Source: Beroe forskalii
Lineage: Eukaryota > Ctenophora > Nuda > Beroida > Beroidae
NCBI GenBank assembly: GCA_011033025.1
Contig: WFMF01000216.1
Span: forward strand, 222,577-286,576
Length of the DNA: 64,000 nucleotides
Direction of reading: 5' to 3'
The translations under genes and the position numbers were made by a program. A model generated the notes under the pieces. It was given only the letters and a program-made list of their open reading frames with translations, had not been told where the DNA came from and made no database searches. Shown here in pieces: positions 1 through 64,000 of this stretch. The number at the start of each line of letters is the position of its first letter. Position 1 is the first letter of the stretch.

Positions 1-12
1 CGCGTGACAGGT

Positions 13-80
13 CACGTGACATGGTGACCATGAATCAGATCTTTGTAATTATACCACGTGCCTCTGCTTCATATCACGTG
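13..80. promoter_or_regulatory. Cluster of three CACGTG E-boxes
   Basis: CACGTG occurs at 13-18, 55-60 and 75-80, the first inside the longer palindrome GTCACGTGAC. CACGTG is the binding site of bHLH-zipper factors (MYC, USF, MITF type). The cluster lies about 350 bp upstream of the recombinase gene start, so it could be part of its promoter. This is inference from position; no TATA box is evident between the cluster and the gene. Confidence 0.4.
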
Positions 81-432
81 TAATTAGATTATCTTGAGAG
101 TCATAGCAAGGAGGAGCGCATTTCCTATATTTTCCTGAAAGAGGGAAATATCTGAAAATACTGCCCGCTTGGCATCGAGCCAGTTGAGTATGGAGTTCCT
201 ACTCACTTAACTGTACAAGTGTATCGAGAGAAATATAATTATATCGCAAACCAAAGTTTACAAACTGCTTATTAGATACATTAATCTAATTATACAATAA
301 TTTTAATGTGGTAAAATACATATTTAGAGTGCACACCAAATTTTAGAAATATCTCGGAAAGTGTAAAAAGTGATATGCCGTACCTAAGGATTTGAACATC
401 GAGCTTGCTCTGCTGTTTGTTTATACTTAGCT

Positions 433-1824
433 ATGAGTCGTTTTGCTACAACAAATAATGATGATATTTTGCGATTGAGACTGAACAGGATACCTCAAAA
501 TACAATTAAAGCTGTCAATTTTGCAAGGAGACTGTTTTCTTCGTGGTGCAAGGAAAAGAAGCAAAACATTGACATCGATAAATCTGATTTCCCTGACATT
601 GCTTGTGCACTACCAAAGTTCTTTGCAGAGGTGAGAACGCAGAAAGGTGAAAAGTACCGTTCCAATAGTTACCACGTGATTTGTAATGGGATAAACGCTA
701 TTTTGCAAGGACGTAACAAAGAGATGAGTTTTTTCAGCCATGATTTGTTCCGTGAAGCTTTTGAGGTTGCTGATGGGCAGATGAAACAACTACAAGAGAT
801 GGAGGATCCAAAGGGTCAACGAAGTGATGCAATAACTGAGGAACAGGAGGTTGAACTGTATCAACTTGGAATTTTAGGTGACTCTACTCCCGTCGTTTTA
901 CAACGTACCTTATTGTGGCAATGTGGAAAATATTTTGCCCTGAGAGGTGGTTCGGAGCTAAAGGATATCAGATACGATAGCTTCACGTTTAGGTCCCTGA
1001 GTTCCGAAGAAATGGAAATAACTTACACTGAGAAGCGTTCAAAGAACAGGCAGGGTGGCCTATCAGGGAAGAACAAAGTTCAGAAACGAGTTGTGCACCT
1101 CGAAGACCCTAATGGTAAATTTTCATTCACCAAACTCTTTGACGCTTATTGGAATAGGCTGCCTCCAACTAGCAGCGAATTCTGGTATCGTCCTTTAAAG
1201 GTGTATAGCAATGAAGGACATTGGTATTCGTCAGCTCCATTGGGGAGGAACACTCTTAACGTGTTTGTTCGAGAGGCTATGGATTGCGCTGGATTTAGTA
1301 GTGGCAGGTATACTAATCACTCCCTCAGGATCCAAGCTGCTAACGTGCTGATAAGCAAGGGTTTCAGTGATTTTGACACGATGACGCGCACTGGACATTC
1401 AAGCACCGCCGGACTACAGCAGTACAAGCGGAACAACTCAAAGATAGCGAGAGAAGCTTCAGATACTCTGGCGGGTCCTTCCGTAACAGCAGCGAGTACA
1501 GTGAGCAGTGAGGATGTTGACAGGACGAGCAAGCGACCAAGGACTGATCCAGAGAGTCCAAGTACTCAGCTGTTACTAGATGAAATAGACTGGGACGCTC
1601 TCGTAAAGGAGATAGATGAAACTGATTGGCTTGAACCTGAGGATTCAAATTTTCAATTGTTTACTTCACAACTACTCAGTGGAGACGATGAGGATAACTG
1701 TGGACTGGGAAAAACAGATGCGGAAACACAAACGGATCATGAGGTTTTCTCTGTTACAGATCTTAATGGATGCCAATTCCATAATTGCACTGTCACCATT
1801 AACGTTTTTGGTACGAAAAATTGA
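433..1824 (+). CDS. Crypton-type tyrosine recombinase (463 aa, intact)
   Basis: A single uninterrupted reading frame of 463 codons. Residues about 1-125 form an N-terminal helical region as in phage-integrase-like proteins; residues about 135-335 hold the catalytic domain. The tyrosine recombinase residues are all visible: R171 (in LRGG), H296 and R299 (NHSLR), H322 (GHSS) and Y331. After residue 340 the protein becomes acidic and low in complexity, ending in a short Cys-rich segment (CQFHNCTVTINVFG). This layout matches animal Crypton transposases and the domesticated Crypton-derived domain (DUF3504-like) found in ZMYM/QRICH1/KCTD1-type proteins. No reverse transcriptase or terminal repeats accompany it, which is normal for Cryptons. 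With the catalytic set intact it is either a recent mobile copy or a host-retained gene. The ATG at 433 is the first in frame. Three CACGTG boxes lie upstream. Confidence 0.85.
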   Translation: MSRFATTNNDDILRLRLNRIPQNTIKAVNFARRLFSSWCKEKKQNIDIDKSDFPDIACALPKFFAEVRTQKGEKYRSNSYHVICNGINAILQGRNKEMSFFSHDLFREAFEVADGQMKQLQEMEDPKGQRSDAITEEQEVELYQLGILGDSTPVVLQRTLLWQCGKYFALRGGSELKDIRYDSFTFRSLSSEEMEITYTEKRSKNRQGGLSGKNKVQKRVVHLEDPNGKFSFTKLFDAYWNRLPPTSSEFWYRPLKVYSNEGHWYSSAPLGRNTLNVFVREAMDCAGFSSGRYTNHSLRIQAANVLISKGFSDFDTMTRTGHSSTAGLQQYKRNNSKIAREASDTLAGPSVTAASTVSSEDVDRTSKRPRTDPESPSTQLLLDEIDWDALVKEIDETDWLEPEDSNFQLFTSQLLSGDDEDNCGLGKTDAETQTDHEVFSVTDLNGCQFHNCTVTINVFGTKN

Positions 1825-2632
1825 ATGGTAATATTTTGCAGAAAGCAGTGACAGGACCTATTTGACATTACGATACTATGAGTATGAGCTTGTGAGCAGG
1901 CACATAAAAGTAGGAATAGTGGCAATCGTACCGGAGAGATATTTTATTCATATTTTATATGGAACTTATTCAGTTATTCCGACTTTAAATACTAGATAGC
2001 AGATATTTTCATGTAGTGTAAATGTGTTTTTGACAATATTCTAATATACCTACCTATTAACGAGTAACGATGGCTTGATCCTGCGTTATTACTTTATTAA
2101 AACTATAGAGTGCTGTAGGTATACGTTTAATAATCTATGTTTATATGATGAAACTAAATTGTTTTTATGGCTGCATCCAATTTAACCGGTAAATAACAGT
2201 ACTACGAAAGTAAGGAGTTTGAAACAAATTGCAAGTCAAGCAAAAGTATCACTGAGCTTTCCTCTACCGACTGGTGCTAATATATACACCTGCTGTGAAT
2301 AATAGGCGGCAAGATTCGACAGTTTGGCAGCATGTTACCATGTTAATGACGTCATTTCGCCGTATAAATTAAATATGAGCGGGTGTAAAGGCTAGTAGTT
2401 GATACTTGTACCAACCATGTGGGAACGTGACTTGGTCATATAGAGTGACACCTGATACCCCTGTGTTATGCGAAAGCCAATGTTACTGCGTATTTATGAG
2501 TCACGTTGCAGTGTAAGAGCCAATCAAACTTTAGATGCGATTTTCTCAAAAACCACTTGGAATTGGTTCACATAATTTACAGGGTTCAAACCGTCAGATA
2601 ATTTTCTATCAATTATGCAGGGAGATATGTAC
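1825..2632. other. Intergenic, with a CRE and TATA-like motif
   Basis: No gene recognised. A full CRE palindrome TGACGTCA at 2347-2354 is followed by a TATAAA-like stretch at about 2363-2368. This spacing could mark a promoter reading rightward, but no coding exon follows before the LINE remnants. The 3' side of the recombinase gene is AT-rich, with no recognised repeat. Confidence 0.35.
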
Positions 2633-2684
2633 GATATTCCACTGTAAACTCGGGCCTAACGGCCCTCGTTTACAGTGGAATATC
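2633..2684. repeat. 52-bp near-perfect hairpin
   Basis: A 17-bp stem (GATATTCCACTGTAAAC and its complement) is followed by a second GC-rich stem GGCC around TAAC. It lies just beyond the point where the minus-strand LINE stops matching its family. It may be a minimal foldback element or the scar of a deletion. Confidence 0.6.
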
Positions 2685-2780
2685 TATACATATTGCTTAG
2701 CAAGCTACTCAATATTTATATCCTATTACATACTCATTTCATTCGTATGTAATAGAGATATGTTAATTCCTGGTCTTTCG

Positions 2781-3486
2781 CTAAAGTACATGTATCGGAA
2801 TGTCACTAGATTTACCATTCTGGAATTCCTTAATGATATCTTCAATTTCTTCGGGGGTACACTCATGCAGGTAGATGCTGGATGAATTTGGTGGCGGTAG
2901 ATAATCAGTAAAGCTAGGCATACTAGAAATACTAATCTCCCCAACTTCATTATATGCATTATTCATGTTAGAAGCTAGGGATACAAAATACTTATTAAAT
3001 TCGTTTTGCAATTATTCTCCGATTTGTTATTTTCTCATTGTTGATATTAAACTGCGGTTTGATCTGCCGCTTGTTTTGCCTCTAAGCTTATTAATAGTTT
3101 CCCGTCTTTTTTATATCACCAGATTTCTCTTCGAACTTTCCTTTGTAATATTTTTCTTTCGCATCCTTCCTAACCCTTTTTAGCCCCTTTCGGTATTCTT
3201 TATACTTATTATACGCTGAGCGCTTTTTATTACATATTTCGCATGAGCACCCCCCTCCCCTGTCGTCCTTTTCTCCCTCTTTACATATCTTATTCCGACA
3301 CATTGGCGCCATTTGTAAATAAAAATTGTCACATTGATTTATTGACGCAATAATTCCATTAGTTATCCACGGGTTGTTCTGTATGGTGCGTTTTGAGCAT
3401 TTAGGTACTCTGAGTCTACATGTTTTATCTAGGTTTTCATGGAATATTTTAGTGAAAACTTCAAAGTTGCTTATTAGTACAGTCAA
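2781..3486 (-). pseudogene. LINE-A ORF2: linker before the reverse transcriptase
   Basis: Two overlapping frames (3486-3091 and 3011-2781) code for the basic linker and the start of the finger region (CTPEEIEDIIKEFQNGKSSD), typical of CR1-like ORF2 between endonuclease and reverse transcriptase. A frameshift separates them. The palm domain does not follow, so the 3' part has been lost, which is unusual because LINE copies normally lose their 5' end. Confidence 0.65.
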
Positions 3487-3659
3487 ATCCTAATTTTTTC
3501 AGGAACAAATTCTACACCAAGCGATTTTGACTGTTTTCTATAGTTTTTCGCCCAAAAAATCGATCTAACAACTTTCCGGGACTTTCCGGGGTGGGGAAAG
3601 TGCCGAAAAATCGATTTTCAATTGAGGCTACAGCCGACTGACCTGTGAAAAAAAATCGT

Positions 3660-4290
3660 AACTTGGCCCAGGAAGGTCGTAGAGACTTCGTTTTAGGCTT
3701 AAAGCGCAATGGCCATGTTTATATACGACTTGTTAATAAACATATGCCCTAAAATGTTCAGGAACAGAGTTATGGGCGAAAAACTGTTTTTTGGGCACCC
3801 GCGAGACATTGTGGAGGCGATTTTTGGTTTTCGGCCCAGGAGGGTCGTAGAGACTTCGTTTTAGGCTTAAAAGAAGCGCAATGGCCATGTTTATATACGA
3901 CTTGTTAATAAATATATGCCCTAAAATGCTCAGGAACAGAGTTATGGGCGAAAAACTGTTTTTTGGGCACCCGCAAGACATTGTGAAAGCGATTTTTGTA
4001 TCTCGGCCCAGGAAGGTCGCAGAAACTTCGTTTTAGGCTTAAAAGAAGCGCAATAGCCATGTTTATATACGACTTGTAATAAACATATGCCCTAAATGCT
4101 CAGGAACCGAGTTATGGGCGAAAATCAGATTTTTTTGCACCCACGAGACATAGTGGAAGCAATTTTTGTATCTCGCCCAAGAGTCTTGAGTAGAGATTTC
4201 ATTGTGTGCTTAAAATACGCAATGGGCGTGTGTATTATATACTACTTGTTATCAAAGATATGTCCTAAAATGCTTTAGAACAAAGTTATA
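3660..4290 (+). repeat. Left-arm tandem array, ~172-bp units
   Basis: About four units, marked by the words GTCGTAGAGACTTCG, GCGCAATGGCCATG and GAGTTATGGGCGAAAA. The outer units are alike and the inner ones diverge toward the centre of the element. Confidence 0.8.
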
Positions 4291-4529
4291 TAATTTTAGT
4301 TTTCTTCTGAGTAGAGGCAATTTTCTTGGGCTGTATCTCAGCCTAGGAAGGTCATTGAAACTTATTAAAATAATGCAATGACCATGTTTATATACATACT
4401 TGTATGGATTTGATGAAACTGATATGGGGCTCCCTACTAAGGCAAACACAATTTTCGTTTCACAGCTTTGCCCCAAGAAGGGCTTAAAACTTAAAAAGAA
4501 CCGCAACCGTGTAGACTATTAGGGGCTAA

Positions 4530-4608
4530 TGTAAAGATGATGATTGATGATGATTGATGATTCATTGAATCAATCAATCATCAATCATCATCAATGAATC
4601 ATTGATGA
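4530..4608. repeat. GATGATT palindromic simple repeat
   Basis: Runs of GATGATTGATGATT meet their complement AATCATCAATCATC, giving a slipped palindrome near the middle of foldback element 1. Confidence 0.7.
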
Positions 4609-4899
4609 CACCTAGCTCTACGACCTGTATGTGTAGCAATACCTAAAACTTAGTCCATAGTGCTTTGCTGAGCTAGGATTATATAAAATTGCTTCAGCCA
4701 TGTTTAATGAGTCATGCCCCATGATTGACCAAACATCGGGTTTTTGCCAATAACCTGAGGTCTACAATGAAATCTACAAGCCTATTGGGCAGAGATGTAG
4801 AAATAGCATTGGCCTTGTCTTAAAATGCCCAAAACACCAAAAAATCAGTGTTTCGCCCATAACTTTGTTCTGGAGCATTTGAGGACATAATAATTATGT

Positions 4900-5790
4900 T
4901 TATTCACAAGTCGTACAAGTCCAAAATCAAGCTTCTATGACCTTCCTGGGCCGAAAACAGGTGCCTAAAAACAGTTTTTCGCCCATAACTCGGTTCCTCA
5001 GCATTTTAGGGCATATAATTATTAGCAAGCCGTATATAAACAAAGACCATTTCACTTCTTTTAAGTCCAAAACGAAGTCTCTACGACCTTCATAGGCCAA
5101 GATACAAAAATCGCTTCCACAATGTCTTGCGAGTGCCCAAAAAATAGTTTTTCGCCCATAACTCTGTTCCTGAGCATTTTAGGGCACATGTTTATTAAAA
5201 AGTCCTACATAAGCATGGCCATTGCGCTTCTTTTAAGCCTAATTTAACGAAGTCTCTACGACGTTCCTGGGCCGAGATACAAAATCGCTTCCACAATGTC
5301 TCGCGGGTGCCCAAAAAATCAGTTTTTCGCCCATAACTCTGTTCCTGAGCATTTTAGGGCATATGTTTATTAGCAAGTCGTATATAAACATGGCCATTGC
5401 GCTTCTTTTAAGCCTAAAACGAAGTCTCTACGACCTCCCTGGGCCGAAATACAAAATCGCTTCCACAATGTCTCGTGGGTGCCCAAAAAATCAGTTTTTC
5501 GCCCAAAACTCTGTTCCTGAGCATTTTAGGGCATATGTTTATTAACAAGTCGTATATAAACATGGCCATTGCGCTTCTTTTAAGCCTAAAACGAAGTCTC
5601 TACGACCTCTCTGGGCCGAAATACAAAAATCGCTTCCACAATGTCTCGTTGGGTGCCCAAAAAACAGTTTTTCGCCCATAACTCTGTTCCTGAACATTTT
5701 AGGGCATATGTTTATTAACAAGTCGTATATAAACATGGCCATTGCGCTTCTTTTAAGCTGAAAACGAAGTCTCTACGACCTTCCTGGGCC
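4900..5790 (-). repeat. Right-arm tandem array, ~172-bp units inverted
   Basis: About five units in the opposite orientation to the left arm, marked by CGAAGTCTCTACGACC and CCATAACTCTGTTCCTGA. Adjacent units near the outer end are nearly identical, which points to recent homogenisation. Confidence 0.8.
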
Positions 5791-5983
5791 AAATTACGAA
5801 TTTTCACTGGTCAGTCGGCTGCGCCTCAACTAAAAATCGATTTTTCGGCACTTTCCCCACCCCGGAAAGTCTCGGAAAGTTGCTAGATCGATTTTTTGGG
5901 CAAAAAACTATAGAAAACAGTCAAAATCGCTTGGTGTAGAATTTGTTCCGATTTTGGGCCATTTTCGGCCAGATTTGACTGTA

Positions 5984-6772
5984 CTATATACTATTCTTGC
6001 CAATGTCTTCGCTTAAGGCTTCGATAAACTTTTCTACGTTAGAATTACAATAGTCATAGTACTGCATCATTTTGTTATCGCTATTCAGTTTGCTGGTAGT
6101 GCTTTCGAATATCGCAAATAGTTGATGGTGATGAGTGATGGTGTTGGGAATTGTTCCAGAGCTAATGATATTCTCTACATCGTTCGTTATGATGTTGTCT
6201 ATACATGAGGGTTTACATCCCGGTTTCTCATGTGTTGTAGTGGAGATGGTGGGGTAGAAACCGTTACTAAACAGCACGTCTTCTAGTTTCTCTACATCGG
6301 TAGCTCTACTGTTGTGCAAATCGATATTGAAGTCGCCAGCTATGTAAGTTTGTTTGGGTAAACGTTCAAGAATTGATTTTAGTTCTTCCAGTGACTCATC
6401 CAAATTTCCGCTTGGTGGCCTGTAAAGTACACCTATTGTAGTCGGTCGATTGCTATCACTACTTAAAGTAACAAAGTATGCTTCTAGATTTTCTGTGCAT
6501 TGTGATAGTTCCGGTTTTTCAATCGCATTCAAGGAGTTGTGTATATAAAGCGCAACACCGGTACCCTTACATTTTTCAGCTATTTTCTCGTGGTACTTGG
6601 ATGTGTAATCAGTGATTTGATAAGTACCACCTTGTTCCGGACAAATATTAGTCTCAGCAATCGCGATGATCGGAAACTTTTGTGTGAAGCGTTCCAGAGA
6701 TGAAACGAGAGAGTCAAAATTAGATTTAGCACCATCAATATTCTGAAACAAGAATTGCGCCTGCACCGACAC
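5984..6772 (-). pseudogene. LINE-A ORF2: APE-type endonuclease domain, interrupted
   Basis: 262 codons. Motifs of the apurinic-like endonuclease follow in order: FQNIDGAKSN near the start, AETN (catalytic Glu), AGDFNIDLHN, IDNIITN and the HHHQLFAI stretch at the usual site of SDH. The frame ends where the foldback element begins; the linker continues on the far side at 3486. The domain would nick target DNA for priming of reverse transcription. Confidence 0.8.
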
Positions 6773-6959
6773 AATTATTGTTGTTCCCGTGGACCGTATG
6801 CAGGCGCTTAATTTCCCTCCCCCGCGATGCTTGATGTCTTGTAACTCAACATTTTGGAAATTCCAGTCTTAAAGACCTGGGCAACATGCTTATTTGAGTA
6901 TCGTGCCATCGTGTATTTCGAAATCTAACTGCTGAATTAAACTTATTACTGAAAATTTT

Positions 6960-7150
6960 CTGTGACCTGATTTAAAACCTTTCTGATGAACTGATTGGGC
7001 TGTACAGGACTTTTTTGCTATCAGAAATCTGAAGATAAGCTAAGAAAATAAAAATTTGAAATTTGACTATAGTTGGGCTTGAACCCGTGACCTGTAGCGT
7101 GCCAGCACTACAGATTCTGACGCCCTAACCGATTGCGCTACGAAATCGTG
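6960..7150 (-). mobile_element. tRNA-derived SINE
   Basis: On the minus strand an A box (TAGCGCAATCGG, 7140-7129) is followed about 45 bp later by a B box (GGTTCAAGCC, about 7085-7076). These are the two internal RNA polymerase III promoter parts. The flanks do not pair into a 7-bp acceptor stem and the anticodon arm is distorted, so it is a SINE head rather than a working tRNA gene. The downstream limit is uncertain. Confidence 0.6.
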
Positions 7151-7491
7151 AAATAACATGTTAATTATGTTTAACAATACGTGTAAAATTTCAGTTTTTT
7201 ATTGTGATATTGATTCAATTTTCCACATCATTTCTCAAAGAATAGTCAAATTTGGCAAGCCTTCTTCACATTTACTCGTCAATATCTTTTTTGGCGAAAA
7301 AAATCGTGCTTTTTGTGTTTGAAATAGTCGAAATGAAAATCAATTTCCAGGACATTAGATTTGGTCGATATGAAAACTTTAGTGACTGGGAATGTGGCAC
7401 GGATGGACCTGGTCAACGTATGAGATTAAAATTTTTGACAACCGAAAGCTTCATGAATTAGGAAGTTCGTGATTTTAAAGATTTGTGTGAA

Positions 7492-7542
7492 AGGGGGACG
7501 GACGGAGGGACGGAGGGACGAGGGACGGAGGGACGGAGGGAC
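7492..7542 (+). repeat. GGGACGGA minisatellite
   Basis: About six copies of an 8-bp purine-rich unit (GGACGGAG with slippage). The G-runs could form a G-quadruplex on the plus strand. Confidence 0.7.
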
Positions 7543-7924
7543 ATTTTCGCGACTGATATTATAAAGGAGCAATCCGGGCACTTTCCAGAAATTACAGTAG
7601 TTGTATTGCAAACCTCGACCTGATATACACATATCCTATTTCTCACCTTCCCAAACCACGATCTCTGCCAACCCTCTCATTTGCCTTTTTGTATTCACAA
7701 AAATGCCAATGGGGAGGGAAAAAATATCGCCATATGGTCTTTCATTACGTCTGCATATGAATTGTTGATTTCATGTACCCTATGCGCTGTACACGACGAC
7801 ATAAGCTGCAAAAACTAACAAGAATTGCGCCTGCGGGATTATTTCTTCACATCTTGTTTGGGGGATGTTCCCGTATGCAGGCGCTTAATTTCCCTCCCCG
7901 GCGGTGCTTGATGTAACCTAAGCA

Positions 7925-8191
7925 TCATACTACAACAGGCAGGAGTATAAATATTGCGCCAATGCTGCACGCGACCACCGAGAACATGCATTGGCAAATG
8001 GCACGTGCCATTTCTACTGAAATTCTTGCGCGCGCGTTCTTACGTACCAAGTTGTTGTAATCAGTTCGTTGTAGATTTCGCGCCATTTCTTTGAATTGGT
8101 TAACGTCTCGCATCAGATTGTGTAACCGTTTGTTCACGCGCTGTATTTTCTTGACTGTTGATATCACTTGACTGTTGATGTCACTTTTCAT
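7925..8191 (-). pseudogene. Small ORF inside LINE-A, 88 aa, basic helix plus hydrophobic C-terminus
   Basis: A short frame between the ORF2 start and the endonuclease. Residues 1-60 are basic and predicted helical; residues about 68-88 are hydrophobic and could span a membrane. I do not recognise it. It may be a remnant of the ORF2 linker, a passenger sequence or a chance frame. Family alignment would show whether it belongs to the LINE. Confidence 0.3.
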
Positions 8192-8416
8192 CTGATCTTC
8201 AAAATTTCAAATTTCATGCTTTCTGTTTCAATGCTGTCACTCGTTCCGAAAAGAATCATTTGTCTTTCACAAATCACTTCGACCCAACGTATTATTTGAA
8301 CTTAGTCGAATTCAGTATACAGTCGAATAGTGATACAGTTTGGTACTAAAACTAATACAGAACCGAAGCCTTATCATCTTATCCCTCAATCCATAGCCCA
8401 ACTCACTCCTAAGATT

Positions 8417-8665
8417 CTATGTCACGAATTCTTCAACAGCCATTTCAACATCATTCTCAAGATCCTCCTTGAAAGGGTTATAACGTTTTATTGCTTTATG
8501 GTCACAATCTTTGCAGTAGAAATTATTTTCAAAAAATGTATAAAGTTTCTTGTTGAAGCATTTAGTGTGTATTACGCGGTCACAAACGTTACATTCATTA
8601 ATTGATTGGCCAATGTTGATGCTTCCCGAACAATGAACACATACCTCTTTAGTCAGTGCAGTCAT
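8417..8665 (-). pseudogene. LINE-A ORF2 N-terminus: PHD-like zinc finger
   Basis: 82 codons starting in the ATGA overlap with the ORF1 stop. Residues about 9-55 contain a PHD-like Cys/His set: CVHC, CNVC, HTKC, CKDC. The downstream part is acidic and stops at residue 82, where an intact ORF2 would be expected to run on to the endonuclease. The frame is therefore an amputated N-terminus of ORF2. The overlap suggests ORF2 was translated by termination-reinitiation after ORF1. Confidence 0.6.
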
Positions 8666-10959
8666 GATACTTGGTAGCCATCACGCTGCTCTGGTATACC
8701 GCTTGCTGCTACATCCCGATAGGACGTCCCGTCAACCGCCCTCCTCTTCCGTCTGTCTACACCACCCGATTTCCTGAGAAGAACAGCATTCTTAATCAGG
8801 GACCCCAGCCTCGCCAATCCTCGCAAATTCAGGTGCAAGAAGTCCGGACGCTTGAATCTGTTCAGATCCCTCGACAGAGAACGGCTCAACAAGCCGTTCT
8901 CGTCGAGGAAATTCTGGAAGCCATCCACAAATGTCACACCAAAATTTGAGGGGATCAGTTCGCCAATAATCATTCTGTTAAAACAAACCCCCTTCCTATT
9001 CAGTTCCTCAAGTTTAGTGGGGAGGACTGGGCAGATGAAAATACGAGCTTTAGGGTTAATAGTCTGTATTAATGAGATTTTACTTGTTAAATTATTAAAA
9101 ACCCCACGTACATCCCCAGGTGATCTAACATTTTCTGATTTCAGGTCGTTGATGCCTACCATTAGGACCACGTTCGAGTAGCCGATGGTGTCACTCGCCT
9201 TGATGTCCTTGATGAGGGGCGCTCCAAACCGCCTACCTGGGAGAGCACGACCGAATGATTTCTTGGGGTCGTCCCCAAAGCTCAGCCCGGCGGTGTTGGA
9301 GTCTCCAATGATGCAGGTGGCTGCCCGGTTCCTCCAGCTGATGGACCGGAACGTGAGGCTGTACCGGACCCCTGCCCCCATGGAGCCCTGCTCGATCTCG
9401 TGCGCAAAAACTTCCTGACTCTTCCTTGTCATTGAGTACAGGGAGCAGTGCTTGGCAAGGTGCTCCTTGACGATTTCGCCACTCCTTTTGTCCGTGAACC
9501 TCAGACCACACTCACTCCCTAAGGAGATCGTGAAGATCTTTGATTCAGGATGGATTGTAGGCTCATCGTCTGAATGGCGGGGGAGGTGCCCGGCAGCCCC
9601 ATCGTACCTGTTCACAAGGCAGCTGTTAACCTTCGGCTCATCATCTGCACAGAGTTCGCTGTTAATTCTCTGTGCCAGAGAGTACACCTCAGGAGGGAAG
9701 GACGGGTTGCTCTCATTGGAGGCCGATGACCCAGTGTACCGGTACTGTTCCCCAAAATAGAGAACAGACCGGCCACTTTCAGCCCTGAACTCACTCTCCC
9801 GCTGGTCGAACAGAGAAGTGAGCTGGTTCGCTGCAGTCTCCGTGATGAAGTCATCTACAGAGGCGAAGACTGCAGCCTCACCATGGCTGACCTCCTCAGG
9901 CTGAGTAGGGGTGGTGCTACTGCTGGGAGGTGGGGATGGGTCAGGCGGTGCCCTAAGAGTCTCAAGCCTCTCTACTGCACTGGCAGCAGCAGAGGCTGCA
10001 CTGTTGGCTGCCAACGTGGCCTCAATGGCAGAGCTCTGCAGTGCGTCAACTGATGCCTTGAGGGTCTCCAGACCACTGGCGACATCAGGCTCCTCCTTGC
10101 AGATAATGTCTAGCCTCTCAGACACCTCTGCGATCATCCTGTCAAGGAACTCTGGTGATTGGTTCTCCTGCCCTGAGCAGTTGGGCTGGCTGACAAACTT
10201 GTCCAAGGTCTCCTGAAGGGACTGTACCTGCTTTTCGAGGCTCAGGACAGTGCTCTCGACCTTCTTGCTCCGACACTGCTCCTCCTTGAGAGCTTCCTCG
10301 TTGAACAACACATGCTTGAGCCTGAGGTCAACCTGATCAACCCTGTCTAGCTGTTCTGCAAGGGAGGTAAAGTTCACTTTGCTCAAGCCCCTGCAGAGTT
10401 CATCAACGGACTGGAGCTTCTGCACAGCAAGTTGTGTCTCAAGGGTGCTATGTGCCTGCTGCAGAGCAAGTGTGTTCTTGCACACCATACATGCTCCAGG
10501 CTCCCTGCTAAGTGTTGGAATAGGGGCAACATAGCAAAACGGGCACAAGTAGTCATGTAACTGGCTGATCACTGGTTTAGTCAGCCCCTTGAGACTCAAG
10601 CAATCAATGTGCCACCACTGGTGACACTTGCTGCAGTCTATCTTCCATGTTGCGGACTTACCCGTCTCCCCACAAGGACATCTGTCAAGGTCTCGATGCT
10701 CATGAGATAACATCTGAGGTGGCGTGGATAGGTCCAGCATAGCAGTCTCATCAGCTGGTGACTGTTCCAGTTCTGGTGCTGATGAGTCAGGGACAGATGC
10801 AGGCTGTGGCTGCTTCTTGGGAGGCGGCTGCCTCAGGTTGGAAGGGGCAGACAATCTGCTCTCAGGGGGGGCTGCAACCGGAGAGGAGGTGATGGGGATA
10901 GAGCCCCGCAGTCCAGACCTCTGTGGTTTGACTCCCTTGGGAAGCCTTGTCTGGCTCAT
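8662..10959 (-). CDS. LINE-A ORF1: PHD finger, coiled coil, AlkB-like dioxygenase, SGNH hydrolase
   Basis: An open frame of 765 codons. Residues 1-90 are Pro/Ser-rich. A PHD finger spans 94-142 (C94, C96, C109, C112, H117, C120, C139, C142). Residues about 165-335 are heptad-rich coiled coil with an Ala-rich end. Residues about 385-540 look like an AlkB-type 2-oxoglutarate/Fe(II) dioxygenase: iron ligands H462-x-D464 and H520, and the pair R532/R538 in RYSLTFR with the family spacing. Residues about 546-725 look like an SGNH hydrolase: GDS with S554, GIND with N604, and DFLH with D706 and H709. Esterase-type SGNH and PHD domains are known in ORF1 of CR1-like LINEs; an AlkB domain between them is less usual. 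All catalytic residues are kept and there is no stop, so the copy is recent or selected. It probably acts as a nucleic-acid-binding cofactor of retrotransposition. Its stop overlaps the start of the next ORF (ATGA). Confidence 0.85.
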   Translation of the reverse strand: MSQTRLPKGVKPQRSGLRGSIPITSSPVAAPPESRLSAPSNLRQPPPKKQPQPASVPDSSAPELEQSPADETAMLDLSTPPQMLSHEHRDLDRCPCGETGKSATWKIDCSKCHQWWHIDCLSLKGLTKPVISQLHDYLCPFCYVAPIPTLSREPGACMVCKNTLALQQAHSTLETQLAVQKLQSVDELCRGLSKVNFTSLAEQLDRVDQVDLRLKHVLFNEEALKEEQCRSKKVESTVLSLEKQVQSLQETLDKFVSQPNCSGQENQSPEFLDRMIAEVSERLDIICKEEPDVASGLETLKASVDALQSSAIEATLAANSAASAAASAVERLETLRAPPDPSPPPSSSTTPTQPEEVSHGEAAVFASVDDFITETAANQLTSLFDQRESEFRAESGRSVLYFGEQYRYTGSSASNESNPSFPPEVYSLAQRINSELCADDEPKVNSCLVNRYDGAAGHLPRHSDDEPTIHPESKIFTISLGSECGLRFTDKRSGEIVKEHLAKHCSLYSMTRKSQEVFAHEIEQGSMGAGVRYSLTFRSISWRNRAATCIIGDSNTAGLSFGDDPKKSFGRALPGRRFGAPLIKDIKASDTIGYSNVVLMVGINDLKSENVRSPGDVRGVFNNLTSKISLIQTINPKARIFICPVLPTKLEELNRKGVCFNRMIIGELIPSNFGVTFVDGFQNFLDENGLLSRSLSRDLNRFKRPDFLHLNLRGLARLGSLIKNAVLLRKSGGVDRRKRRAVDGTSYRDVAASGIPEQRDGYQVS

Positions 10960-11165
10960 TGCTCAGCTGACCCCAATATCCAACTAAACTCACCTTTCTT
11001 AATCCCAATTTTGGGTGGGATATCCCAATAAAGCTTGGTGCCTCCTGGCAAGGTAGGAGATCAGGAATCTGCAGGAAGTTAATGCTAACGCCGTAGCTGC
11101 CAGCGTTCGTACTTAGCCAAGGGTAAAAGGTGTTACTACTCCCCATAGGGGGTATCATTCATGCT
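10960..11165 (-). promoter_or_regulatory. Probable 5' UTR/internal promoter of LINE-A
   Basis: About 200 bp between the ORF1 start and the end of the neighbouring LINE. It has no reading frame. A full-length LINE would carry its internal promoter here. Assigned by position only. Confidence 0.4.
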
Positions 11166-11169
11166 CATT

Positions 11170-11400
11170 CTACCTTCTCAAATTTGACCATAACTTATTG
11201 CCATCATTACAGATTTCAGGGTTTCTTTCCAGGAGCATTAGAGCATTTTCAGTATGCTTTGTCCATGCAGTCCAATTTGTAGCCATCCAGTTGAATGTTT
11301 TTCTGGTTACCTGGCTTATAGGGCTTTTGATGTTTATGTTCTGTATGACTGGTAAGTGGCCTCGAATTGGAGCTCCAGTAAATAATTCAGTCTTTGTCAA
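11170..11400 (-). pseudogene. Inverted 5' piece of LINE-C: endonuclease end and linker
   Basis: 76 codons on the minus strand. GAPIRGHLPVIQNI corresponds to the last endonuclease motif (usually SDHLPV), followed by a tryptophan-rich linker (WMATNWTAWTKH). It would precede the reverse transcriptase in an intact element but is inverted here. Confidence 0.6.
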
Positions 11401-13457
11401 TCCACTGGGTTCCTAGTCAAGACACAAGCACTCTTAATAACGACATATCTAGCCAGGAAATCATCATGGCCATCAGTAAACAGCAAGTTGATGACAAGTG
11501 TACTGATTTGAGCAACATTCATCCCCTCATATTAAAGAATCTTACGCCAGGTGCAATTAAGATTATTGCACTAGTTTTCAATTGGGCCCTCAATCAACAA
11601 AAATGGTTATGGGATACATCATTGATAACATTCATAAGAAAGCAAAATAAAGCAACATACACAAAACCAGGATCCTATCGACCCCTGTCAATATCTTCTT
11701 ACTTTGGTAAGATTCTGGAAAGGATTCTTGATCAAAGATTGAGGACCTTCATGGAAGCCAAGGGAGAGTATGATGATGACCAAGAAGGTTTCAGGCAGGG
11801 CAGATCAACCACAAGATACCTGTTCAGAATGCTTGCCAATTTGACGGAAATAAAAAGACAAAAACTGGCTTGTATCATCCTTTTCATTGATTTTGAGAAA
11901 GCTTATGATTCAGTGCACCTTCCAACACTTATCATCAAGTTGAAAAACTATGGTATTGATGGAAGAATCCTCGGACTCTTACAGGATTTCTTGTTCAATC
12001 GCAAGATCAAGTTAAAGATTAACCAACACATTGGAAGTGGAAAGAATTGCTTGCTATTTGGGCTACCTCAAGGATCAGTATTAGCACCTTTCTTATTCAT
12101 TTTATATATTGCAGATATGGGGGATACTTTACCTCCGGATGTGAAAAAGTGGCTCACCTGTTTCAAGTTTGCTGATGATGGGACTCTACTTATTGCCCAC
12201 AACAGTATGCAAGAGTGTCATAGGCTTATGCAGGAACTCTGTAATGAGCTGACGAAATGGTGCATAAAAAATAGACTAGTTATAAACTGTGATGATAACA
12301 AAACTGAGGCAATCATACTAACCACTGACAATAGATCAGGTACACAAAACCCCGCAAAACTGGTCATTAACAACAAAACCATAAGATATGTCAAGAGTAC
12401 AAAAGTCTTGAGATTGTACATTGACAAGAACTTCGATTTTCATGCCCATGCAGAACAAAAGCTGAAAGAGTGCAGAAAAAAATGGGGTCTCCTCACTAAA
12501 TCCACCAACAGAAATCATGGATTGAATGTACATAGCTTAACCACATTACTGAAGACCATTGTACTCACAAAGATGCTATATGCTTCCCCCATTTGGATCC
12601 ATGGGCAAATGGGAGGATTCACATCTTTCTGGAACCAGATCGTGATGAAAGTGACTGGAGCTACATTGAACCCTCACAGGGCACTCACTGAGATTGCTCT
12701 TCACCTACCACCACTCCAAGTTCAAACTGAGGTTATAACAACCAAGTTTCTTTGCAAAGCCTTTACTAATGAAGATAACCTCACAGCAACATTGCTACAA
12801 ATAGAAGGATCGCTAGGCAAAGAGTTTCATGAACAGCTAACATCATTAAAAAGATTTATATTATGGAGAGATGAAGGTAAGCAATACAGGCGCATTCACA
12901 ATGTAGACCTCTGTGGAATCACTGATAAGAAAATGTTACATTATGACAAATCATTAATGGCTAGATATCAGCAAGATCTATGGCTACAAAGAGTAAAAAG
13001 GACATGTTCTATGGACAAGGAATCAGTAAATAATATTAATGCTGTTACTCTAATTGACCACATTGTTGACAATAACATATTGTTATCACAGGAAAATAGC
13101 ATATTCAACTATTGTACCACAAAAAAGGAAGACAGTTTCATGCTTGACTATATCCATGGAAACTCACTGATATTTGGCAATGGGAGGAAAAATGCATCAA
13201 AAGGTACAGAAAATTGCTTATTCTGTGGATATCCCCAAGACTCAGCTGAACATCAGCTATTTCATTGCTGCAAACTGAGGGACACCCAAGAAAATCCTCT
13301 GGCTTCAGTAGATGACAAATCAGTGTACCTTATGAAAATTCTAGCACCATGTACTAACAATGCTCTATGCCAAAATATTTTCATAAACAGAATACGAACT
13401 ATCATTGCTGAACAGGAAAAATTGCCAAAAATTCAGAATCATGGAGTGAGTGCCTAA
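11394..13457 (+). CDS. LINE-C reverse transcriptase (687 aa, 5'-truncated ORF2)
   Basis: An uninterrupted frame. Motifs in order: SYRPLSISSYFGKILERIL (finger), EGFRQGRSTTRY, FIDFEKAYDSV (motif A, catalytic D166), GLPQGSVLAP (motif B, 223-232) and FADD (motif C, 259-262). The usual LG in the following TKVLGL motif reads VLR here. The thumb and a long C-terminal region follow, with a zinc-knuckle-like set (CLFCGYPQDSAEHQLFHC) near residue 630. No RNase H motif is seen. Upstream codons to about 11401 belong to the inversion junction, so the ATG at 11394 is not a natural start. The frame is intact, but without endonuclease in cis the copy cannot be autonomous. Confidence 0.85.
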   Translation: MSIHWVPSQDTSTLNNDISSQEIIMAISKQQVDDKCTDLSNIHPLILKNLTPGAIKIIALVFNWALNQQKWLWDTSLITFIRKQNKATYTKPGSYRPLSISSYFGKILERILDQRLRTFMEAKGEYDDDQEGFRQGRSTTRYLFRMLANLTEIKRQKLACIILFIDFEKAYDSVHLPTLIIKLKNYGIDGRILGLLQDFLFNRKIKLKINQHIGSGKNCLLFGLPQGSVLAPFLFILYIADMGDTLPPDVKKWLTCFKFADDGTLLIAHNSMQECHRLMQELCNELTKWCIKNRLVINCDDNKTEAIILTTDNRSGTQNPAKLVINNKTIRYVKSTKVLRLYIDKNFDFHAHAEQKLKECRKKWGLLTKSTNRNHGLNVHSLTTLLKTIVLTKMLYASPIWIHGQMGGFTSFWNQIVMKVTGATLNPHRALTEIALHLPPLQVQTEVITTKFLCKAFTNEDNLTATLLQIEGSLGKEFHEQLTSLKRFILWRDEGKQYRRIHNVDLCGITDKKMLHYDKSLMARYQQDLWLQRVKRTCSMDKESVNNINAVTLIDHIVDNNILLSQENSIFNYCTTKKEDSFMLDYIHGNSLIFGNGRKNASKGTENCLFCGYPQDSAEHQLFHCCKLRDTQENPLASVDDKSVYLMKILAPCTNNALCQNIFINRIRTIIAEQEKLPKIQNHGVSA

Positions 13458-13945
13458 TATGTAGCTGGTAAATTATTTGGAATTATCTAAGACTGTTGAA
13501 AGAGTCCTGTTGTCACTAAAGGTTGTTTCAAAGACTGTTCTGAAAGAATATTTCAAAGGCTGTTTCTGAAAGATTGTTTCAAAGATATCTAAAAAGACTT
13601 GAAGTGAAAAGACTGGATCTTCTAACCCATCATATCAGTTAATGGACTCATGTTTTTATTTTATAATCTGTTTTGTACTGGCTGGTAATGCGGCAGGAGT
13701 TGGGCACCTCCTAAAACAACTGCATCCTGCGAAATAACTGACTGGGGCTTTTAGGATCTGTTAGTTTTATGTTTTCCCTATAGTCCTATGCCGCTCCATG
13801 CAATTCAATTTGCTAAATTTTTATTGTATTAAAAGCTGTTGATGATATTGGCCATATAAAAGTATTGTAGGATGGTGGCCCCAGTCAGACCATGATAATG
13901 ACAGTGACCTAATAAATTGTGTTCAAGGACAAGAGTTTTTATTTA
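13458..13945 (+). other. LINE-C 3' UTR
   Basis: Non-coding. It contains a stable hairpin region at about 13690-13735 (GGAGTTGGGCACCTCC, then GCATCCTGC) that recurs in reverse orientation at about 32640-32690. Such 3' hairpins are often bound by the LINE reverse transcriptase. A possible polyadenylation signal AATAAA lies at about 13910. Confidence 0.55.
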
Positions 13946-13959
13946 ACAGTTTGTTGTGC

Positions 13960-14640
13960 CTACATTAAGATGTTGATAACGTATACTTCCTGTTGTATGT
14001 TATTTTGATTTAATAATGATAATAGCTTTGACAGGATGGGTCCTTCTGCCAGTACTAAGTCAATGACACTACCACCTTTGTCACAGATAAATGTAAGGTC
14101 AAATGGTGAGCAGATTGCTAGTTGTTCCTCATCAAGGAACTTGGCGAGGACTTGCCCTCTATCATTAACAACATGGTCCCCCCATTCCTGGTTTCTGGCA
14201 TTGAAATCCCCATATATGATGATGGAGTCAAAGTGGTGCTTCTTTCTGTATTCTCGGGCTGTATTTATGTGGTTGATAAGTTTTTTCAGGCCATCACTTT
14301 TATCAGAAGCAGGGGATGTATAGACTGACCCAATAATGATTCTCTTTCCATGAAGCTTTATTTGACACCAAACACTATCCACATTGCTATCTTCAAGTTC
14401 CTCAATTTTTTCCGGGATCAAACACTGGTCTAGCACTAAAGCTACACCTTTAAGAGCCTTGTCAGAGCAGGATAGGTTGTTTTGGAAAATATGCATGTTT
14501 TCAAAAAGGTTAGTTGAAGGATCCCATTTTCCAACTTCTTGAATAGCTACCCCTGATAGAGCATTGTCGCTTATATATTTATTCAAAGCGATTTCAGAAT
14601 GTGATGACATTTTAGAGATGTTTATTTGGGCTATAAACAT
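13960..14640 (-). pseudogene. LINE-B ORF2: endonuclease, 3'-truncated
   Basis: 226 codons with AIQEVGKW (catalytic Glu region), YGDFNARNQEWG and SVIDLVLA. The final DH motif is missing because homology ends near 14030. The last residues are translated from unrelated sequence. The start at 14640 (MFIAQINISK) fits the start of endonuclease domains in LINE ORF2. Confidence 0.75.
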
Positions 14641-14724
14641 GATGAAGGAAGTGGATTAAGACTTGAAGACTTAAGTTTGTGTTGGGAATATGAGTACTAG
14701 TTTACTGTTTTCCAAATAGCTTCT

Positions 14725-14820
14725 CTAACTTTTTGGTATGTGTGTTACTGCCTTTCTCTCTTGGGTACTAGCTACTTTGCCGTAAGGCTTGTCTAGGGCT
14801 CTGCTTGCTTTGTAGTAATC
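14725..14820 (-). pseudogene. LINE-B ORF1b: C-terminal tail
   Basis: A 31-codon frame beginning DYYKASRALDKPYG and ending in a stop about 85 bp before the endonuclease start. Position and composition fit the basic end of a zinc-knuckle ORF1, cut off from its main part (15551) by the inserted segment 14830-15545. Confidence 0.45.
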
Positions 14821-14829
14821 CAAAAGTCC

Positions 14830-15545
14830 AAGAAGGGTTGACAGTAACTTTGAGTTTGGATGACAAAGGAAAACGACAGTACAGGTTTTAGAAAGTAATT
14901 AAGTAGAAGTATATCTGACAATATTATCACGTAACAGATATAAGATAAAAACACGAATCTCGAAATCACGAAATCTCTCAAATACGAATCGAATCTCTCA
15001 AATGAGCGATTGCTCGCCCTTATATACTACTCCGGAACCCCATCATGGGGCCCGATTATGGGGCCCCAACATAGGGTTCCAGAACCCCAACATAGGGATG
15101 AAACGCCCGATCATGGGGCCCGATCATAGGGCCCGAACATAGGGTCCGATCATGGGGCCCGATCATGGGGTCCGATCATAGGGTCCAATCGTAGCTATAG
15201 GGTCCGATCATGGGGTCCGATGATTGGGTCCGATCATGGGGTCCGATCATAGGGTCCAATCATAGCTTTAGGGTCCGATCATAGGGTCCGATCTTGGGGC
15301 CCGAATCCGGGATCCCAGATTCTGGCCACATGATACTTTTCTAATTTAAACTTCTAGCTCATTTCATATTTCAGTAAGAGTATAGTTACGTTTTATATAA
15401 AGTCTACATAATGACCGTATCATGTTGCCATGTAATTTATACCACAATATTGATCCCTGGGATAATGATTAAAATATCTGTACAAAAAACGTCACAAACT
15501 ATAAACAATGTTGGGATGTTATCTAGGGATATAAACCCGAGATAT
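14830..15545. other. Inserted segment with a GGGTCCGATCAT minisatellite
   Basis: This segment separates the zinc-knuckle part of LINE-B ORF1b from its tail. From about 15040 to 15310 it is a degenerate 13-bp tandem array (GGGTCCGATCATA and GGGCCCGATCATG variants, about 18 copies). The remainder is AT-rich with no gene. Confidence 0.6.
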
Positions 15546-15550
15546 CATCC

Positions 15551-16855
15551 CTAACATGTGCTGCACTCACGGCTTGTGGCATAATGCTGGTTTGAGTTGC
15601 AATTTGAACATTTTTTATCCAGCATGTGACATTCATCTGGGCTGTGGTTTCCAGCACAAAGCGGACATGTTGGGTGTTCTTGTTTGCAAAGTCTTGCTAT
15701 GTGACCAAACTTATAACAGTTATAGCATTGTATGATTCTCTGTCTCGGCCTGAACTTTTCAACTCTTGTTAATTTCCTGTTGTTTATCCTGATTCCTTCT
15801 TTGATACAGATGTCCACATCACACAGTTTCTCCAGGTCAATCTTAATGGTGGTAAGAAGTGTACCATCCTTTTTTATAAACCGTGTTGCCTTAACATCAG
15901 TTTTGCTGACCCCATGTGGAAGAGCATTTTCAATTTCAGATGTGCTGATTTCTGTGGGTACATCTTTCACAATGATGGCTTTGTTGAGATCATTCAAAAT
16001 AGAACATCTAGTACTATTTGTGGGAGTATCTGAGCATGTAAAGAATGATTTATCCCAGTTATTTGATATTTGTCTGGCAATATCCTCTGATTCTACCTCA
16101 ATGAATATAGATCCTCCTTTAGATAGGAATGCAGTATTGATTTGAATATCTTTGAAGTATTTATTGAAATTTGACCGGATGGAACTACTGTTGACCACCA
16201 TGTGTCTGTCTTTGGTTATGATGATGGTCTTCTTTGGGTCCACATTTGTCTTCTGTGGTTGATACTTAACTGATGATCCTTCATACTGTTGAGTCCTTAC
16301 TTTTTCACTGTAAAGAGGTGTTGTTGTTGCTGATGATGTATATTGTGATTGTTTTTCAGTAAGACCAGTAGTTGTTGCTTCTATATTTAATAAGAGGACA
16401 TTGTTGTCAGTTGCTATTTTATTTGTTTCATTGATTTTGTTGTTCATGTTTTTGATTAAGTCTATTTGGCTTGCAGCATGATCTTTCTTTTCAGGGCCTT
16501 TTTCAAGTTTTGAAAGCTGCTTATCAAATTTGATCAGATTGAAGGTGAATTTTTCTGAGATTTCACTTATATTTTTCACAAGGTTTTGATTTCTTTGTTC
16601 AAGATCTGCAATTCTTTCAGCTGATGCTTCTATATTTCTGTCCATGTTTTCAATGAGTGGCATGAACTCCCCTGAGTTTGTGTTCAATTTGGACTGGCTG
16701 CAGCTTCTTAGTGAGATCTGATTGTCAGTGCCATAAACCTCTGCAACATGTCTCTCATATGTTATATTGGGTGTGATGCTTTTCTCTGTATGATTGGGCA
16801 TTACCTTGGTCTGTAACGAAAATTCCTCCTGTGCCACTGTATTTTCTTGTGTCAA
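15551..16855 (-). pseudogene. LINE-B ORF1b: gag-like protein with three zinc knuckles
   Basis: 434 open codons. Residues about 60-160 are heptad-rich coiled coil; residues about 210-370 look like a nucleic-acid-binding core. Three knuckles lie at the end: C377-x2-C-x4-H-x4-C390, C397-x2-C-x3-H-x4-C409 and a third Cys/His set at 416-431. It would coat LINE RNA. The frame is cut just after the third knuckle by the inserted minisatellite segment. It starts 28 bp after the end of the preceding ORF on the same strand. Confidence 0.8.
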
Positions 16856-16882
16856 TGAGTCTGAACCAATGGCGTTTGCAAT

Positions 16883-18183
16883 TCATTTCATGAGTGACTC
16901 AAGGGAAAGATCTACACATTCATTGCAAAACCATTTGTGATTTACAAGCTTGTCTTTGGCAATTGAAATATATGAAAGGGGATTGCTTTTCCTGTTTGTT
17001 TTTGGATATAGCATGATTGATGGACAGCCCTGCTGCATATAAAGCAATGCAGTTTTTGCTCTTCTAGGAGAGGAATTTTGCATGATGGGCAGTAGCTTTC
17101 TGATGGGATTTGGTGATTTTGTGTTATCTTGCTTATGTCTTCACCAATATCTTGATTAAGATCAATTCTAAGGTTTGCAGCTGAATCCTTATTTGGTGTT
17201 GAGGAGGTCACTGGATTTGACTTGACTGCATCTATGCTTACATCATGAAGAGTTTCCCCTGCACTGGTGAGCAGAGAAATTTGTGCTGATCCTATACTGG
17301 GCAATGACCTCTCTTCTGGAGGTAGGCTGGTTGATGGCTCAATTTCATGCTGAGAGTATGAGTTTACAGTCACTTGGTTATTTATGAAAAGTGACTGTAG
17401 TGTTGTTGTGCTGTGACTGCTGTCTGAGCAGTTAATAATAAGACCTGTGTCTTTCTTGTCATGTTTTGAATCCCTTTCATACATGAGTTTCTGGCTTTGG
17501 GTAGATTCCGGGATCATATCTTCCCCTCCAAAATCTGAAGAAGCTCTATGAGAAATAGGGGCTATTGAATCTGTTTTGTCAGTTCTTTCTTGCTTTTCAG
17601 GTCTACAAATCATGGCAGGATTTGTCAAACTTTCCCCGCAGATAGTCTGATAGTGCCTTCCTTTAATAATGCCACTTACATCAACCTCATTTGTGGGTGC
17701 ATCCATATTCACTGATGACTTGGGGGTGGCCCTTTCAACAGTCTTAATGATTGCCTTGGTGCTTTCCCTCAGCACAACCAGAGAAGCCTCCTTTATAATA
17801 AGAAGCAGTATATATTTTATCCAATTGTGCTGTAAAACATATAATTGAATTGAATTGAATTGAATTGCATGTAGTCTAGTTTCATTTTCAAAATCTGAAT
17901 GATTATCTGGTCCCCTATGTTCTAAGCATTTGGAGCTGTGTTTTCCAGGGATAACTTGTTTATCCCAGTCTTCCATCAACACTGAGTCTGAGAAGGTTCT
18001 TGTCTTTGAAGGGACATCTAGCTTATCATTCCCTATCTTCTCCTCAAGAATCTTGCCCCTAGATAATTTCTTTGAGCAGAAAAGAGTCCTGTAACAAGAA
18101 ATCATCTTCTGCTCTTCTGTATCTGATGTAACACTCCAGTCACAGAGATTTAGAGGGTCATCAAGTGCAAATCCAATTGTCAA
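16883..18183 (-). pseudogene. LINE-B ORF1a, C-terminal half: low-complexity region and PHD finger (frameshifted)
   Basis: 413 codons (18183-16942), with the continuation in another frame to 16883. The last part holds CPSC, CFIC and HQSC of a PHD finger. The final pair (WFCNEC) appears only in the overlapping frame 17083-16883, so one frameshift near 16985 splits the finger. A 140-bp element with an AATTG tail has inserted at about 17730-17871 without breaking the frame. Upstream is Ser/Thr-rich and unrecognised. Confidence 0.65.
17730..17871 (+). mobile_element. Short (AATTG)n-tailed retroelement, copy 1
   Basis: Shares the words CCCTCAGCACAAC, GAAGC-CTC and ATTGTGCTGTAAAA with copies at 20690-20815 and 43892-44046. 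It ends in ATTGAATTGAATTGAATTG. A microsatellite tail of this kind is typical of the 3' ends of some LINEs and their SINEs. Confidence 0.65.
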
Positions 18184-18992
18184 GAACTTGTCTCAAAAAG
18201 GGATGGATCTTTGAAATGGTTTTTGTATTCATTAGACCTTTTAATAGTGGCAGCTAAAAGGCCTGGAATATTTGGGCTAGCAATTACTTTTTTCACATTT
18301 AGATCAGGGCACTTTTCTTTAGCAATAGATATCATTTGAGACTGGGTTAGTGCAACCCATGGAAGTCCTAGAACATGGCTTCTTTTACTGAGATAGGATT
18401 GGAACATAATCTTTTTCTCATCATGAAAACTAAGTGTCTTTATAGCATAGTCATATACTTCTCGTTGTTTTGATGTTATGCATAAGTCATGTTTCAGTTC
18501 GTCAACTTCAGCCAGCATGCAAACAAAATTTGACTGAGCATCGAAACAGTAAATATTCTCATTCAGAGGGGTCAATAGCAGTTGCTGTTGATAGTGACTA
18601 GTTTTGAATAATCTGCTACGAGCTGTATTAATACTGCGTCTACCTGCCATTGGCAAATCAAGGTCAAAAAATGAAATAATACCATTCAGTTGCCTAGCAC
18701 TGAGAGTATCAATGGATTCCATTGAGATCAGTTTGATCTTGTCATTTATTTTGCTTGAAATTGTGGAACTTGCAGGGAGGGTTCTGTCCATCAAAGATAG
18801 TTTCTGAAGATCCAAGTTTGGGACATCTGTGTTAAGGACATAGGGGTTAATTGTATTCCCCTTGAGGGATGCAAAATAGTTGCATTTGAATATTTTGCTG
18901 GGTGAAAATGAGAACAAAATATTCTCAAAAGTTATTTCATCTTTACTCAAATTCTCAATTAGGCAATCAGATTCAACACAATGTGGTTTCAA
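18180..18992 (-). pseudogene. LINE-B ORF1a, middle part
   Basis: 270 codons. Residues about 95-125 (LSARQLNGIISFFDLDLPMA and the basic stretch after it) resemble a SAP-like helix-extended-helix DNA-binding motif; this is a weak call. The frame overlaps the next by four bases. A frameshift separates it from the part at 19719-20140 beyond the inserted LINE fragment. Confidence 0.45.
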
Positions 18993-19012
18993 ATAAGCTG
19001 GAAGTGAATTTC

Positions 19013-19733
19013 CATGGATTAAAATCTTTTTTTAAAGGGTGAAAGCTAAGTTAGAATATAAGAACTGGCCTTATGGGTAAAAATCAAATTTCAAATTGTA
19101 TTTTTATCTCAACAACAAGATATGGGGTAAAAAAATGTCCCCAAACAATTATAATCAGTTTTGGTATGAGATTCAGATCAAGTGTTGTCCATTTCTGATG
19201 TTTTTCCCCAGGTTTGCCTCTATATAGCCCCGGGTGAAATGACACATGTCTTGAAGGTCAGATCTTGTATCTCCTCCACGAAACGGCAACAGTGTACTTT
19301 CTTAGGACCTCTTACTCTTGTTCTCAAATTTCACAGCCAAGTGCTTTAGGGACTAGCTGCTTCGTTGCCCATGCCTGCAGTTGTGCTGAACACTAGGGGT
19401 GTAAAAGTGGCCTTTTCATCCTGCAGTACCCTGTCATTGCCTTGCTTTTCTTCTAATTCTGGTGTCTCTTGTACATCTGAAAGAGGCTAGTGTTTGCATT
19501 GGATTGAGCTTGTGGGTGCAATACCCCATATCAGTAAATGCTCTGTCCAAAGGCGTCAAGAAACCTCTTGTGCATACATCAAGTCGAGCCCCATCACTCA
19601 CATCAGTACCCCTTTGTAGCTGTTTAGTGGTTATAGGTATCAGGCTTGGTTCAACAACTGTTTCCTTGCATACCTGTTCTAGTAATTTTGCAATGGTACC
19701 TTTCAGTGAGTCATGTCTCATGGATTAAAATCT
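19013..19733 (-). mobile_element. LINE-D fragment with 15-bp target duplication
   Basis: The 15 bases CATGGATTAAAATCT occur at 19013-19027 and again at 19719-19733. Between them lies a 5'-truncated minus-strand LINE end, with a T-run just after the left copy that is the short poly(A) tail. Its coding part (19721-19434 plus frameshifted continuations) begins MRHDSLKGTI and includes GARLDVCTRGF and later FTPLVFSTTAGMG, marks of a C-terminal domain common in LINE ORF2 proteins of cnidarians and other invertebrates, possibly nuclease-like. It interrupts LINE-B. Confidence 0.8.
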
Positions 19734-20140
19734 GAGTAGATGATAATACCACATATGCTAGCCACATTTATGAGCTGAGCATTACATAGGCAGTGCCATG
19801 GAATTAATGCATCCTGCTTTAGATCCTTTAGGGCACAAGCTTGTGCCAGTAATTTAATAGAGTCCAAAAAGGATATAGTATTTTTAATGTCTTCAACTTG
19901 CTTTGTAATGAAAGGGGGAAGTTTAATAAAATGGGAAGAAGGAGACAGTTGATTGTCTAAGCAAACAAACTTGTCGGATTTTCCAAAGCAAAACCTGCCA
20001 GCTAGCTTTGTCTCTTCATCCTTAGGAGCTTCACTGCTTTGAGCCACCTTTTCTCTACATTTCCTTATCACTACTGGATCTTTTTGAAGAACTAGGGAGG
20101 GGTAAATGTTAGATGAAATCAGTGAGAATTCAGTGCACAC
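19719..20140 (-). pseudogene. LINE-B ORF1a, N-terminal part
   Basis: 140 codons on the minus strand, unrecognised by motif. It lies upstream of the LINE-D insertion, and removal of the insertion would join it to the frame at 18992 with a shift of one. The true start may lie further upstream, up to about 20190. Confidence 0.4.
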
Positions 20141-20689
20141 TGAGAACAGCTGTTCTGGGGTCAGGAGATCAACTGATACAATTTTTTAATCTCTATCCTT
20201 GATTTATCCATGGAATTTAATGTGTAGTTTTTAAAAACTCACAAATCACTGCTTTATATAATCAACTTTACCTCAGGAGTTCCCACTTAGGGGAGAGATC
20301 TTCCCACAAACACTAAGGCTGCCAAGAGCCTGGCAGCAAGGTGGCGTGAGGATGAGGTGAGGGGGGTAGGAGGTGAGGGTGAGGAAGGTTAGGGGTGGTT
20401 GCCATCAAGGTTATTGTGAGCTACTTTGTTTGTTTGAAAACCCTCGTGAGGGCACCACTAAGGGCTTCTGGGAATGTCTCTAAAATGCAGCCTGACCTTG
20501 GTAAGTCAATAAAATGCAGCTTTATTTCTGTAAATAAGTTAAATAGCTTTTATTTTATTTTAAGTTAAATAATATACCACTTATTATTTTCAGTATGTAC
20601 TGTTCCGAGAGTGCATTATTTAATTTCACCATTCTTTTCAGGAATATGTTTTAATATAGTATAGATATTTCTTTAGTGGGCAACCTCGT
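20141..20689. other. Non-coding, G-rich and AT-rich parts
   Basis: Possibly the 5' UTR of LINE-B. A G-rich stretch (GAGGTGAGGGGGGTAGGAGG, about 20355) could form quadruplexes. A stretch at 20425-20475 (CTCGTGAGGGCACCACTAAG) recurs at about 38060-38095. No gene seen. Confidence 0.4.
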
Positions 20690-20815
20690 TAACAGTCTTT
20701 ATGATTGACTGAGTGTTTTCCCTCAGCACAACATAGAAGCTTCATTCATATAAACTCGAGAAAATATATTCATTGTCATTGTGCTGTAAACATTTTATTC
20801 AATTCAATTCAATCC
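20690..20815 (+). mobile_element. Short (AATTG)n-tailed retroelement, copy 2
   Basis: Same order of words as copy 1: TTTTCCCTCAGCACAAC, GAAGCTTCATT, ATTGTGCTGTAAA. The tail here reads ATTCAATTCAATTCAATC, another phase of the same pentamer family. Confidence 0.55.
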
Positions 20816-21116
20816 ATAAAAATATATATAACTGCAATACAATCAGTAAACGAATTCATGTTAACAATGTAGTGCCTGTCACTTAAAATGAAAAAAATGC
20901 TTTTCCCATATTTACAAAGCACTGAACATGCAGCGAAGATATAATGAAAGAAAACCAATTCAGTTTTGTGTTTCAAAAATATCAGCGCTAAAACTGTTCA
21001 TTCCAACATCAAGCATATTCCCAAAACTTTAAATCAACAACGCAAAACAATAATGTACTCATTACGTTAGAATTAACTGCATACTTGGAAATAACCAAAA
21101 TAATAGCTATCACAGT

Positions 21117-22112
21117 TCATGAAACAAGTCTCTCTACTTCCTTAACCTGCCCATTCCTGATAAAGAATTTCTTGCCTGGTTCTCTCTGCATCAGGTCCTT
21201 CATCTCCTTTACCAGTTCCCTTTGTGCAAGGCACTGATCAGGGGAGCGATCAGGTGACACAAAAACATTCCTAAACTGCTCCACCTGTTGAAGTCGTCTG
21301 GAACAAGAGACTATCTGGGCAGCAACGGTTGAACACGACAGAATAACTTTTACTGGATGGATGGTGTCGTTCTTCTTTTGTCCCAGTCGACAAGCATCTA
21401 CTTTCGGTTTTTGACCAAGTCGCTCCAACACCGCCTCAACCCTTGCGTTGATATTCTCTCCTTCTTCCTCTGCCAATCCAAACAGAACAACGTTGCGGCT
21501 CTGATCTTCCTCATGGACAACGTCCTTGACAACAGTTTTCAAGACTTCCTTGCTGATAACTGTTTCTGGCCGAGAAGTCTCTGAGTTCTGTACCACTGAG
21601 CTATACGTCTTGAACTCTGCCTTGACTGATTCAACCACTGAACCCCTAACAGTTTTCTTCAACGACTCCAACTGTTCATTCTTGCACTCTGACAACGTCC
21701 CAAACTCTGCCTTCACCAATTCAACGACTGAGTCTTTGACAGTTTTCTTCAGGTTCTCCAGCTGTTCTGTCTTGCACTGAGACAACTCCTCTTGGATCTT
21801 GATGACATTTTGTTGACTTTCGATAAGCCTGGACTGGAAAGAACTGCTGCTGTTCTTCAAGCTCTCAACATTACCCATCAAATCTCCAACAAAATGCAAC
21901 GCACAAACACACACATTAACGATCTCTGGCTTGTTCAATCTGTTCAAGTCCCGTACATTGACTGAGTTCAGACTCTCACAGGGCTTCTGTAACATGTGAA
22001 GCGTTTCTTTACTCCATGAGAACGCATCCTTATACATTCTATCAACTACTTCCAATTTATAGGAGTCCATTGTATACCAGGTTAAACCGTGGGTCACAGT
22101 ATGAATTTTCAA
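21117..22112 (-). CDS. LINE ORF1: coiled coil and RRM-like nucleic-acid chaperone (331 aa)
   Basis: An intact frame. Residues about 80-170 form a coiled coil with an internal duplication of 30 residues: 113-138 (KTEQLENLKKTVKDSVVE) and 143-168 (KNEQLESLKKTVRGSVVE) match closely. Residues about 206-285 (RNVVLFGLAEEEGE, then PVKVILS) form the RRM-like core of L1/CR1-type ORF1 proteins; the end (SPDRSPDQCLAQRELVKEMK) is the basic C-terminal domain. The likely start is M16. Fragments of the same family lie at 38347-38505 and 42466-43185. No ORF2 follows on the minus strand, so the copy is a truncated LINE. Confidence 0.8.
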   Translation of the reverse strand: MKIHTVTHGLTWYTMDSYKLEVVDRMYKDAFSWSKETLHMLQKPCESLNSVNVRDLNRLNKPEIVNVCVCALHFVGDLMGNVESLKNSSSSFQSRLIESQQNVIKIQEELSQCKTEQLENLKKTVKDSVVELVKAEFGTLSECKNEQLESLKKTVRGSVVESVKAEFKTYSSVVQNSETSRPETVISKEVLKTVVKDVVHEEDQSRNVVLFGLAEEEGENINARVEAVLERLGQKPKVDACRLGQKKNDTIHPVKVILSCSTVAAQIVSCSRRLQQVEQFRNVFVSPDRSPDQCLAQRELVKEMKDLMQREPGKKFFIRNGQVKEVERLVS

Positions 22113-22279
22113 AGTTGCTGATCAGCGTTATTGCGATAACAGAGACATGCAACGAATACAAAATGGTATTAACAGCACTGATGGTATTAACAGCACTGTA
22201 TTTGTGTTGTTGTCTCTGCACCATTTGTCATTGCACATACCTCAAATTTGATTGTAATTAGTAGTGTTCATAGCTGTCA

Positions 22280-22450
22280 TGAAGGAGTGTAGCCTCCTCT
22301 TTCAGGAATAGGGAGACGATCTCAGCATCAAGGAGACTCTCTTATGATCATAGAGTCTTCCCCAGCATCAGGGACACTCTCTCAGGATCAAGGAGACTCT
22401 TCTTTGATGAATAATTCCACCCCAGGAACAAAAAATCAGACCTAGGATCA
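22280..22450 (+). repeat. Degenerate ~35-bp repeat, possible LINE 5' UTR
   Basis: Repeated phrases GCATCAAGGAGACTCTCT, GCATCAGGGACACTCTCT and GGATCAAGGAGACTCTTC follow each other. They lie upstream of the minus-strand ORF1, where promoter repeats of a LINE could be. Confidence 0.45.
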
Positions 22451-23342
22451 AGTATTGCATCTTGTCAGAATGTTCCAACTGACCAAACTTATATAATCAA
22501 CAAATAAAATTTAAAACGAGATTTCATTGTCTGTATGCACCAATTTGCAATATTGATATTTGCAGACAGATAACAGGCTTTAAATTTTGAATAATATTGC
22601 CAAAAAATATCTTATATATAAAGTAAAGTCACACGTGAATAATGTTTGTATGTGCTGCCGTACACAATTAAAAATTGAGCTTGCCAAGAAAATATCAAGA
22701 GAAAGGAAAGCTAAGCTGGGCTTAGTTGTGCCGTTGCTATGGATACAGATATTCTGCACGTGCAGATTATGATCATTCTATGCGAGTACTTTCTGATACG
22801 TTGTTGATTGCTGTGTTTTAGCGGTTGAATGAATGAAGTGTTCACTGTTTTCATTAATTCATTTGAAATTCAAGATCTGAAAATAGAGAATGGGTATGGC
22901 TTGCATCGTGGAAGCTATTTCCGTTAGCATCTCTTCATAAATCAATGACAGACGTTGGTCGATTTAAATCAATTGAGTTGATGGTTAACGGAAAATGTGA
23001 ATTTACAGCAATTTAAGATTGAAAAAAATCAAATTCAAATTCAATGCTTTGATTCAACGTTCAGTATGAGTACGATACTCGGTTTTAATTTTCAGATTTA
23101 AGTTCATCATACAAAAGCAAATTATAATGATCAAAACTTGCACGGTCCAGCATCACTAAAAGTAACTAAAGAATAATGGTCAAGTTTGCTCCTTCATAAA
23201 CTTTTTGAGAGCTTATTATTTGGTCCTGTATCATCTGGCAGGCCCAACGGGCCTTTTTAGTAATAACATAACAGATTTCAAATCTTCTATACATGATAAA
23301 ATATTTTAATATTTATAAAATTCTATAAATTATTATTTCATT
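22451..23342. other. AT-rich, no gene seen
   Basis: No coding motif or mobile-element mark recognised. A small GC stem (GGCCCAACGGGCC, 23241-23253) followed by T5 looks like a bacterial terminator but has no evident meaning here. Confidence 0.4.
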
Positions 23343-23436
23343 GCTAAACACGTATATCCCTGTCTGCGTTGCGCGGCGCGCTTCCTCAGGAAGGGTAGCG
23401 CGGCGCGCGTACGCACACCTATGCGGGCTTAGGAAA
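23343..23436 (+). repeat. CpG-rich hairpin repeat, copy 1
   Basis: Begins GCTAAACACGTATATCCCTG, continues with GCGCGGCGCGCTTCC and its inverted partner, and ends CACACCTATGCGGGCTTAGG. It is related to copies at 36423, 36626 and 36762. The core folds into a strong hairpin and is very CpG-rich against an AT-rich background. Confidence 0.7.
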
Positions 23437-23536
23437 TTATTTCATAAATTTTCGACGGACGTTGCCCCGTCTATTTCTTCTGACTGGATGGCTATCAATA
23501 TTTAGCCTCAACTGCCCTTTCTTGTCTGAATAATGA

Positions 23537-23824
23537 ATCAAACGTTTCCTGCCCAATAATATTGTCACATTGCAAGGAAGTGTCGACCTTTATTATGCTA
23601 TTATGAATGATGGTATTTTACTAACTACCAACCACGATGTTTTCACAGTTAACTTTACTGGTCATCGGACAAAGTTCACAAACAATGGAACTGTTCTTAT
23701 ACATTGGATGAATTTTACGGAAATTCCTACCAAGTACCACGAGGTATTTCACTCACCAAAGCCAAATGTTACTCCAAAGTCACAAATGATCCCAAACTCC
23801 GGTGTGAAGTATGAGATACTCTGG
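23537..23824 (+). CDS. Possible exon of an extracellular protein
   Basis: An open stretch of up to 96 codons with protein-like composition, ending at a good splice donor (CTCTG|GTAAGT, 23825). It holds three N-glycosylation sequons (NFT, NGT, NFT) and no Cys. It contains no transposon motif. The acceptor is unclear; TTGCAAG at about 23575 and the stop at 23534 limit the exon. I do not recognise a domain. It may be an exon of the receptor-like gene whose LDLa exons lie at 30 kb, but that one is on the other strand, so probably a separate gene. Confidence 0.3.
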
Positions 23825-24064
23825 TAAGTTGTTAGAAAATATACCATGCAAACCACTCACTGGAGATTGGAGAACGACATCATGAGGAAAACTGTCAATG
23901 AGAGAATAAGGTGCAACTGATAAAGAAAGAGGCGCTATCGAAGAAGAAACACCTTTCTGTTTGGGCTTTATTTTTACTTTCAAAATTATACTTGTTACCT
24001 GTTTGAGAAGAAAATTTAGTAACACTGTGATACTTAGTTTGACATCCTCTATCTACTGATTTAC

Positions 24065-25430
24065 CTCTGAAACATTTTAATGTGATTGTTCAGCTTATTA
24101 TTTCAAAGGGGAGGTGAGATATCTCAGTTCCCTCTCTAGGCTTATGCAGTGTCAAGAAAGGGGTTACAAAAGGGGGTTCCTTAGGGATCGTTCACATATT
24201 ACGTAATCAATTTTTGGCCGGTAATCAAGTTTACAGTAGTTGTATTTGTTACAATAACATGTAACGTAATCATTCAGAAACCCCCTCCCCCCTCAAGGTG
24301 ATTACGTAATATGTGAACGATCCCTTATGGAATATTTTGAACAACTTTCTGGGGGTACAACTTCAATCTATGAACAACCGAAACATGCATTTCAAATCAT
24401 AATATGTGCCAATTTCCCCACAGTATGGCCATATTTACCTAAACCATATTTTGCCCTTTCTGCATGAATAAAAGTGGTTTTGGCCAATATCTCGAAAACG
24501 TTGCAAGATTACGACTTGGAACCATGATCCGCCTGACCTAATGTGACCATTGCGAACATTTTAGTGTGGTTGATCAGCTTTCTAGCTCAAAAGGAAGCTG
24601 AGATAACTTTATTCAAAATTTGGGCTTATGCGGGGTCACAAAAAGGGGTTAGAAAAGGGGGTTCCTTATGGAATATCTTGGACAACTTTTTTTTGATACA
24701 ACTTCAGTCTATGAACAACCGATACATGCATTTCAAATCATAATTAGTGCCAATTTACCCATAGTATGGCCATATTTACCTGAACCATATTTTTGCCCCT
24801 TTGCACATGAAGAAAAGGGGGTTTTTGGCCAATATCTCGAAAACGGTGCAAGAAAGCGACTTGGAACCATGATCCGTCCGACCTAATGTGACCATTGCGA
24901 ACATTTTAGTGTGGTTGATGAGCTTTCTATCTCAAAAGGAAGCTGAGATAACTTAATTCAAAATTTGGGCTTACGTGGGGTCACAAAATGGGGTTAGAAA
25001 AGGGGGTTCCTCATGGAATATCTTGGACAACTTTTTTTTGGTACAACTTCAGTCTATGAACAACCGATACATGCATTTCAAATCATAATTAGTGCCAATT
25101 TACCCATAGTATGGCCATATTTACCTGAACCATATTTTTGCCCCTTTGCACATGAAGAAAAGGGGTTTTTTGGCCAATATCTCGAAAACGGTGCAAGAAA
25201 GCGACTTGGAACCATGATCCGCCTGACCTAATGTGACCATTGCGAACATTTTAGTGTGGTTAATGAGCTTTCTATCTCAAAAGGAAGCTGAGATATTGGC
25301 AATCGAAGTTTTACCCCATGCGCGGGTAAAAAAGGGGTAAGAAATCAAGGTTCCCCAAGGAATTTTTTGGACAACTTTTTTTTGGTGGTTCTTGACCCTA
25401 TGGACTACCAAAATCCGCTCTAACTTCTAT
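24065..25430 (+). repeat. 345-bp tandem repeat array
   Basis: Units start with GACCATTGCGAACATTTTAG at 24544, 24890 and 25235; an older unit begins at about 24068 and is lengthened by a MITE. Units two and three are nearly identical. The frames inside (for example FFGTTSVYEQPIHAFQ) are shared by repetition and show no known domain. Confidence 0.85.
24181..24327. mobile_element. GGGATCGTTCACA MITE, copy 1 (TTA duplication)
   Basis: Element 24184-24324 with inverted ends GGGATCGTTCACATATTACG and its complement, flanked by TTA on both sides. The 3-bp TWA duplication and GGG ends fit PIF/Harbinger-type MITEs. It lies in the first unit of the 345-bp array, so it is younger than the array or at least that unit. 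Confidence 0.85.
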
Positions 25431-25470
25431 GGGAGGATTTACTTCACTGGGGGTTATGGATCCATCCCTT

Positions 25471-25669
25471 ACTATATGTACTTTAGAGGCGTAAGACGAA
25501 CACGCAGACAATATAGAGCCCTGCGAGAGCAGGGCTCTATATAATATTTAAATGTCGACAGCGTAGCTGGAGACATTTAAATAATTTAGAGTGCGAGGCG
25601 AAGCGAAGCTGAGCCGAGTGCTCTAAATCATATTTCTGCGGTGAGTCTGAGCCTCTAAAGTACTATAGT
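25471..25669. mobile_element. Cloverleaf element A: inverted ends and three hairpins
   Basis: Outer inverted repeats (ACTATATGTACTTTAGAGGC at 25471; partner ending at 25669) enclose three consecutive hairpins: 25511-25542 (14-bp perfect stem, GAGA loop in GCGAGAGC), 25545-25583 (12-bp stem, then CAGC-GTA-GCTG) and 25584-25628 (8-bp stem, then GCGAGGCGAAGC and GCCGAG). Folded, it is a four-way cloverleaf. No coding sequence. The architecture recurs in elements B (57.4 kb) and C (58.2 kb). Confidence 0.75.
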
Positions 25670-26474
25670 AGTCGAAAGGTGTACAAAAGACACCCTGTAC
25701 ACAACAAGCACACATTACCTTATATGGTAATAATAGAAAATGCTTGTTAACACAAAACAAAAAGCGCATAACTCAGCCGTTCTTTGAGCAATTTTGATCA
25801 AACTTTCAGGATATTACGGGCAAGATATGACCAATACATTCCTGGAGTAGCTAACATTTCTGACCCTCAGAAATTGAGATATGACAGATAAACCGGTGTT
25901 TTGTTTCAAAGTTACCGCTTAACAACTGGCTTTTCGGTCATAACTCCGCTTCTGGAGCTCAAAATGAATCTAAACTTCACTGAGATGTTGCTTTTATGAA
26001 GCTCTAAATATCCTGAAAGTTTCATCAAGTTTGCTCAAAAACCTCGGAGATATGCACATTTTTGTAACGCAAAAAGCAAAGGTCGCGTAGATGTGTATTT
26101 AAATTGGTGTGTCATAACAAACACATGATATAAAAGCGCGAGTAGAATTTGACTCTACGCATATAGTACTACCCTTTAAATCGGTCAAAACTTGTCGTGA
26201 GACTACTATAGTTAAATTTATCTAAGTTCCTACTTTGTCAATGTCCAATCTTTTGAAAGATTGGATTTATAAACCTGCTCTAGATAGCTACATATCGATA
26301 ATTTAGCATACAAATATCATTGTGATATTATTGACCTCACATGACAGTGATACCCTCACATGACAGTGATACCCTCAGCTTATTAAACTAATATATTCTT
26401 TTCGTTAATAAATAGATGTGCAGCTATGATGATTCCCCCCTAATCTTCAAAAATATCAATGTTATAATTCTATA
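25670..26474. other. No gene seen
   Basis: Moderately AT-rich. A short direct repeat CTCACATGACAGTGATACC lies at about 26337-26373. The words CTATAGT and TACTAC at 26160-26215 resemble the ends of cloverleaf element A, so a related remnant may be present. Confidence 0.4.
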
Positions 26475-29400
26475 CTGGGCCCCCAGGGGCGTTCACCGGC
26501 AAAGTGTGCCCCCGGCCATTTTATGATTGGATCGTGCAGATGAGACCTAGAACTAAAAAATTAGCTAGGGTTATTTTTTAGTCAGATCATATTTTGGGCC
26601 GGCCACGCCCTTTTCGGAAATCTTTATCTTGGCCCAGGAAGGTCGTAGAGACTTCGTTTTGGGCTTAAAGAACCGCAATGGCCATGTTTATTAGACTTGT
26701 CAATAAACATATGCTCTAAAAATGCTCAGGAACCGAGTTATAGGCCAAAAACTGATTTGAGGCAGCGAGGGGTTTAAATTTTACGATTTTCATAACTCCG
26801 GCCAGGAAGGTCGTAGCAACTTCGTTTGGGCTCAAAGAAGCGCAATGACCATGTTTATATACGACTTGTGAATAAACATATGTCTTAAAATGCTCACAAA
26901 ACAAGTTATGAGCAAAAAACTGATTTTTGACAATTTGCGCTGCAATATATTTGGACATATATGTATCAATCATTCAAATTTTCACGTAAAATCACAAATC
27001 ACCCCATTTCAGGGGTTCTTCCATCATCTGTTGTGCTGCAAATGGGATCATCAGACATTTTACGACCTCTTCCAAGCTTCAATTCATCCCCAAATGTTGG
27101 CCAAGGCCCATTTTGAGCGAAGCGCACATGCATAAATTGGTCACATTTATGCTTCAATAAGTTTATCTGAATATATGAATGGCAGTTTATATAGATTTTA
27201 AAATGGTGTTAATGCTCTACCCCATGCCAACACCATGATAATCTTCACTTCATCAATACAATTATGCTTACCCAATTATGCTACCCATTGGGTATACAGA
27301 ATTGGCTATACAGAATATTCCAATGAGTAACAATGTGAAAAACGCGAATATTGCTATAAATAATTGGTTGAATGGTTGGTATTTAGACTACTGCTTGGCA
27401 AATGGGGGAAGATTCTGACAGGTCATAGGATGCAGTCAGCTTGTTAGGCATGACTGGCTTCTTCACTGCTGCACATTACAGCTTGATCACAGCCAGTACA
27501 GTGGTACATGGGCCATAGGATACCGACTTACAACTGTCACAATTCGCATGGATGCCTGAGCTAATCCAGTGAAAAGCATTTCAGTTCAGTGGATTGATGA
27601 CCTCACTACTGACTTGTTGTCTTAACAATGACAGTCCGGTTGTTAGACAGCTGGTTGTTAGGAAGTCATGTTGTTTTGCTGCTTCCTTAACTGCTGCACA
27701 ATCCAGTTTGATTCAACTTCATCTCTGTCCAACGAAGGTCCCCATTATTCTCGCCCATCTGGCTTGAGTTTAACATGGAATCTCCAAATAGACTGCAGAT
27801 TTTGGAACCCACTAGCATTGATTAAATATACTCGTTATGCTGGTATGTCAAATACTGCCAGAAGACAGAAGGGAAACAATAATAATGAAATTTCAACTTG
27901 GGGTGAACACCAGTTAAGCAGTTATATTCGAGAATCGAGGTAGCTTTATATTTATGGTTCTATTCGGTCCCTTACTGAGATATTGAGTCTACAAGCCTGT
28001 TAGACTGAAATTATGTAAGGAACGAAAATGAAGAAGGTCGTAGAACTACAAGGTGGGAGCCACTACGTACTTGATTGATGGAAGTTTCAGTGCAGCATGA
28101 TTATATGATTTGGGTGATGATCAATCTAATAACATGTTGAACATAACTATTTCAGCTGTTCAGTGTTCAATAATAACCAGCCTTCAAAGTCCAGATACTC
28201 AGATAGAAGCTTTGATTTCCCATTGAGGAATTTAGGAAAAACCACAAATCAATGGCCATGGGAAATATCAATGCTTGTTCATTTTCAGTACATGCATGCC
28301 AATAATGAGACTTTCAATTTAAGTGATCCGATTGCATAGAAATTTAGTATCTTTATAGTCTATATCTTAGTCATATTGGTTACCAATTTGGCTCAATCAA
28401 CTCTCCCAAGGAAATGCATAACATAAAACATTGAAATTCATTTGATCAAGAGAAATAGCCAAGTAGCATCATTATTTGAACAGTCCATTGCCATTGATAT
28501 TGGAGCCAAGATGCCAGTATTTCAAATGTTGTCATTTTTGGAGTACCTACTGGCACCCAAGAACCAATCTTCAGGAATAGTATCCTCTAGGATACTATTG
28601 CGCATACGAGGGCAAGCCAAAATGGCTTTGGAACATACGACTTAGTGGACTATCTTTGAACAGAAATGAAGCTGAATCCAACTACATAGTTCAGCAGTAA
28701 AGAAAAATGCCAAACAACGAGCTGCCTCACAGTAACTACCAAACTGTGGTTTCTGAATAAAGAAGTGATTCCAACAAGCCCTGGACTGAAAAAAATGATT
28801 CCGACATTGAATCAAGCCAATCAAGGGTATCTCTGGTATGAATGCACATTGCACAAGGGTATCTCCGGTATGAATGTACATTGTTGCAACTGCTACGAGC
28901 TGTTTTCCTATGAGTGTGTTGACAGTGCTCTTTCCTGAGGTACAGTCACCCCTCATTTGCTCATTTGGAATAACAATCATGTTATGGCGCAGCCAACATG
29001 GAAATATTGGGGACTATCTAATAATAAATGGTATTATGAGATGGATCATTTGATCTATCCCCATTACCTTAGCAATAGTTCATCAATGGCCATATTGTAT
29101 TGAAGATTATCGTGGAGTTGGGATGAAATAGAGCATAAAAACCATTTTACAATCTATATAAACTGCCATTCAGATATTCAGATAAACTTATTGACGCAGC
29201 AAAGCTGAGATAAGGTCAATCTAAGCTGATATGTGACCAATTTATGCCTGTGCGCTTCGCTCAAAATGGGCATTGGCCAACATTTGGGGATGAATTGAAG
29301 CTTGGAAGAGGTCGTAAAATGTCTGATGATCCCATTTGCAGCACAACAGATGATGGAAGAACCCCTGAAATGGGCTGATAAGCGATTTTACGTGAAAATT

Positions 29401-29913
29401 TGAATGATTGATACATATATGTCCAAATATAGTGCAGCGCAAATTGTCAAAAATCAGTTTTTTGCTCATAACTTGTTTTGTGAGCATTTTTAAGACATAT
29501 GTTTATTCACAAGTCGTATATAAACATGGCCATTGCGCTTCTTTTGAGCCCAAAACGAAGTTGCTACGACCTTCCTGGCCGGAGTTATGAAAAATCGTAA
29601 AATTTAAACCTGGCGTCGCCTCAAATCAGTTTTGGCCTATAACTCGGTTCCTGAGCATTTTAGAGCATATGTTTATTAACAAGTCTAATATAAACATGGC
29701 CATTGCGGTTCTTTTAAGCTCAAAACGAAGTCTCTACGACCTTCCTGGGCCAAGATACAGATTTCCGAAAAAGGGCGTGGCCGGCCACGCCCAAAATATG
29801 ATCTGACTAAAAAATAACCCCAGCTAATTTTTTAGTTCTAGGTCTTATCTGCACGATCCAATCATAAAATGGCCGGGGGCAGACTTTGCCGGTGAACGCC
29901 CCTGGGGGCCCAG
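26475..29913. mobile_element. Foldback DNA transposon 2 (3.4 kb)
   Basis: Inverted ends CTGGGCCCCCAGGGGCGTTC (26475) and complement (to 29913), flanked by TA (TATA on both sides). Arms of about 730-770 bp (to about 27207 and from about 29135) each contain two units of the ~170-bp module that builds the arms of foldback element 1 (words GAAGGTCGTAGAGACTTCG and GCAATGGCCATG). The outer ends have no match to element 1. No transposase is coded. It separates the LDLa exons from whatever lies downstream in that gene. Confidence 0.85.
27210..29130. other. Interior of foldback element 2, no transposase
   Basis: About 1.9 kb of unique sequence between the arms. Frames up to 112 codons exist (27668-27943, 28642-28980) but show no known motif. 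Short internal repeats occur: a phrase TGCTGCACA with flanking similarity at 27470 and 27695, and a 40-bp direct repeat (AAGGGTATCTCTGGTATG) at about 28826 and 28856. It could be captured host sequence. Confidence 0.5.
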
Positions 29914-30045
29914 TATATTCTTTAAAATTGTATAACCTTGAATTTATTGACGATTTGATATTTATATAATTTATATTTATTGATTGATAGTACAAATAAT
30001 GAAATAGTTGTTTGATTAAAAATAGTTGTTTGATTGAGCACTTAC

Positions 30046-30171
30046 GACAGTGCGCCACATCAGATCCATCATCACACCGGGCCACTGGGATCTCCTCGCA
30101 CACCGTTTGTATTGAAACACATGCTAGCTCTCCACCAACCTCGCATTGGATTTCATTCGCAGGATCACATT
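30046..30171 (-). CDS. LDL-receptor class A exon (second module)
   Basis: 126 bp, phase 1-1, acceptor CCTACAG and donor GTAAGT on the minus strand. It codes one LDLa module with six Cys in order (C-DPANEIQ-C-EVGGELA-C-VSIQTV-C-EEIPVAR-C-DDGSDVAH-C) and the calcium-binding DDGSD stretch. It joins in frame to the exon at 30665-30811. LDLa modules bind ligands on secreted or membrane receptors. The final E of the usual SDE is V here, so calcium binding may be weaker. Confidence 0.85.
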
Positions 30172-30309
30172 CTGTAGGGGAGGATGTCACATTATTGACA
30201 CACACAAGCACAAACAAATTGATTGGTTTGGTCAAGGTAAAATACAGAATATGAAAAATCGATAGAAATCTCGTAGAATCTCAGAGAATCTATATTGTTA
30301 ACATTCGTT

Positions 30310-30560
30310 AATGCTACAAACAGAAACAAGCAAGTCAACCCAAAACAAGCGAATTAACTCAAAACAAGCGAATCAGCCCCAACCCTAACCTTAACCCAGG
30401 CTGATTCGGGTTAATTGGCTTGTTTTGGGTTGTTTCGCTTGTTTCGGGTTGATTTGCTTGTTTTGGCTTGATTCGAGGAGGTTTTGGGTTGGTTTGGGGT
30501 GGTTTTGGATTGTTCCACTTGTTTCAGCTTGTTTCGGCTAGTTCCTGTTATTAACATTAC
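30310..30560. repeat. TTGTTTCGGGTTG-type simple repeat in inverted arrangement
   Basis: AAACAAGCGAATTAACTC-type units on the left face TTGTTTCGGGTTG-type units on the right, around CCCTAACCTTAACCC at about 30380. This lies in the intron between the two LDLa exons. Confidence 0.55.
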
Positions 30561-30664
30561 CAGATGATAAAGTCTTGCCACTGGTAGATGCCTTGAAGCA
30601 ATGTTTCTTTTCGATTTGACAGGTAATGAAGTAATAGTGTACAAAACTAGTTAAATCAACTTAC

Positions 30665-30811
30665 TTCCATATACAGTACATCCAGACTCATCACTTCCAT
30701 CATCACAGTCATTAATGGTGTCACACAAATATTCCCTTGGTACACATTTTTTTCCTGTGTCACTAACTTCACAAGTAAACGTGTCTAAGCCACAAGTTTC
30801 CGCAGAATTCG
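30665..30811 (-). CDS. LDL-receptor class A exon (first module)
   Basis: 147 bp, phase 1-1, acceptor TTCACAG and donor GTAAGT on the minus strand. One complete LDLa module: six Cys with spacing as in the family and CDDGSDESGC at its end. Symmetric phase allows exon shuffling. Other exons of this gene are not visible in the window, so the full receptor cannot be named. Confidence 0.9.
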
Positions 30812-30829
30812 CTGTGAACAAAAATCATT

Positions 30830-31178
30830 AATAAACTAATAAACATTATAAATTCCAGTTATATAGGTAAATATGAACAAAATATGATGGCTTCCAACAA
30901 CAGCAGGAGTAATTACAGAAACATATAATTTATAGTTAACGCATATGTGTGTACTGTGCGCAGATTTATTGAAAAGGGGGCTCAATAAATTAATAATTAA
31001 ACAATTTCATGGGCTATTCTACACAACAGTATCTTAACTTTTTTGAAGAGTAGTGCCTCCAATTGAATCTTAATTTATTGAGTACCCGTTTCTGAAGCAA
31101 TCTGCACACAATATGCATAAGTATGGATAATAACCTTTATTTGAGGTACCCACCTACCATCATTTTTCAAATAAAGGA
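30830..31178. other. Intronic or intergenic, nothing recognised
   Basis: AT-rich sequence upstream of the first visible LDLa exon. No further LDLa-like exon was found on the minus strand up to 33 kb. Confidence 0.4.
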
Positions 31179-31233
31179 GTAAAATTTTAAGTGTTCAAGT
31201 TATGACTCATAACTTGAACACTTAAAATTTTAC
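31179..31233. repeat. 55-bp perfect palindrome
   Basis: The arms (GTAAAATTTTAAGTGTTCAA and so on) meet at a single C at 31206. It overlaps by a few bases the left end of the large palindrome that follows. Confidence 0.9.
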
Positions 31234-31681
31234 AAATTTGGTTGGTTGTAATTTGGCAATCTTTCTCAAGTCATTACTCTAGTTAACATATTATGATAAT
31301 GACGTCATATTGAACTGTCATGGGTGTAAAAATATGGGGATTTTTCCGAAAAATACCCAAATTACAACCTACATAAATACACCTTCTAAGGTATTTAGTA
31401 ATTGTGATGTTACTTACAGACAAACAATAGTAGGGTTTATTGTTTATCTCATAACTTATGAGATAAACAATAAACCCTACTATTGTTTGTCTGTAAGTAA
31501 CATCACAATTACTAAATACCTTAGAAGGTGTATTTATGTAGGTTGTAATTTGGGTATTTTTCGGAAAAATCCCCATATTTTTACACCCATGACAGTTCAA
31601 TATGACGTCATTATCATAATATGTTAACTAGAGTAATGACTTGAGAAAGATTGCCAAATTACAACCAACCAAATTTGTAAA
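31229..31681. mobile_element. 453-bp near-perfect palindrome (foldback MITE)
   Basis: The two arms of about 226 bp are essentially identical in inverted orientation around the C at 31455. As a result the same 105-codon frame appears on both strands with a single residue difference (YLISYEI versus YLITYEI, at the centre). Such long perfect palindromes are unstable, so it is recent or kept by gene conversion. No target duplication could be fixed. Confidence 0.9.
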
Positions 31682-31689
31682 CACCAAAA

Positions 31690-32630
31690 TTTTACTCACA
31701 TAAATACACCTCCTAAGGCAAGCAAATAAATGAATAAATGATATTCCTCTATCAAGCTATTATACCAATATACCTCACCTGCATCAGACAAGATTATGTT
31801 GGTGATAACCAAGAAACATATTACCACATTTTCAGATGTGATGGGCATACCAGTGCCTTAAGGTTGTGTATTGAAGAACCCAAGCTCAAATGATAGGGAT
31901 GTTAATGGGCATGCAATCAATCAGATACCAAAAGTTAACAAAGCATTGTCAAGTTCAAAAGCTCAATCTGTTTTAAAATTTCATGATAATATGAATAGCT
32001 GTTATGAACTACAGTACCTACCACAAATACCCATTAAAGCCAGAAAAAATTCTAGCTTGATTCAAAAATATCTTACTGATATGTGTGCTTAAAGGATTTA
32101 TTCTTTAATTGTTGTTATATAGATATGTGTGCTCATCAGTAAAAAGCAGGGGTAGTAAAACGGGAAGGTTTTAAACTCAATGACTTTAAAAATTTGACTA
32201 TTGGTACACTTGGTACAGGTAGAAATTGATTCAAGTTGTTGAAACTTGGTCATAATATTTTAATTATGTGGATGTTTGATATTATCTTTGCATTATTATT
32301 ATTATTATTATTATTAAATCTGACAATAGTAAAATATATACTATCAAACCTCTTCACGTAGGCATAACATACACTTACAATAAACTGAATTCTAATTAAG
32401 CCTTTTAGAATGAAAAGTTTAGGCAAGTTACTTAGTGACAATAGACAGATTATTCAAAATTTTTATATAGGTGGACTGAATTAGCTATTGATTAACATGG
32501 GCTGTTACCAAGCATAATATTAAAATGTTCCCTCATGAAACAATGTTATCAGCACAGTTAATTACGAGTTCAACCAAGACAAAATTTAGGTTCCCAAGTG
32601 AAAAGCAATAAACATGCCTCTTACTTACTG
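31690..32630. other. AT-rich, no gene; (ATT)n microsatellite
   Basis: A pure ATT run of about nine units lies at 32293-32318. A phrase AAATACACCTCCTAAGG at about 31703 resembles one inside the large palindrome (AAATACACCTTCTAAGG). Nothing else recognised. Confidence 0.5.
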
Positions 32631-32639
32631 AGCTCTTTT

Positions 32640-32695
32640 CGCAGGATGCAGTTTATGTGGAGGTGCCCAACTCCAGTTACAAGAATCAGAGTTAA
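32640..32695 (-). mobile_element. LINE-C-like 3' tail fragment
   Basis: In reverse orientation this matches the 3' UTR hairpin of LINE-C near 13690-13735 (GAGTTGGGCACCTCC and CTGCATCCTGCGAA). Only the tail remains. Confidence 0.55.
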
Positions 32696-32699
32696 AATG

Positions 32700-33480
32700 A
32701 GCAAAATTGAATAACATATTTTTGAACTAGCTCTCTGATGAAGGCATTTCTTTTATGGATCCCGTCAAAGACTATGGTTGGAGTTGTTGGAGAGTTCTGT
32801 GGCTTGACTACAAAGATAACTGTATTTGTTCTACAAAGAAGATGTTTTTGAACTGTTGTTCTTAGAAATTTAGTGCCACACTTTTTGTGTCAAAGATGCA
32901 TTCTAAGAAGGTCTCATGTCAAATGCTTGACATAGCAAACATGCATCTTTATCAGTTTTCAATCGAATGTGATTGTAATAAATGATGTTGTTAAGTTTAA
33001 AAGTTTAACTATGATAAATTAAACTACACTACTTTGGGTGATCAAATTTGGGTGTGTCTTGCATATACAAATGGCTTTGAATGATGTCACAAATAAAACC
33101 TAAAACTTTTTGAACCCTAAACCTAACAACAACCTTCAACACAACCCGGACCCAAACTAATCCCTAACCTAAAATAGAAGAGACACGTGGCATGAAGTTG
33201 TGAAAATTGAACTGCCCACAAAATTGGAATAAAACTTTTTGGCAATACAATCACTAGAGGTCATCGAAGTGCATGATATACTAAAGTTTTTGGAAAATCA
33301 GACTATGGGAAGTGCATAAAACTGGTATTTTAAAAATCGTTAAAAATCCTATGTGTCTTTACTTAAAAGTGCACTCAATGCAATATTGAAATGTAGTAGT
33401 TTTCGGAGTTACACCATTATCATAAATAATGAAAGCTCTGACTGTGAATAGCTATGAATAAACTATTAAGCGGTTACATG
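32700..33480. other. No gene seen
   Basis: AT-rich with no recognised motif. The frames are short and without domain signals. Confidence 0.4.
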
Positions 33481-33489
33481 TCGAAGTGG

Positions 33490-33591
33490 TGACCGTATAC
33501 CGCAACTTACATGGTCGAGGCGACAGCCGAGACCGTGTAAGTTGGATAATGGACGAGGCGTGCCGAGTTCATTATCGTAGGTATACGGTCA
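33490..33591. repeat. Branched hairpin element D
   Basis: A perfect 12-bp outer stem (TGACCGTATACC, 33490-33501; complement 33580-33591) encloses two hairpins, 33503-33544 and 33546-33575. Both carry the signature CGAGGC...GCCGAG at the apex, as in cloverleaf elements A and C. A partial second copy of the left end lies at about 33783-33812. Confidence 0.7.
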
Positions 33592-34123
33592 CAGCTGAGA
33601 TCATGGAACCGGATTATACCCCGACCGGAAATAGCTGGTACCGAGTATTCTACGGCAAAACAACAGTATTTGTTTCCACTCGGGTCTGACGACCCTCGTC
33701 CGGATTCAACGCTTAAGTAGATTTTTGAGTGCTCCTTTATAAAATCAAATTTCATTTTAAGCTTTTTTTGCAATATAATTCAGTGGAGACCGTATAACCA
33801 AAGTTACACGGTCACTAAAACAAGCTTGGGAGGGGTATAATAAACAATACAACACTACTTTATACAATCAAATTTAAGAAAGGTGCTCATCACCAAACGG
33901 AGTTTTCTGAAGACAAGAAATAACAATATTCATTTTCAATGATGTTGTATTCTTGAAATTGGCAGTAAAGCTTGCAGTGTAAATTGGTTCTGATTTGAAT
34001 CCATTGTTTTCATGTTTCACCTCTCGTCCCCTCAGTCAATAATATAAGTGATCAAGTTGAACAGACTGAATTACCTAAAGGGATTAAATTCAAATAAATA
34101 AAAGAATAAATATAAACATATTT

Positions 34124-36053
34124 TTGAATTAAAAAGAAATCTTTCTTCAAGACATCAATCTGCAAGACTTTTCTCCAACTCCGTACTTGAACACCAACAT
34201 GATCCCTTTAGGTAATCCAATGTGGAGAGCAGCAAGATCTAAGTGATTCACACCAAGATGAGTGGTGTGCAGGCATCTTCAGTCCAATACCTACCTCAGC
34301 TTTTCGGGGTGCTTAAATTGTGAGAGCTTTTTATGAGGTAGGCCCCCCAGAGGTCACCCCCTGGTACCAGGGTATAGCACCGTCAAGTGCAGTGACCACC
34401 TGCCTGAATGAAACTGAAACTTGCTCTTTGGTCTTTGTTTGTACTCCAAGCATCAAGAAATTAAGCAAAACACTTAGTGAAGAGAAGTAGAGGACCGGAG
34501 GATGGATCCAGGTAATTTGTGTCCTTTTAAGTTGCACATTAATGAAATTAATGAGAGGTGGCATGCATCCTGATCCAATACTCCATCTTGAGAGATGCTT
34601 CTCCTGAAAATCAGGGTTAAAACATTTTGAATTAAAAAGAAATCTTTCTTCAAGACATCAATCTGCAAGACTTTTCTCCAACTCCGTACTTGAACACCAA
34701 CATGATCCCTTTAGGTAATGCAATGTTGAGAGCAGCAGGATCTTAGTGAGTCACACCAAGATGAGTGGTGTGCAGGCATCTTCAGTCCAATACCTACCTC
34801 AGCTTTCGGGTGTTTAAATCAGCAGTCATCTTTTTATGAGGTAGGCCCCCAGCAGTCACCCCTGGTACCAGGGTATAGCACCGTCAAGTGCAGTGACCAC
34901 CTGCCTGAATGAAACTGAAACTTGCTCTTTGGTCTTTGTTTGTACTCCAAGCATCAAGAAATTAAGCAAAACACTTAGTGAAGAGAAGTAGAGGACCGGT
35001 GGATGGATCCGGTTATTTGTGTCCTTTTTACGTTGCACATTAATAAAATTAATGAGAAGTGGCATGCTTTCTGATCCAATACTCCATCTTGAGAGATGCT
35101 TCTCCTGAAAATCAGGGTTAAAACATTTTGAATTAAAAAGAAATCTTTCTTCAAGACATCAATCTGCAAGACTTTTCTCCAACTCCGTACTTGAACACCA
35201 ACATGATCCCTTTAGGTAATCCAATGTGGAGAGCAGCAAGATCTAAGTGATTCACACCAAGATGAGTGGTGTGCAGGCATCTTTGGTCCAATGCCTACCT
35301 CAGCTTTCGGGATGTTAAAATTGCAAGAGCTTTTTTATGAGGTAGGCCCCCCACAGCTCCCTTGTTACCAGGGTATAGCACCCTCAAGTGCAGTGACCAC
35401 CTGCATGAATGAAACTGAAACTTGCTCTTTGGTCTTTGTTTGTACTCCAAGCATCAAGAAATTAAGCAAAACACTTAGTGAAGAGAAGTAGAGGACCGGT
35501 GGATGGATCCAGGTTATTTGTGTCCTTTTACGTTGCACATTAATAAAATTAATGAGAAGTGGCATGCATCCTGATCCAATACTCCATCTTGAGAGATGCT
35601 TCTCCTGAAAATCAGGGTTAAAACATTTTTGAATTAAAAAGAAATCTTTCTTCAAGACATCAATCTGCAAGACTTTTCTCCAACTTCGTACTTGAACACC
35701 AACATGATCCCTATAGGTAATCCAATGTGGAGAGCAGCAGGATCTAAGTGAGTCACACCAAGATGAGTGGTGTGCAGGCATCTTCAGTCCAATACCTACC
35801 TCAGCTTTCGGGGTGTTTAAATTGCGAGAGCTTTTTATGAGGTAGGCCCCCCAGCAGTCATCCCCTGGTACCAGGGTATAGCACTGTCAAGTGCAGTGAC
35901 CACCTGCCTGAATGAAACTGAAACTTGCTCTTTGGTCTTTGTTTGTACTCCAAGCATCAAGAAATTAAGCAAAACACTTAGTGAAGAGAAGTAGAGGACC
36001 GGTGGATGGATCCAGGTTATTTGTGTCCTTTTACATTGCACATTAATGAAATT
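34124..36053. repeat. 501-bp tandem satellite, four units
   Basis: Units start at 34124, 34627, 35128 and 35629 (TTGAATTAAAAAGAAATC). They are nearly identical. On the minus strand each has an open frame (for example KTKEQVSVSFRQVVTALDGA), but no domain is recognised and the last unit degenerates into AATAAA-rich sequence. A single inverted copy lies at 37225-37735. Confidence 0.9.
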
Positions 36054-36144
36054 AAGAATAAAATAAAAGAATAAATATTCAAATTCAAATAAATAAAATA
36101 ATAAATACAAATATGATTGTTTTTGTTCTACAAAGAAAAGGGAG

Positions 36145-36270
36145 AATAAATAAAAATAAATGAAAGAATAAATGAAAGAATAAATGAAAGAATAAATGAA
36201 AGAATAAATGAAAGAATAAATGAAAGAATAAATAGAAGAATAAATGAAAGAATAAATAAAAGAATAAAGA
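36145..36270 (+). repeat. 12-bp AATAAATGAAAG minisatellite
   Basis: About nine copies of AATAAATGAAAG with few changes, just after the satellite array. Confidence 0.9.
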
Positions 36271-36422
36271 GTAAGCATAATGGTATTTAACCATCTCTAA
36301 TCTCATACCCACTTGATCAATATCAATTGCTAACAATTATTCAGCATCATTTAAACAAATGAATGAAAATAAATAAAACAAATTGCCAACATGAGGGAAA
36401 CAAACTTTAGTTGCAGTGAAAG

Positions 36423-36520
36423 TTTCCTATGCCCGCATAGGTGTGTGTACGCGCCCGCGCGCTTCCCTGAGGAAGCGCGCCGCGCGGCGCGACAATAACA
36501 AGGGTATACGTGTTTAGCAA
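36423..36520 (-). repeat. CpG-rich hairpin repeat, copy 2 (inverted)
   Basis: Same element as at 23343 in opposite orientation: starts TTTCCTATGCCCGCATAGG, has GCGCGCTTCC facing GGAAGCGCGC, and ends GTATACGTGTTTAGC. Confidence 0.75.
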
Positions 36521-36625
36521 CGCGGAAGTATTAATCATAATCAGCCGAAGGTGTCGCGGCAACAGGTTCAGCTATGCATCATGCTCTAGTTTTACACGCG
36601 CGCGACGAAGCGACGCTCCTGGTTT

Positions 36626-36716
36626 TAGTAAACACGTATATCCGCTGTTTGTGTTGCGCGGTAGGGATATGGAAGTGCGCGGCACGGTGCGATACACACA
36701 CCTATGCGGGCTAAGT
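36626..36716 (+). repeat. CpG-rich hairpin repeat, copy 3 (decayed core)
   Basis: The ends AAACACGTATATCC and CACACACCTATGCGGGCTAA are kept, while the central hairpin has lost much of its symmetry (GCGCGGTAGGGATATGG). Confidence 0.65.
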
Positions 36717-36761
36717 GACCCCTAGTATGGGCATATACATAGTATAGCGCTTGCCGCGGCC

Positions 36762-36853
36762 TTGCTAAACACGTATATCCCTGTGTGGCTCGCGCGGCGC
36801 GCTTCCCGAAGGGAAGCGCGCGGCGCGTACACACACCTATGTGGGCTTAGGAA
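36762..36853 (+). repeat. CpG-rich hairpin repeat, copy 4
   Basis: The most perfect core: GCGCGGCGCGCTTCCC faces GGGAAGCGCGCGGCGCG. A further left-end fragment (AACACGTATATCCCTGT) lies at 36902-36921. Confidence 0.75.
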
Positions 36854-36929
36854 GCCGCGGCCGCTCGTTCAGAATAGATCGCTGGTTGCTTTGCTTAACA
36901 GTTAACACGTATATCCCTGTTGAAGTTGC

Positions 36930-37224
36930 GGCGTGCTCTCCAACACCTCTCATACAGGTGCTTTCTCAGCCTGTATTTCATGATATTTGACTCTCTTGGG
37001 AGATTTTTGCACACAATGTTATATCGTTATCTGAGCTGATGATGACAGCATGTTATGTATTGCTCTGTAGACTTTATTTCTATGAGGACAGTTAATAGAT
37101 TCATTCCATTCATTATTATCATTGAGTTTCATTCATCTCATTCATTATCACGAAGGATCACATTAAAGACAGTTAATTGAATATGTTTATTTTGAGTAAT
37201 GGTGTCAAGTCATCTAGCTTTTAA
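36930..37224. other. No gene seen
   Basis: About 300 bp of unique AT-rich sequence between the hairpin repeats and the inverted satellite copy. A short TCATTCATT run at about 37105-37145. Confidence 0.4.
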
Positions 37225-37735
37225 ATTCAAATATGTTTTAACCCTGATTTTCAGGAGAAGCGTCTCTCAAGATGAAGTATTGGATCAGGATGCATGCCAC
37301 TCGCATTAATTTCATTAATGTGCAATGTAAAAGGACACAAATGACCCGGATCCATCCACCGGTCCTCTACTTCTCTTCACTTAGTGTGTTGCTTAATTTC
37401 TTGGTGCTTGGAGTAAAGACAAAGACCAAAGAGCAAGTTTCAGATTCATTCAGGCAGGTGGTCACTGCACTTGACGGTGCTATACCCTGGTACCAGGGGG
37501 TGACTGCTGGGGGCCTACCTCTCAAAAAAGCTCGCAATTTTAAACACCTGAAAGCTGAGGTAGGTATTGGACTGAGATGCCTGCACACCACTCATCTTGG
37601 TGTGACTCATTAAGATCCTACTGCTCTCCACATTGCATTACCTAAAGGGATCATGTTGGTGCTCAAGTACGGAGTTGGAGAAAAGTCTTGCAGATTGATG
37701 TCTTGAAGAAAGATTTCTTTTTAATTCAAATAAGT
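37225..37735 (-). repeat. Inverted single copy of the 501-bp satellite
   Basis: Matches one unit of the 34-36 kb array in reverse orientation, with scattered changes (for example GTGCTTGGAGTAAAGAC). It is more diverged from the array units than they are from one another, so it is probably an older copy. Confidence 0.85.
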
Positions 37736-37869
37736 CATCCAGCTGAAATAGAAAAGAAAAAAATTCAAGATTCCAATGACCTCAATCAAAACAAATATAA
37801 AAGTCCTGTTCAGCTCACTTTGGGATAGGATTCATCAAACCAGAAATGACTAAACATCATAATTTGCAG

Positions 37870-38081
37870 CTGTGGGGTGAGGTTGAAAGCTGTGTACCCA
37901 ATGTCTTTTCTTTGTATATAGATCCTCTCACTCCTCTGATGGCAATAAGGATACTTCTGAGGATAGCATACCTTATCCTTGTTCTGATGTGATTGATAAA
38001 ATGACTATACTTTTCTGATTTCTTGTTTGCAATCATCTCAGCAAGGCATCTCATTGATTGAAAACCCACGAGGGGCACCAC
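37870..38081 (-). pseudogene. LINE-D family ORF2 C-terminus
   Basis: About 65 codons. LAEMIANKKSEKYSHFINHI and the following RTRIRYAILRS...RGVRG are marks of the very end of the invertebrate LINE ORF2 family whose nuclease-like domain appears at 19.4 and 43.4 kb. Only the tail is left. Confidence 0.55.
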
Positions 38082-38346
38082 TTATAAGGGCTTCAAAAAG
38101 GAAATAAATATAAATCGAATTCAAGATAAAATCCCTTTGTAGGGCACAGCACACCAATTTAGATTCCAAAAATGGTTAAAACTAAACGAAGAGCAGTAGA
38201 TAGAGTCCAATTGATCGTGAGGACTACCAAGTCCTGTGTACTCACAACGAGAAACTAAAAACACATGGCACTCAAACAACCACATTAAGAATCAAAAATA
38301 TCACAGTACGTGAGTCTCATACTGATACCACATAAAACATTAACCA

Positions 38347-38505
38347 CTATGTAGCACTCTTTGGGACGCTACAAACTTTTCCGTTCCTGATGTAGTGTCT
38401 TCTGTCCTTTTCTTCCTCTGACAACCGTTTAACCTCCTTCACCAGCTCCCTCCGATGTTCCCTTTCCTCCGGTGACCTGTCAGGGTTGATGTACACTTTC
38501 TTTAG
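38347..38505 (-). pseudogene. LINE ORF1 C-terminal fragment
   Basis: About 50 codons: KKVYINPDRSPEEREHRREL, then VKEVKRL, YIRNGKV and a stop. It matches the end of the ORF1 at 21117-22112 (SPDRSPDQCLAQRELVKEMK, FIRNGQVKEV). The next LINE begins right at its 5' edge. Confidence 0.7.
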
Positions 38506-39799
38506 AAAAGGTCACTCCACAAACCATGCTATAAATTATTCTGTTACTCACATAGAGAAACTAATAAGAGACAAAAATCATGTTCTAGGAATATTTATAG
38601 ATTTGAGTAAGGCATTCGATACAATAAGTCATGAAAAGTTATTACATAAGCTAGATAAGTATGGAATACGGGGAAACGCACACTCACTTATAAAAAGCTA
38701 CCTATCCAATAGAAAACAGTACGTTTCAGTTCTAAACGAAGAATCTGATAAACTACTTGTCGAGTTTGGCGTCCCACAGGGGTCAGTGTTGGGACCACTT
38801 CTCTTCATAATCTACATAAATGACATCTGTAACTCAACAAAATTATGCAAATTTGTATTATTCGCAGATGACACCAACATTTTTGTATCTAACAAGTGTA
38901 TTAAAAAATTATTCGAAAACGCAAACCAAGTGCTTGAATCAATTAACCAGTATATGCGATGTAACCTCTTACACATTAACTTGAAGAAATGTTGCTATAT
39001 GTACTTCAAACCACGCGGTAGAAACAATTCTGAAATAGATGAAACACTAAGCCTTGTTCTCGGGAATAAATCTATTGACCGAGTTGAAGAAACAAAATTT
39101 TTAGGGGTGAATATTGACGAAAAACTGTCATGGCTACCGCACATCAGATACTTAAACAAAAAACTCAAATGTGAAATAGGTAAGTTAAATGCAATTAGAA
39201 GTTGTATTCCCATTGAACTTTATAAAAATTTGTACCACACACTGTTTGAGTCCCACTTAAGTTATGGTATATCGGCCTGGGGAGGTGTCTCCAAAACTGC
39301 TATAGAACCGCTGTTCATAACACAAAAGAAATGCATAAGAGTATTATTTGGCGATAGAGAATCTTACTTAGAAAAATTTAGGACATGTGCTAGGACGAGA
39401 GCGTTCGAAAACCAAATCCTCGGAAAAGAATTCTATGAAAGAGAGCATTCAAAACCGTTATTCAAGCAGCATGGGCTTCTTACAGTTCACAACCTCCACA
39501 AATACCACAGTCTTCTAGAACTCTTTAAAGCTATGAAACTTCGAGTACCAATGCCGATATATGAACTATTTCAGCGCTCTAGGATCCGTGATGATAAACT
39601 AGTAACCCAGAACAAATCTGTTCTTTTTGATTATCAATCCTCAAACTTATGGATAAAATGCCGGAAATCAGACATTGATTTCACAACGTCCATCCAGTGC
39701 GTCAAAAGAAGACTTAAGCAATCGCTACTTGATTACCAATCGAAGTATGGCGAGGACTGGCACAATTATAATTTTAACACAGAATACTTTAAATTTTAG
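38500..39799 (+). CDS. LINE-E reverse transcriptase (5'-truncated ORF2)
   Basis: An open frame to 39799 of about 430 codons. It starts inside the finger region (FRKGHSTNHAINYSV), then FIDLSKAFDTI (motif A), GVPQGSVLGP (motif B), FADDTNIF (motif C), TKFLGVNIDEKLSW (motif D/E) and the thumb. The endonuclease and fingers before FRKG are lost at the junction with the ORF1 fragment. The 3' end is followed by an ATT-rich tail (39800-39832). This looks like a CR1/Jockey-superfamily reverse transcriptase, different from LINE-C. The frame has no stops, so the insertion is young, but the copy is dead on arrival because of the truncation. Confidence 0.85.
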
Positions 39800-40780
39800 A
39801 ATTATTATTATTGTTATTATTATTTATTATCTGTACTAGATGACGCTGGATGAACTAGCCACATTGCCTTGCACATGCCTCAAGTGTAGGTATATAATAT
39901 ATATACATACATCCCTAATCATCGCAATCTCACGATTAAGACTTAATCCCGAGATCGTATACACACGAACATACATTACCATGATAGCACATCGTCATAC
40001 ATTACCATCTAGTTACTCACTCACTTCCAACACATACCCAATTATCTTACATTAGGGCTAGATACAATGCTTGCTTTCTCTATCTTTATTCTGTGTGTGA
40101 CTCGGTACATGACGTAATCCCGCCAGATATGTGAGACACGGTCACACAATAAATGTTTAGGTAACGTAACGCGCGAAACACTATGAATGAAGAAAAGCTT
40201 AAATTTTGCAGCCAGTAAACTTTCAAATGCGCGCCGCGCGCAGTTGCTGCTGCGATGGCGCGTCTGGACGCTGTTCACGAAACTCCCGTGTATAGGTACA
40301 ACTGTTGAAGCTCCCCGACGGTGAAGGCATATTTATTGCAATTTGAATCACCTAACCTATCAATAGATTATATTTCGAATAAATGAACGGTTTACTCTGC
40401 TGCTGTCCCCGTCTCCCCTCCCTCTCCTCCCCCCGGTTCTGTTATAAGAAATAGAAACTGTCTGTCAATGTTATATTAAAGCACTAATATTATAGCATTA
40501 TCAGTGAAATGTTAAAAACAACCCATCCTTCCTCACTCTCCGATTAACGGTCTGAGCATCAAAATTAGCGAACACAATTAGTAATTACTTCCATCACGAG
40601 GTGGCTAGAAAACATTTACATAGAGCACGATAATTTGTTACTCTGTTAAAAGATTACATTAATCTGAACTTCTGAACGAGCAAAAATGAAATTTTCAAAA
40701 GCCAAAAACGCGAACGGGCTTTAAATATTAATAACATTTAGTCTAAAGTGACAGTAAATTATTTAGGATTCCTCTGCTAC
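39800..40780. other. LINE-E 3' region and AT-rich sequence
   Basis: An ATT-rich tract follows the reverse transcriptase. From about 40190 to 40310 is a short GC-rich part (GCGCGCCGCGCGCAG). No gene is recognised. Confidence 0.4.
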
Positions 40781-40935
40781 CCGTGAGGGCTCCGGGCGGT
40801 GCGATTCCGTCAGTATCGCTCATGGTACCCCCGGTGCTCATAGAAGCTGCTAAGGCAAATGAGCTTCCTTTCAGCAGCCATTGTGCGATAGGGGCGGGAT
40901 GCCGCTACTTCCCGGGTGTCATCACGAGCTAGCGA
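40781..40935 (-). promoter_or_regulatory. CpG-rich segment with GC box, possible promoter or first exon
   Basis: GC-rich island in AT-rich surroundings. A GGGGCGGG box lies at about 40892. On the minus strand a well-placed ATG (ACAATGG) opens a short frame (MAAERKLICLSSFYEHRG), and a second frame starts MSTGGTMSDTDGIAPPGA. Either could be a first coding exon of an unknown gene, but no second exon was found. Kept as a weak call. Confidence 0.25.
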
Positions 40936-42160
40936 CGAACCCCAGTTTTACACAGTTTTATACCTACAAATTTAATCTCTTGAATTGAAAGCGAAGATGA
41001 AGTCGTCACTCGACACACATAGGTACTGAGTTAACATTGTCACCATGAAGAAAAATTCTCCCATACCGCGGTTCAAGGCCTGTAACATTTTAGGTTTCAA
41101 CTTAATTACATGATCAAGTATCAAATCATTATCAAGGAAAATAGCGAGAAAAGCGATACACCTATACTGAACTGATTTTAAACTACACTAACTATTGCTA
41201 AAAATACCAACTATTACTAGAAATACTAAGACAATTAACTATTTCTAAAAATGAATACTGTTAAAACTAAAACACATGCATTTAGAGGATAACTGTAATA
41301 TATAAAAATAAAATGCGTGTTTTTATACTTAGAATTTATGCGTATTTGAGTATTTGAATTAAAAATGCGTACGTTTGACTAAAACGCGTATGTTTTAAAC
41401 TTAATATTTTAATTCTATGACCATTTAAGGTTAAAAATCACGTATTTGAATTTATTTCATTTAAAATTATTTAAAAATTATTTTTTTTTAAAAATGCGTA
41501 CGTTTTGGACGACTTAAATGCGTGTTTAGAACTATAGCTGTATAACTATATCAACTATAGATGTATAACTATTGATCAAGAATTATCGTTAAATTATTCT
41601 ATATTTTATTATTTTAAATTTAAGATTTATATGATTTAGATATAAAAAACGCCCTGGAATGAAAATATAGGCGCATCTAAATACAAGACTGCGTTGGCAT
41701 TTTTAAGATTGAGTTTCAAATTTATTATTTAATGGTGTTATTTGCATTTTGCAAACATGTCACAAGTATACAGAGCGTATTAGTCACGTAAAGTGCGGAT
41801 CAGTCTCGGGATATACGTGGTGGCGGGGATCTGTTCTGCCAGGCCAGCGGGCCCGGGCCGTGCATGCGACCGTATATACAGCGAAACAGGTCGTTGCTGT
41901 GCACGGTGTCCATACAGCTGCCAGATCAACAAAATTAACATTGTGCATGCTCCAAGCGTGCGCGCTTGTCTATGCAAAAAAAAGGCGCACGCACGGAAAA
42001 ATTCTGATCGGCCTGATCCAGTCCTTGCTTCTTTTAGTTTGATAACTATTCAATTTAATGATTTTTAAAAATACAAGTTCGATGTTTTGGCTATTTTGAT
42101 TTAATCTTATTTTGAACTTAAATCTAAGCTCAAAACGTGAATTTATAAAATTTTTGAGTA
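40936..42160. other. AT-rich, no gene seen
   Basis: Long AT-rich stretch with scattered TGCGTACG and ATGCGTGTTT words (41340-41530). A GC-richer part at 41810-42010 carries ATATACGTGG and GGGCCCGGGCC but no recognised gene. Confidence 0.4.
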
Positions 42161-42169
42161 GTGTTACCC

Positions 42170-42360
42170 TGTTGCATCGGCCTCTCGAGGTGCGCGGCGT
42201 CTTCTGCTGCGCGCCGCCTGGAGTTGGTGCTCTTTTCGGGGTGCGCTGCATTGCTGCGTCAAAAGTGCCTGCAGGATGCCGCGCACCGCGGAGAGAGCAT
42301 CATCATCAGGCGCGCTGGCGCCTGGGAATCGGCGCACCTGGGCTATGTTTAAAAATTGGG
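42170..42360. other. GC-rich segment of unknown nature
   Basis: A block rich in GCGCCGCC and GCGCGC words, ending near the truncated LINE ORF1. It could be a LINE 5' UTR or other insertion; frames through it show no domain. Confidence 0.3.
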
Positions 42361-42465
42361 TGATTTATTGGGATAAGGAAAGGAATTGATTTGATTTGAT
42401 TTTTATTATGTATTGAAAATGTTGATAAAAAATAAATTTTGTTTCTCTAAAATTTTGTTTCTCTG

Positions 42466-43185
42466 CTATCTCTCCAAGAACGAAAGCTTCCTCGACTTTG
42501 CCAGGATCTGTTCCACAACTGTTGAGGATGATGTAGAGACCTTTATAGGTCTTGCAGCTCCACCGCTCGGCTTCTTGTGTCCAACACAACAAGCTTCAAC
42601 TCGAGGCTTCTCTCCCAGTGACTTCAGTATCTCGTTGACTTTGGACCCAACATCCTCTTCGCTTTCTTCCTCGAGGCCAAAGATCATGACGTTCTTGGCG
42701 CGATCCTCTCCTTGAACGACGTCCTGAACCACTTTCTTCAACACGGTCTGGCTGACAGGATTCTCCTTCACACTGTCTTGAACTGCTGCGCTCTATGACT
42801 TGATCTCCTCCTTCACTGTGCTCGACACTGACGTCTCAACAGCAGTCCTGATATTGTCCATCTTCTCGTCTTTCAGTGATATTAGCTCTGACTGAAGCTT
42901 GATGATAGTCTTCTGAGCCTCCATCAACTCCGCTGCAACATTGTGAGATGTGGTCTTGTAATCTGTCATGTGCAGCACAAGACTATTGATAAGGGTCACT
43001 GACTCAAGCAAATATAGTGAAAGGTCCTCCTTCCTCGCTTTCATCAAAACAGCCGTGCTCAGTTGTGCTGTGCTGGTTATTCCAAGTCCGTTAAACGCTT
43101 TATCGAGAAATGAAACACAGTTTTGCGTTACCAGTTTCTGCATTCCTTGGTTTTCAGCATCCAATGTACTTGTACACATAAACAC
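42466..43185 (-). pseudogene. LINE ORF1, frameshifted and 3'-truncated
   Basis: Two frames, 43185-42793 and 42771-42466, give an N-terminal coiled coil and then the RRM-like core (RAKNVMIFGLEEESEEDVGS, PIKVSTSSSTVVEQILAKS). It is the same family as the ORF1 at 21.1 kb. A stop between them at about 42793 and loss of the C-terminal domain make it a pseudogene. Confidence 0.7.
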
Positions 43186-43289
43186 ACAGTAACGGTGTAG
43201 ATCTTGCTGCTATATCAAACGTGCTGATAAGCGTACTGATAACAGAGCATTAAATAGCAACGAATGTAAAAGTGATATACTATCTCAAG

Positions 43290-43956
43290 ATAGTAGTTGT
43301 CTCAGGGCATGTCCCTCCAGTTGTCAGGAACACCATTGGGGAGAATGAACCCTTCTCTGACTCAATCACTCTCTCCTCATACATGTCTCTTTTCTCCTTC
43401 TCATCCCTTGCATATAACTGTTTCAAGGTCAAGGTAACATTTGAAGCAGCATGAGGGTGTGTTACCCTTATATCAAAGTATGAGCGTTCAAATGTTGACT
43501 TAATCCCACAGGCAGAGATATCTAGTCTTGCCCCTTCCTCAGTGGTTGTTTTTTACTGAATTCATTTGGGTTCATCACAGGCAGAAAAGGTTGTTCAATC
43601 TTCACATCAACACAAACATCCTTCATCATGTTGCCAATGCAGTCACGTACATTGTTGTGCCTCATGTTTACATATCCACCTTTCTTGCATGAAAGACAGT
43701 GAACAATGTCGTTTTTGCTGCCACAACCACAAAACTTTGGGATACCATGTATGATCCATTTGTACCTCAAGCAGAGTGCATCCCTGAATTCTTGTTTGTT
43801 TAGTGTGTACCCCAGGTATTTGATGGGAAGTGAGGTCAACCACGCTGAGGCACCCTTTTCTTTCTCTGCTGTAATGGACCTATATGTCAATGGAGGGACT
43901 TGATGGGAGGCCCTGATAACAGATTTTAAAGCTGGCTGGGTGCCTGCCCTCAGCAC
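43290..43956 (-). pseudogene. LINE ORF2 C-terminal nuclease-like domain, frameshifted
   Basis: The first frame (43956-43522) reads GASAWLTSLPIKYLGYTLNK, a CGCGS...CLSCKKGGYVNMRHN metal-binding-like stretch and VKIEQPFLPV. After a slip in an A-run the second frame continues ARLDISACGIKSTFERSYFD, then EKRDMYEERV and FSPMVFLTTGG. This order is a known uncharacterised C-terminal module of invertebrate LINE ORF2 proteins, related to the fragment at 19.4 kb. The first 25 codons come from the AATTG-tailed element in antisense. Confidence 0.7.
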
Positions 43957-44046
43957 ATCCCAGATGCTTCATTATATATCTCAGAGAAAAATATATGCCA
44001 AGTATTGTGCTGTAAAAATTTATAATCGAATTGAATTGAATTGAAC
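43892..44046 (+). mobile_element. Short (AATTG)n-tailed retroelement, copy 3
   Basis: Words GCCCTCAGCACATCCC, GATGCTTCATTATAT and ATTGTGCTGTAAAAATTTAT, then GAATTGAATTGAATTGAAC. Same family as 17730 and 20690. Confidence 0.65.
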
Positions 44047-44049
44047 ATA

Positions 44050-44941
44050 AGACTGACTTGATCACTTACCCACACCTGTGCATAGCATGAGTGAGCCAAA
44101 GGTTATAGACTAGCACTCAAGGGCTAGCATGGGCAAACATGCTGAGCCAGGATGGCATCCTGGCTTGCTGAGTGTGCTGCATTTGCTTAATCACTCACTT
44201 TGTCAGTGTTAAAGTTACAGTTAGGGTTATGTTTAGTAATTTACTTAAAAAGGGTTATGGTTAGGGCAATGTTTAAAATTAGTTTAAGTTCTTGTTTAGG
44301 AGGTCATGTTTTGTTCAGGGTATGTTTTATCAAGGAGGTGTTTCACCTGGTAGTTTTTTGTCTGGAAGGAGTTTGTCAGGGAAATCAAAATTATATCTAA
44401 CTTTGGTCCAGACATTTGCACATTTGATTTTATTTTGATGACTCATTGGTGATATAATTTGCACCACTGTGTTAGGATTCAAATTAATATTCACAATACT
44501 TGTTACTTTAGCTGGATATGATGAATTCATATGCTAACATGGTGTTAAACTCAGAATAAAACTAACATTTTCAAAATGTTGCAATTTTTAATTGATTTTG
44601 TATTTATTTACTAAAAGACAGTTGGTAGCTTTTCTTCATCCATAGAAAATCCTTAAATTTCATACAAATCTGAAAATTGTAATCAGGATTTACAATTTCT
44701 ACTTCTGTTTAATCATTTTCCATGATTTTATACCCCCAGGTAGCATGACCTCATAGTCGCCACCATTCACGTGACATCATCAGGATCTAGCAAATCAACT
44801 GCCAGCTCAGGTGATTATCCTAACATAATTCAATTTACTCTTGGGCTGTGGTTTTAGAAATGGAGATGTTTGCATTTTGCCAAACATCTCTTTGAAATGA
44901 AAGATTGGCTAAAACCTGGCTGGCTTGTGTAAATGTGACAG
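44050..44941. other. Upstream of first visible CSNK2B exon, no gene seen
   Basis: AT-rich. The exons coding the N-terminal half of CK2 beta (with the WISWFC start and acidic loop) were searched for and not seen from 40 to 44.9 kb. They lie further upstream or have diverged. Confidence 0.5.
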
Positions 44942-45050
44942 ACCAACCATGGACCCAAGACAGAATGATCTAGTTGAACAGGCTGCTGAAATGTTGTATG
45001 GACTCATTCATGCCCGCTATATTCTCACTAACAGAGGAATTGCAATGATG
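44942..45050 (+). CDS. CSNK2B: CSNK2B exon with [15 protein letters not shown]
   Basis: Acceptor GTGACAG at 44941, donor ATG|GTATGG at 45051. It codes the strongly conserved helix after the acidic loop. The acceptor is less sure than the others; ACAG at 44960-44963 is an alternative that would shorten the exon by 22 bp. Confidence 0.88.
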
Positions 45051-48000
45051 GTATGGTTATTTTCATTACTTATGGAAACATTGGTTCTTCATGAAATTTC
45101 ATTGATTATTAATGTAATATTTTGTATTTAATTGTTAAATTCATTTCAAAAATTTTTGATTAAATCATGTATACCTAAATGATCTGAGATATCTTGGATT
45201 TTATAATAAGAAGGAAATGCCACATGTGCATGGTACAGCGAAGTTTAATAATAATAAATCAAGAATTAGTTGTATTGAACATATCCTTAGAATTTTATAA
45301 AAATATGCCCTTTCCTGACTCCCTCCCTTTTAGGTCAATGACCTCTCGTCCAAACTCCCATCCAACCCAAATAAGTAAATAGATGCAACCTAAATAGAGT
45401 AATAGCCTTAAATTATCCTAAACACAAATCAGTTTAAACTGTAGATCTGCGTGGTAAATATGCACCCTTAACACACCTCATTATCACATCTTATTTACAC
45501 CGCTGCACTATCACTTAAAAACTCTGATACTCTTGAATGTATCCTAGCGTTATATAATATGTCCCCAATTTAGCTTCTCAGACACTTATCATTTCAATGC
45601 AAGTGAGAGGAATTGCTCGTTATGGTCGCTAATATATATAAAAATATATAATACATAAACCCCACTCTTGTCAAAGATGGCACTGAAATGCTGCAACGTA
45701 GTGTTAGACTCCAGGCAAGCGATCTCGCTTCCAGGAGTTATTATGCTATAGAAGGTGTGACATCTCTGAAGTTACCTCTGTGTGAGAGAGTGGTGTATAT
45801 AATATGTATATATTTATATAATATGGTTTAAATTTCATCAGTACTCAAATGAAACAACATTTAGGATGTCTGTAACTTCGAATTGTGCAATCTTCTGTGG
45901 ATCATTATAGCTAAAAGTCAATGTATATAATATGTATATAATTATATAAGTGTCAGATGAGAGCAAGTATTGCAGTGTATCGAATAATTTCAGGATATGA
46001 AATGGCAGAGTTGATTTATCAACTGACGACTATTATGTATGTTTAATATGTTATTGACATGTATTGAAATGAGTTCGAATTCAGAAATTCGTGGCAATTG
46101 TGCAGGTTTAAAGCCAAACGAGCAAAATCTTAGTAGATAAATAGATAAAACGCTGCCTTGCAGTCAGTTTTAACTCTGGTGTGGTGCAGGACAGCGCGTA
46201 TTTTCTCCAGCTCTAATTTAATGCTGTTTTAACCAACACTTGAATCCTTGGTGCAAGTCCAACGTCTAAATTTAAGTAGTAATCGGTCCCTTCGAAGCGT
46301 TGATTGGGTTATAGTTCAAAAGCCCCGTTTGAATTGGAGGCCAGCCCAAAACCCATTTGCTGGAATATATAAACATGTCATTTTACAATCATTCTGTCCT
46401 TCTTTCAGTTGGAGAAATACCAGAATTCAGAATTTGGTACGTGTATTCGAGTGTTTTGTGAGAACCAGCTCATGATGCCCATCGGTCTGTCTGATCAACC
46501 AGGTAATATTCTATAAGGGATCTTTCACATAATATTACGTGTAACCATCTAGGGGAGGGGGTTCCGAATGATTACGCTACATGTTATTGTAACAAATATA
46601 ACTACTGTAAACTTGGTTACGAGGGGGAGGGGGGGTTAAAATCGGCCAAAATTGATTACATAATATTATGTGAACGATCTCTAAAGCTATAACTAATTCA
46701 AGGTTCAATATTTATGGGTTATATCGTGACAACAATAATGTGAAGCACTGCAGTGTTTATTTTCTAAATTTTCAAAGATTGAAACACGAGACAAGGAAGA
46801 CTCTAAACTGTAAATCGTCACCGGTTACCTTGCAGTTGTAAGACACTCCTTTGTCAAAACTGCGGTGCGGTTTTCTGCACATCAGCAGGTTGTCAAAAGA
46901 GAACGGAGAGGTTTTCGACCCACCGACTTATAAATAGTCCGACTTGAATAGACGATCTCAGCTGTTAAAGCACCCTGTGTGTCTGTAGCTGTGTATGTAT
47001 GTATGTATGTACAGTGTGTGTTGTCCGTTGTGTTACTTTACTTGAGTTGCACAAGGGGCCATCGCTATTGGTAGAATAGAATGACCCAATGAAGTCAAGA
47101 CGAGAATAATTTTGTGGGAAGGTTAAACGTCCAAACTCCAAGCGGATAATATGATAAAAATTCGGCAATAGGGGTTAAGTTTTTTGGTAGGTACCTACTG
47201 CTCTCCTTGTTTTCTGTAATTATATTAGACCAAAGCTCCTCACCAAAAACCGGCACATATTTCTCTTTATCTCTGACTACTGCACCTTAAATACCCTAAT
47301 AAAACACTTGTGTCCTGTTTAACCTGTACCTGTTAGCACTGTGATAACTACCTGCTAAATCCGGATTCCGGACATTTTAACCTTGGAATAATGGCAAATG
47401 ATTATCCTATCTTAGGATATATAATCGATAGTCAGAGTAGTGGGTGCACTCGCACGTAGTTCGCAATGTCATGGTATAAAGGATTCAAGTTAGCGTCACT
47501 TCGTGCCATCAGAGCATGATTTCAGAAGGGCGTCAAGTTATTTTCCAGATATTACCACGTATTCTACATGGATTGATTGAAATGCTCCCAAAACTGATAT
47601 TATAAAATTGTTTCATTGGTACTGTATTTGTTTCATTGCCAAGAAGTTACCACCTCGTGCTGTGATAATTATGACGTCATCGAAACTGCCTATTAACCAT
47701 GCGGACTGATGAACCGTACTTTGACCCTTTAAAAGTTTTAGATGTCTATTTATCACTGATTTATCACCAGCCTTCATTCCATGTGCCAGCGATTTTCTGA
47801 GCACCATGTACATTATGCAATGTATAGTGTATACACTATACAGGATCAGGCAAGGATCTATGTATTATAGACACGGATGAAAAATGGTTCTGTGTTTCTC
47901 TGTATACAATGCCTTCATTCCATGTGCCAGCGATTTCGAGCACCATAAAATGTATACATTATGCAATCAGCAATAAAAATGCGTCAGAGGAGCTGTACAC

Positions 48001-51000
48001 CATACATAACTCATAAAATATACATACATTGTGTATACATTGTACATTGCATAATGTATATTTTGTAGGTGTCAAAACTGCTGTATTCTTGTATTATACA
48101 TCTGTAATGTGCAAATGCTAACTCATGCTCTTTTTACCATTTCACACATCCACCCAGTCTACAACAACACACTCAACAGTACGTCAGTTCAAGGAAAGTT
48201 GACTGCCTGTAGATTAAACTCTGCACGATACAGTCAATTTTCCCAGAACTGACGTACTGTTGATTGCAGAGCTGCTTAGGAACCCACACAAGGCCCAACA
48301 CCACTTTCTTCAGTTTTCCCTGGTCTCTCTTTCCTCCTCTACTCTTCTTCAAGTGTCTCCTTGTCTCCCCTCATCTCTCATCTCTTTCTTTCTAACAATA
48401 TATATATATTACAGTACTAATGACGAACATATATATACAGCTCCTTCAATTATCGCTACTTGAATTAACTCCCTCACTCTCACATACGAGACTATATATA
48501 TATATATATATATATTTTAAAACACAGCAGCAGCAGCAGTAGCAATAGTCATGTTGTGTGACGTCACGATCATACTTCACAATGGTGTGTTAATGATGAT
48601 ATATTTTCACCCACAATATATTATATATAATGCTCAATCTCTAACACATCGTTGTGTTCCATTATATAGCATTGCACAACACACACGGAGTTGCAATTTG
48701 CAAATGCTGGCAACACCGGGGTTCTAGATTTAAAATTAAATATAAAAGTTGGGGATATTTTTCTGGAAATTTCGAACGACACCGGGGTTCTACTAGATTT
48801 AAAATTAAATAGAAAGATGGGGATATTTTCTTGAAATTTCGAACAAAGCAAAGGATCGACCGGGATCAGATTCTCAGCCGAGATTCCGGCAGCACAAATG
48901 GTTTGCCGGAATATGCCGGAATTAATACACTGAAATTTCCAAGTTCCACAGGCACGAATAACCACAACGAGCTGACTTTTTAATGCAAAGTACTTTCAAA
49001 TTTGTGCTGTGCTACTCAGGTCGAGTCTGCGTCATATAATGACCTCATTAATATAGAGTTACTTTTGACGTCCAGGTTATCATCGTGTTAATTCGAGTAT
49101 TTAATCTGTAAAAATGGCAGTAAAGAAAATACAGTCGAGAGTTGAGGTAGTTCATGACGCGTTGGTATATGACCTATACTATATGTCATCATATGTTATC
49201 ATACTATATATGTCATCGTTATACCATGTGCTGTTATATGTATGTCAGTATGTGTGACGTTTGTCTTGTGACATAATATGTATGTATGTATGTGCTATGT
49301 ATTGACGATGAACAAACTGTTGAATTTCAGAAGGTATCTAATGTAAAACCCAACACTGAAGGTACTGTATCTACTTCCTGTCAGCTGTAACCCGTTGGAT
49401 CGTCATGAAATTGACCAATCAGTGCGAGCAGTGAGAGTCAACTCGCACGTGCTGATTCGTCAATATTAAATGGCCCAGTGGGTAAGCTAATTCACAGTCG
49501 ATAGTACCATTAGACGTGGCGTTACTTTTGCTGCATATATATCAGAGGGTAATGCCTAATGGGTGGGTACCCATAACTCACAAGTTACCAAGTTACCCAT
49601 TACTTACCAGTTACCAAGTTACTCACCCATTGCTTACCCATTACTTACCCATAACTTACCAGTTACCAAGTTACTTACCCATTACTTACCCTTTACTTAC
49701 CCATTACTTACCTATTACTTACCCATTACTTACCCTTTACTAACCCTTTACTTACCCTTTACTTACCCAGTTTTCCCACTACTTAAGTTTTCTTCTACCC
49801 ATTTACCCTTTTTACCCATTACTCACCCTTTTCACCCTTTCTTTTTTATCCCCCATTACTTATACAACTTACCAGTTACCAAGTAAGTTCATACCCAGAA
49901 ATTACCCTTTACTTACCCTTTACTTACCCATTACTTACCGTACCCTTTACTTACGCATTACTTACCCATTACTTACCCATTACTTACCCATTACTTACCC
50001 ATTACTTACCCTTTACTTACCCTTTTCTTACCCATAACTTACCCGTTGATTTTATGATATCTCTGTTTTCAGGAGAAAGCATGGTGAAGTTGTACTGTCC
50101 GAAGTGTCAAGATGTCTACGTACCAAAGTCTTCCAGATACCATCATATTGGTGGGTTTTTTAAACTTTGTAGCTGCTCTGAGTTTTAGGCTTGGTATATT
50201 ACAAGTCCACACTAGTTATGTGTAACGAAATGCGGAATAAAATTTTAGTTTTCTTCTGAAATTCAAGTTTTCTTCCACTGGAGTGTTTGGACTTTTTGGT
50301 AGGACGCACTTTAGTAACCACACTTTTGCTGATGGTTCGTTTATGTTAGAGCATTTCCAGCCATGTCGTACGCGTAAAATATGACATAAGAAAATACCTG
50401 AAATTATTTGATAGTACTTCAGTTGTTACGTATTAGAATATCAAACTTAACCTCTATAAATATCAAATATAACTCAATATTTAAGTGTTTCTGTATTGTA
50501 ATGCTAGTTTGCCCCCGCACTTTCTATCTCAACCAATCAGCATACAGTATCCTACAAATCCTGTGTTCTGATTGGTGGAACCCCAGAGTGCTTTGGGTAC
50601 GATGTATCATTCTTTATTTCAGACGGCGCGTACTTTGGGACGAGCTTTCCTCACATGCTGTTCATGGTACATCCAGAGTACAGACCTAAGCCTTCAGCTA
50701 GTTCATTTGTTCCAAGGTATGTACAGACCTACGTCATCAGCTAGTTCATTTGTTCCAAGGTATGTACAGACCTAAGCCATCAGCTAGTTCATTTGTTCCA
50801 AGGTATGTACAGACCTAAGCCTTCAGCTAGTTCATTTGTTCCAAGGTATGTACAGACCTAAGCCTTCAGCTAGTTCATTTGTTCCAAGGTATGTACAGAC
50901 CTAAGCCTTCAGCTAGTTCATTTGTTCCAAGGTATGTACAGACCTAAGCCATCAGCTAGTTCATTTGTTCCAAGGTATGTACAGACCTAAGCCTTCAGCT

Positions 51001-53457
51001 AGTTCATTTGTTCCAAGGTATGTACAGACCTATCCCATCAGCTAGTTCATTTGTTCCAAGGTATGTACTGGTTATATTAATCATTGGCTAGGCCTAGCCG
51101 AGTTGTATTTTCAATTAGATTTCCCCTGAAATTGTAATAAAACATTCGCCAGCTTAATTGCTACTTACAAATCTGGTTTGATCCCAGAAATCAATCTGAA
51201 TTATTGTGGGTTCTAAACAGCTCGTCGAATCGTAGAATACTTTTCTCTGTTGCAACCACTCGACATTTCATAAACCATTAAATTCACACATTACCTCTCC
51301 AAGCTTTTCATATATCATTAACGCACTACCACAAAGTGCAAAGAAATCCATTATAAAAGCGTCTTGACGTAGGTTTGACTTGCGTGTGAATGGAGGCCCT
51401 TTGTAAGTGTCAAATAGTAGCGTGTTCCTTACAACTTTTAGTACATGTTGGGGGGCGACAACACTACCTGTATTTTTGGCGGACATTGTGGTGTTATATT
51501 TGCTGAGTGGTGTTATATTTGCTGAGGGCAGCCCCCAACTCAATGGTTTTAAATGGTGGATATGAGATGTCTCCAATATGGTGTTAGATTTAGGGGTGTT
51601 TGATGGGGGGGGGGTAATTTTGGGGGATTGTGACTGGAATCCCCCCACCCCTTCAGCTAATTTTAACTACCTTGAACTGCCATGGAGTAAAAGTGAATGT
51701 GCCTTAATTCAAGAAAATAAGGAGAAAAATTCATCCCTTTGTTGTAATTTATCTCTTTCTTGTAATCACTCTGGTGTTGAATTAATGGTGTGTCACTTTC
51801 ATTAAAACACTCGTGCTGTCTTTCAAATTGCCAAGTACCAACATCGCCAATTATAACTATCATCCCCATTTATACTAAACGAAGATAATGTAATGTAACA
51901 TCTTGATATAAACGTTTGCATTGCGTCACAGATCATTTGAACTAGTACCAAGTCATATATAGCAGTGCGCTTGGAACAGTGACAAAGAAGTAACTCTTGA
52001 TTAATTGGCTGATACGTTAGTCACGTGACTTGTAGACGTGATTTTATTGGTTCGCAGGACTATGAAATTCACGTTCTCATTGGCCGAGGAGATCACGTGA
52101 TTTGTCTCCCCGGTGCGTTTAATAAGTTACACATAAGGAGCGTACGTTACTTACACACGAACTCGCCAATTTCATGATTTGTTCCGTACCAATTTGAAAG
52201 GTGTTTGGTCACAGTTAAGACAATATAAGATGGATAAGAATATGTTCACATACGTGTAATATCATATTAGTTTCGTAATGGTCAACTTTTACTATTCACA
52301 TTATCCATGGTAGATAATATTGTGATTTATGGTTAGTTTGACCAGTGGTGGGTGCGTTGGTAGGTTGTTATCAGGCAAGGGCATGATTGCATTCAAGTTA
52401 CAAAGAGACCTGAGTTCTAAATTAGTCCTAGTACTGGAGTAGTTTCAGTTCTAGAGAAGATTTTAGTCTGAAAAAGTACTGCGACTTAGCGACTTGATAA
52501 ACTAATAAAGCTATGACACTAGGGATATTCAATCTGGAGTTAGTATTGAGAATTCAATAATCTAACAAAAAGCGAAAATTAACAGATGATTTTTGACTTT
52601 TGTCGCAAAGCTATGAATAATTAAAATAAATTAAAAAAGCTACGAATAATTCGGTTCCTCTGGCGTGATATACCAGTTATTCTATGTGTACTGTGTGCAT
52701 TCCAGTTTTCCCGGCACAGCTCTTCCAAAGCTTAAAATTTATCGATAATCTATACCTGTTTTACGTGTAACAGAACCCTTTGGGCCGTTCATATATTATG
52801 AAATCATCAAGTTTTGACATCACTTGCTCACGATATATCATACAGCAGTTTAATTAGAAAACTGCGCCAGTTCCAAGTTACATAATAATGTGTGATCGAT
52901 ACTGTAATTAGTGTACTTCTGTAATATTCAACTGTCTACATTTGCGCTGTTATAATTAGTCTAGGGTACACTAGATGATGTTTACACAGGTAATGTAATC
53001 CCGTGTTTTCATTTACGTAACCGTAGTTTTTTGTCACAGGAAGTCACCAAATTTCGTAAGGGTCTTCATTTCTGTAAATTTTGTAGCCCTCGCCGCGCGA
53101 TATTGCTGCGCGCAGTGGTTTGCGCGCTATTTGTTAATTACACTGTGTAACGCAACGTGAGGTCATATCCCGTCTAGAACATTTTCAACGCTCCACAGCC
53201 AGAGAATTATAATCTTGTTATCGGGAATATTGGAAGTCAAGTGTCAACCCTGATACACTATTGCACCAATTTTCTTCACTGTCAATCCACACTTCACTTT
53301 GACACCCATTCATCAAAATGCCCACTTCCCTTTTCACATTTCCACTTGACAAAACCTGTCTCATTTCAGATTGTACGGATTCAAGATACACCCGTTAGCC
53401 TACCAGTTACAAGTGGAGGCTTCAGTTCACTGGAAGGGTGAGTCAGGTAAACCTTAA
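44942..53457 (+). CDS. CSNK2B: Casein kinase 2 regulatory subunit beta, 5' partial, five exons
   Basis: Exons 44942-45050, 46409-46502, 50073-50150, 50623-50716 and 53370-53457 join in phase and code the C-terminal two thirds of CK2 beta. Visible marks: [20 protein letters not shown], the zinc ribbon that makes the dimer (C-x4-C in [15 protein letters not shown] in VKLYCPKC), [27 protein letters not shown] and [15 protein letters not shown]2 beta dimerises and docks two catalytic alpha subunits of this Ser/Thr kinase. The C-terminal tail after the helix differs from the vertebrate one: [10 protein letters not shown] then stop, if the last exon is read through. All five acceptors and donors follow GT-AG. 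Introns hold a MITE, a hairpin and three minisatellites. The N-terminal exons are not seen. Confidence 0.93.
46409..46502 (+). CDS. CSNK2B: CSNK2B exon with first half of zinc ribbon
   Basis: 94 bp, acceptor TTCTTTCAG, donor CAG|GTAATA, phase 0 to 1. It codes [20 protein letters not shown] and [14 protein letters not shown] starts 14 bp downstream of the donor. Confidence 0.95.
46517..46681. mobile_element. GGGATCGTTCACA MITE, copy 2 (TAA duplication)
   Basis: Inverted ends GGGATCTTTCACATAATATT and GTGAACGATCTC, flanked by TAA on both sides (46514-46516, 46682-46684). It sits in the CSNK2B intron very close to the 5' splice site. Confidence 0.85.
46685..48173. other. CSNK2B intron, duplicated blocks and TATACA palindromes
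   Basis: A phrase CTTCATTCCATGTGCCAGCG is present at about 47773 and 47911. Around 47815-48060 are several short palindromes such as GTATACACTATAC and GTATACATT. TATG microsatellites occur near 46990. No coding exon is seen between the MITE and the hairpin. Confidence 0.5.
48174..48262 (+). ncRNA. Pre-miRNA-like hairpin or short foldback MITE
   Basis: An 89-nt inverted repeat: a 17-bp perfect stem (CAACAGTACGTCAGTTC and complement), a 2-nt internal loop, then GGAAA/TTTCC, a G-T pair and TTGACTG/CAGTCAA, closed by a loop of about 24 nt. Size and shape suit an intronic microRNA precursor in the sense direction of CSNK2B. The same shape could come from a small MITE; no clear target duplication is seen. 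Confidence 0.4.
48484..48515. repeat. (TA)n microsatellite and CAG run
   Basis: A TA run of about 12 units, followed by CAGCAGCAGCAG at about 48527. Confidence 0.8.
48720..48845. repeat. ~60-bp tandem duplication in CSNK2B intron
   Basis: The phrase ACCGGGGTTCTAGATTTAAA with its following block occurs twice (48715 and 48781). The minus-strand frame across it repeats itself and is not a gene. Confidence 0.7.
49566..50044 (+). repeat. 11-bp CCCATTACTTA minisatellite next to a CSNK2B acceptor
   Basis: About 40 copies of TTACCCATTAC-type units with slippage to TTACCCTTTAC and TTACCAAG. It ends about 30 bp before the acceptor of the exon at 50073, so part of the intron's pyrimidine-rich approach comes from the array. 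Confidence 0.85.
50073..50150 (+). CDS. CSNK2B: CSNK2B exon with VKLYCPKC
   Basis: 78 bp, acceptor CTGTTTTCAG, donor TTG|GTGGGT, phase 1 to 1. It codes [20 protein letters not shown] and RYHH, the second half of the zinc ribbon. Confidence 0.95.
50623..50716 (+). CDS. CSNK2B: CSNK2B exon whose 3' end founded a minisatellite
   Basis: 94 bp, acceptor TTTATTTCAG, donor CCAAG|GTATGT. It codes [20 protein letters not shown] and [10 protein letters not shown]. The phase fits the next exon at 53370. The last 37 bp plus the first 6 bp of the intron are the unit of the repeat that follows. Confidence 0.95.
50717..51060 (+). repeat. 43-bp exon-derived minisatellite, eight units each with a splice donor
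   Basis: Eight head-to-tail units of exactly 43 bp. Each is GTATGT plus 37 bp that match the end of the preceding exon (ACAGACCTAAGCCTTCAGC and so on, ending TTTGTTCCAAG). Units differ by few bases, mostly in the middle (AAGCCTTCAG, AAGCCATCAG, ACGTCATCAG, ATCCCATCAG). After the last unit the intron continues GTATGTACTGG. Confidence 0.97.
51284..51483 (-). CDS. Possible antisense first exon in CSNK2B intron
   Basis: On the minus strand ATG at 51483-51485 opens a frame of 72 codons with protein-like composition ([57 protein letters not shown]). A plausible donor (GAG|GTAATG) lies at about 51292. Upstream codons in frame to 51648 look like simple sequence. I do not recognise the family and see no following exon, so it could be chance. 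Confidence 0.25.
51490..53369. other. Rest of CSNK2B intron with two E-boxes and a decayed MITE
   Basis: CACGTG occurs at 52022-52027 and 52094-52099, in GTCACGTGAC and GATCACGTGATT contexts. At about 52790-52910 a decayed relative of the GGGATCGTTCACA MITE (GGGCCGTTCATATATTATG) is suggested. A CpG-rich bit lies at 53090-53135. Confidence 0.4.
53370..53457 (+). CDS. CSNK2B: CSNK2B last visible exon
   Basis: Acceptor TCATTTCAG. It codes [20 protein letters not shown] and WKGESGKP, then TAA at 53455-53457 if read through. A good donor (AAGG|GTGAGT) at 53438 is an alternative end that would splice to an unseen exon. Known CK2 beta proteins end a short way after this point, so both are possible. 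Confidence 0.85.
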
Positions 53458-53466
53458 CACGCAGGT

Positions 53467-53895
53467 CAAGGCTAAACCCGCACTGTTCAAGGCTAAACTC
53501 ACACTGGTCAAGGCTAAACCCGCACTACTCAAGGCTAAACCAGCACGAGTCAAGTTTTAACCCGCACTGTTCAAGGCTAAACCCGCATTGGTCAAGGCTA
53601 AACCCGCACTCGTCAAGGCTAAACTCGCACTGGTCAAGGCTAAACTCGCACTGGTCAAGGCTAAACCCGCACTTTCCAAGGCTAAACTCGCACTGTTCAA
53701 GGCTAAACCCGCACTGGTCAAGGCTAAACTTGCACTGTTTAAGGCTAAACCCGCACTGGTCAAGTTTAAACCCGCACTGTTCTAATCTAAACCCGCACTT
53801 TCCAAGGCTAAACCCGCACTGTTCTAGGCTTAACCCGCACAGTTCAAGGCTAAACCCGCACTGGTTAAGGCTAAACCCGCAACTTCTAAGCAGTA
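53467..53895 (+). repeat. 21-bp minisatellite after the CSNK2B stop
   Basis: About 20 units of 21 bp (AAGGCTAAACCCGCACTGGT, variants with CTGTT and CTTTCC). Because 21 is a multiple of three, long repetitive frames arise on both strands (for example GFSLDQC heptads); these are not genes. The array begins 10 bp past the stop, so it would lie in the 3' UTR or next intron. Confidence 0.92.
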
Positions 53896-54453
53896 AATTC
53901 ACTGAAACAACCACAGTTTCACTTTTGGCTAAAGCACAAACTTCGTTGCTGCTTAATTTTTGCCACTCTGCAGATGAATACATAGCATTTCCGTGTGTAG
54001 CATTCCCGTGTGTAAAATTGTTTGCCACTGTAGTTATGAATATCCAAATGGAAATATGCTTTTCTGACTTCAATTTGTTCTTCGATTTGATTGCGACGGC
54101 TCCCTGTAGATTTAAATTTAATTCTGCAGTTTGACTTCACTGATTTTTATTTTCTTGATCTTATTATTCTATTCCAACCGCTGTACAGCTGTAAAATAGG
54201 CAGTTAAATAAGCATGATTTAAATCACATAACACTCTGACGTTTGCGTTTCTATCTCACTTTAATTTAAATTCGTGTGCGAAACTGTGACGTTTTCGTTT
54301 CTATGATCTGACATTGGACCACCTATTAAATTCGTACGCGACCTAAGTTGATTATTAATTTCTGAAGTACTCAAATTCATCAGCCGAACAGCTGATTAAA
54401 ACCCGAGTACCCTCTACCACGATACAAGGTAGATTGCTATTTAAATGAGTTAA
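53896..54453. other. No gene seen
   Basis: Contains a small direct repeat (CCGTGTGTAGCATTCCCGTG, about 53992) and two phrases TGACGTTTGCGTTTCTAT and TGACGTTTTCGTTTCTAT (54237, 54287). The end of the CSNK2B transcript should lie here or before; an ATTAAA-like signal cannot be assigned with confidence. Confidence 0.35.
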
Positions 54454-54571
54454 GGGACCATTCACATATACTACATATTTGTTTTTGGCCGATTTCAACC
54501 CCCCTAAACATGTAGCGGAATCATTTGAAAAAATACCCTCCCTCTTCCTTGCTGATTATGTGAACGATCTC
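54454..54571. mobile_element. GGGATCGTTCACA MITE, copy 3 (shorter)
   Basis: Ends GGGACCATTCACATA and TATGTGAACGATCTC; flanks TAA and TAG, an imperfect duplication. The interior is shorter than copies 1 and 2. Confidence 0.7.
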
Positions 54572-54574
54572 TAG

Positions 54575-55060
54575 AATTTGTACAGCATCTAGTTTAAAGC
54601 TTACTCGGGACATCTGAAAAGCGTTTGAGGGGTAATGGGACATTGGCCAATCAGAGCACGAGTTCATGACCAGCTCACGCTCTCATTGGTCAATGCTTCA
54701 TTACTTCGCAAACGAGTTTCCGTTGTCATAAATAGGCTACCTTCTTTTAATTTATCCTTTATTCAATTGTTTCCCATCAATAACATGTTAATAAAAAAAA
54801 ATTCTAGCATGATTTTTCTGCATGAAATTAACGAAAATGATAAATTTAGATAACATAAATTCATATAATATCTACTCTCACACGCCCTAATTTTCAGAGA
54901 CCAGAAAGCGAGCGTAGACGAGGACAGAATTACTGAAGTGGTGGTGACTACAGAATTTTTAAAAAATATTTCATCTTGGACAAGTTTTGTCGTTCCGTGT
55001 AGCTACGTGTTCAGGAGTATTTTACTAGACCATACTAGATCTTATAATAGCACTGTAGTG
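54575..55060. other. No gene seen
   Basis: Short inverted words CCAATCAGAGCACGAG and CGCTCTCATTGGTCAATG (54647-54695) could form a loose hairpin. Both contain an inverted CCAAT-type box (CCAAT/ATTGG), which may be a promoter of unknown target. Confidence 0.3.
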
Positions 55061-55064
55061 TTTA

Positions 55065-55205
55065 TAGTGCAAAAACCCGCTCAAATCTGATGCAAATTTA
55101 TCTGTGTATAAACCCTCGGGCTTAACACGATTATCGATATGAACTGTGCGGGCTACGCCCTTGGGTTTATCAGATGTGGCATCAGGTATGAGCGGGTTTA
55201 TACAA
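55065..55205. mobile_element. Palindromic MITE E with GGGCTACGCCC
   Basis: Ends AAACCCGCTCA and TGAGCGGGTTT; inner stem ATAAACCC/GGGTTTAT; the hairpin apex GGGCTACGCCC reads GGGC-GTA-GCCC on the minus strand, a GNA loop as in the cloverleaf elements. Confidence 0.6.
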
Positions 55206-55541
55206 TATATACATACACAATGTAGGTGCCGCAAGAAAGTTGAGAATGTTCCTGGTATTTACAGTCGTAAGTCTGTTGCGTAATGCTGATTTAGTTGTTC
55301 GATCATGTACACGATGAAACGCGACTCGAAATGTCAGAAATCCTTTCTCATTTTCTTGTGACACTTATCTTAAGTACATGGGGCACAATTTCATATATAA
55401 TTATATTAGTTGCATATACAATTTTCGGGGCGTTCACATCTTACGATAAGTCAGCGCATTTCAAACCCCCTCCGTAATCATATTTACAGAAGTTGAATAT
55501 TTATAACTTGGACCTTTTGTAACCCTCCGTACCTTTATAGC

Positions 55542-55720
55542 CCTGGTATCTCGACCTTCTAAGGGTGTCTAATCACGCCGCGCTTGGGTGCGTTGTGGCG
55601 AGTGATAGCGCACAACTATGCTATGGTTTGCATGAAGAGTTCATTTGTGCGCTGTCACGCGCCACCAAAAGTACCCAAGTGCGGCGTAATACGCCGCACC
55701 TTAAAAGGTCGAGACACTGG
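55542..55720. mobile_element. TGGTGTCTCGACC MITE, copy 1
   Basis: Inverted ends TGGTATCTCGACCTTCTAAG and CTTAAAAGGTCGAGACACTGG. Inner arms carry GCCGCGCTTGGGTGC and complement. Same family as 56161 and 60710. Confidence 0.75.
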
Positions 55721-56160
55721 GGTCACGCAGCATGTGAACATTTCCCTACCGATAATTTGTCGATGCAGTGATATCAGTTCGTTACGTTCACGTGATGATT
55801 AAATTAATGTAATTATTAATGTAATTAGGTCGCCCGCAGATCATCTAACTAGCGTCATAATATCATGGTCATGGTTTAGAATGGTGAATTGATGACGGAT
55901 TATTCATATGGGCGACATTTAATGTCACAGAAACGTCGAATTTCGATTAATATTTACACTAGCATTTCTACTAATGATATTGGCTGATATATATTGTTTG
56001 ATACAGTAAAAATGATATATAAATATATCAATGCATCATCTACCACTCGCGTAGGTTTCTATACCACTCGTGTATTCGAAAGTGCGTGTGAAATTGCGGT
56101 GCAGATAATAGATATGAAGTGTTAGAGATGAATACTTGTTGACGGTTCAATATTTAACCG

Positions 56161-56314
56161 TGGTGTCTCGACCTTTTGAGGCGCGGCATATTACGCCGCG
56201 CTAGGGTGCTTTTTGCGGTACCTGGTAGGGCACAAGTATGGTTTCCTATGTTTTGATGAATAGGAAGTAATGCACCGCAAAAACGTACGCCGCGCTCCAA
56301 AAGGTCGAGACAAC
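56161..56314. mobile_element. TGGTGTCTCGACC MITE, copy 2
   Basis: Ends TGGTGTCTCGACCTTTTGAG and CAAAAGGTCGAGACA. Inner GCGGCATATTACGCCGCGC faces GTACGCCGCGC. Confidence 0.75.
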
Positions 56315-56930
56315 ACGATGAAAATCCACCGTTTAGATGATGCCTGAGTAGAAAACCCACGGACTTAGCTATAAGAGGAAACAGCATTTTTACAGGAAGC
56401 CGCCGGTGCTTCTAGTATGATATTGTATTGTAAACCGCTCTAAATTTGTAATAGATAACTGTTCGAATGGCTCATGTATCGATATGTTGTTACAAATTAA
56501 TATTGATATGGAATCCGTGTTTACCTTTTTTACTTGATGTAGACTGGTACAACTACAAATGTGTGCTCATCAGTCAAAAACAACTCCTCGAATGGGCAGT
56601 AAAAAGGGATTGTTTGAAATAATGGGTCAGAAAACGTCTGCAATTACAGAAAAAGAGCTGCTTATCTCTTTTTTCACCAATACTTCTCCCCCACCTTTTC
56701 GACATGTTGCTGTGTTCGATGAGCGAAATGTCAACCCGTAGCCTCGTTGAGGAAGGAGGGACCTTTAAAATGTGACAACACCTTCAAAGTAGTTGCGTGT
56801 GCTACGCGCGCGCACGGTGTACATAAAGGCGCGCGCGCTGCGCTTGTAATTGAAAAAAAGCGCAAACAAATTCATAAAATAATTTTCGCGCATTCCAAAA
56901 AAGGTACGGGGCCAAAGGTATGCTGGTAAC
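56315..56930. other. No gene; CpG-rich inverted words
   Basis: GCTACGCGCGCGCACG at about 56800 and GGCGCGCGCGCTGCGC at about 56829 face each other around a short spacer. Otherwise unremarkable. Confidence 0.4.
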
Positions 56931-56934
56931 ATTA

Positions 56935-56973
56935 CGCAAACATTATCGGGCTTCGCCCTGTAATGTTTGTACT
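56935..56973. repeat. Hairpin with GGGCTTCGCCC apex
   Basis: Stem CAAACATTA/TAATGTTTG topped by GGGC-TTC-GCCC, which is GGGC-GAA-GCCC on the other strand. The same GNA-loop apex as in the cloverleaf elements, here as a single hairpin. Confidence 0.7.
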
Positions 56974-57400
56974 TCATAAACGCTCATACATTTCATTCTA
57001 CATGGTGTAAGCTCCAACTATGATATGACGTACTGACATTCGAAGTTCGTAGATCGCATGTTACTACCAGTAGTTCGCCGTTATCCCTTTTAAAAACGAG
57101 TGACGTAGCATGATAAGCAGATAAGCTTAATTCCAATGGGTGACGTTCACAAAAGCGAAAGTTTAAGGATGAAATAAGTGAAAGTTAAACGATAACATTG
57201 TTGACGCATTGAGAGCCGCCGGAGTGTCGCAATGTACTGTACACTATAGTGGGGATCTTTAGTGTACTAACATACTAGGGAGCTGAATAAAGGTGTCTGG
57301 TACATAGTGTGCCTCATAATGTTACCTCGGTACTGTGTATAAGCTACCATATTTTATTTTTTATTACTATTAGCCAATTTTGAGGGTACTTGTAAGCGTG

Positions 57401-57595
57401 CAATAATATAGAGTTACACAACGAATAAGTGTGAAGTAACATGATTTACGCCACGAGCGAAGCGAGTTGCGTAAATCGCATTATTCACCGAAGCCGAAGG
57501 CTGAGTTGAATAATGATTTGTTTTCATCGAGGGCGCAGCCCGAGTTGAAAACATGGTGTTACTTCATACTTATGAGTTGTGTAACGATATTATTC
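57401..57595. mobile_element. Cloverleaf element B: inverted ends and three hairpins
   Basis: Outer inverted repeats of about 45 bp (AATAATATAGAGTTACACAA, then AAGTGTGAAGTAACA; partner to 57595) enclose hairpins 57443-57477 (stem GATTTACGC, apex GAGCGAAGCGAG), 57479-57515 (stem CATTATTCA, apex GCC-GAA-GGC) and 57520-57552 (stem GTTTTCA, apex GGGC-GCA-GCCC). All apex loops are of the GNA type. No coding sequence. Confidence 0.78.
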
Positions 57596-57674
57596 ACCAA
57601 GTGAAAAAGATAAGATAAAAATAAGATAAAAACTGGGTGCACAACTTTGGAATACTGCACCGAGCACAGTGACA

Positions 57675-57800
57675 GGCAAAAAAGGACGTTCTATCGTATC
57701 ACTAATTTAGAGAAGACCCTCAATCGCCTGATCAGTTCACTCGCGGTACCACTACTACTCGCAGCAGAAAAGGACGTTCTATCGTATCACTAATTTGTAA
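57675..57800 (+). repeat. ~95-bp direct duplication
   Basis: The phrase AAAGGACGTTCTATCGTATC with ACTAATTT occurs at about 57679 and 57768, followed by similar CCTGATC and CTACTAC words. Confidence 0.75.
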
Positions 57801-57904
57801 TTGGAGATTTGGAGGAGGAGCAGCACGATCACCTGATCTACTCACTGGTAGTACTACTACCGTTGCGCGGTATGTCAGCGTGATGGAAATTGCAATTGGA
57901 TTGT

Positions 57905-57953
57905 CACGTGACACGATTTCCGCTCAAAAAAGTGGCACGTGACCTATCACGTG
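57905..57953. promoter_or_regulatory. Second cluster of three CACGTG E-boxes
   Basis: CACGTG at 57905-57910, 57936-57941 and 57948-57953. Spacing is tighter than in the cluster at the window start. No gene is recognised next to it; it lies between two cloverleaf elements and upstream of a TATA-containing segment at 58.68 kb. Confidence 0.45.
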
Positions 57954-58013
57954 CAGTCAGGTTCCTGAAAAGTTGGCCGAGAGCCCAGTTCTTAACCACA
58001 GTCAGTATTAACT

Positions 58014-58165
58014 AAAGTGTGAAGTAATACGGCCCAAGTGTTGAATAACATGGTAAAAATGGCAAATAATACGGCGTAAGAGTGGAGTAACATGGTAAAA
58101 GTGGAAATAACACCAAAAAGGGTGAAGTAATACGACAAAAAACTCTGAATAATACGTTTTTATTC
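58014..58165 (+). repeat. Degenerate GTGAAGTAATACG array
   Basis: Loose repeats of about 22-24 bp (GTGTGAAGTAATACGG, GTGTTGAATAACATGG, AGTGGAGTAACATGG, GTGAAGTAATACGA). The words resemble the inner end of element B (GTGAAGTAACATG), so the array may derive from such an end. Confidence 0.6.
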
Positions 58166-58234
58166 AACCGGTATAACCCCACCACATGGTGAATAATAAG
58201 TAATATTGCACTCCTCACATTGGCTAATACACTA

Positions 58235-58404
58235 AGAGCATGGCAAATGGTCATGACGCTAATAAAATTATTGCACTCGGCTTCGCCTCGTGCAATAATT
58301 TGGTATTGTCGCACTCGGCCTGCTCCTCGTGCGACAATACAAATTATTGCACTCGGCTACGCCTCGTGCAATAATTTCTATTAGCGCATTCCCAGCCATG
58401 CTCT
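58235..58404. mobile_element. Cloverleaf element C: inverted ends and three hairpins
   Basis: Outer ends AGAGCATGGC (58235) and GCCATGCTCT (to 58404), with inner CGCTAATA/TATTAGCG. Three hairpins: 58265-58301 and 58341-58377 with stems AAATTATTGCAC/GTGCAATAATTT, and 58304-58339 with stem TATTGTCGCAC. Apexes on the minus strand read GAGGC-GAA-GCCGAG, GAGGC-GTA-GCCGAG, and for the middle one a changed version. No coding sequence. Confidence 0.8.
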
Positions 58405-58504
58405 AAGCGTATATTATTTTGATGCAGTGTAATTACTTTTCGAAGTTTTGAGCAATATCAATCATGTAATATCACCGTGCCCAGCAGTTGGATTACTGTC
58501 AAGT

Positions 58505-58735
58505 GTGTAATTTCTATACCTCTGATTGGATGCAGAGTGGTGTCAACGTCATAGAGTTGGTATGTGCACGTCATGATTGATTGGGTGCTGAGTGGTGTCA
58601 ACGTCATAGAGTTGGTATGTGGAATGTGCATACGTCGCTGTTCGTCATCGATGACTGAGTGGTGTCAACCGGCATATATAAGGACCTGTGTTGCAGTTCT
58701 CGTCATTATTTATTTTGACTTTCTATACTAAGTTG
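58505..58735 (+). promoter_or_regulatory. Promoter-like segment: CRE-like repeats and TATA box
   Basis: The phrase GAGTGGTGTCAACGTCATAG is repeated (about 58537 and 58589) and once more in part (58658). Each carries a CGTCA half-site; a GCACGTCATG lies between. A TATATAAG box at about 58675-58682 is followed, about 30 bp on, by CAGTTCTCGTCATT. Downstream is the GGTACC/GTTAAC minisatellite and no protein frame. A non-coding transcript is possible. Confidence 0.4.
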
Positions 58736-58765
58736 TCTTGTTTTCTTGTCGTGTCCTGCTTAATT

Positions 58766-59330
58766 TGTTGTTAATAAGGTACCGTTGTAAATAAGGTACC
58801 CTTGTAAATAAGGTACCGCTGTTAACAAGGTACCACTGTTAACAAGGTACCGCTGTTAACAAGGTACCGCTGTTAACAAGGTACCGCTGTTAACAAGGTA
58901 CCACGTTAACAGGTGCCGCTGTTAACAAGGTACCGCTGTTAACAAGGTACCGCTGTTAACAAGGTACCACTGTTAACAAGGTACCTTGTCAACAGGGTAC
59001 CGCTGTTAACAAGGCACCGCTGTTAACAAGGTACCGCTGTTAACAAGGTACCGCTGTTAACAAGGTACCGCTGTTAACAAGGTACCGCTGTTAACAAGGT
59101 ACCTGTTAACAAGGTACCTTGTTAACAACGGTAACTTGTTAACAAGTTACAGTTGTTAACAACGGTAAGTTACAGTTGTTAACAACGGTAACTTGTTAAC
59201 AAGTTACAGTTGTTAACAACGGTAACTTGTTAACAAGGTACCTTGTTAACAAGGTACCGCTGTTAACAACGGTTGTTAACAAGGTACCTTGTTAACAACG
59301 GCGCCTTGTTAGCAAGCGTACCGTTGCTTG
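58766..59330 (+). repeat. 17-bp minisatellite of alternating GGTACC and GTTAAC palindromes
   Basis: About 30 units of GGTACCGCTGTTAACAA, each with a KpnI-type and a HpaI-type six-base palindrome. Toward the right the units rearrange to GTTAACAACGGTAACTT and GGTACCTTGTTAACAAC, so that parts of the array form longer inverted repeats. Confidence 0.95.
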
Positions 59331-60709
59331 CGCGGTGCAAACTGTGTCAGATTCCAAATAGCACTTAGCAATACTTCCAAGTTTTACCTGAAACTCCTAA
59401 AATCATGCGTGCACGTCGTAAGCTGTAAAGAGAAAGTCACGTTGCAATATTTCATGTAAATTTGTAACGTCATCGTATCATGTTGCGTAGTGAGGGAATG
59501 TAATTATAAATGATGGAAGTATGAAATCATGACTGATAAGACGCCGCTAAACAAAAATTACTCACCGGGCTGATGATCCATTGATAGCCCAGAGCACTTG
59601 TTGGTTTTTCGGCCTTAAATTATTAGTAACACCATTGATTCTTTCTTATTCAGTTCGAGTACGACACTTGCAAAAATTTAAGAGCATGATATGTGATAAT
59701 TTTGATTTTTTCTACTAACGATAAACATGGCTGATCAGAGTACAGCACTTCGTTACAGTGGTTGGTAGATAAAAATACAGCACTTTATTACTGGTTACCA
59801 AGGAAACACAGGACTCATTAGTGTGTGTATAATATGGATCAGGATTCAGGAGTCCTTACATCAAGTACATCGAGTAATATTTAAGCAATAAATTATTTAA
59901 AACACAGAGACATATTATGCCTGATCGAATCCCTGCAACTTTGTACCGTGTTTTGTGGATTAAAATACATAGGTTAACACAATGATACTGCTCATTGCTC
60001 AAAACACAGTTAGTAGCTAATAGTCTCAGAAATTACAGAGCCACTATTGCAACTAAAGTACTAAGTCCAAATTGAAATTATTTTAGGAAGTAGGGGGGGC
60101 TTCTTTGATCAAGATTCGTATGATGTTGTCAGATCGATAATATCATCCAGAGCTATAGATACATTAATTATTGTACATGCGAATACATACAATACGCATA
60201 TATACATACATCCATACAAGGATTCACAAAATATTTGTTCTTTCTTATAATTGCAGCTGAGATCATTTCCCAATCTTTCTTTTAGAGTTATAACCAAATT
60301 ACATAATGGCGATATTTCTTAGACTTTACACAAGGTATAATCGTGTCAGAGTATAATAAGGCCTAGAGACGTGTGGCCGGTCTCACAATACATCACAATA
60401 CATTAAAACGTATTCCTTTAATCATGATCAACTACAATGATACGTCATCGATGTACTATGTATATGATTTGACCTTACATAAAGTTGCACATTATCTATG
60501 ATTGCATGTATATTTGTTCATAATTTGTTTGCCGTTTGTAACAAAAGAGATATAGACGGATCAAATCACACTGTGGTTTGTAGATTAGAATACAACACGC
60601 TGCATGTATGCCGCGATGAGCAGCAAACTCAACTAAAGATCTTTGTGTATTCATATTACACAATGACATACAATTCAAGTCGGTTAGTACAAGCAGGTCA
60701 TAAAAGCGG
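59331..60709. other. No gene seen
   Basis: At 59733-59800 the words GATCAGAGTACAGCACTTC, GTGGTTGGTAGATAAAAATA belong to a repeat also found inverted at 63010-63060. The frame of 160 codons that starts at 60498 runs through the next MITE and is not taken as a gene. Confidence 0.4.
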
Positions 60710-60885
60710 TGGTGTCTCCGAACTTCTGAGGTGCGACGTATCACGCTGCGATTGGGTACTTTTTAGCCGGCGCGTGAAGACGCGCGGAATGTGTTTTACT
60801 ATGTCTTGTACAGAAAGTACACTTGCTCTGCTGGTGGTACCCGAGCGCAGCGTAATACGCTGCACCTCAAAAGTCGGAGTCACCA
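60710..60885. mobile_element. TGGTGTCTCGACC MITE, copy 3 (diverged)
   Basis: Ends TGGTGTCTCCGAACTTCTGA and TCAAAAGTCGGAGTCACCA; inner GGTGCGACGTATCACGCTGC faces GCAGCGTAATACGCTGCACC. The ends read TGGTG...CACCA, which defines the termini better than the other copies. Confidence 0.75.
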
Positions 60886-60989
60886 GAGTTCCACCCAGTT
60901 TCCTTTATGCGAAACTGTCTATGCGAAACTATAGGTCCTTTCTAGGGCAGTTTAGATTAGAATCGCTGAATTTATCCTGAAAAATTACT

Positions 60990-62846
60990 CCCCAATCGCT
61001 ACAATGAAACGCGGATATTAAAATAACAGTAACTCTGGGTACCAAACAGGTATTATATCGAGTATTTACAGTTAAATATTATATTATTAAAATAATTCTA
61101 TAAGTCTACAATTGTACTGAGGTTGTTGATCGACTAGGAAATGATACGTTCTATCTAGTATCAAGGTTATAACTAATTATTGAAACTAATAAATATTTCA
61201 TACAAGTTTTTCAAACAATTTACTGGTGAAAACGAAGCCAGGATGATAAAACATGATTTTAATTAATTTAAGGAACTATTAAATCTGTCGTAGGTATAAA
61301 AATATCAGAAAGTTGGGCTTGAAATTACTAATTTTATAAACAAAGATTTTATTATCTGAGTTATTTACTAATTTATCAATGGAATCTAGAATTATCTCAG
61401 ATTATTGTGCTATTCAACGCTAGGAAAAGAGATAAAGAGAAAAACGTTAAAAATTCAATACCGGTTATAATGTATCATGTTAAATGGTGAAATTATGTTA
61501 ATGTAGGGATGATATTTGTTAAACTGATAAAAATAATTGAATACCGATAGATGAAAAATGATAATTGAATATCGCAAATTCAGTTGGTATTAAAAAGCCA
61601 TTATCCATCGGCCATTATTAACTTTCTTTAACTATTATTATACCAAGCGAATATTAAGCAGTCTACGATAAAAACTGAAAATTATAAAACAACTACAAAT
61701 CAGGTAGAGGATAGAATTACTAAAGAAATCAAAATTTTGTTCATTCATTCCATATGAAATCGCATAAACCATCTCATAAACAGTCAGAATTGTTAATCCT
61801 TAACTATATTATTGAATTATTAGTTCAACTGGCTGAGAATTAGTTTTGGTAACGAAGTCACAACATAGCTGGTTCCTTATTGGGCGACCAAGGTCATTCT
61901 GGCATGCGATTGGGTTAGAAGGCTGACCAGCATTTCCTTGTCAGGTTTCATTGTTCTTCTTTAGAGTCTCTGAAAAAACATGATGTTGAGAAAGACGCAA
62001 CGCAAGAAAGGTAATTCAATAGTCATCTATTTAAAAAAACATAAATTGTTTGTCACTTTAAAAATATTGTTTAAAATTCTACCATTCTATGGATCAGATA
62101 ATTAAAATAAGATCACTTATTTTACGTCAAGATGAAACCTGAGATTGAAACTTTCCATTGAAAGGTAGGGAGGACCAAAATAGTGATCTATTTGATCTAA
62201 AATTTTGGTATTTTCTACTCAAATTCATTTCAGCCATTCACTTATATGATATAATTTCATAAAAGTTAGAGCTCACTGAAATAATTAATTGAATTTGCTG
62301 ACTATAACTATAACACAGAACTCGTTACATTCGCTTTAACAGTTCGATGTACATCAGGACATCTGGCGACGTGCAAAGAAACACGGTAAAATGCTTTCGC
62401 GAATTCCATAATGCTTATTAATTCCTGGTAAATGAGGATTTTTAATGCTATGAAAAGTATTAAAGTTTAAGTACTTCTAATACATAAAACTATCAAAATT
62501 GCCATTACATGCCAAGTTCTATATATAACATTTGGGCTTGTATACTTGAAAGTATAAATTAATATCCGCTCAAAAAAATAGGCGGTCGTAATGACGTCAT
62601 TAACAGTGTGTACGCTGCCAAATTGTTGAAAATAACCGCCTTTTTTTCGTGCGCGGGGTGTAGCCTTCGATAACTTAACCTTAATACTTTACACACATTG
62701 GCAAAAAAAATTAGAAAGCCATGCATGAGTTGTATGAGCAGTACGACATTTTCAGATCCTGTCCTCACCTTAACCAGAACTATTTTTTGCTCGGAGTTGA
62801 AATATTTACTTAAGTAACAGACTTACATTAGATAATGCATACGGAC
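60990..62846. other. Long AT-rich stretch, no gene seen
   Basis: No reading frame with known motif, no clear repeat. At 62570-62650 a loose hairpin (AGGCGGT and ACCGCCT) encloses TGACGTCA at about 62591. Confidence 0.45.
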
Positions 62847-62847
62847 G

Positions 62848-62978
62848 TGTAGTGAGATGAAATGTCGTGAGATGAGGTGTCGTGGGATGAAATGTCGTGA
62901 GATGAAAAGTCGTGAGATGAGGTGTCGTGAAAAGAAATGTCGTGAGATGAAAAGTCGTGAACTCGTGAGATGAAATGC
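62848..62978 (+). repeat. 15-bp GTCGTGAGATGAAAT minisatellite
   Basis: About eight units with changes AAAT, AAAAG and AGGT at the end. Confidence 0.85.
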
Positions 62979-63009
62979 CTCTCCCTTCCCGTTGTGTGAG
63001 TTTTATTAA

Positions 63010-63265
63010 TGTATTTTTATCTACGAACCACAGTACAGAAGTGCTGTACTCTGATCAGACATGTTTAGATCGTTAGAATGCCGTGTATATATAGTTATGT
63101 ACACCGCTGCTCATGATACGTAATAAGGTTATCAAGGAAGACGGTGTCAGGTAACATTGTGCTCTTCCAAACCCACATTAGATCATCCGGATCATCATAT
63201 TCTAGGAATGCTCCAGCTGTATTTTAATCTACAAACTACAGTACAGAAGTGCTGTAGTTTGGACC
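63010..63265. repeat. Paired ACAGTACAGAAGTGCTGTA repeat
   Basis: The self-complementary phrase with TTTTATCTACGAACCACAGT lies at 63012-63058 and again at 63220-63262. An inverted relative lies at 59733-59800. Possibly the two ends of a MITE or LTR-like short element. Confidence 0.5.
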
Positions 63266-63319
63266 GTGCATATCTCAGGGTTATGAAAGGGCAATGTAAT
63301 ATACACTCAGTTTTTTTTA

Positions 63320-64000
63320 TAAGAAACTGTCTATAAGAAACTTAGCCTAGGATTTCCGAAAATTTAAGAAACTTAGCCTAGAATTTCGGAAAAATTAAGA
63401 AACTTCACTGATTTACAATTAAGAAATTAAGAAACTTCTAGCCTAGGATTTTGAAATTTGTGTATAAAATCCTATTGCAACTGAAATTCTTTTTAACATG
63501 ATACGTCTATTTTCGGGGCTGCGCCCCAAGACCCCCATTTTTGATTGTGAACATTCCGAAACTAATCTAGTACTTCTATTGAACTTCTATTACAGTATTA
63601 CACTGGATATGTGATAATTGATCATAATATAGAATAGAAATTTAGAAAATGAACCTTTCATGATTTTTCGGTTTAAAGTAACATGCCAGATACTAAAGCA
63701 CAAAACAGAAATTTAGAAATTGTTGTTGCGACAGGACACTATTACAGTTCCATATCTATTTCCAAAAGTTCCAAGCATTAAGCATTATAGGATTTACTGT
63801 AGATATTATCTAAATTTCAAAATTTCAAACTTTTTTGGAAGAACATTGATGAAGATCCCTGAACATTATTGTATATAGCTGCACAAATCTTTTAAGATAG
63901 GTACATGCTTAAAGTGTATAATTTAACTGAAAATATCAGAAGGTTCGATTCTAATCTCAACTACAGTCTACACAGTAGGTTCCTTATGTTGGAAATTTCG
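63320..64000. other. AT-rich end of window, short repeats
   Basis: AAGAAACTTAGCCTAGGAT is repeated three times in slightly changed form (63340-63445). A GGGGC-TGC-GCCCC hairpin at 63514-63526 has a GNA loop on the minus strand. No gene seen. Confidence 0.5.

Follow-up and report, generated by a model that had tools for sequence, protein, structure and literature searches.

The window analysed here is a stretch of 64,000 nt at the end of contig C266 (222577-286576) in the 216-Mb, 1134-contig assembly of the ctenophore Beroe forskalii. It carries five exons of a gene for the casein kinase II beta chain (CK2-beta; CSNK2B or CK2B), one of which ends in a tandem array of its own splice donor (Table 1). 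All five exons are open and have GT/AG borders. The five joined exons matched Pfam CK_II_beta at 6.5e-53 and the PDB casein kinase II beta chain 1jwh_C at 6.9e-79, which bears out the assignment of the array exon to CSNK2B in an earlier, sequence-only reading of this DNA. The joined product gave 2203 protein matches, and the top match was from Mnemiopsis leidyi, with 96% identity over 97% of the query. The CxxxxC and CPKC cysteine pairs of the CK_II_beta domain, which we take to be zinc-binding, were present and aligned to 1jwh_C.

Family and protein searches of the 216-Mb assembly found no second CK2-beta locus, the remaining matches having E values of 0.9 or worse. Residues 1-72 at the N-terminus gave no tblastn match in the window or genome-wide. 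The genome-wide search for these residues was run without a positive control of its own, although a companion search did recover other exons of this protein from matches of 25-41 residues. A complete CK2-beta gene that includes the N-terminal part was not found. The contig runs 267 kb upstream of the first CK2-beta exon located, yet the N-terminal ~72 codons are absent. As the assembly lacks its N-terminal exons, the function of this CK2B copy is putative.

Table 1. Positions of the CK2-beta exons and array features in the window, and junction arrays read in the assembly
Feature	Position	Strand	Unit or border	Remark or match
CK2-beta exon	44943-45050	+		start uncertain; ends placed by reading
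CK2-beta exon	46409-46502	+		ends placed by reading
CK2-beta exon	50073-50150	+		ends placed by reading
CK2-beta exon with array	50623-50716	+	ends ...SSFVPR at donor 1	94 nt; the unit takes in its last 35-39 bp
Nine head-to-tail units	50678-51064	+	43 bp; consensus GTACAGACCTAAGCCTTCAGCTAGTTCATTTGTTCCAAGGTAT	
Donor 1	50717-50722	+	GTATGT	donors 2-9 each 43 bp on; last starts 51061
First of eight candidate in-frame micro-exons	50727-50759	+	33 nt	candidate from sequence only; last is 51028-51060
In-frame TAG	50742-50744	+		reached from any of donors 2-9, also upon intron retention
Closing GTAC	51065-51068	+	same four bases as unit start	exon/intron microhomology
Next CK2-beta exon	53370-53437	+	end set by G/GTGAGT donor	in frame with donor 1
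Donor array, CK2B			43 bp	Pfam CK_II_beta 6.5e-53
Donor array, citrate synthase			46 bp; KFWE/GTAAGT	Pfam 1.5e-10; PDB 1.8e-27
Donor array, WWE-domain gene			49 bp	Pfam 2.5e-16
Donor array, plexin			29 bp; AIKQQ/GTATGT	Pfam 2e-27, two exons joined at donor 1
Donor array, CLU			28 bp	Pfam 7.6e-6
Donor array, NEK-like kinase			46/41 bp	Pfam 6e-12 over two joined exons; best PDB match NEK1 1.9e-18
Donor array	C110:1.042M		22 bp	open frame and splice sites only; Pfam absent or below cut-off
Donor array	C1:1.7535M		about 46 bp	open frame and splice sites only; Pfam absent or below cut-off
Donor array	C209		43 bp	open frame and splice sites only; Pfam absent or below cut-off
Donor array	C209		56 bp	open frame and splice sites only; Pfam absent or below cut-off
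Acceptor array, dynein heavy chain C-terminus				2.9e-16, above cut-off
Acceptor array, PDZ gene				1.4e-7, above cut-off
Acceptor arrays (two)				open frame only

The donor array of the CK2-beta gene

The array starts within the exon and extends into the intron, and each unit has a 5' splice-site consensus. Tandem Repeats Finder placed the repeat at 50678-51068, with a period of 43, 9.1 copies, 96% matches, 0% indels and a score of 726. The donors of all nine units are identical (CCAAG/GTATGT, the slash marking the exon/intron border). All nine occurrences of the donor string CCAAGGTATGT in the window fall inside the array, and its reverse complement is absent from the window. Exon and intron share GTAC at the unit join, so that the exon contributes 35-39 bp to the unit and the intron 4-8 bp. 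The sequence-only reading had described eight extra units, making nine donors with the exon's own copy, and had divided the unit into 37 bp of exon and 6 bp of intron. Its coordinates were off by 2 bp, its division falls within the range given here, and its observation of the donor array is confirmed in detail.

The differences between units are confined to columns 12, 13, 14 and 16 of the 43, the chance of such a tight span being 0.0014. This clustering may reflect homogenisation, a local burst of mutation or constraint. A search of the array DNA against the whole assembly matched no second place. Beyond the last unit, the intron continues with ~2.3 kb of unrelated sequence up to its own acceptor before 53370.

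Splicing of donor 1 to position 53370 gives the conserved CK2-beta protein, and donor 1 is the sole one of the nine to do so. The claim that the later donors cannot yield a normal protein was correct, since donors 2-9 each run into the same TAG. U1 pairing rates donor 1 as a good donor. With a pairing energy of -8.2 kcal/mol it is weaker than three of the gene's four further donors (-8.4, -8.4 and -10.1) and stronger than the remaining one (-5.0). Among the 3679 GT sites on the + strand of the window, 59 score as high as donor 1 or higher, a number that includes donor 1 and its copies. Ten U1 genes were found in the assembly, and the three 5' ends inspected read ATACTTACCTG.

Junction arrays elsewhere in the assembly

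The whole assembly was scanned for three AGGTAWGT motifs at 20-50 bp spacing, with the reversed motif as the control. The scan gave 755 triples against 65 for the reversed motif, and the single motifs were equally common (17,185 against 16,802). Triples of CAGGTAAGT numbered 175 against 13 in the control. For the acceptor motif TTTTCAGG, 478 triples were found against 24, both being raw match counts without a single-motif baseline. Counted as arrays, the matches listed for C1 to C247 hold 11 donor and 10 control arrays. The donor arrays in this range are longer (100 against 24 matches listed), and several of them are not at exons. By our reading, the 65 control matches fall into about 32 arrays, 12 of them belonging to one dispersed repeat family. 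We considered whether donor arrays are more numerous than chance (11.6-fold by match count) and dropped the proposal on the count of 11 against 10. We claim only greater length and no greater number of arrays, because of these C1-C247 lists.

Thirteen of the scanned donor-motif arrays were read, namely 10 of the 11 AGGTAWGT arrays among the places listed (C247:1.434M was left out) and all three added by CAGGTAAGT. Seven of them are exon tails, and six lie at no recognised exon (C1:1.948M, C110:642k, C122, C181, C281:340k and C247:2.2275M). The CK2B, C209b and CLU arrays were located by routes other than the donor-motif scans. Together with the seven scanned exon tails they make ten donor-junction arrays, each joining an exon tail to a 5' splice site, of which nine lie beyond CK2B. 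A Pfam match above the curated cut-off was obtained for six of the ten. For the three genes in which the exons on either side of the array were joined at the outermost site (CK2B, plexin and the kinase), that site gives the conserved frame.

The exon of the NEK-like kinase ends at C248:400,080 and is followed by a ~15-kb intron (C248:400081-415280) with donor repeats at both ends. The part of this intron that was read comprises 1.9 kb, and triples are listed at 400,078-401,127 and 412,219-415,233, on either side of an unread stretch. The anatomy suggests that this ~15-kb intron grew from a very short intron.

Further repeats were seen at several of these loci. Two exons on C209 (L056 139-420 and 1568-1733), ~1.2 kb apart and perhaps of one gene, both bear donor arrays, whose units are 56 bp and 43 bp long. 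The first of these exons has a weak Piezo match (E 0.022, below the cut-off), and the C209b exon matched nothing in the PDB. On C173 (L062 1-255 and 342-725), the donor array of the CLU exon is 28 bp x 13.9, and the preceding 38-bp x 6.7 array may span the acceptor (CCTCAG/CACCTCAG). At the plexin locus on C160 (L055 2820-3300), further arrays with units of 31, 38 and 42 bp lie behind a later exon and may start at its donor. The C122 array (C122:285.9-287.6k, L054) is 43 bp x 39 with TTGCTCAG/GTAAGT-like units, and no exon was recognised before it.

Four arrays are mirror images of the donor arrays. They consist of an intron tail, a 3' splice site and an exon head, they end on an open exon, and their last acceptor borders that exon. 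Nine of the 12 acceptor-motif arrays among the places listed were read (C10 and two on C200 were left out). Four of the nine are exon heads, one is the CLU donor array, and four are not exon heads or are unclear (C110:496k, C153, C157 and C194).

Origin of the arrays and choice of splice site

Our best explanation is that the CK2B array, in a genome rich in minisatellites, is one of a recurrent class of them that arose by duplication of a splice junction, expanded, and are tolerated because splicing uses the outermost site. We give this explanation a probability of roughly 0.7. We infer both the mutational steps and the use of the outermost site in the cell. A tandem duplication would have occurred over the existing exon/intron boundary, between GAGTAC of the exon and GTATGTAC at the start of the intron. 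Unequal exchange or slippage would later have lengthened the array. Such arrays would survive since the spliceosome would pick the outermost site, which is the first donor in donor arrays and the last acceptor in acceptor arrays. Since genes with no relation to one another have the same anatomy on their exon edges, a general process of duplication, combined with tolerance by splicing, is indicated.

The joins between units are consistent with a duplication at short shared sequences. The microhomology at four clean joins is 4, 6, 2 and 2 bp, with a sum of 14 against 2.6 expected (P about 2e-5), in a test that covered four arrays, was set up after the joins had been seen, used the unmutated CK2B unit and left out the WWE array. 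This supports the proposal, made from the window alone, that the duplication began at the shared GTAC. The intron part of the unit is about 4-16 bp in the ten donor arrays, and 0 of 200,000 draws from a uniform null were as low, the lengths having been entered by hand. The intron part may be this short because of microhomology with the donor itself.

In human pairs of 5' sites of near-equal strength, exon definition favours the upstream member and intron definition the downstream one (PMC9225289). For all events before strength matching, the same study has the downstream 5' site favoured at ~60% (PMC9225289). RNA-binding proteins can push 5' site choice in either direction (PMC5585400). The first donor of CK2B would be expected to win because the flanking introns of the array exon are 472 nt and 2.65 kb long. 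In the kinase, only 53 nt separate the last donor from the acceptor. Intron definition would favour that donor, so that simple exon definition is maybe not the whole rule. Recursive steps or first-come use may be needed in the kinase case.

In a more general form, splice junctions would be a recurrent birthplace of minisatellites, and introns would grow by amplifying their own splice sites. The outermost-site rule would make this tolerable by choosing the shortest exon among identical competitors. We hold this general form tentatively, at somewhat less than even odds.

It is also possible that junctions, chiefly donors, are hot spots of minisatellite birth, for example through transcription-linked breaks or through U1 or R-loop effects. 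The match counts favour this, with 755 triples against 65 despite equal single motifs, 175 against 13 for CAGGTAAGT and 478 against 24 for acceptors, and so does the short intron part across the ten donor arrays, with lengths entered by hand. The array counts do not, since C1 to C247 holds 11 donor against 10 control arrays among the matches listed, the donor arrays being longer and not clearly more numerous. Preferential birth of arrays at donors is unproven, and we consider such hot spots possible but rather improbable.

Stepwise (recursive) splicing, in which units are removed singly or the unit border acts as acceptor and then as donor, seems unlikely as an account of these arrays. In many arrays the unit border reads AG/GT, so that each unit opens with GT, closes with AG and could itself be removed, with the mRNA left unchanged. 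The units of CK2B, the kinase and plexin start and finish in this way, and the CK2B unit has TTCATTTGTTCC ahead of AAG/GT. Stepwise removal would account for tolerance in the kinase intron, and fission yeast introns over tandem AGGT units are reported (PMC4974935). However, the frequency of AG/GT is biased, since it lies within the search motif, and 43 nt would be a very short intron. The C209b unit ends in TG, so the mechanism cannot be general.

The sequence-only reading had also suggested that the extra donors act as a decoy or tune CSNK2B output. A share of transcripts would then reach the TAG and be degraded, and copy number would set the level of CK2-beta. The nine donors are identical in their flanking bases and donors 2-9 share one stop, as such a device would have it. 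The main period is divisible by 3 in 0 of 14 junction arrays (chance 0.003), as if in-frame leakage were selected against, in a pattern that was noticed after the first five arrays and that has exceptions among the minor unit variants, for example the 39-bp one of the kinase. Periods that are not multiples of 3 fit a leaky use of inner donors that is cleared by nonsense-mediated decay, which is a hint only. A device specific to CK2 is hard to reconcile with arrays of the same kind on the exon edges of genes unrelated to it. The tuning or decoy role is therefore unsupported, and we consider it quite unlikely.

An assembly artefact or a dead gene copy would fit the absence of the N-terminal ~72 codons from the assembly, and is very unlikely on the remaining evidence. 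Against a dead copy stand the five open exons with GT/AG borders, the 96% identity to the Mnemiopsis protein over 97% of the length, and the searches of the assembly, in which no alternative working CK2-beta copy was found and the remaining matches had E values of 0.9 or worse. Against an artefact, similar arrays lie on the junctions of further genes. The worry about assembly error is lessened further because the units differ among themselves and an assembler has no reason to put repeats on splice junctions.

A tandem micro-exon cassette adding 11-residue repeats to CK2-beta is scarcely credible: units 2-9 each hold a stop-free, in-frame 33-nt segment between ACAG and the donor (ACAG/ACC...CCAAG/GT), but its acceptor GTATGTACAG is weak by eye and lacks the usual adjacent polypyrimidine tract, the Mnemiopsis protein shows no insert, and 33 = 43-10 is a one-in-three coincidence. 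The TTCAG micro-exon conceived earlier does exist as a short version, of 19 nt by our reading instead of the 17-18 bp given for it.

Comparison with known systems

The closest precedent is the donor minisatellite of human IFI6, which has a 12-bp unit. The minisatellite of human 6-16 (IFI6/G1P3; Turri, Cuin and Porter 1995) supplies multiple splice donors, and two downstream repeat units are reported to act as donors to give three mRNA species (PMC4526556). The CK2B array resembles it in running from exon to intron and in having a 5' splice-site consensus in every unit, both of which are known here from the DNA sequence. CK2B differs from IFI6 in its 43-bp unit with a long exon tail and in later donors that would truncate the protein. 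In the ctenophore, moreover, several genes show the pattern, and it is seen at acceptors as well.

In the Rogers model, introns are gained when segments containing AGGT are duplicated in tandem, with cases described for potato RdRp, vertebrate ATP2A1 and fission yeast (PMC4974935). The likeness is that a tandem duplication repeats AG/GT and the peptide is unchanged. In contrast, the ctenophore arrays lengthen a pre-existing intron with a distant acceptor of its own, and no new intron is needed. Intron gain would give an intron made of a duplicated exon segment, whereas the CK2B intron holds ~2.3 kb of other sequence. Under the exon- and intron-centric proximity rules for competing splice sites, long introns and sites of equal strength should lead to splicing at the site nearest across the exon (PMC9225289). 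They concern human site pairs, whereas nine equal sites stand in the ctenophore CK2B gene and many more in the kinase. The full-text literature that was searched, subscription papers being outside its scope, held no account of junction-spanning arrays that recur across a genome.

The set of arrays is more interesting than the CK2B locus by itself. Identical serial donors or acceptors cancel splice-site strength, so each of these genes directly pits the first site against the last, and the arrays are a natural test of how cells pick among identical splice sites. According to a comparative study, bilaterian ancestors moved toward more exon definition (PMC6142364). Arrays persisting on ctenophore core genes would bear on the age of exon-centred recognition. 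If the outermost-site rule is true, one of the earliest animal lineages already had a robust exon-centred choice of sites, and the array genes would be ready-made experiments on that choice. The arrays also show a simple way for introns to lengthen with the protein untouched.

Tandem Repeats Finder classes 13% of the genome of the ctenophore Hormiphora as repeats (PMC8527503). The junction arrays share head-to-tail units and mutational decay with ordinary minisatellites, and they differ from them in straddling an exon boundary and copying a splice site. The window holds other tandem repeats. At 49593-50044, a short distance before the CK2-beta exon at 50073, lies an 11-bp minisatellite of the TTACCCATTAC family. 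Many of its units read TTACTTACC, which gives GGTAAGTAA on the minus strand and is donor-like in antisense. A 21-bp minisatellite of 19.9 copies (53464-53881) begins ~26 bp past the exon at 53370-53437, in the start of the intron, and does not span the donor. A 172-bp satellite unit occurs at 3658-4289 and 4967-5794, in opposite orientations and ~0.7 kb apart.
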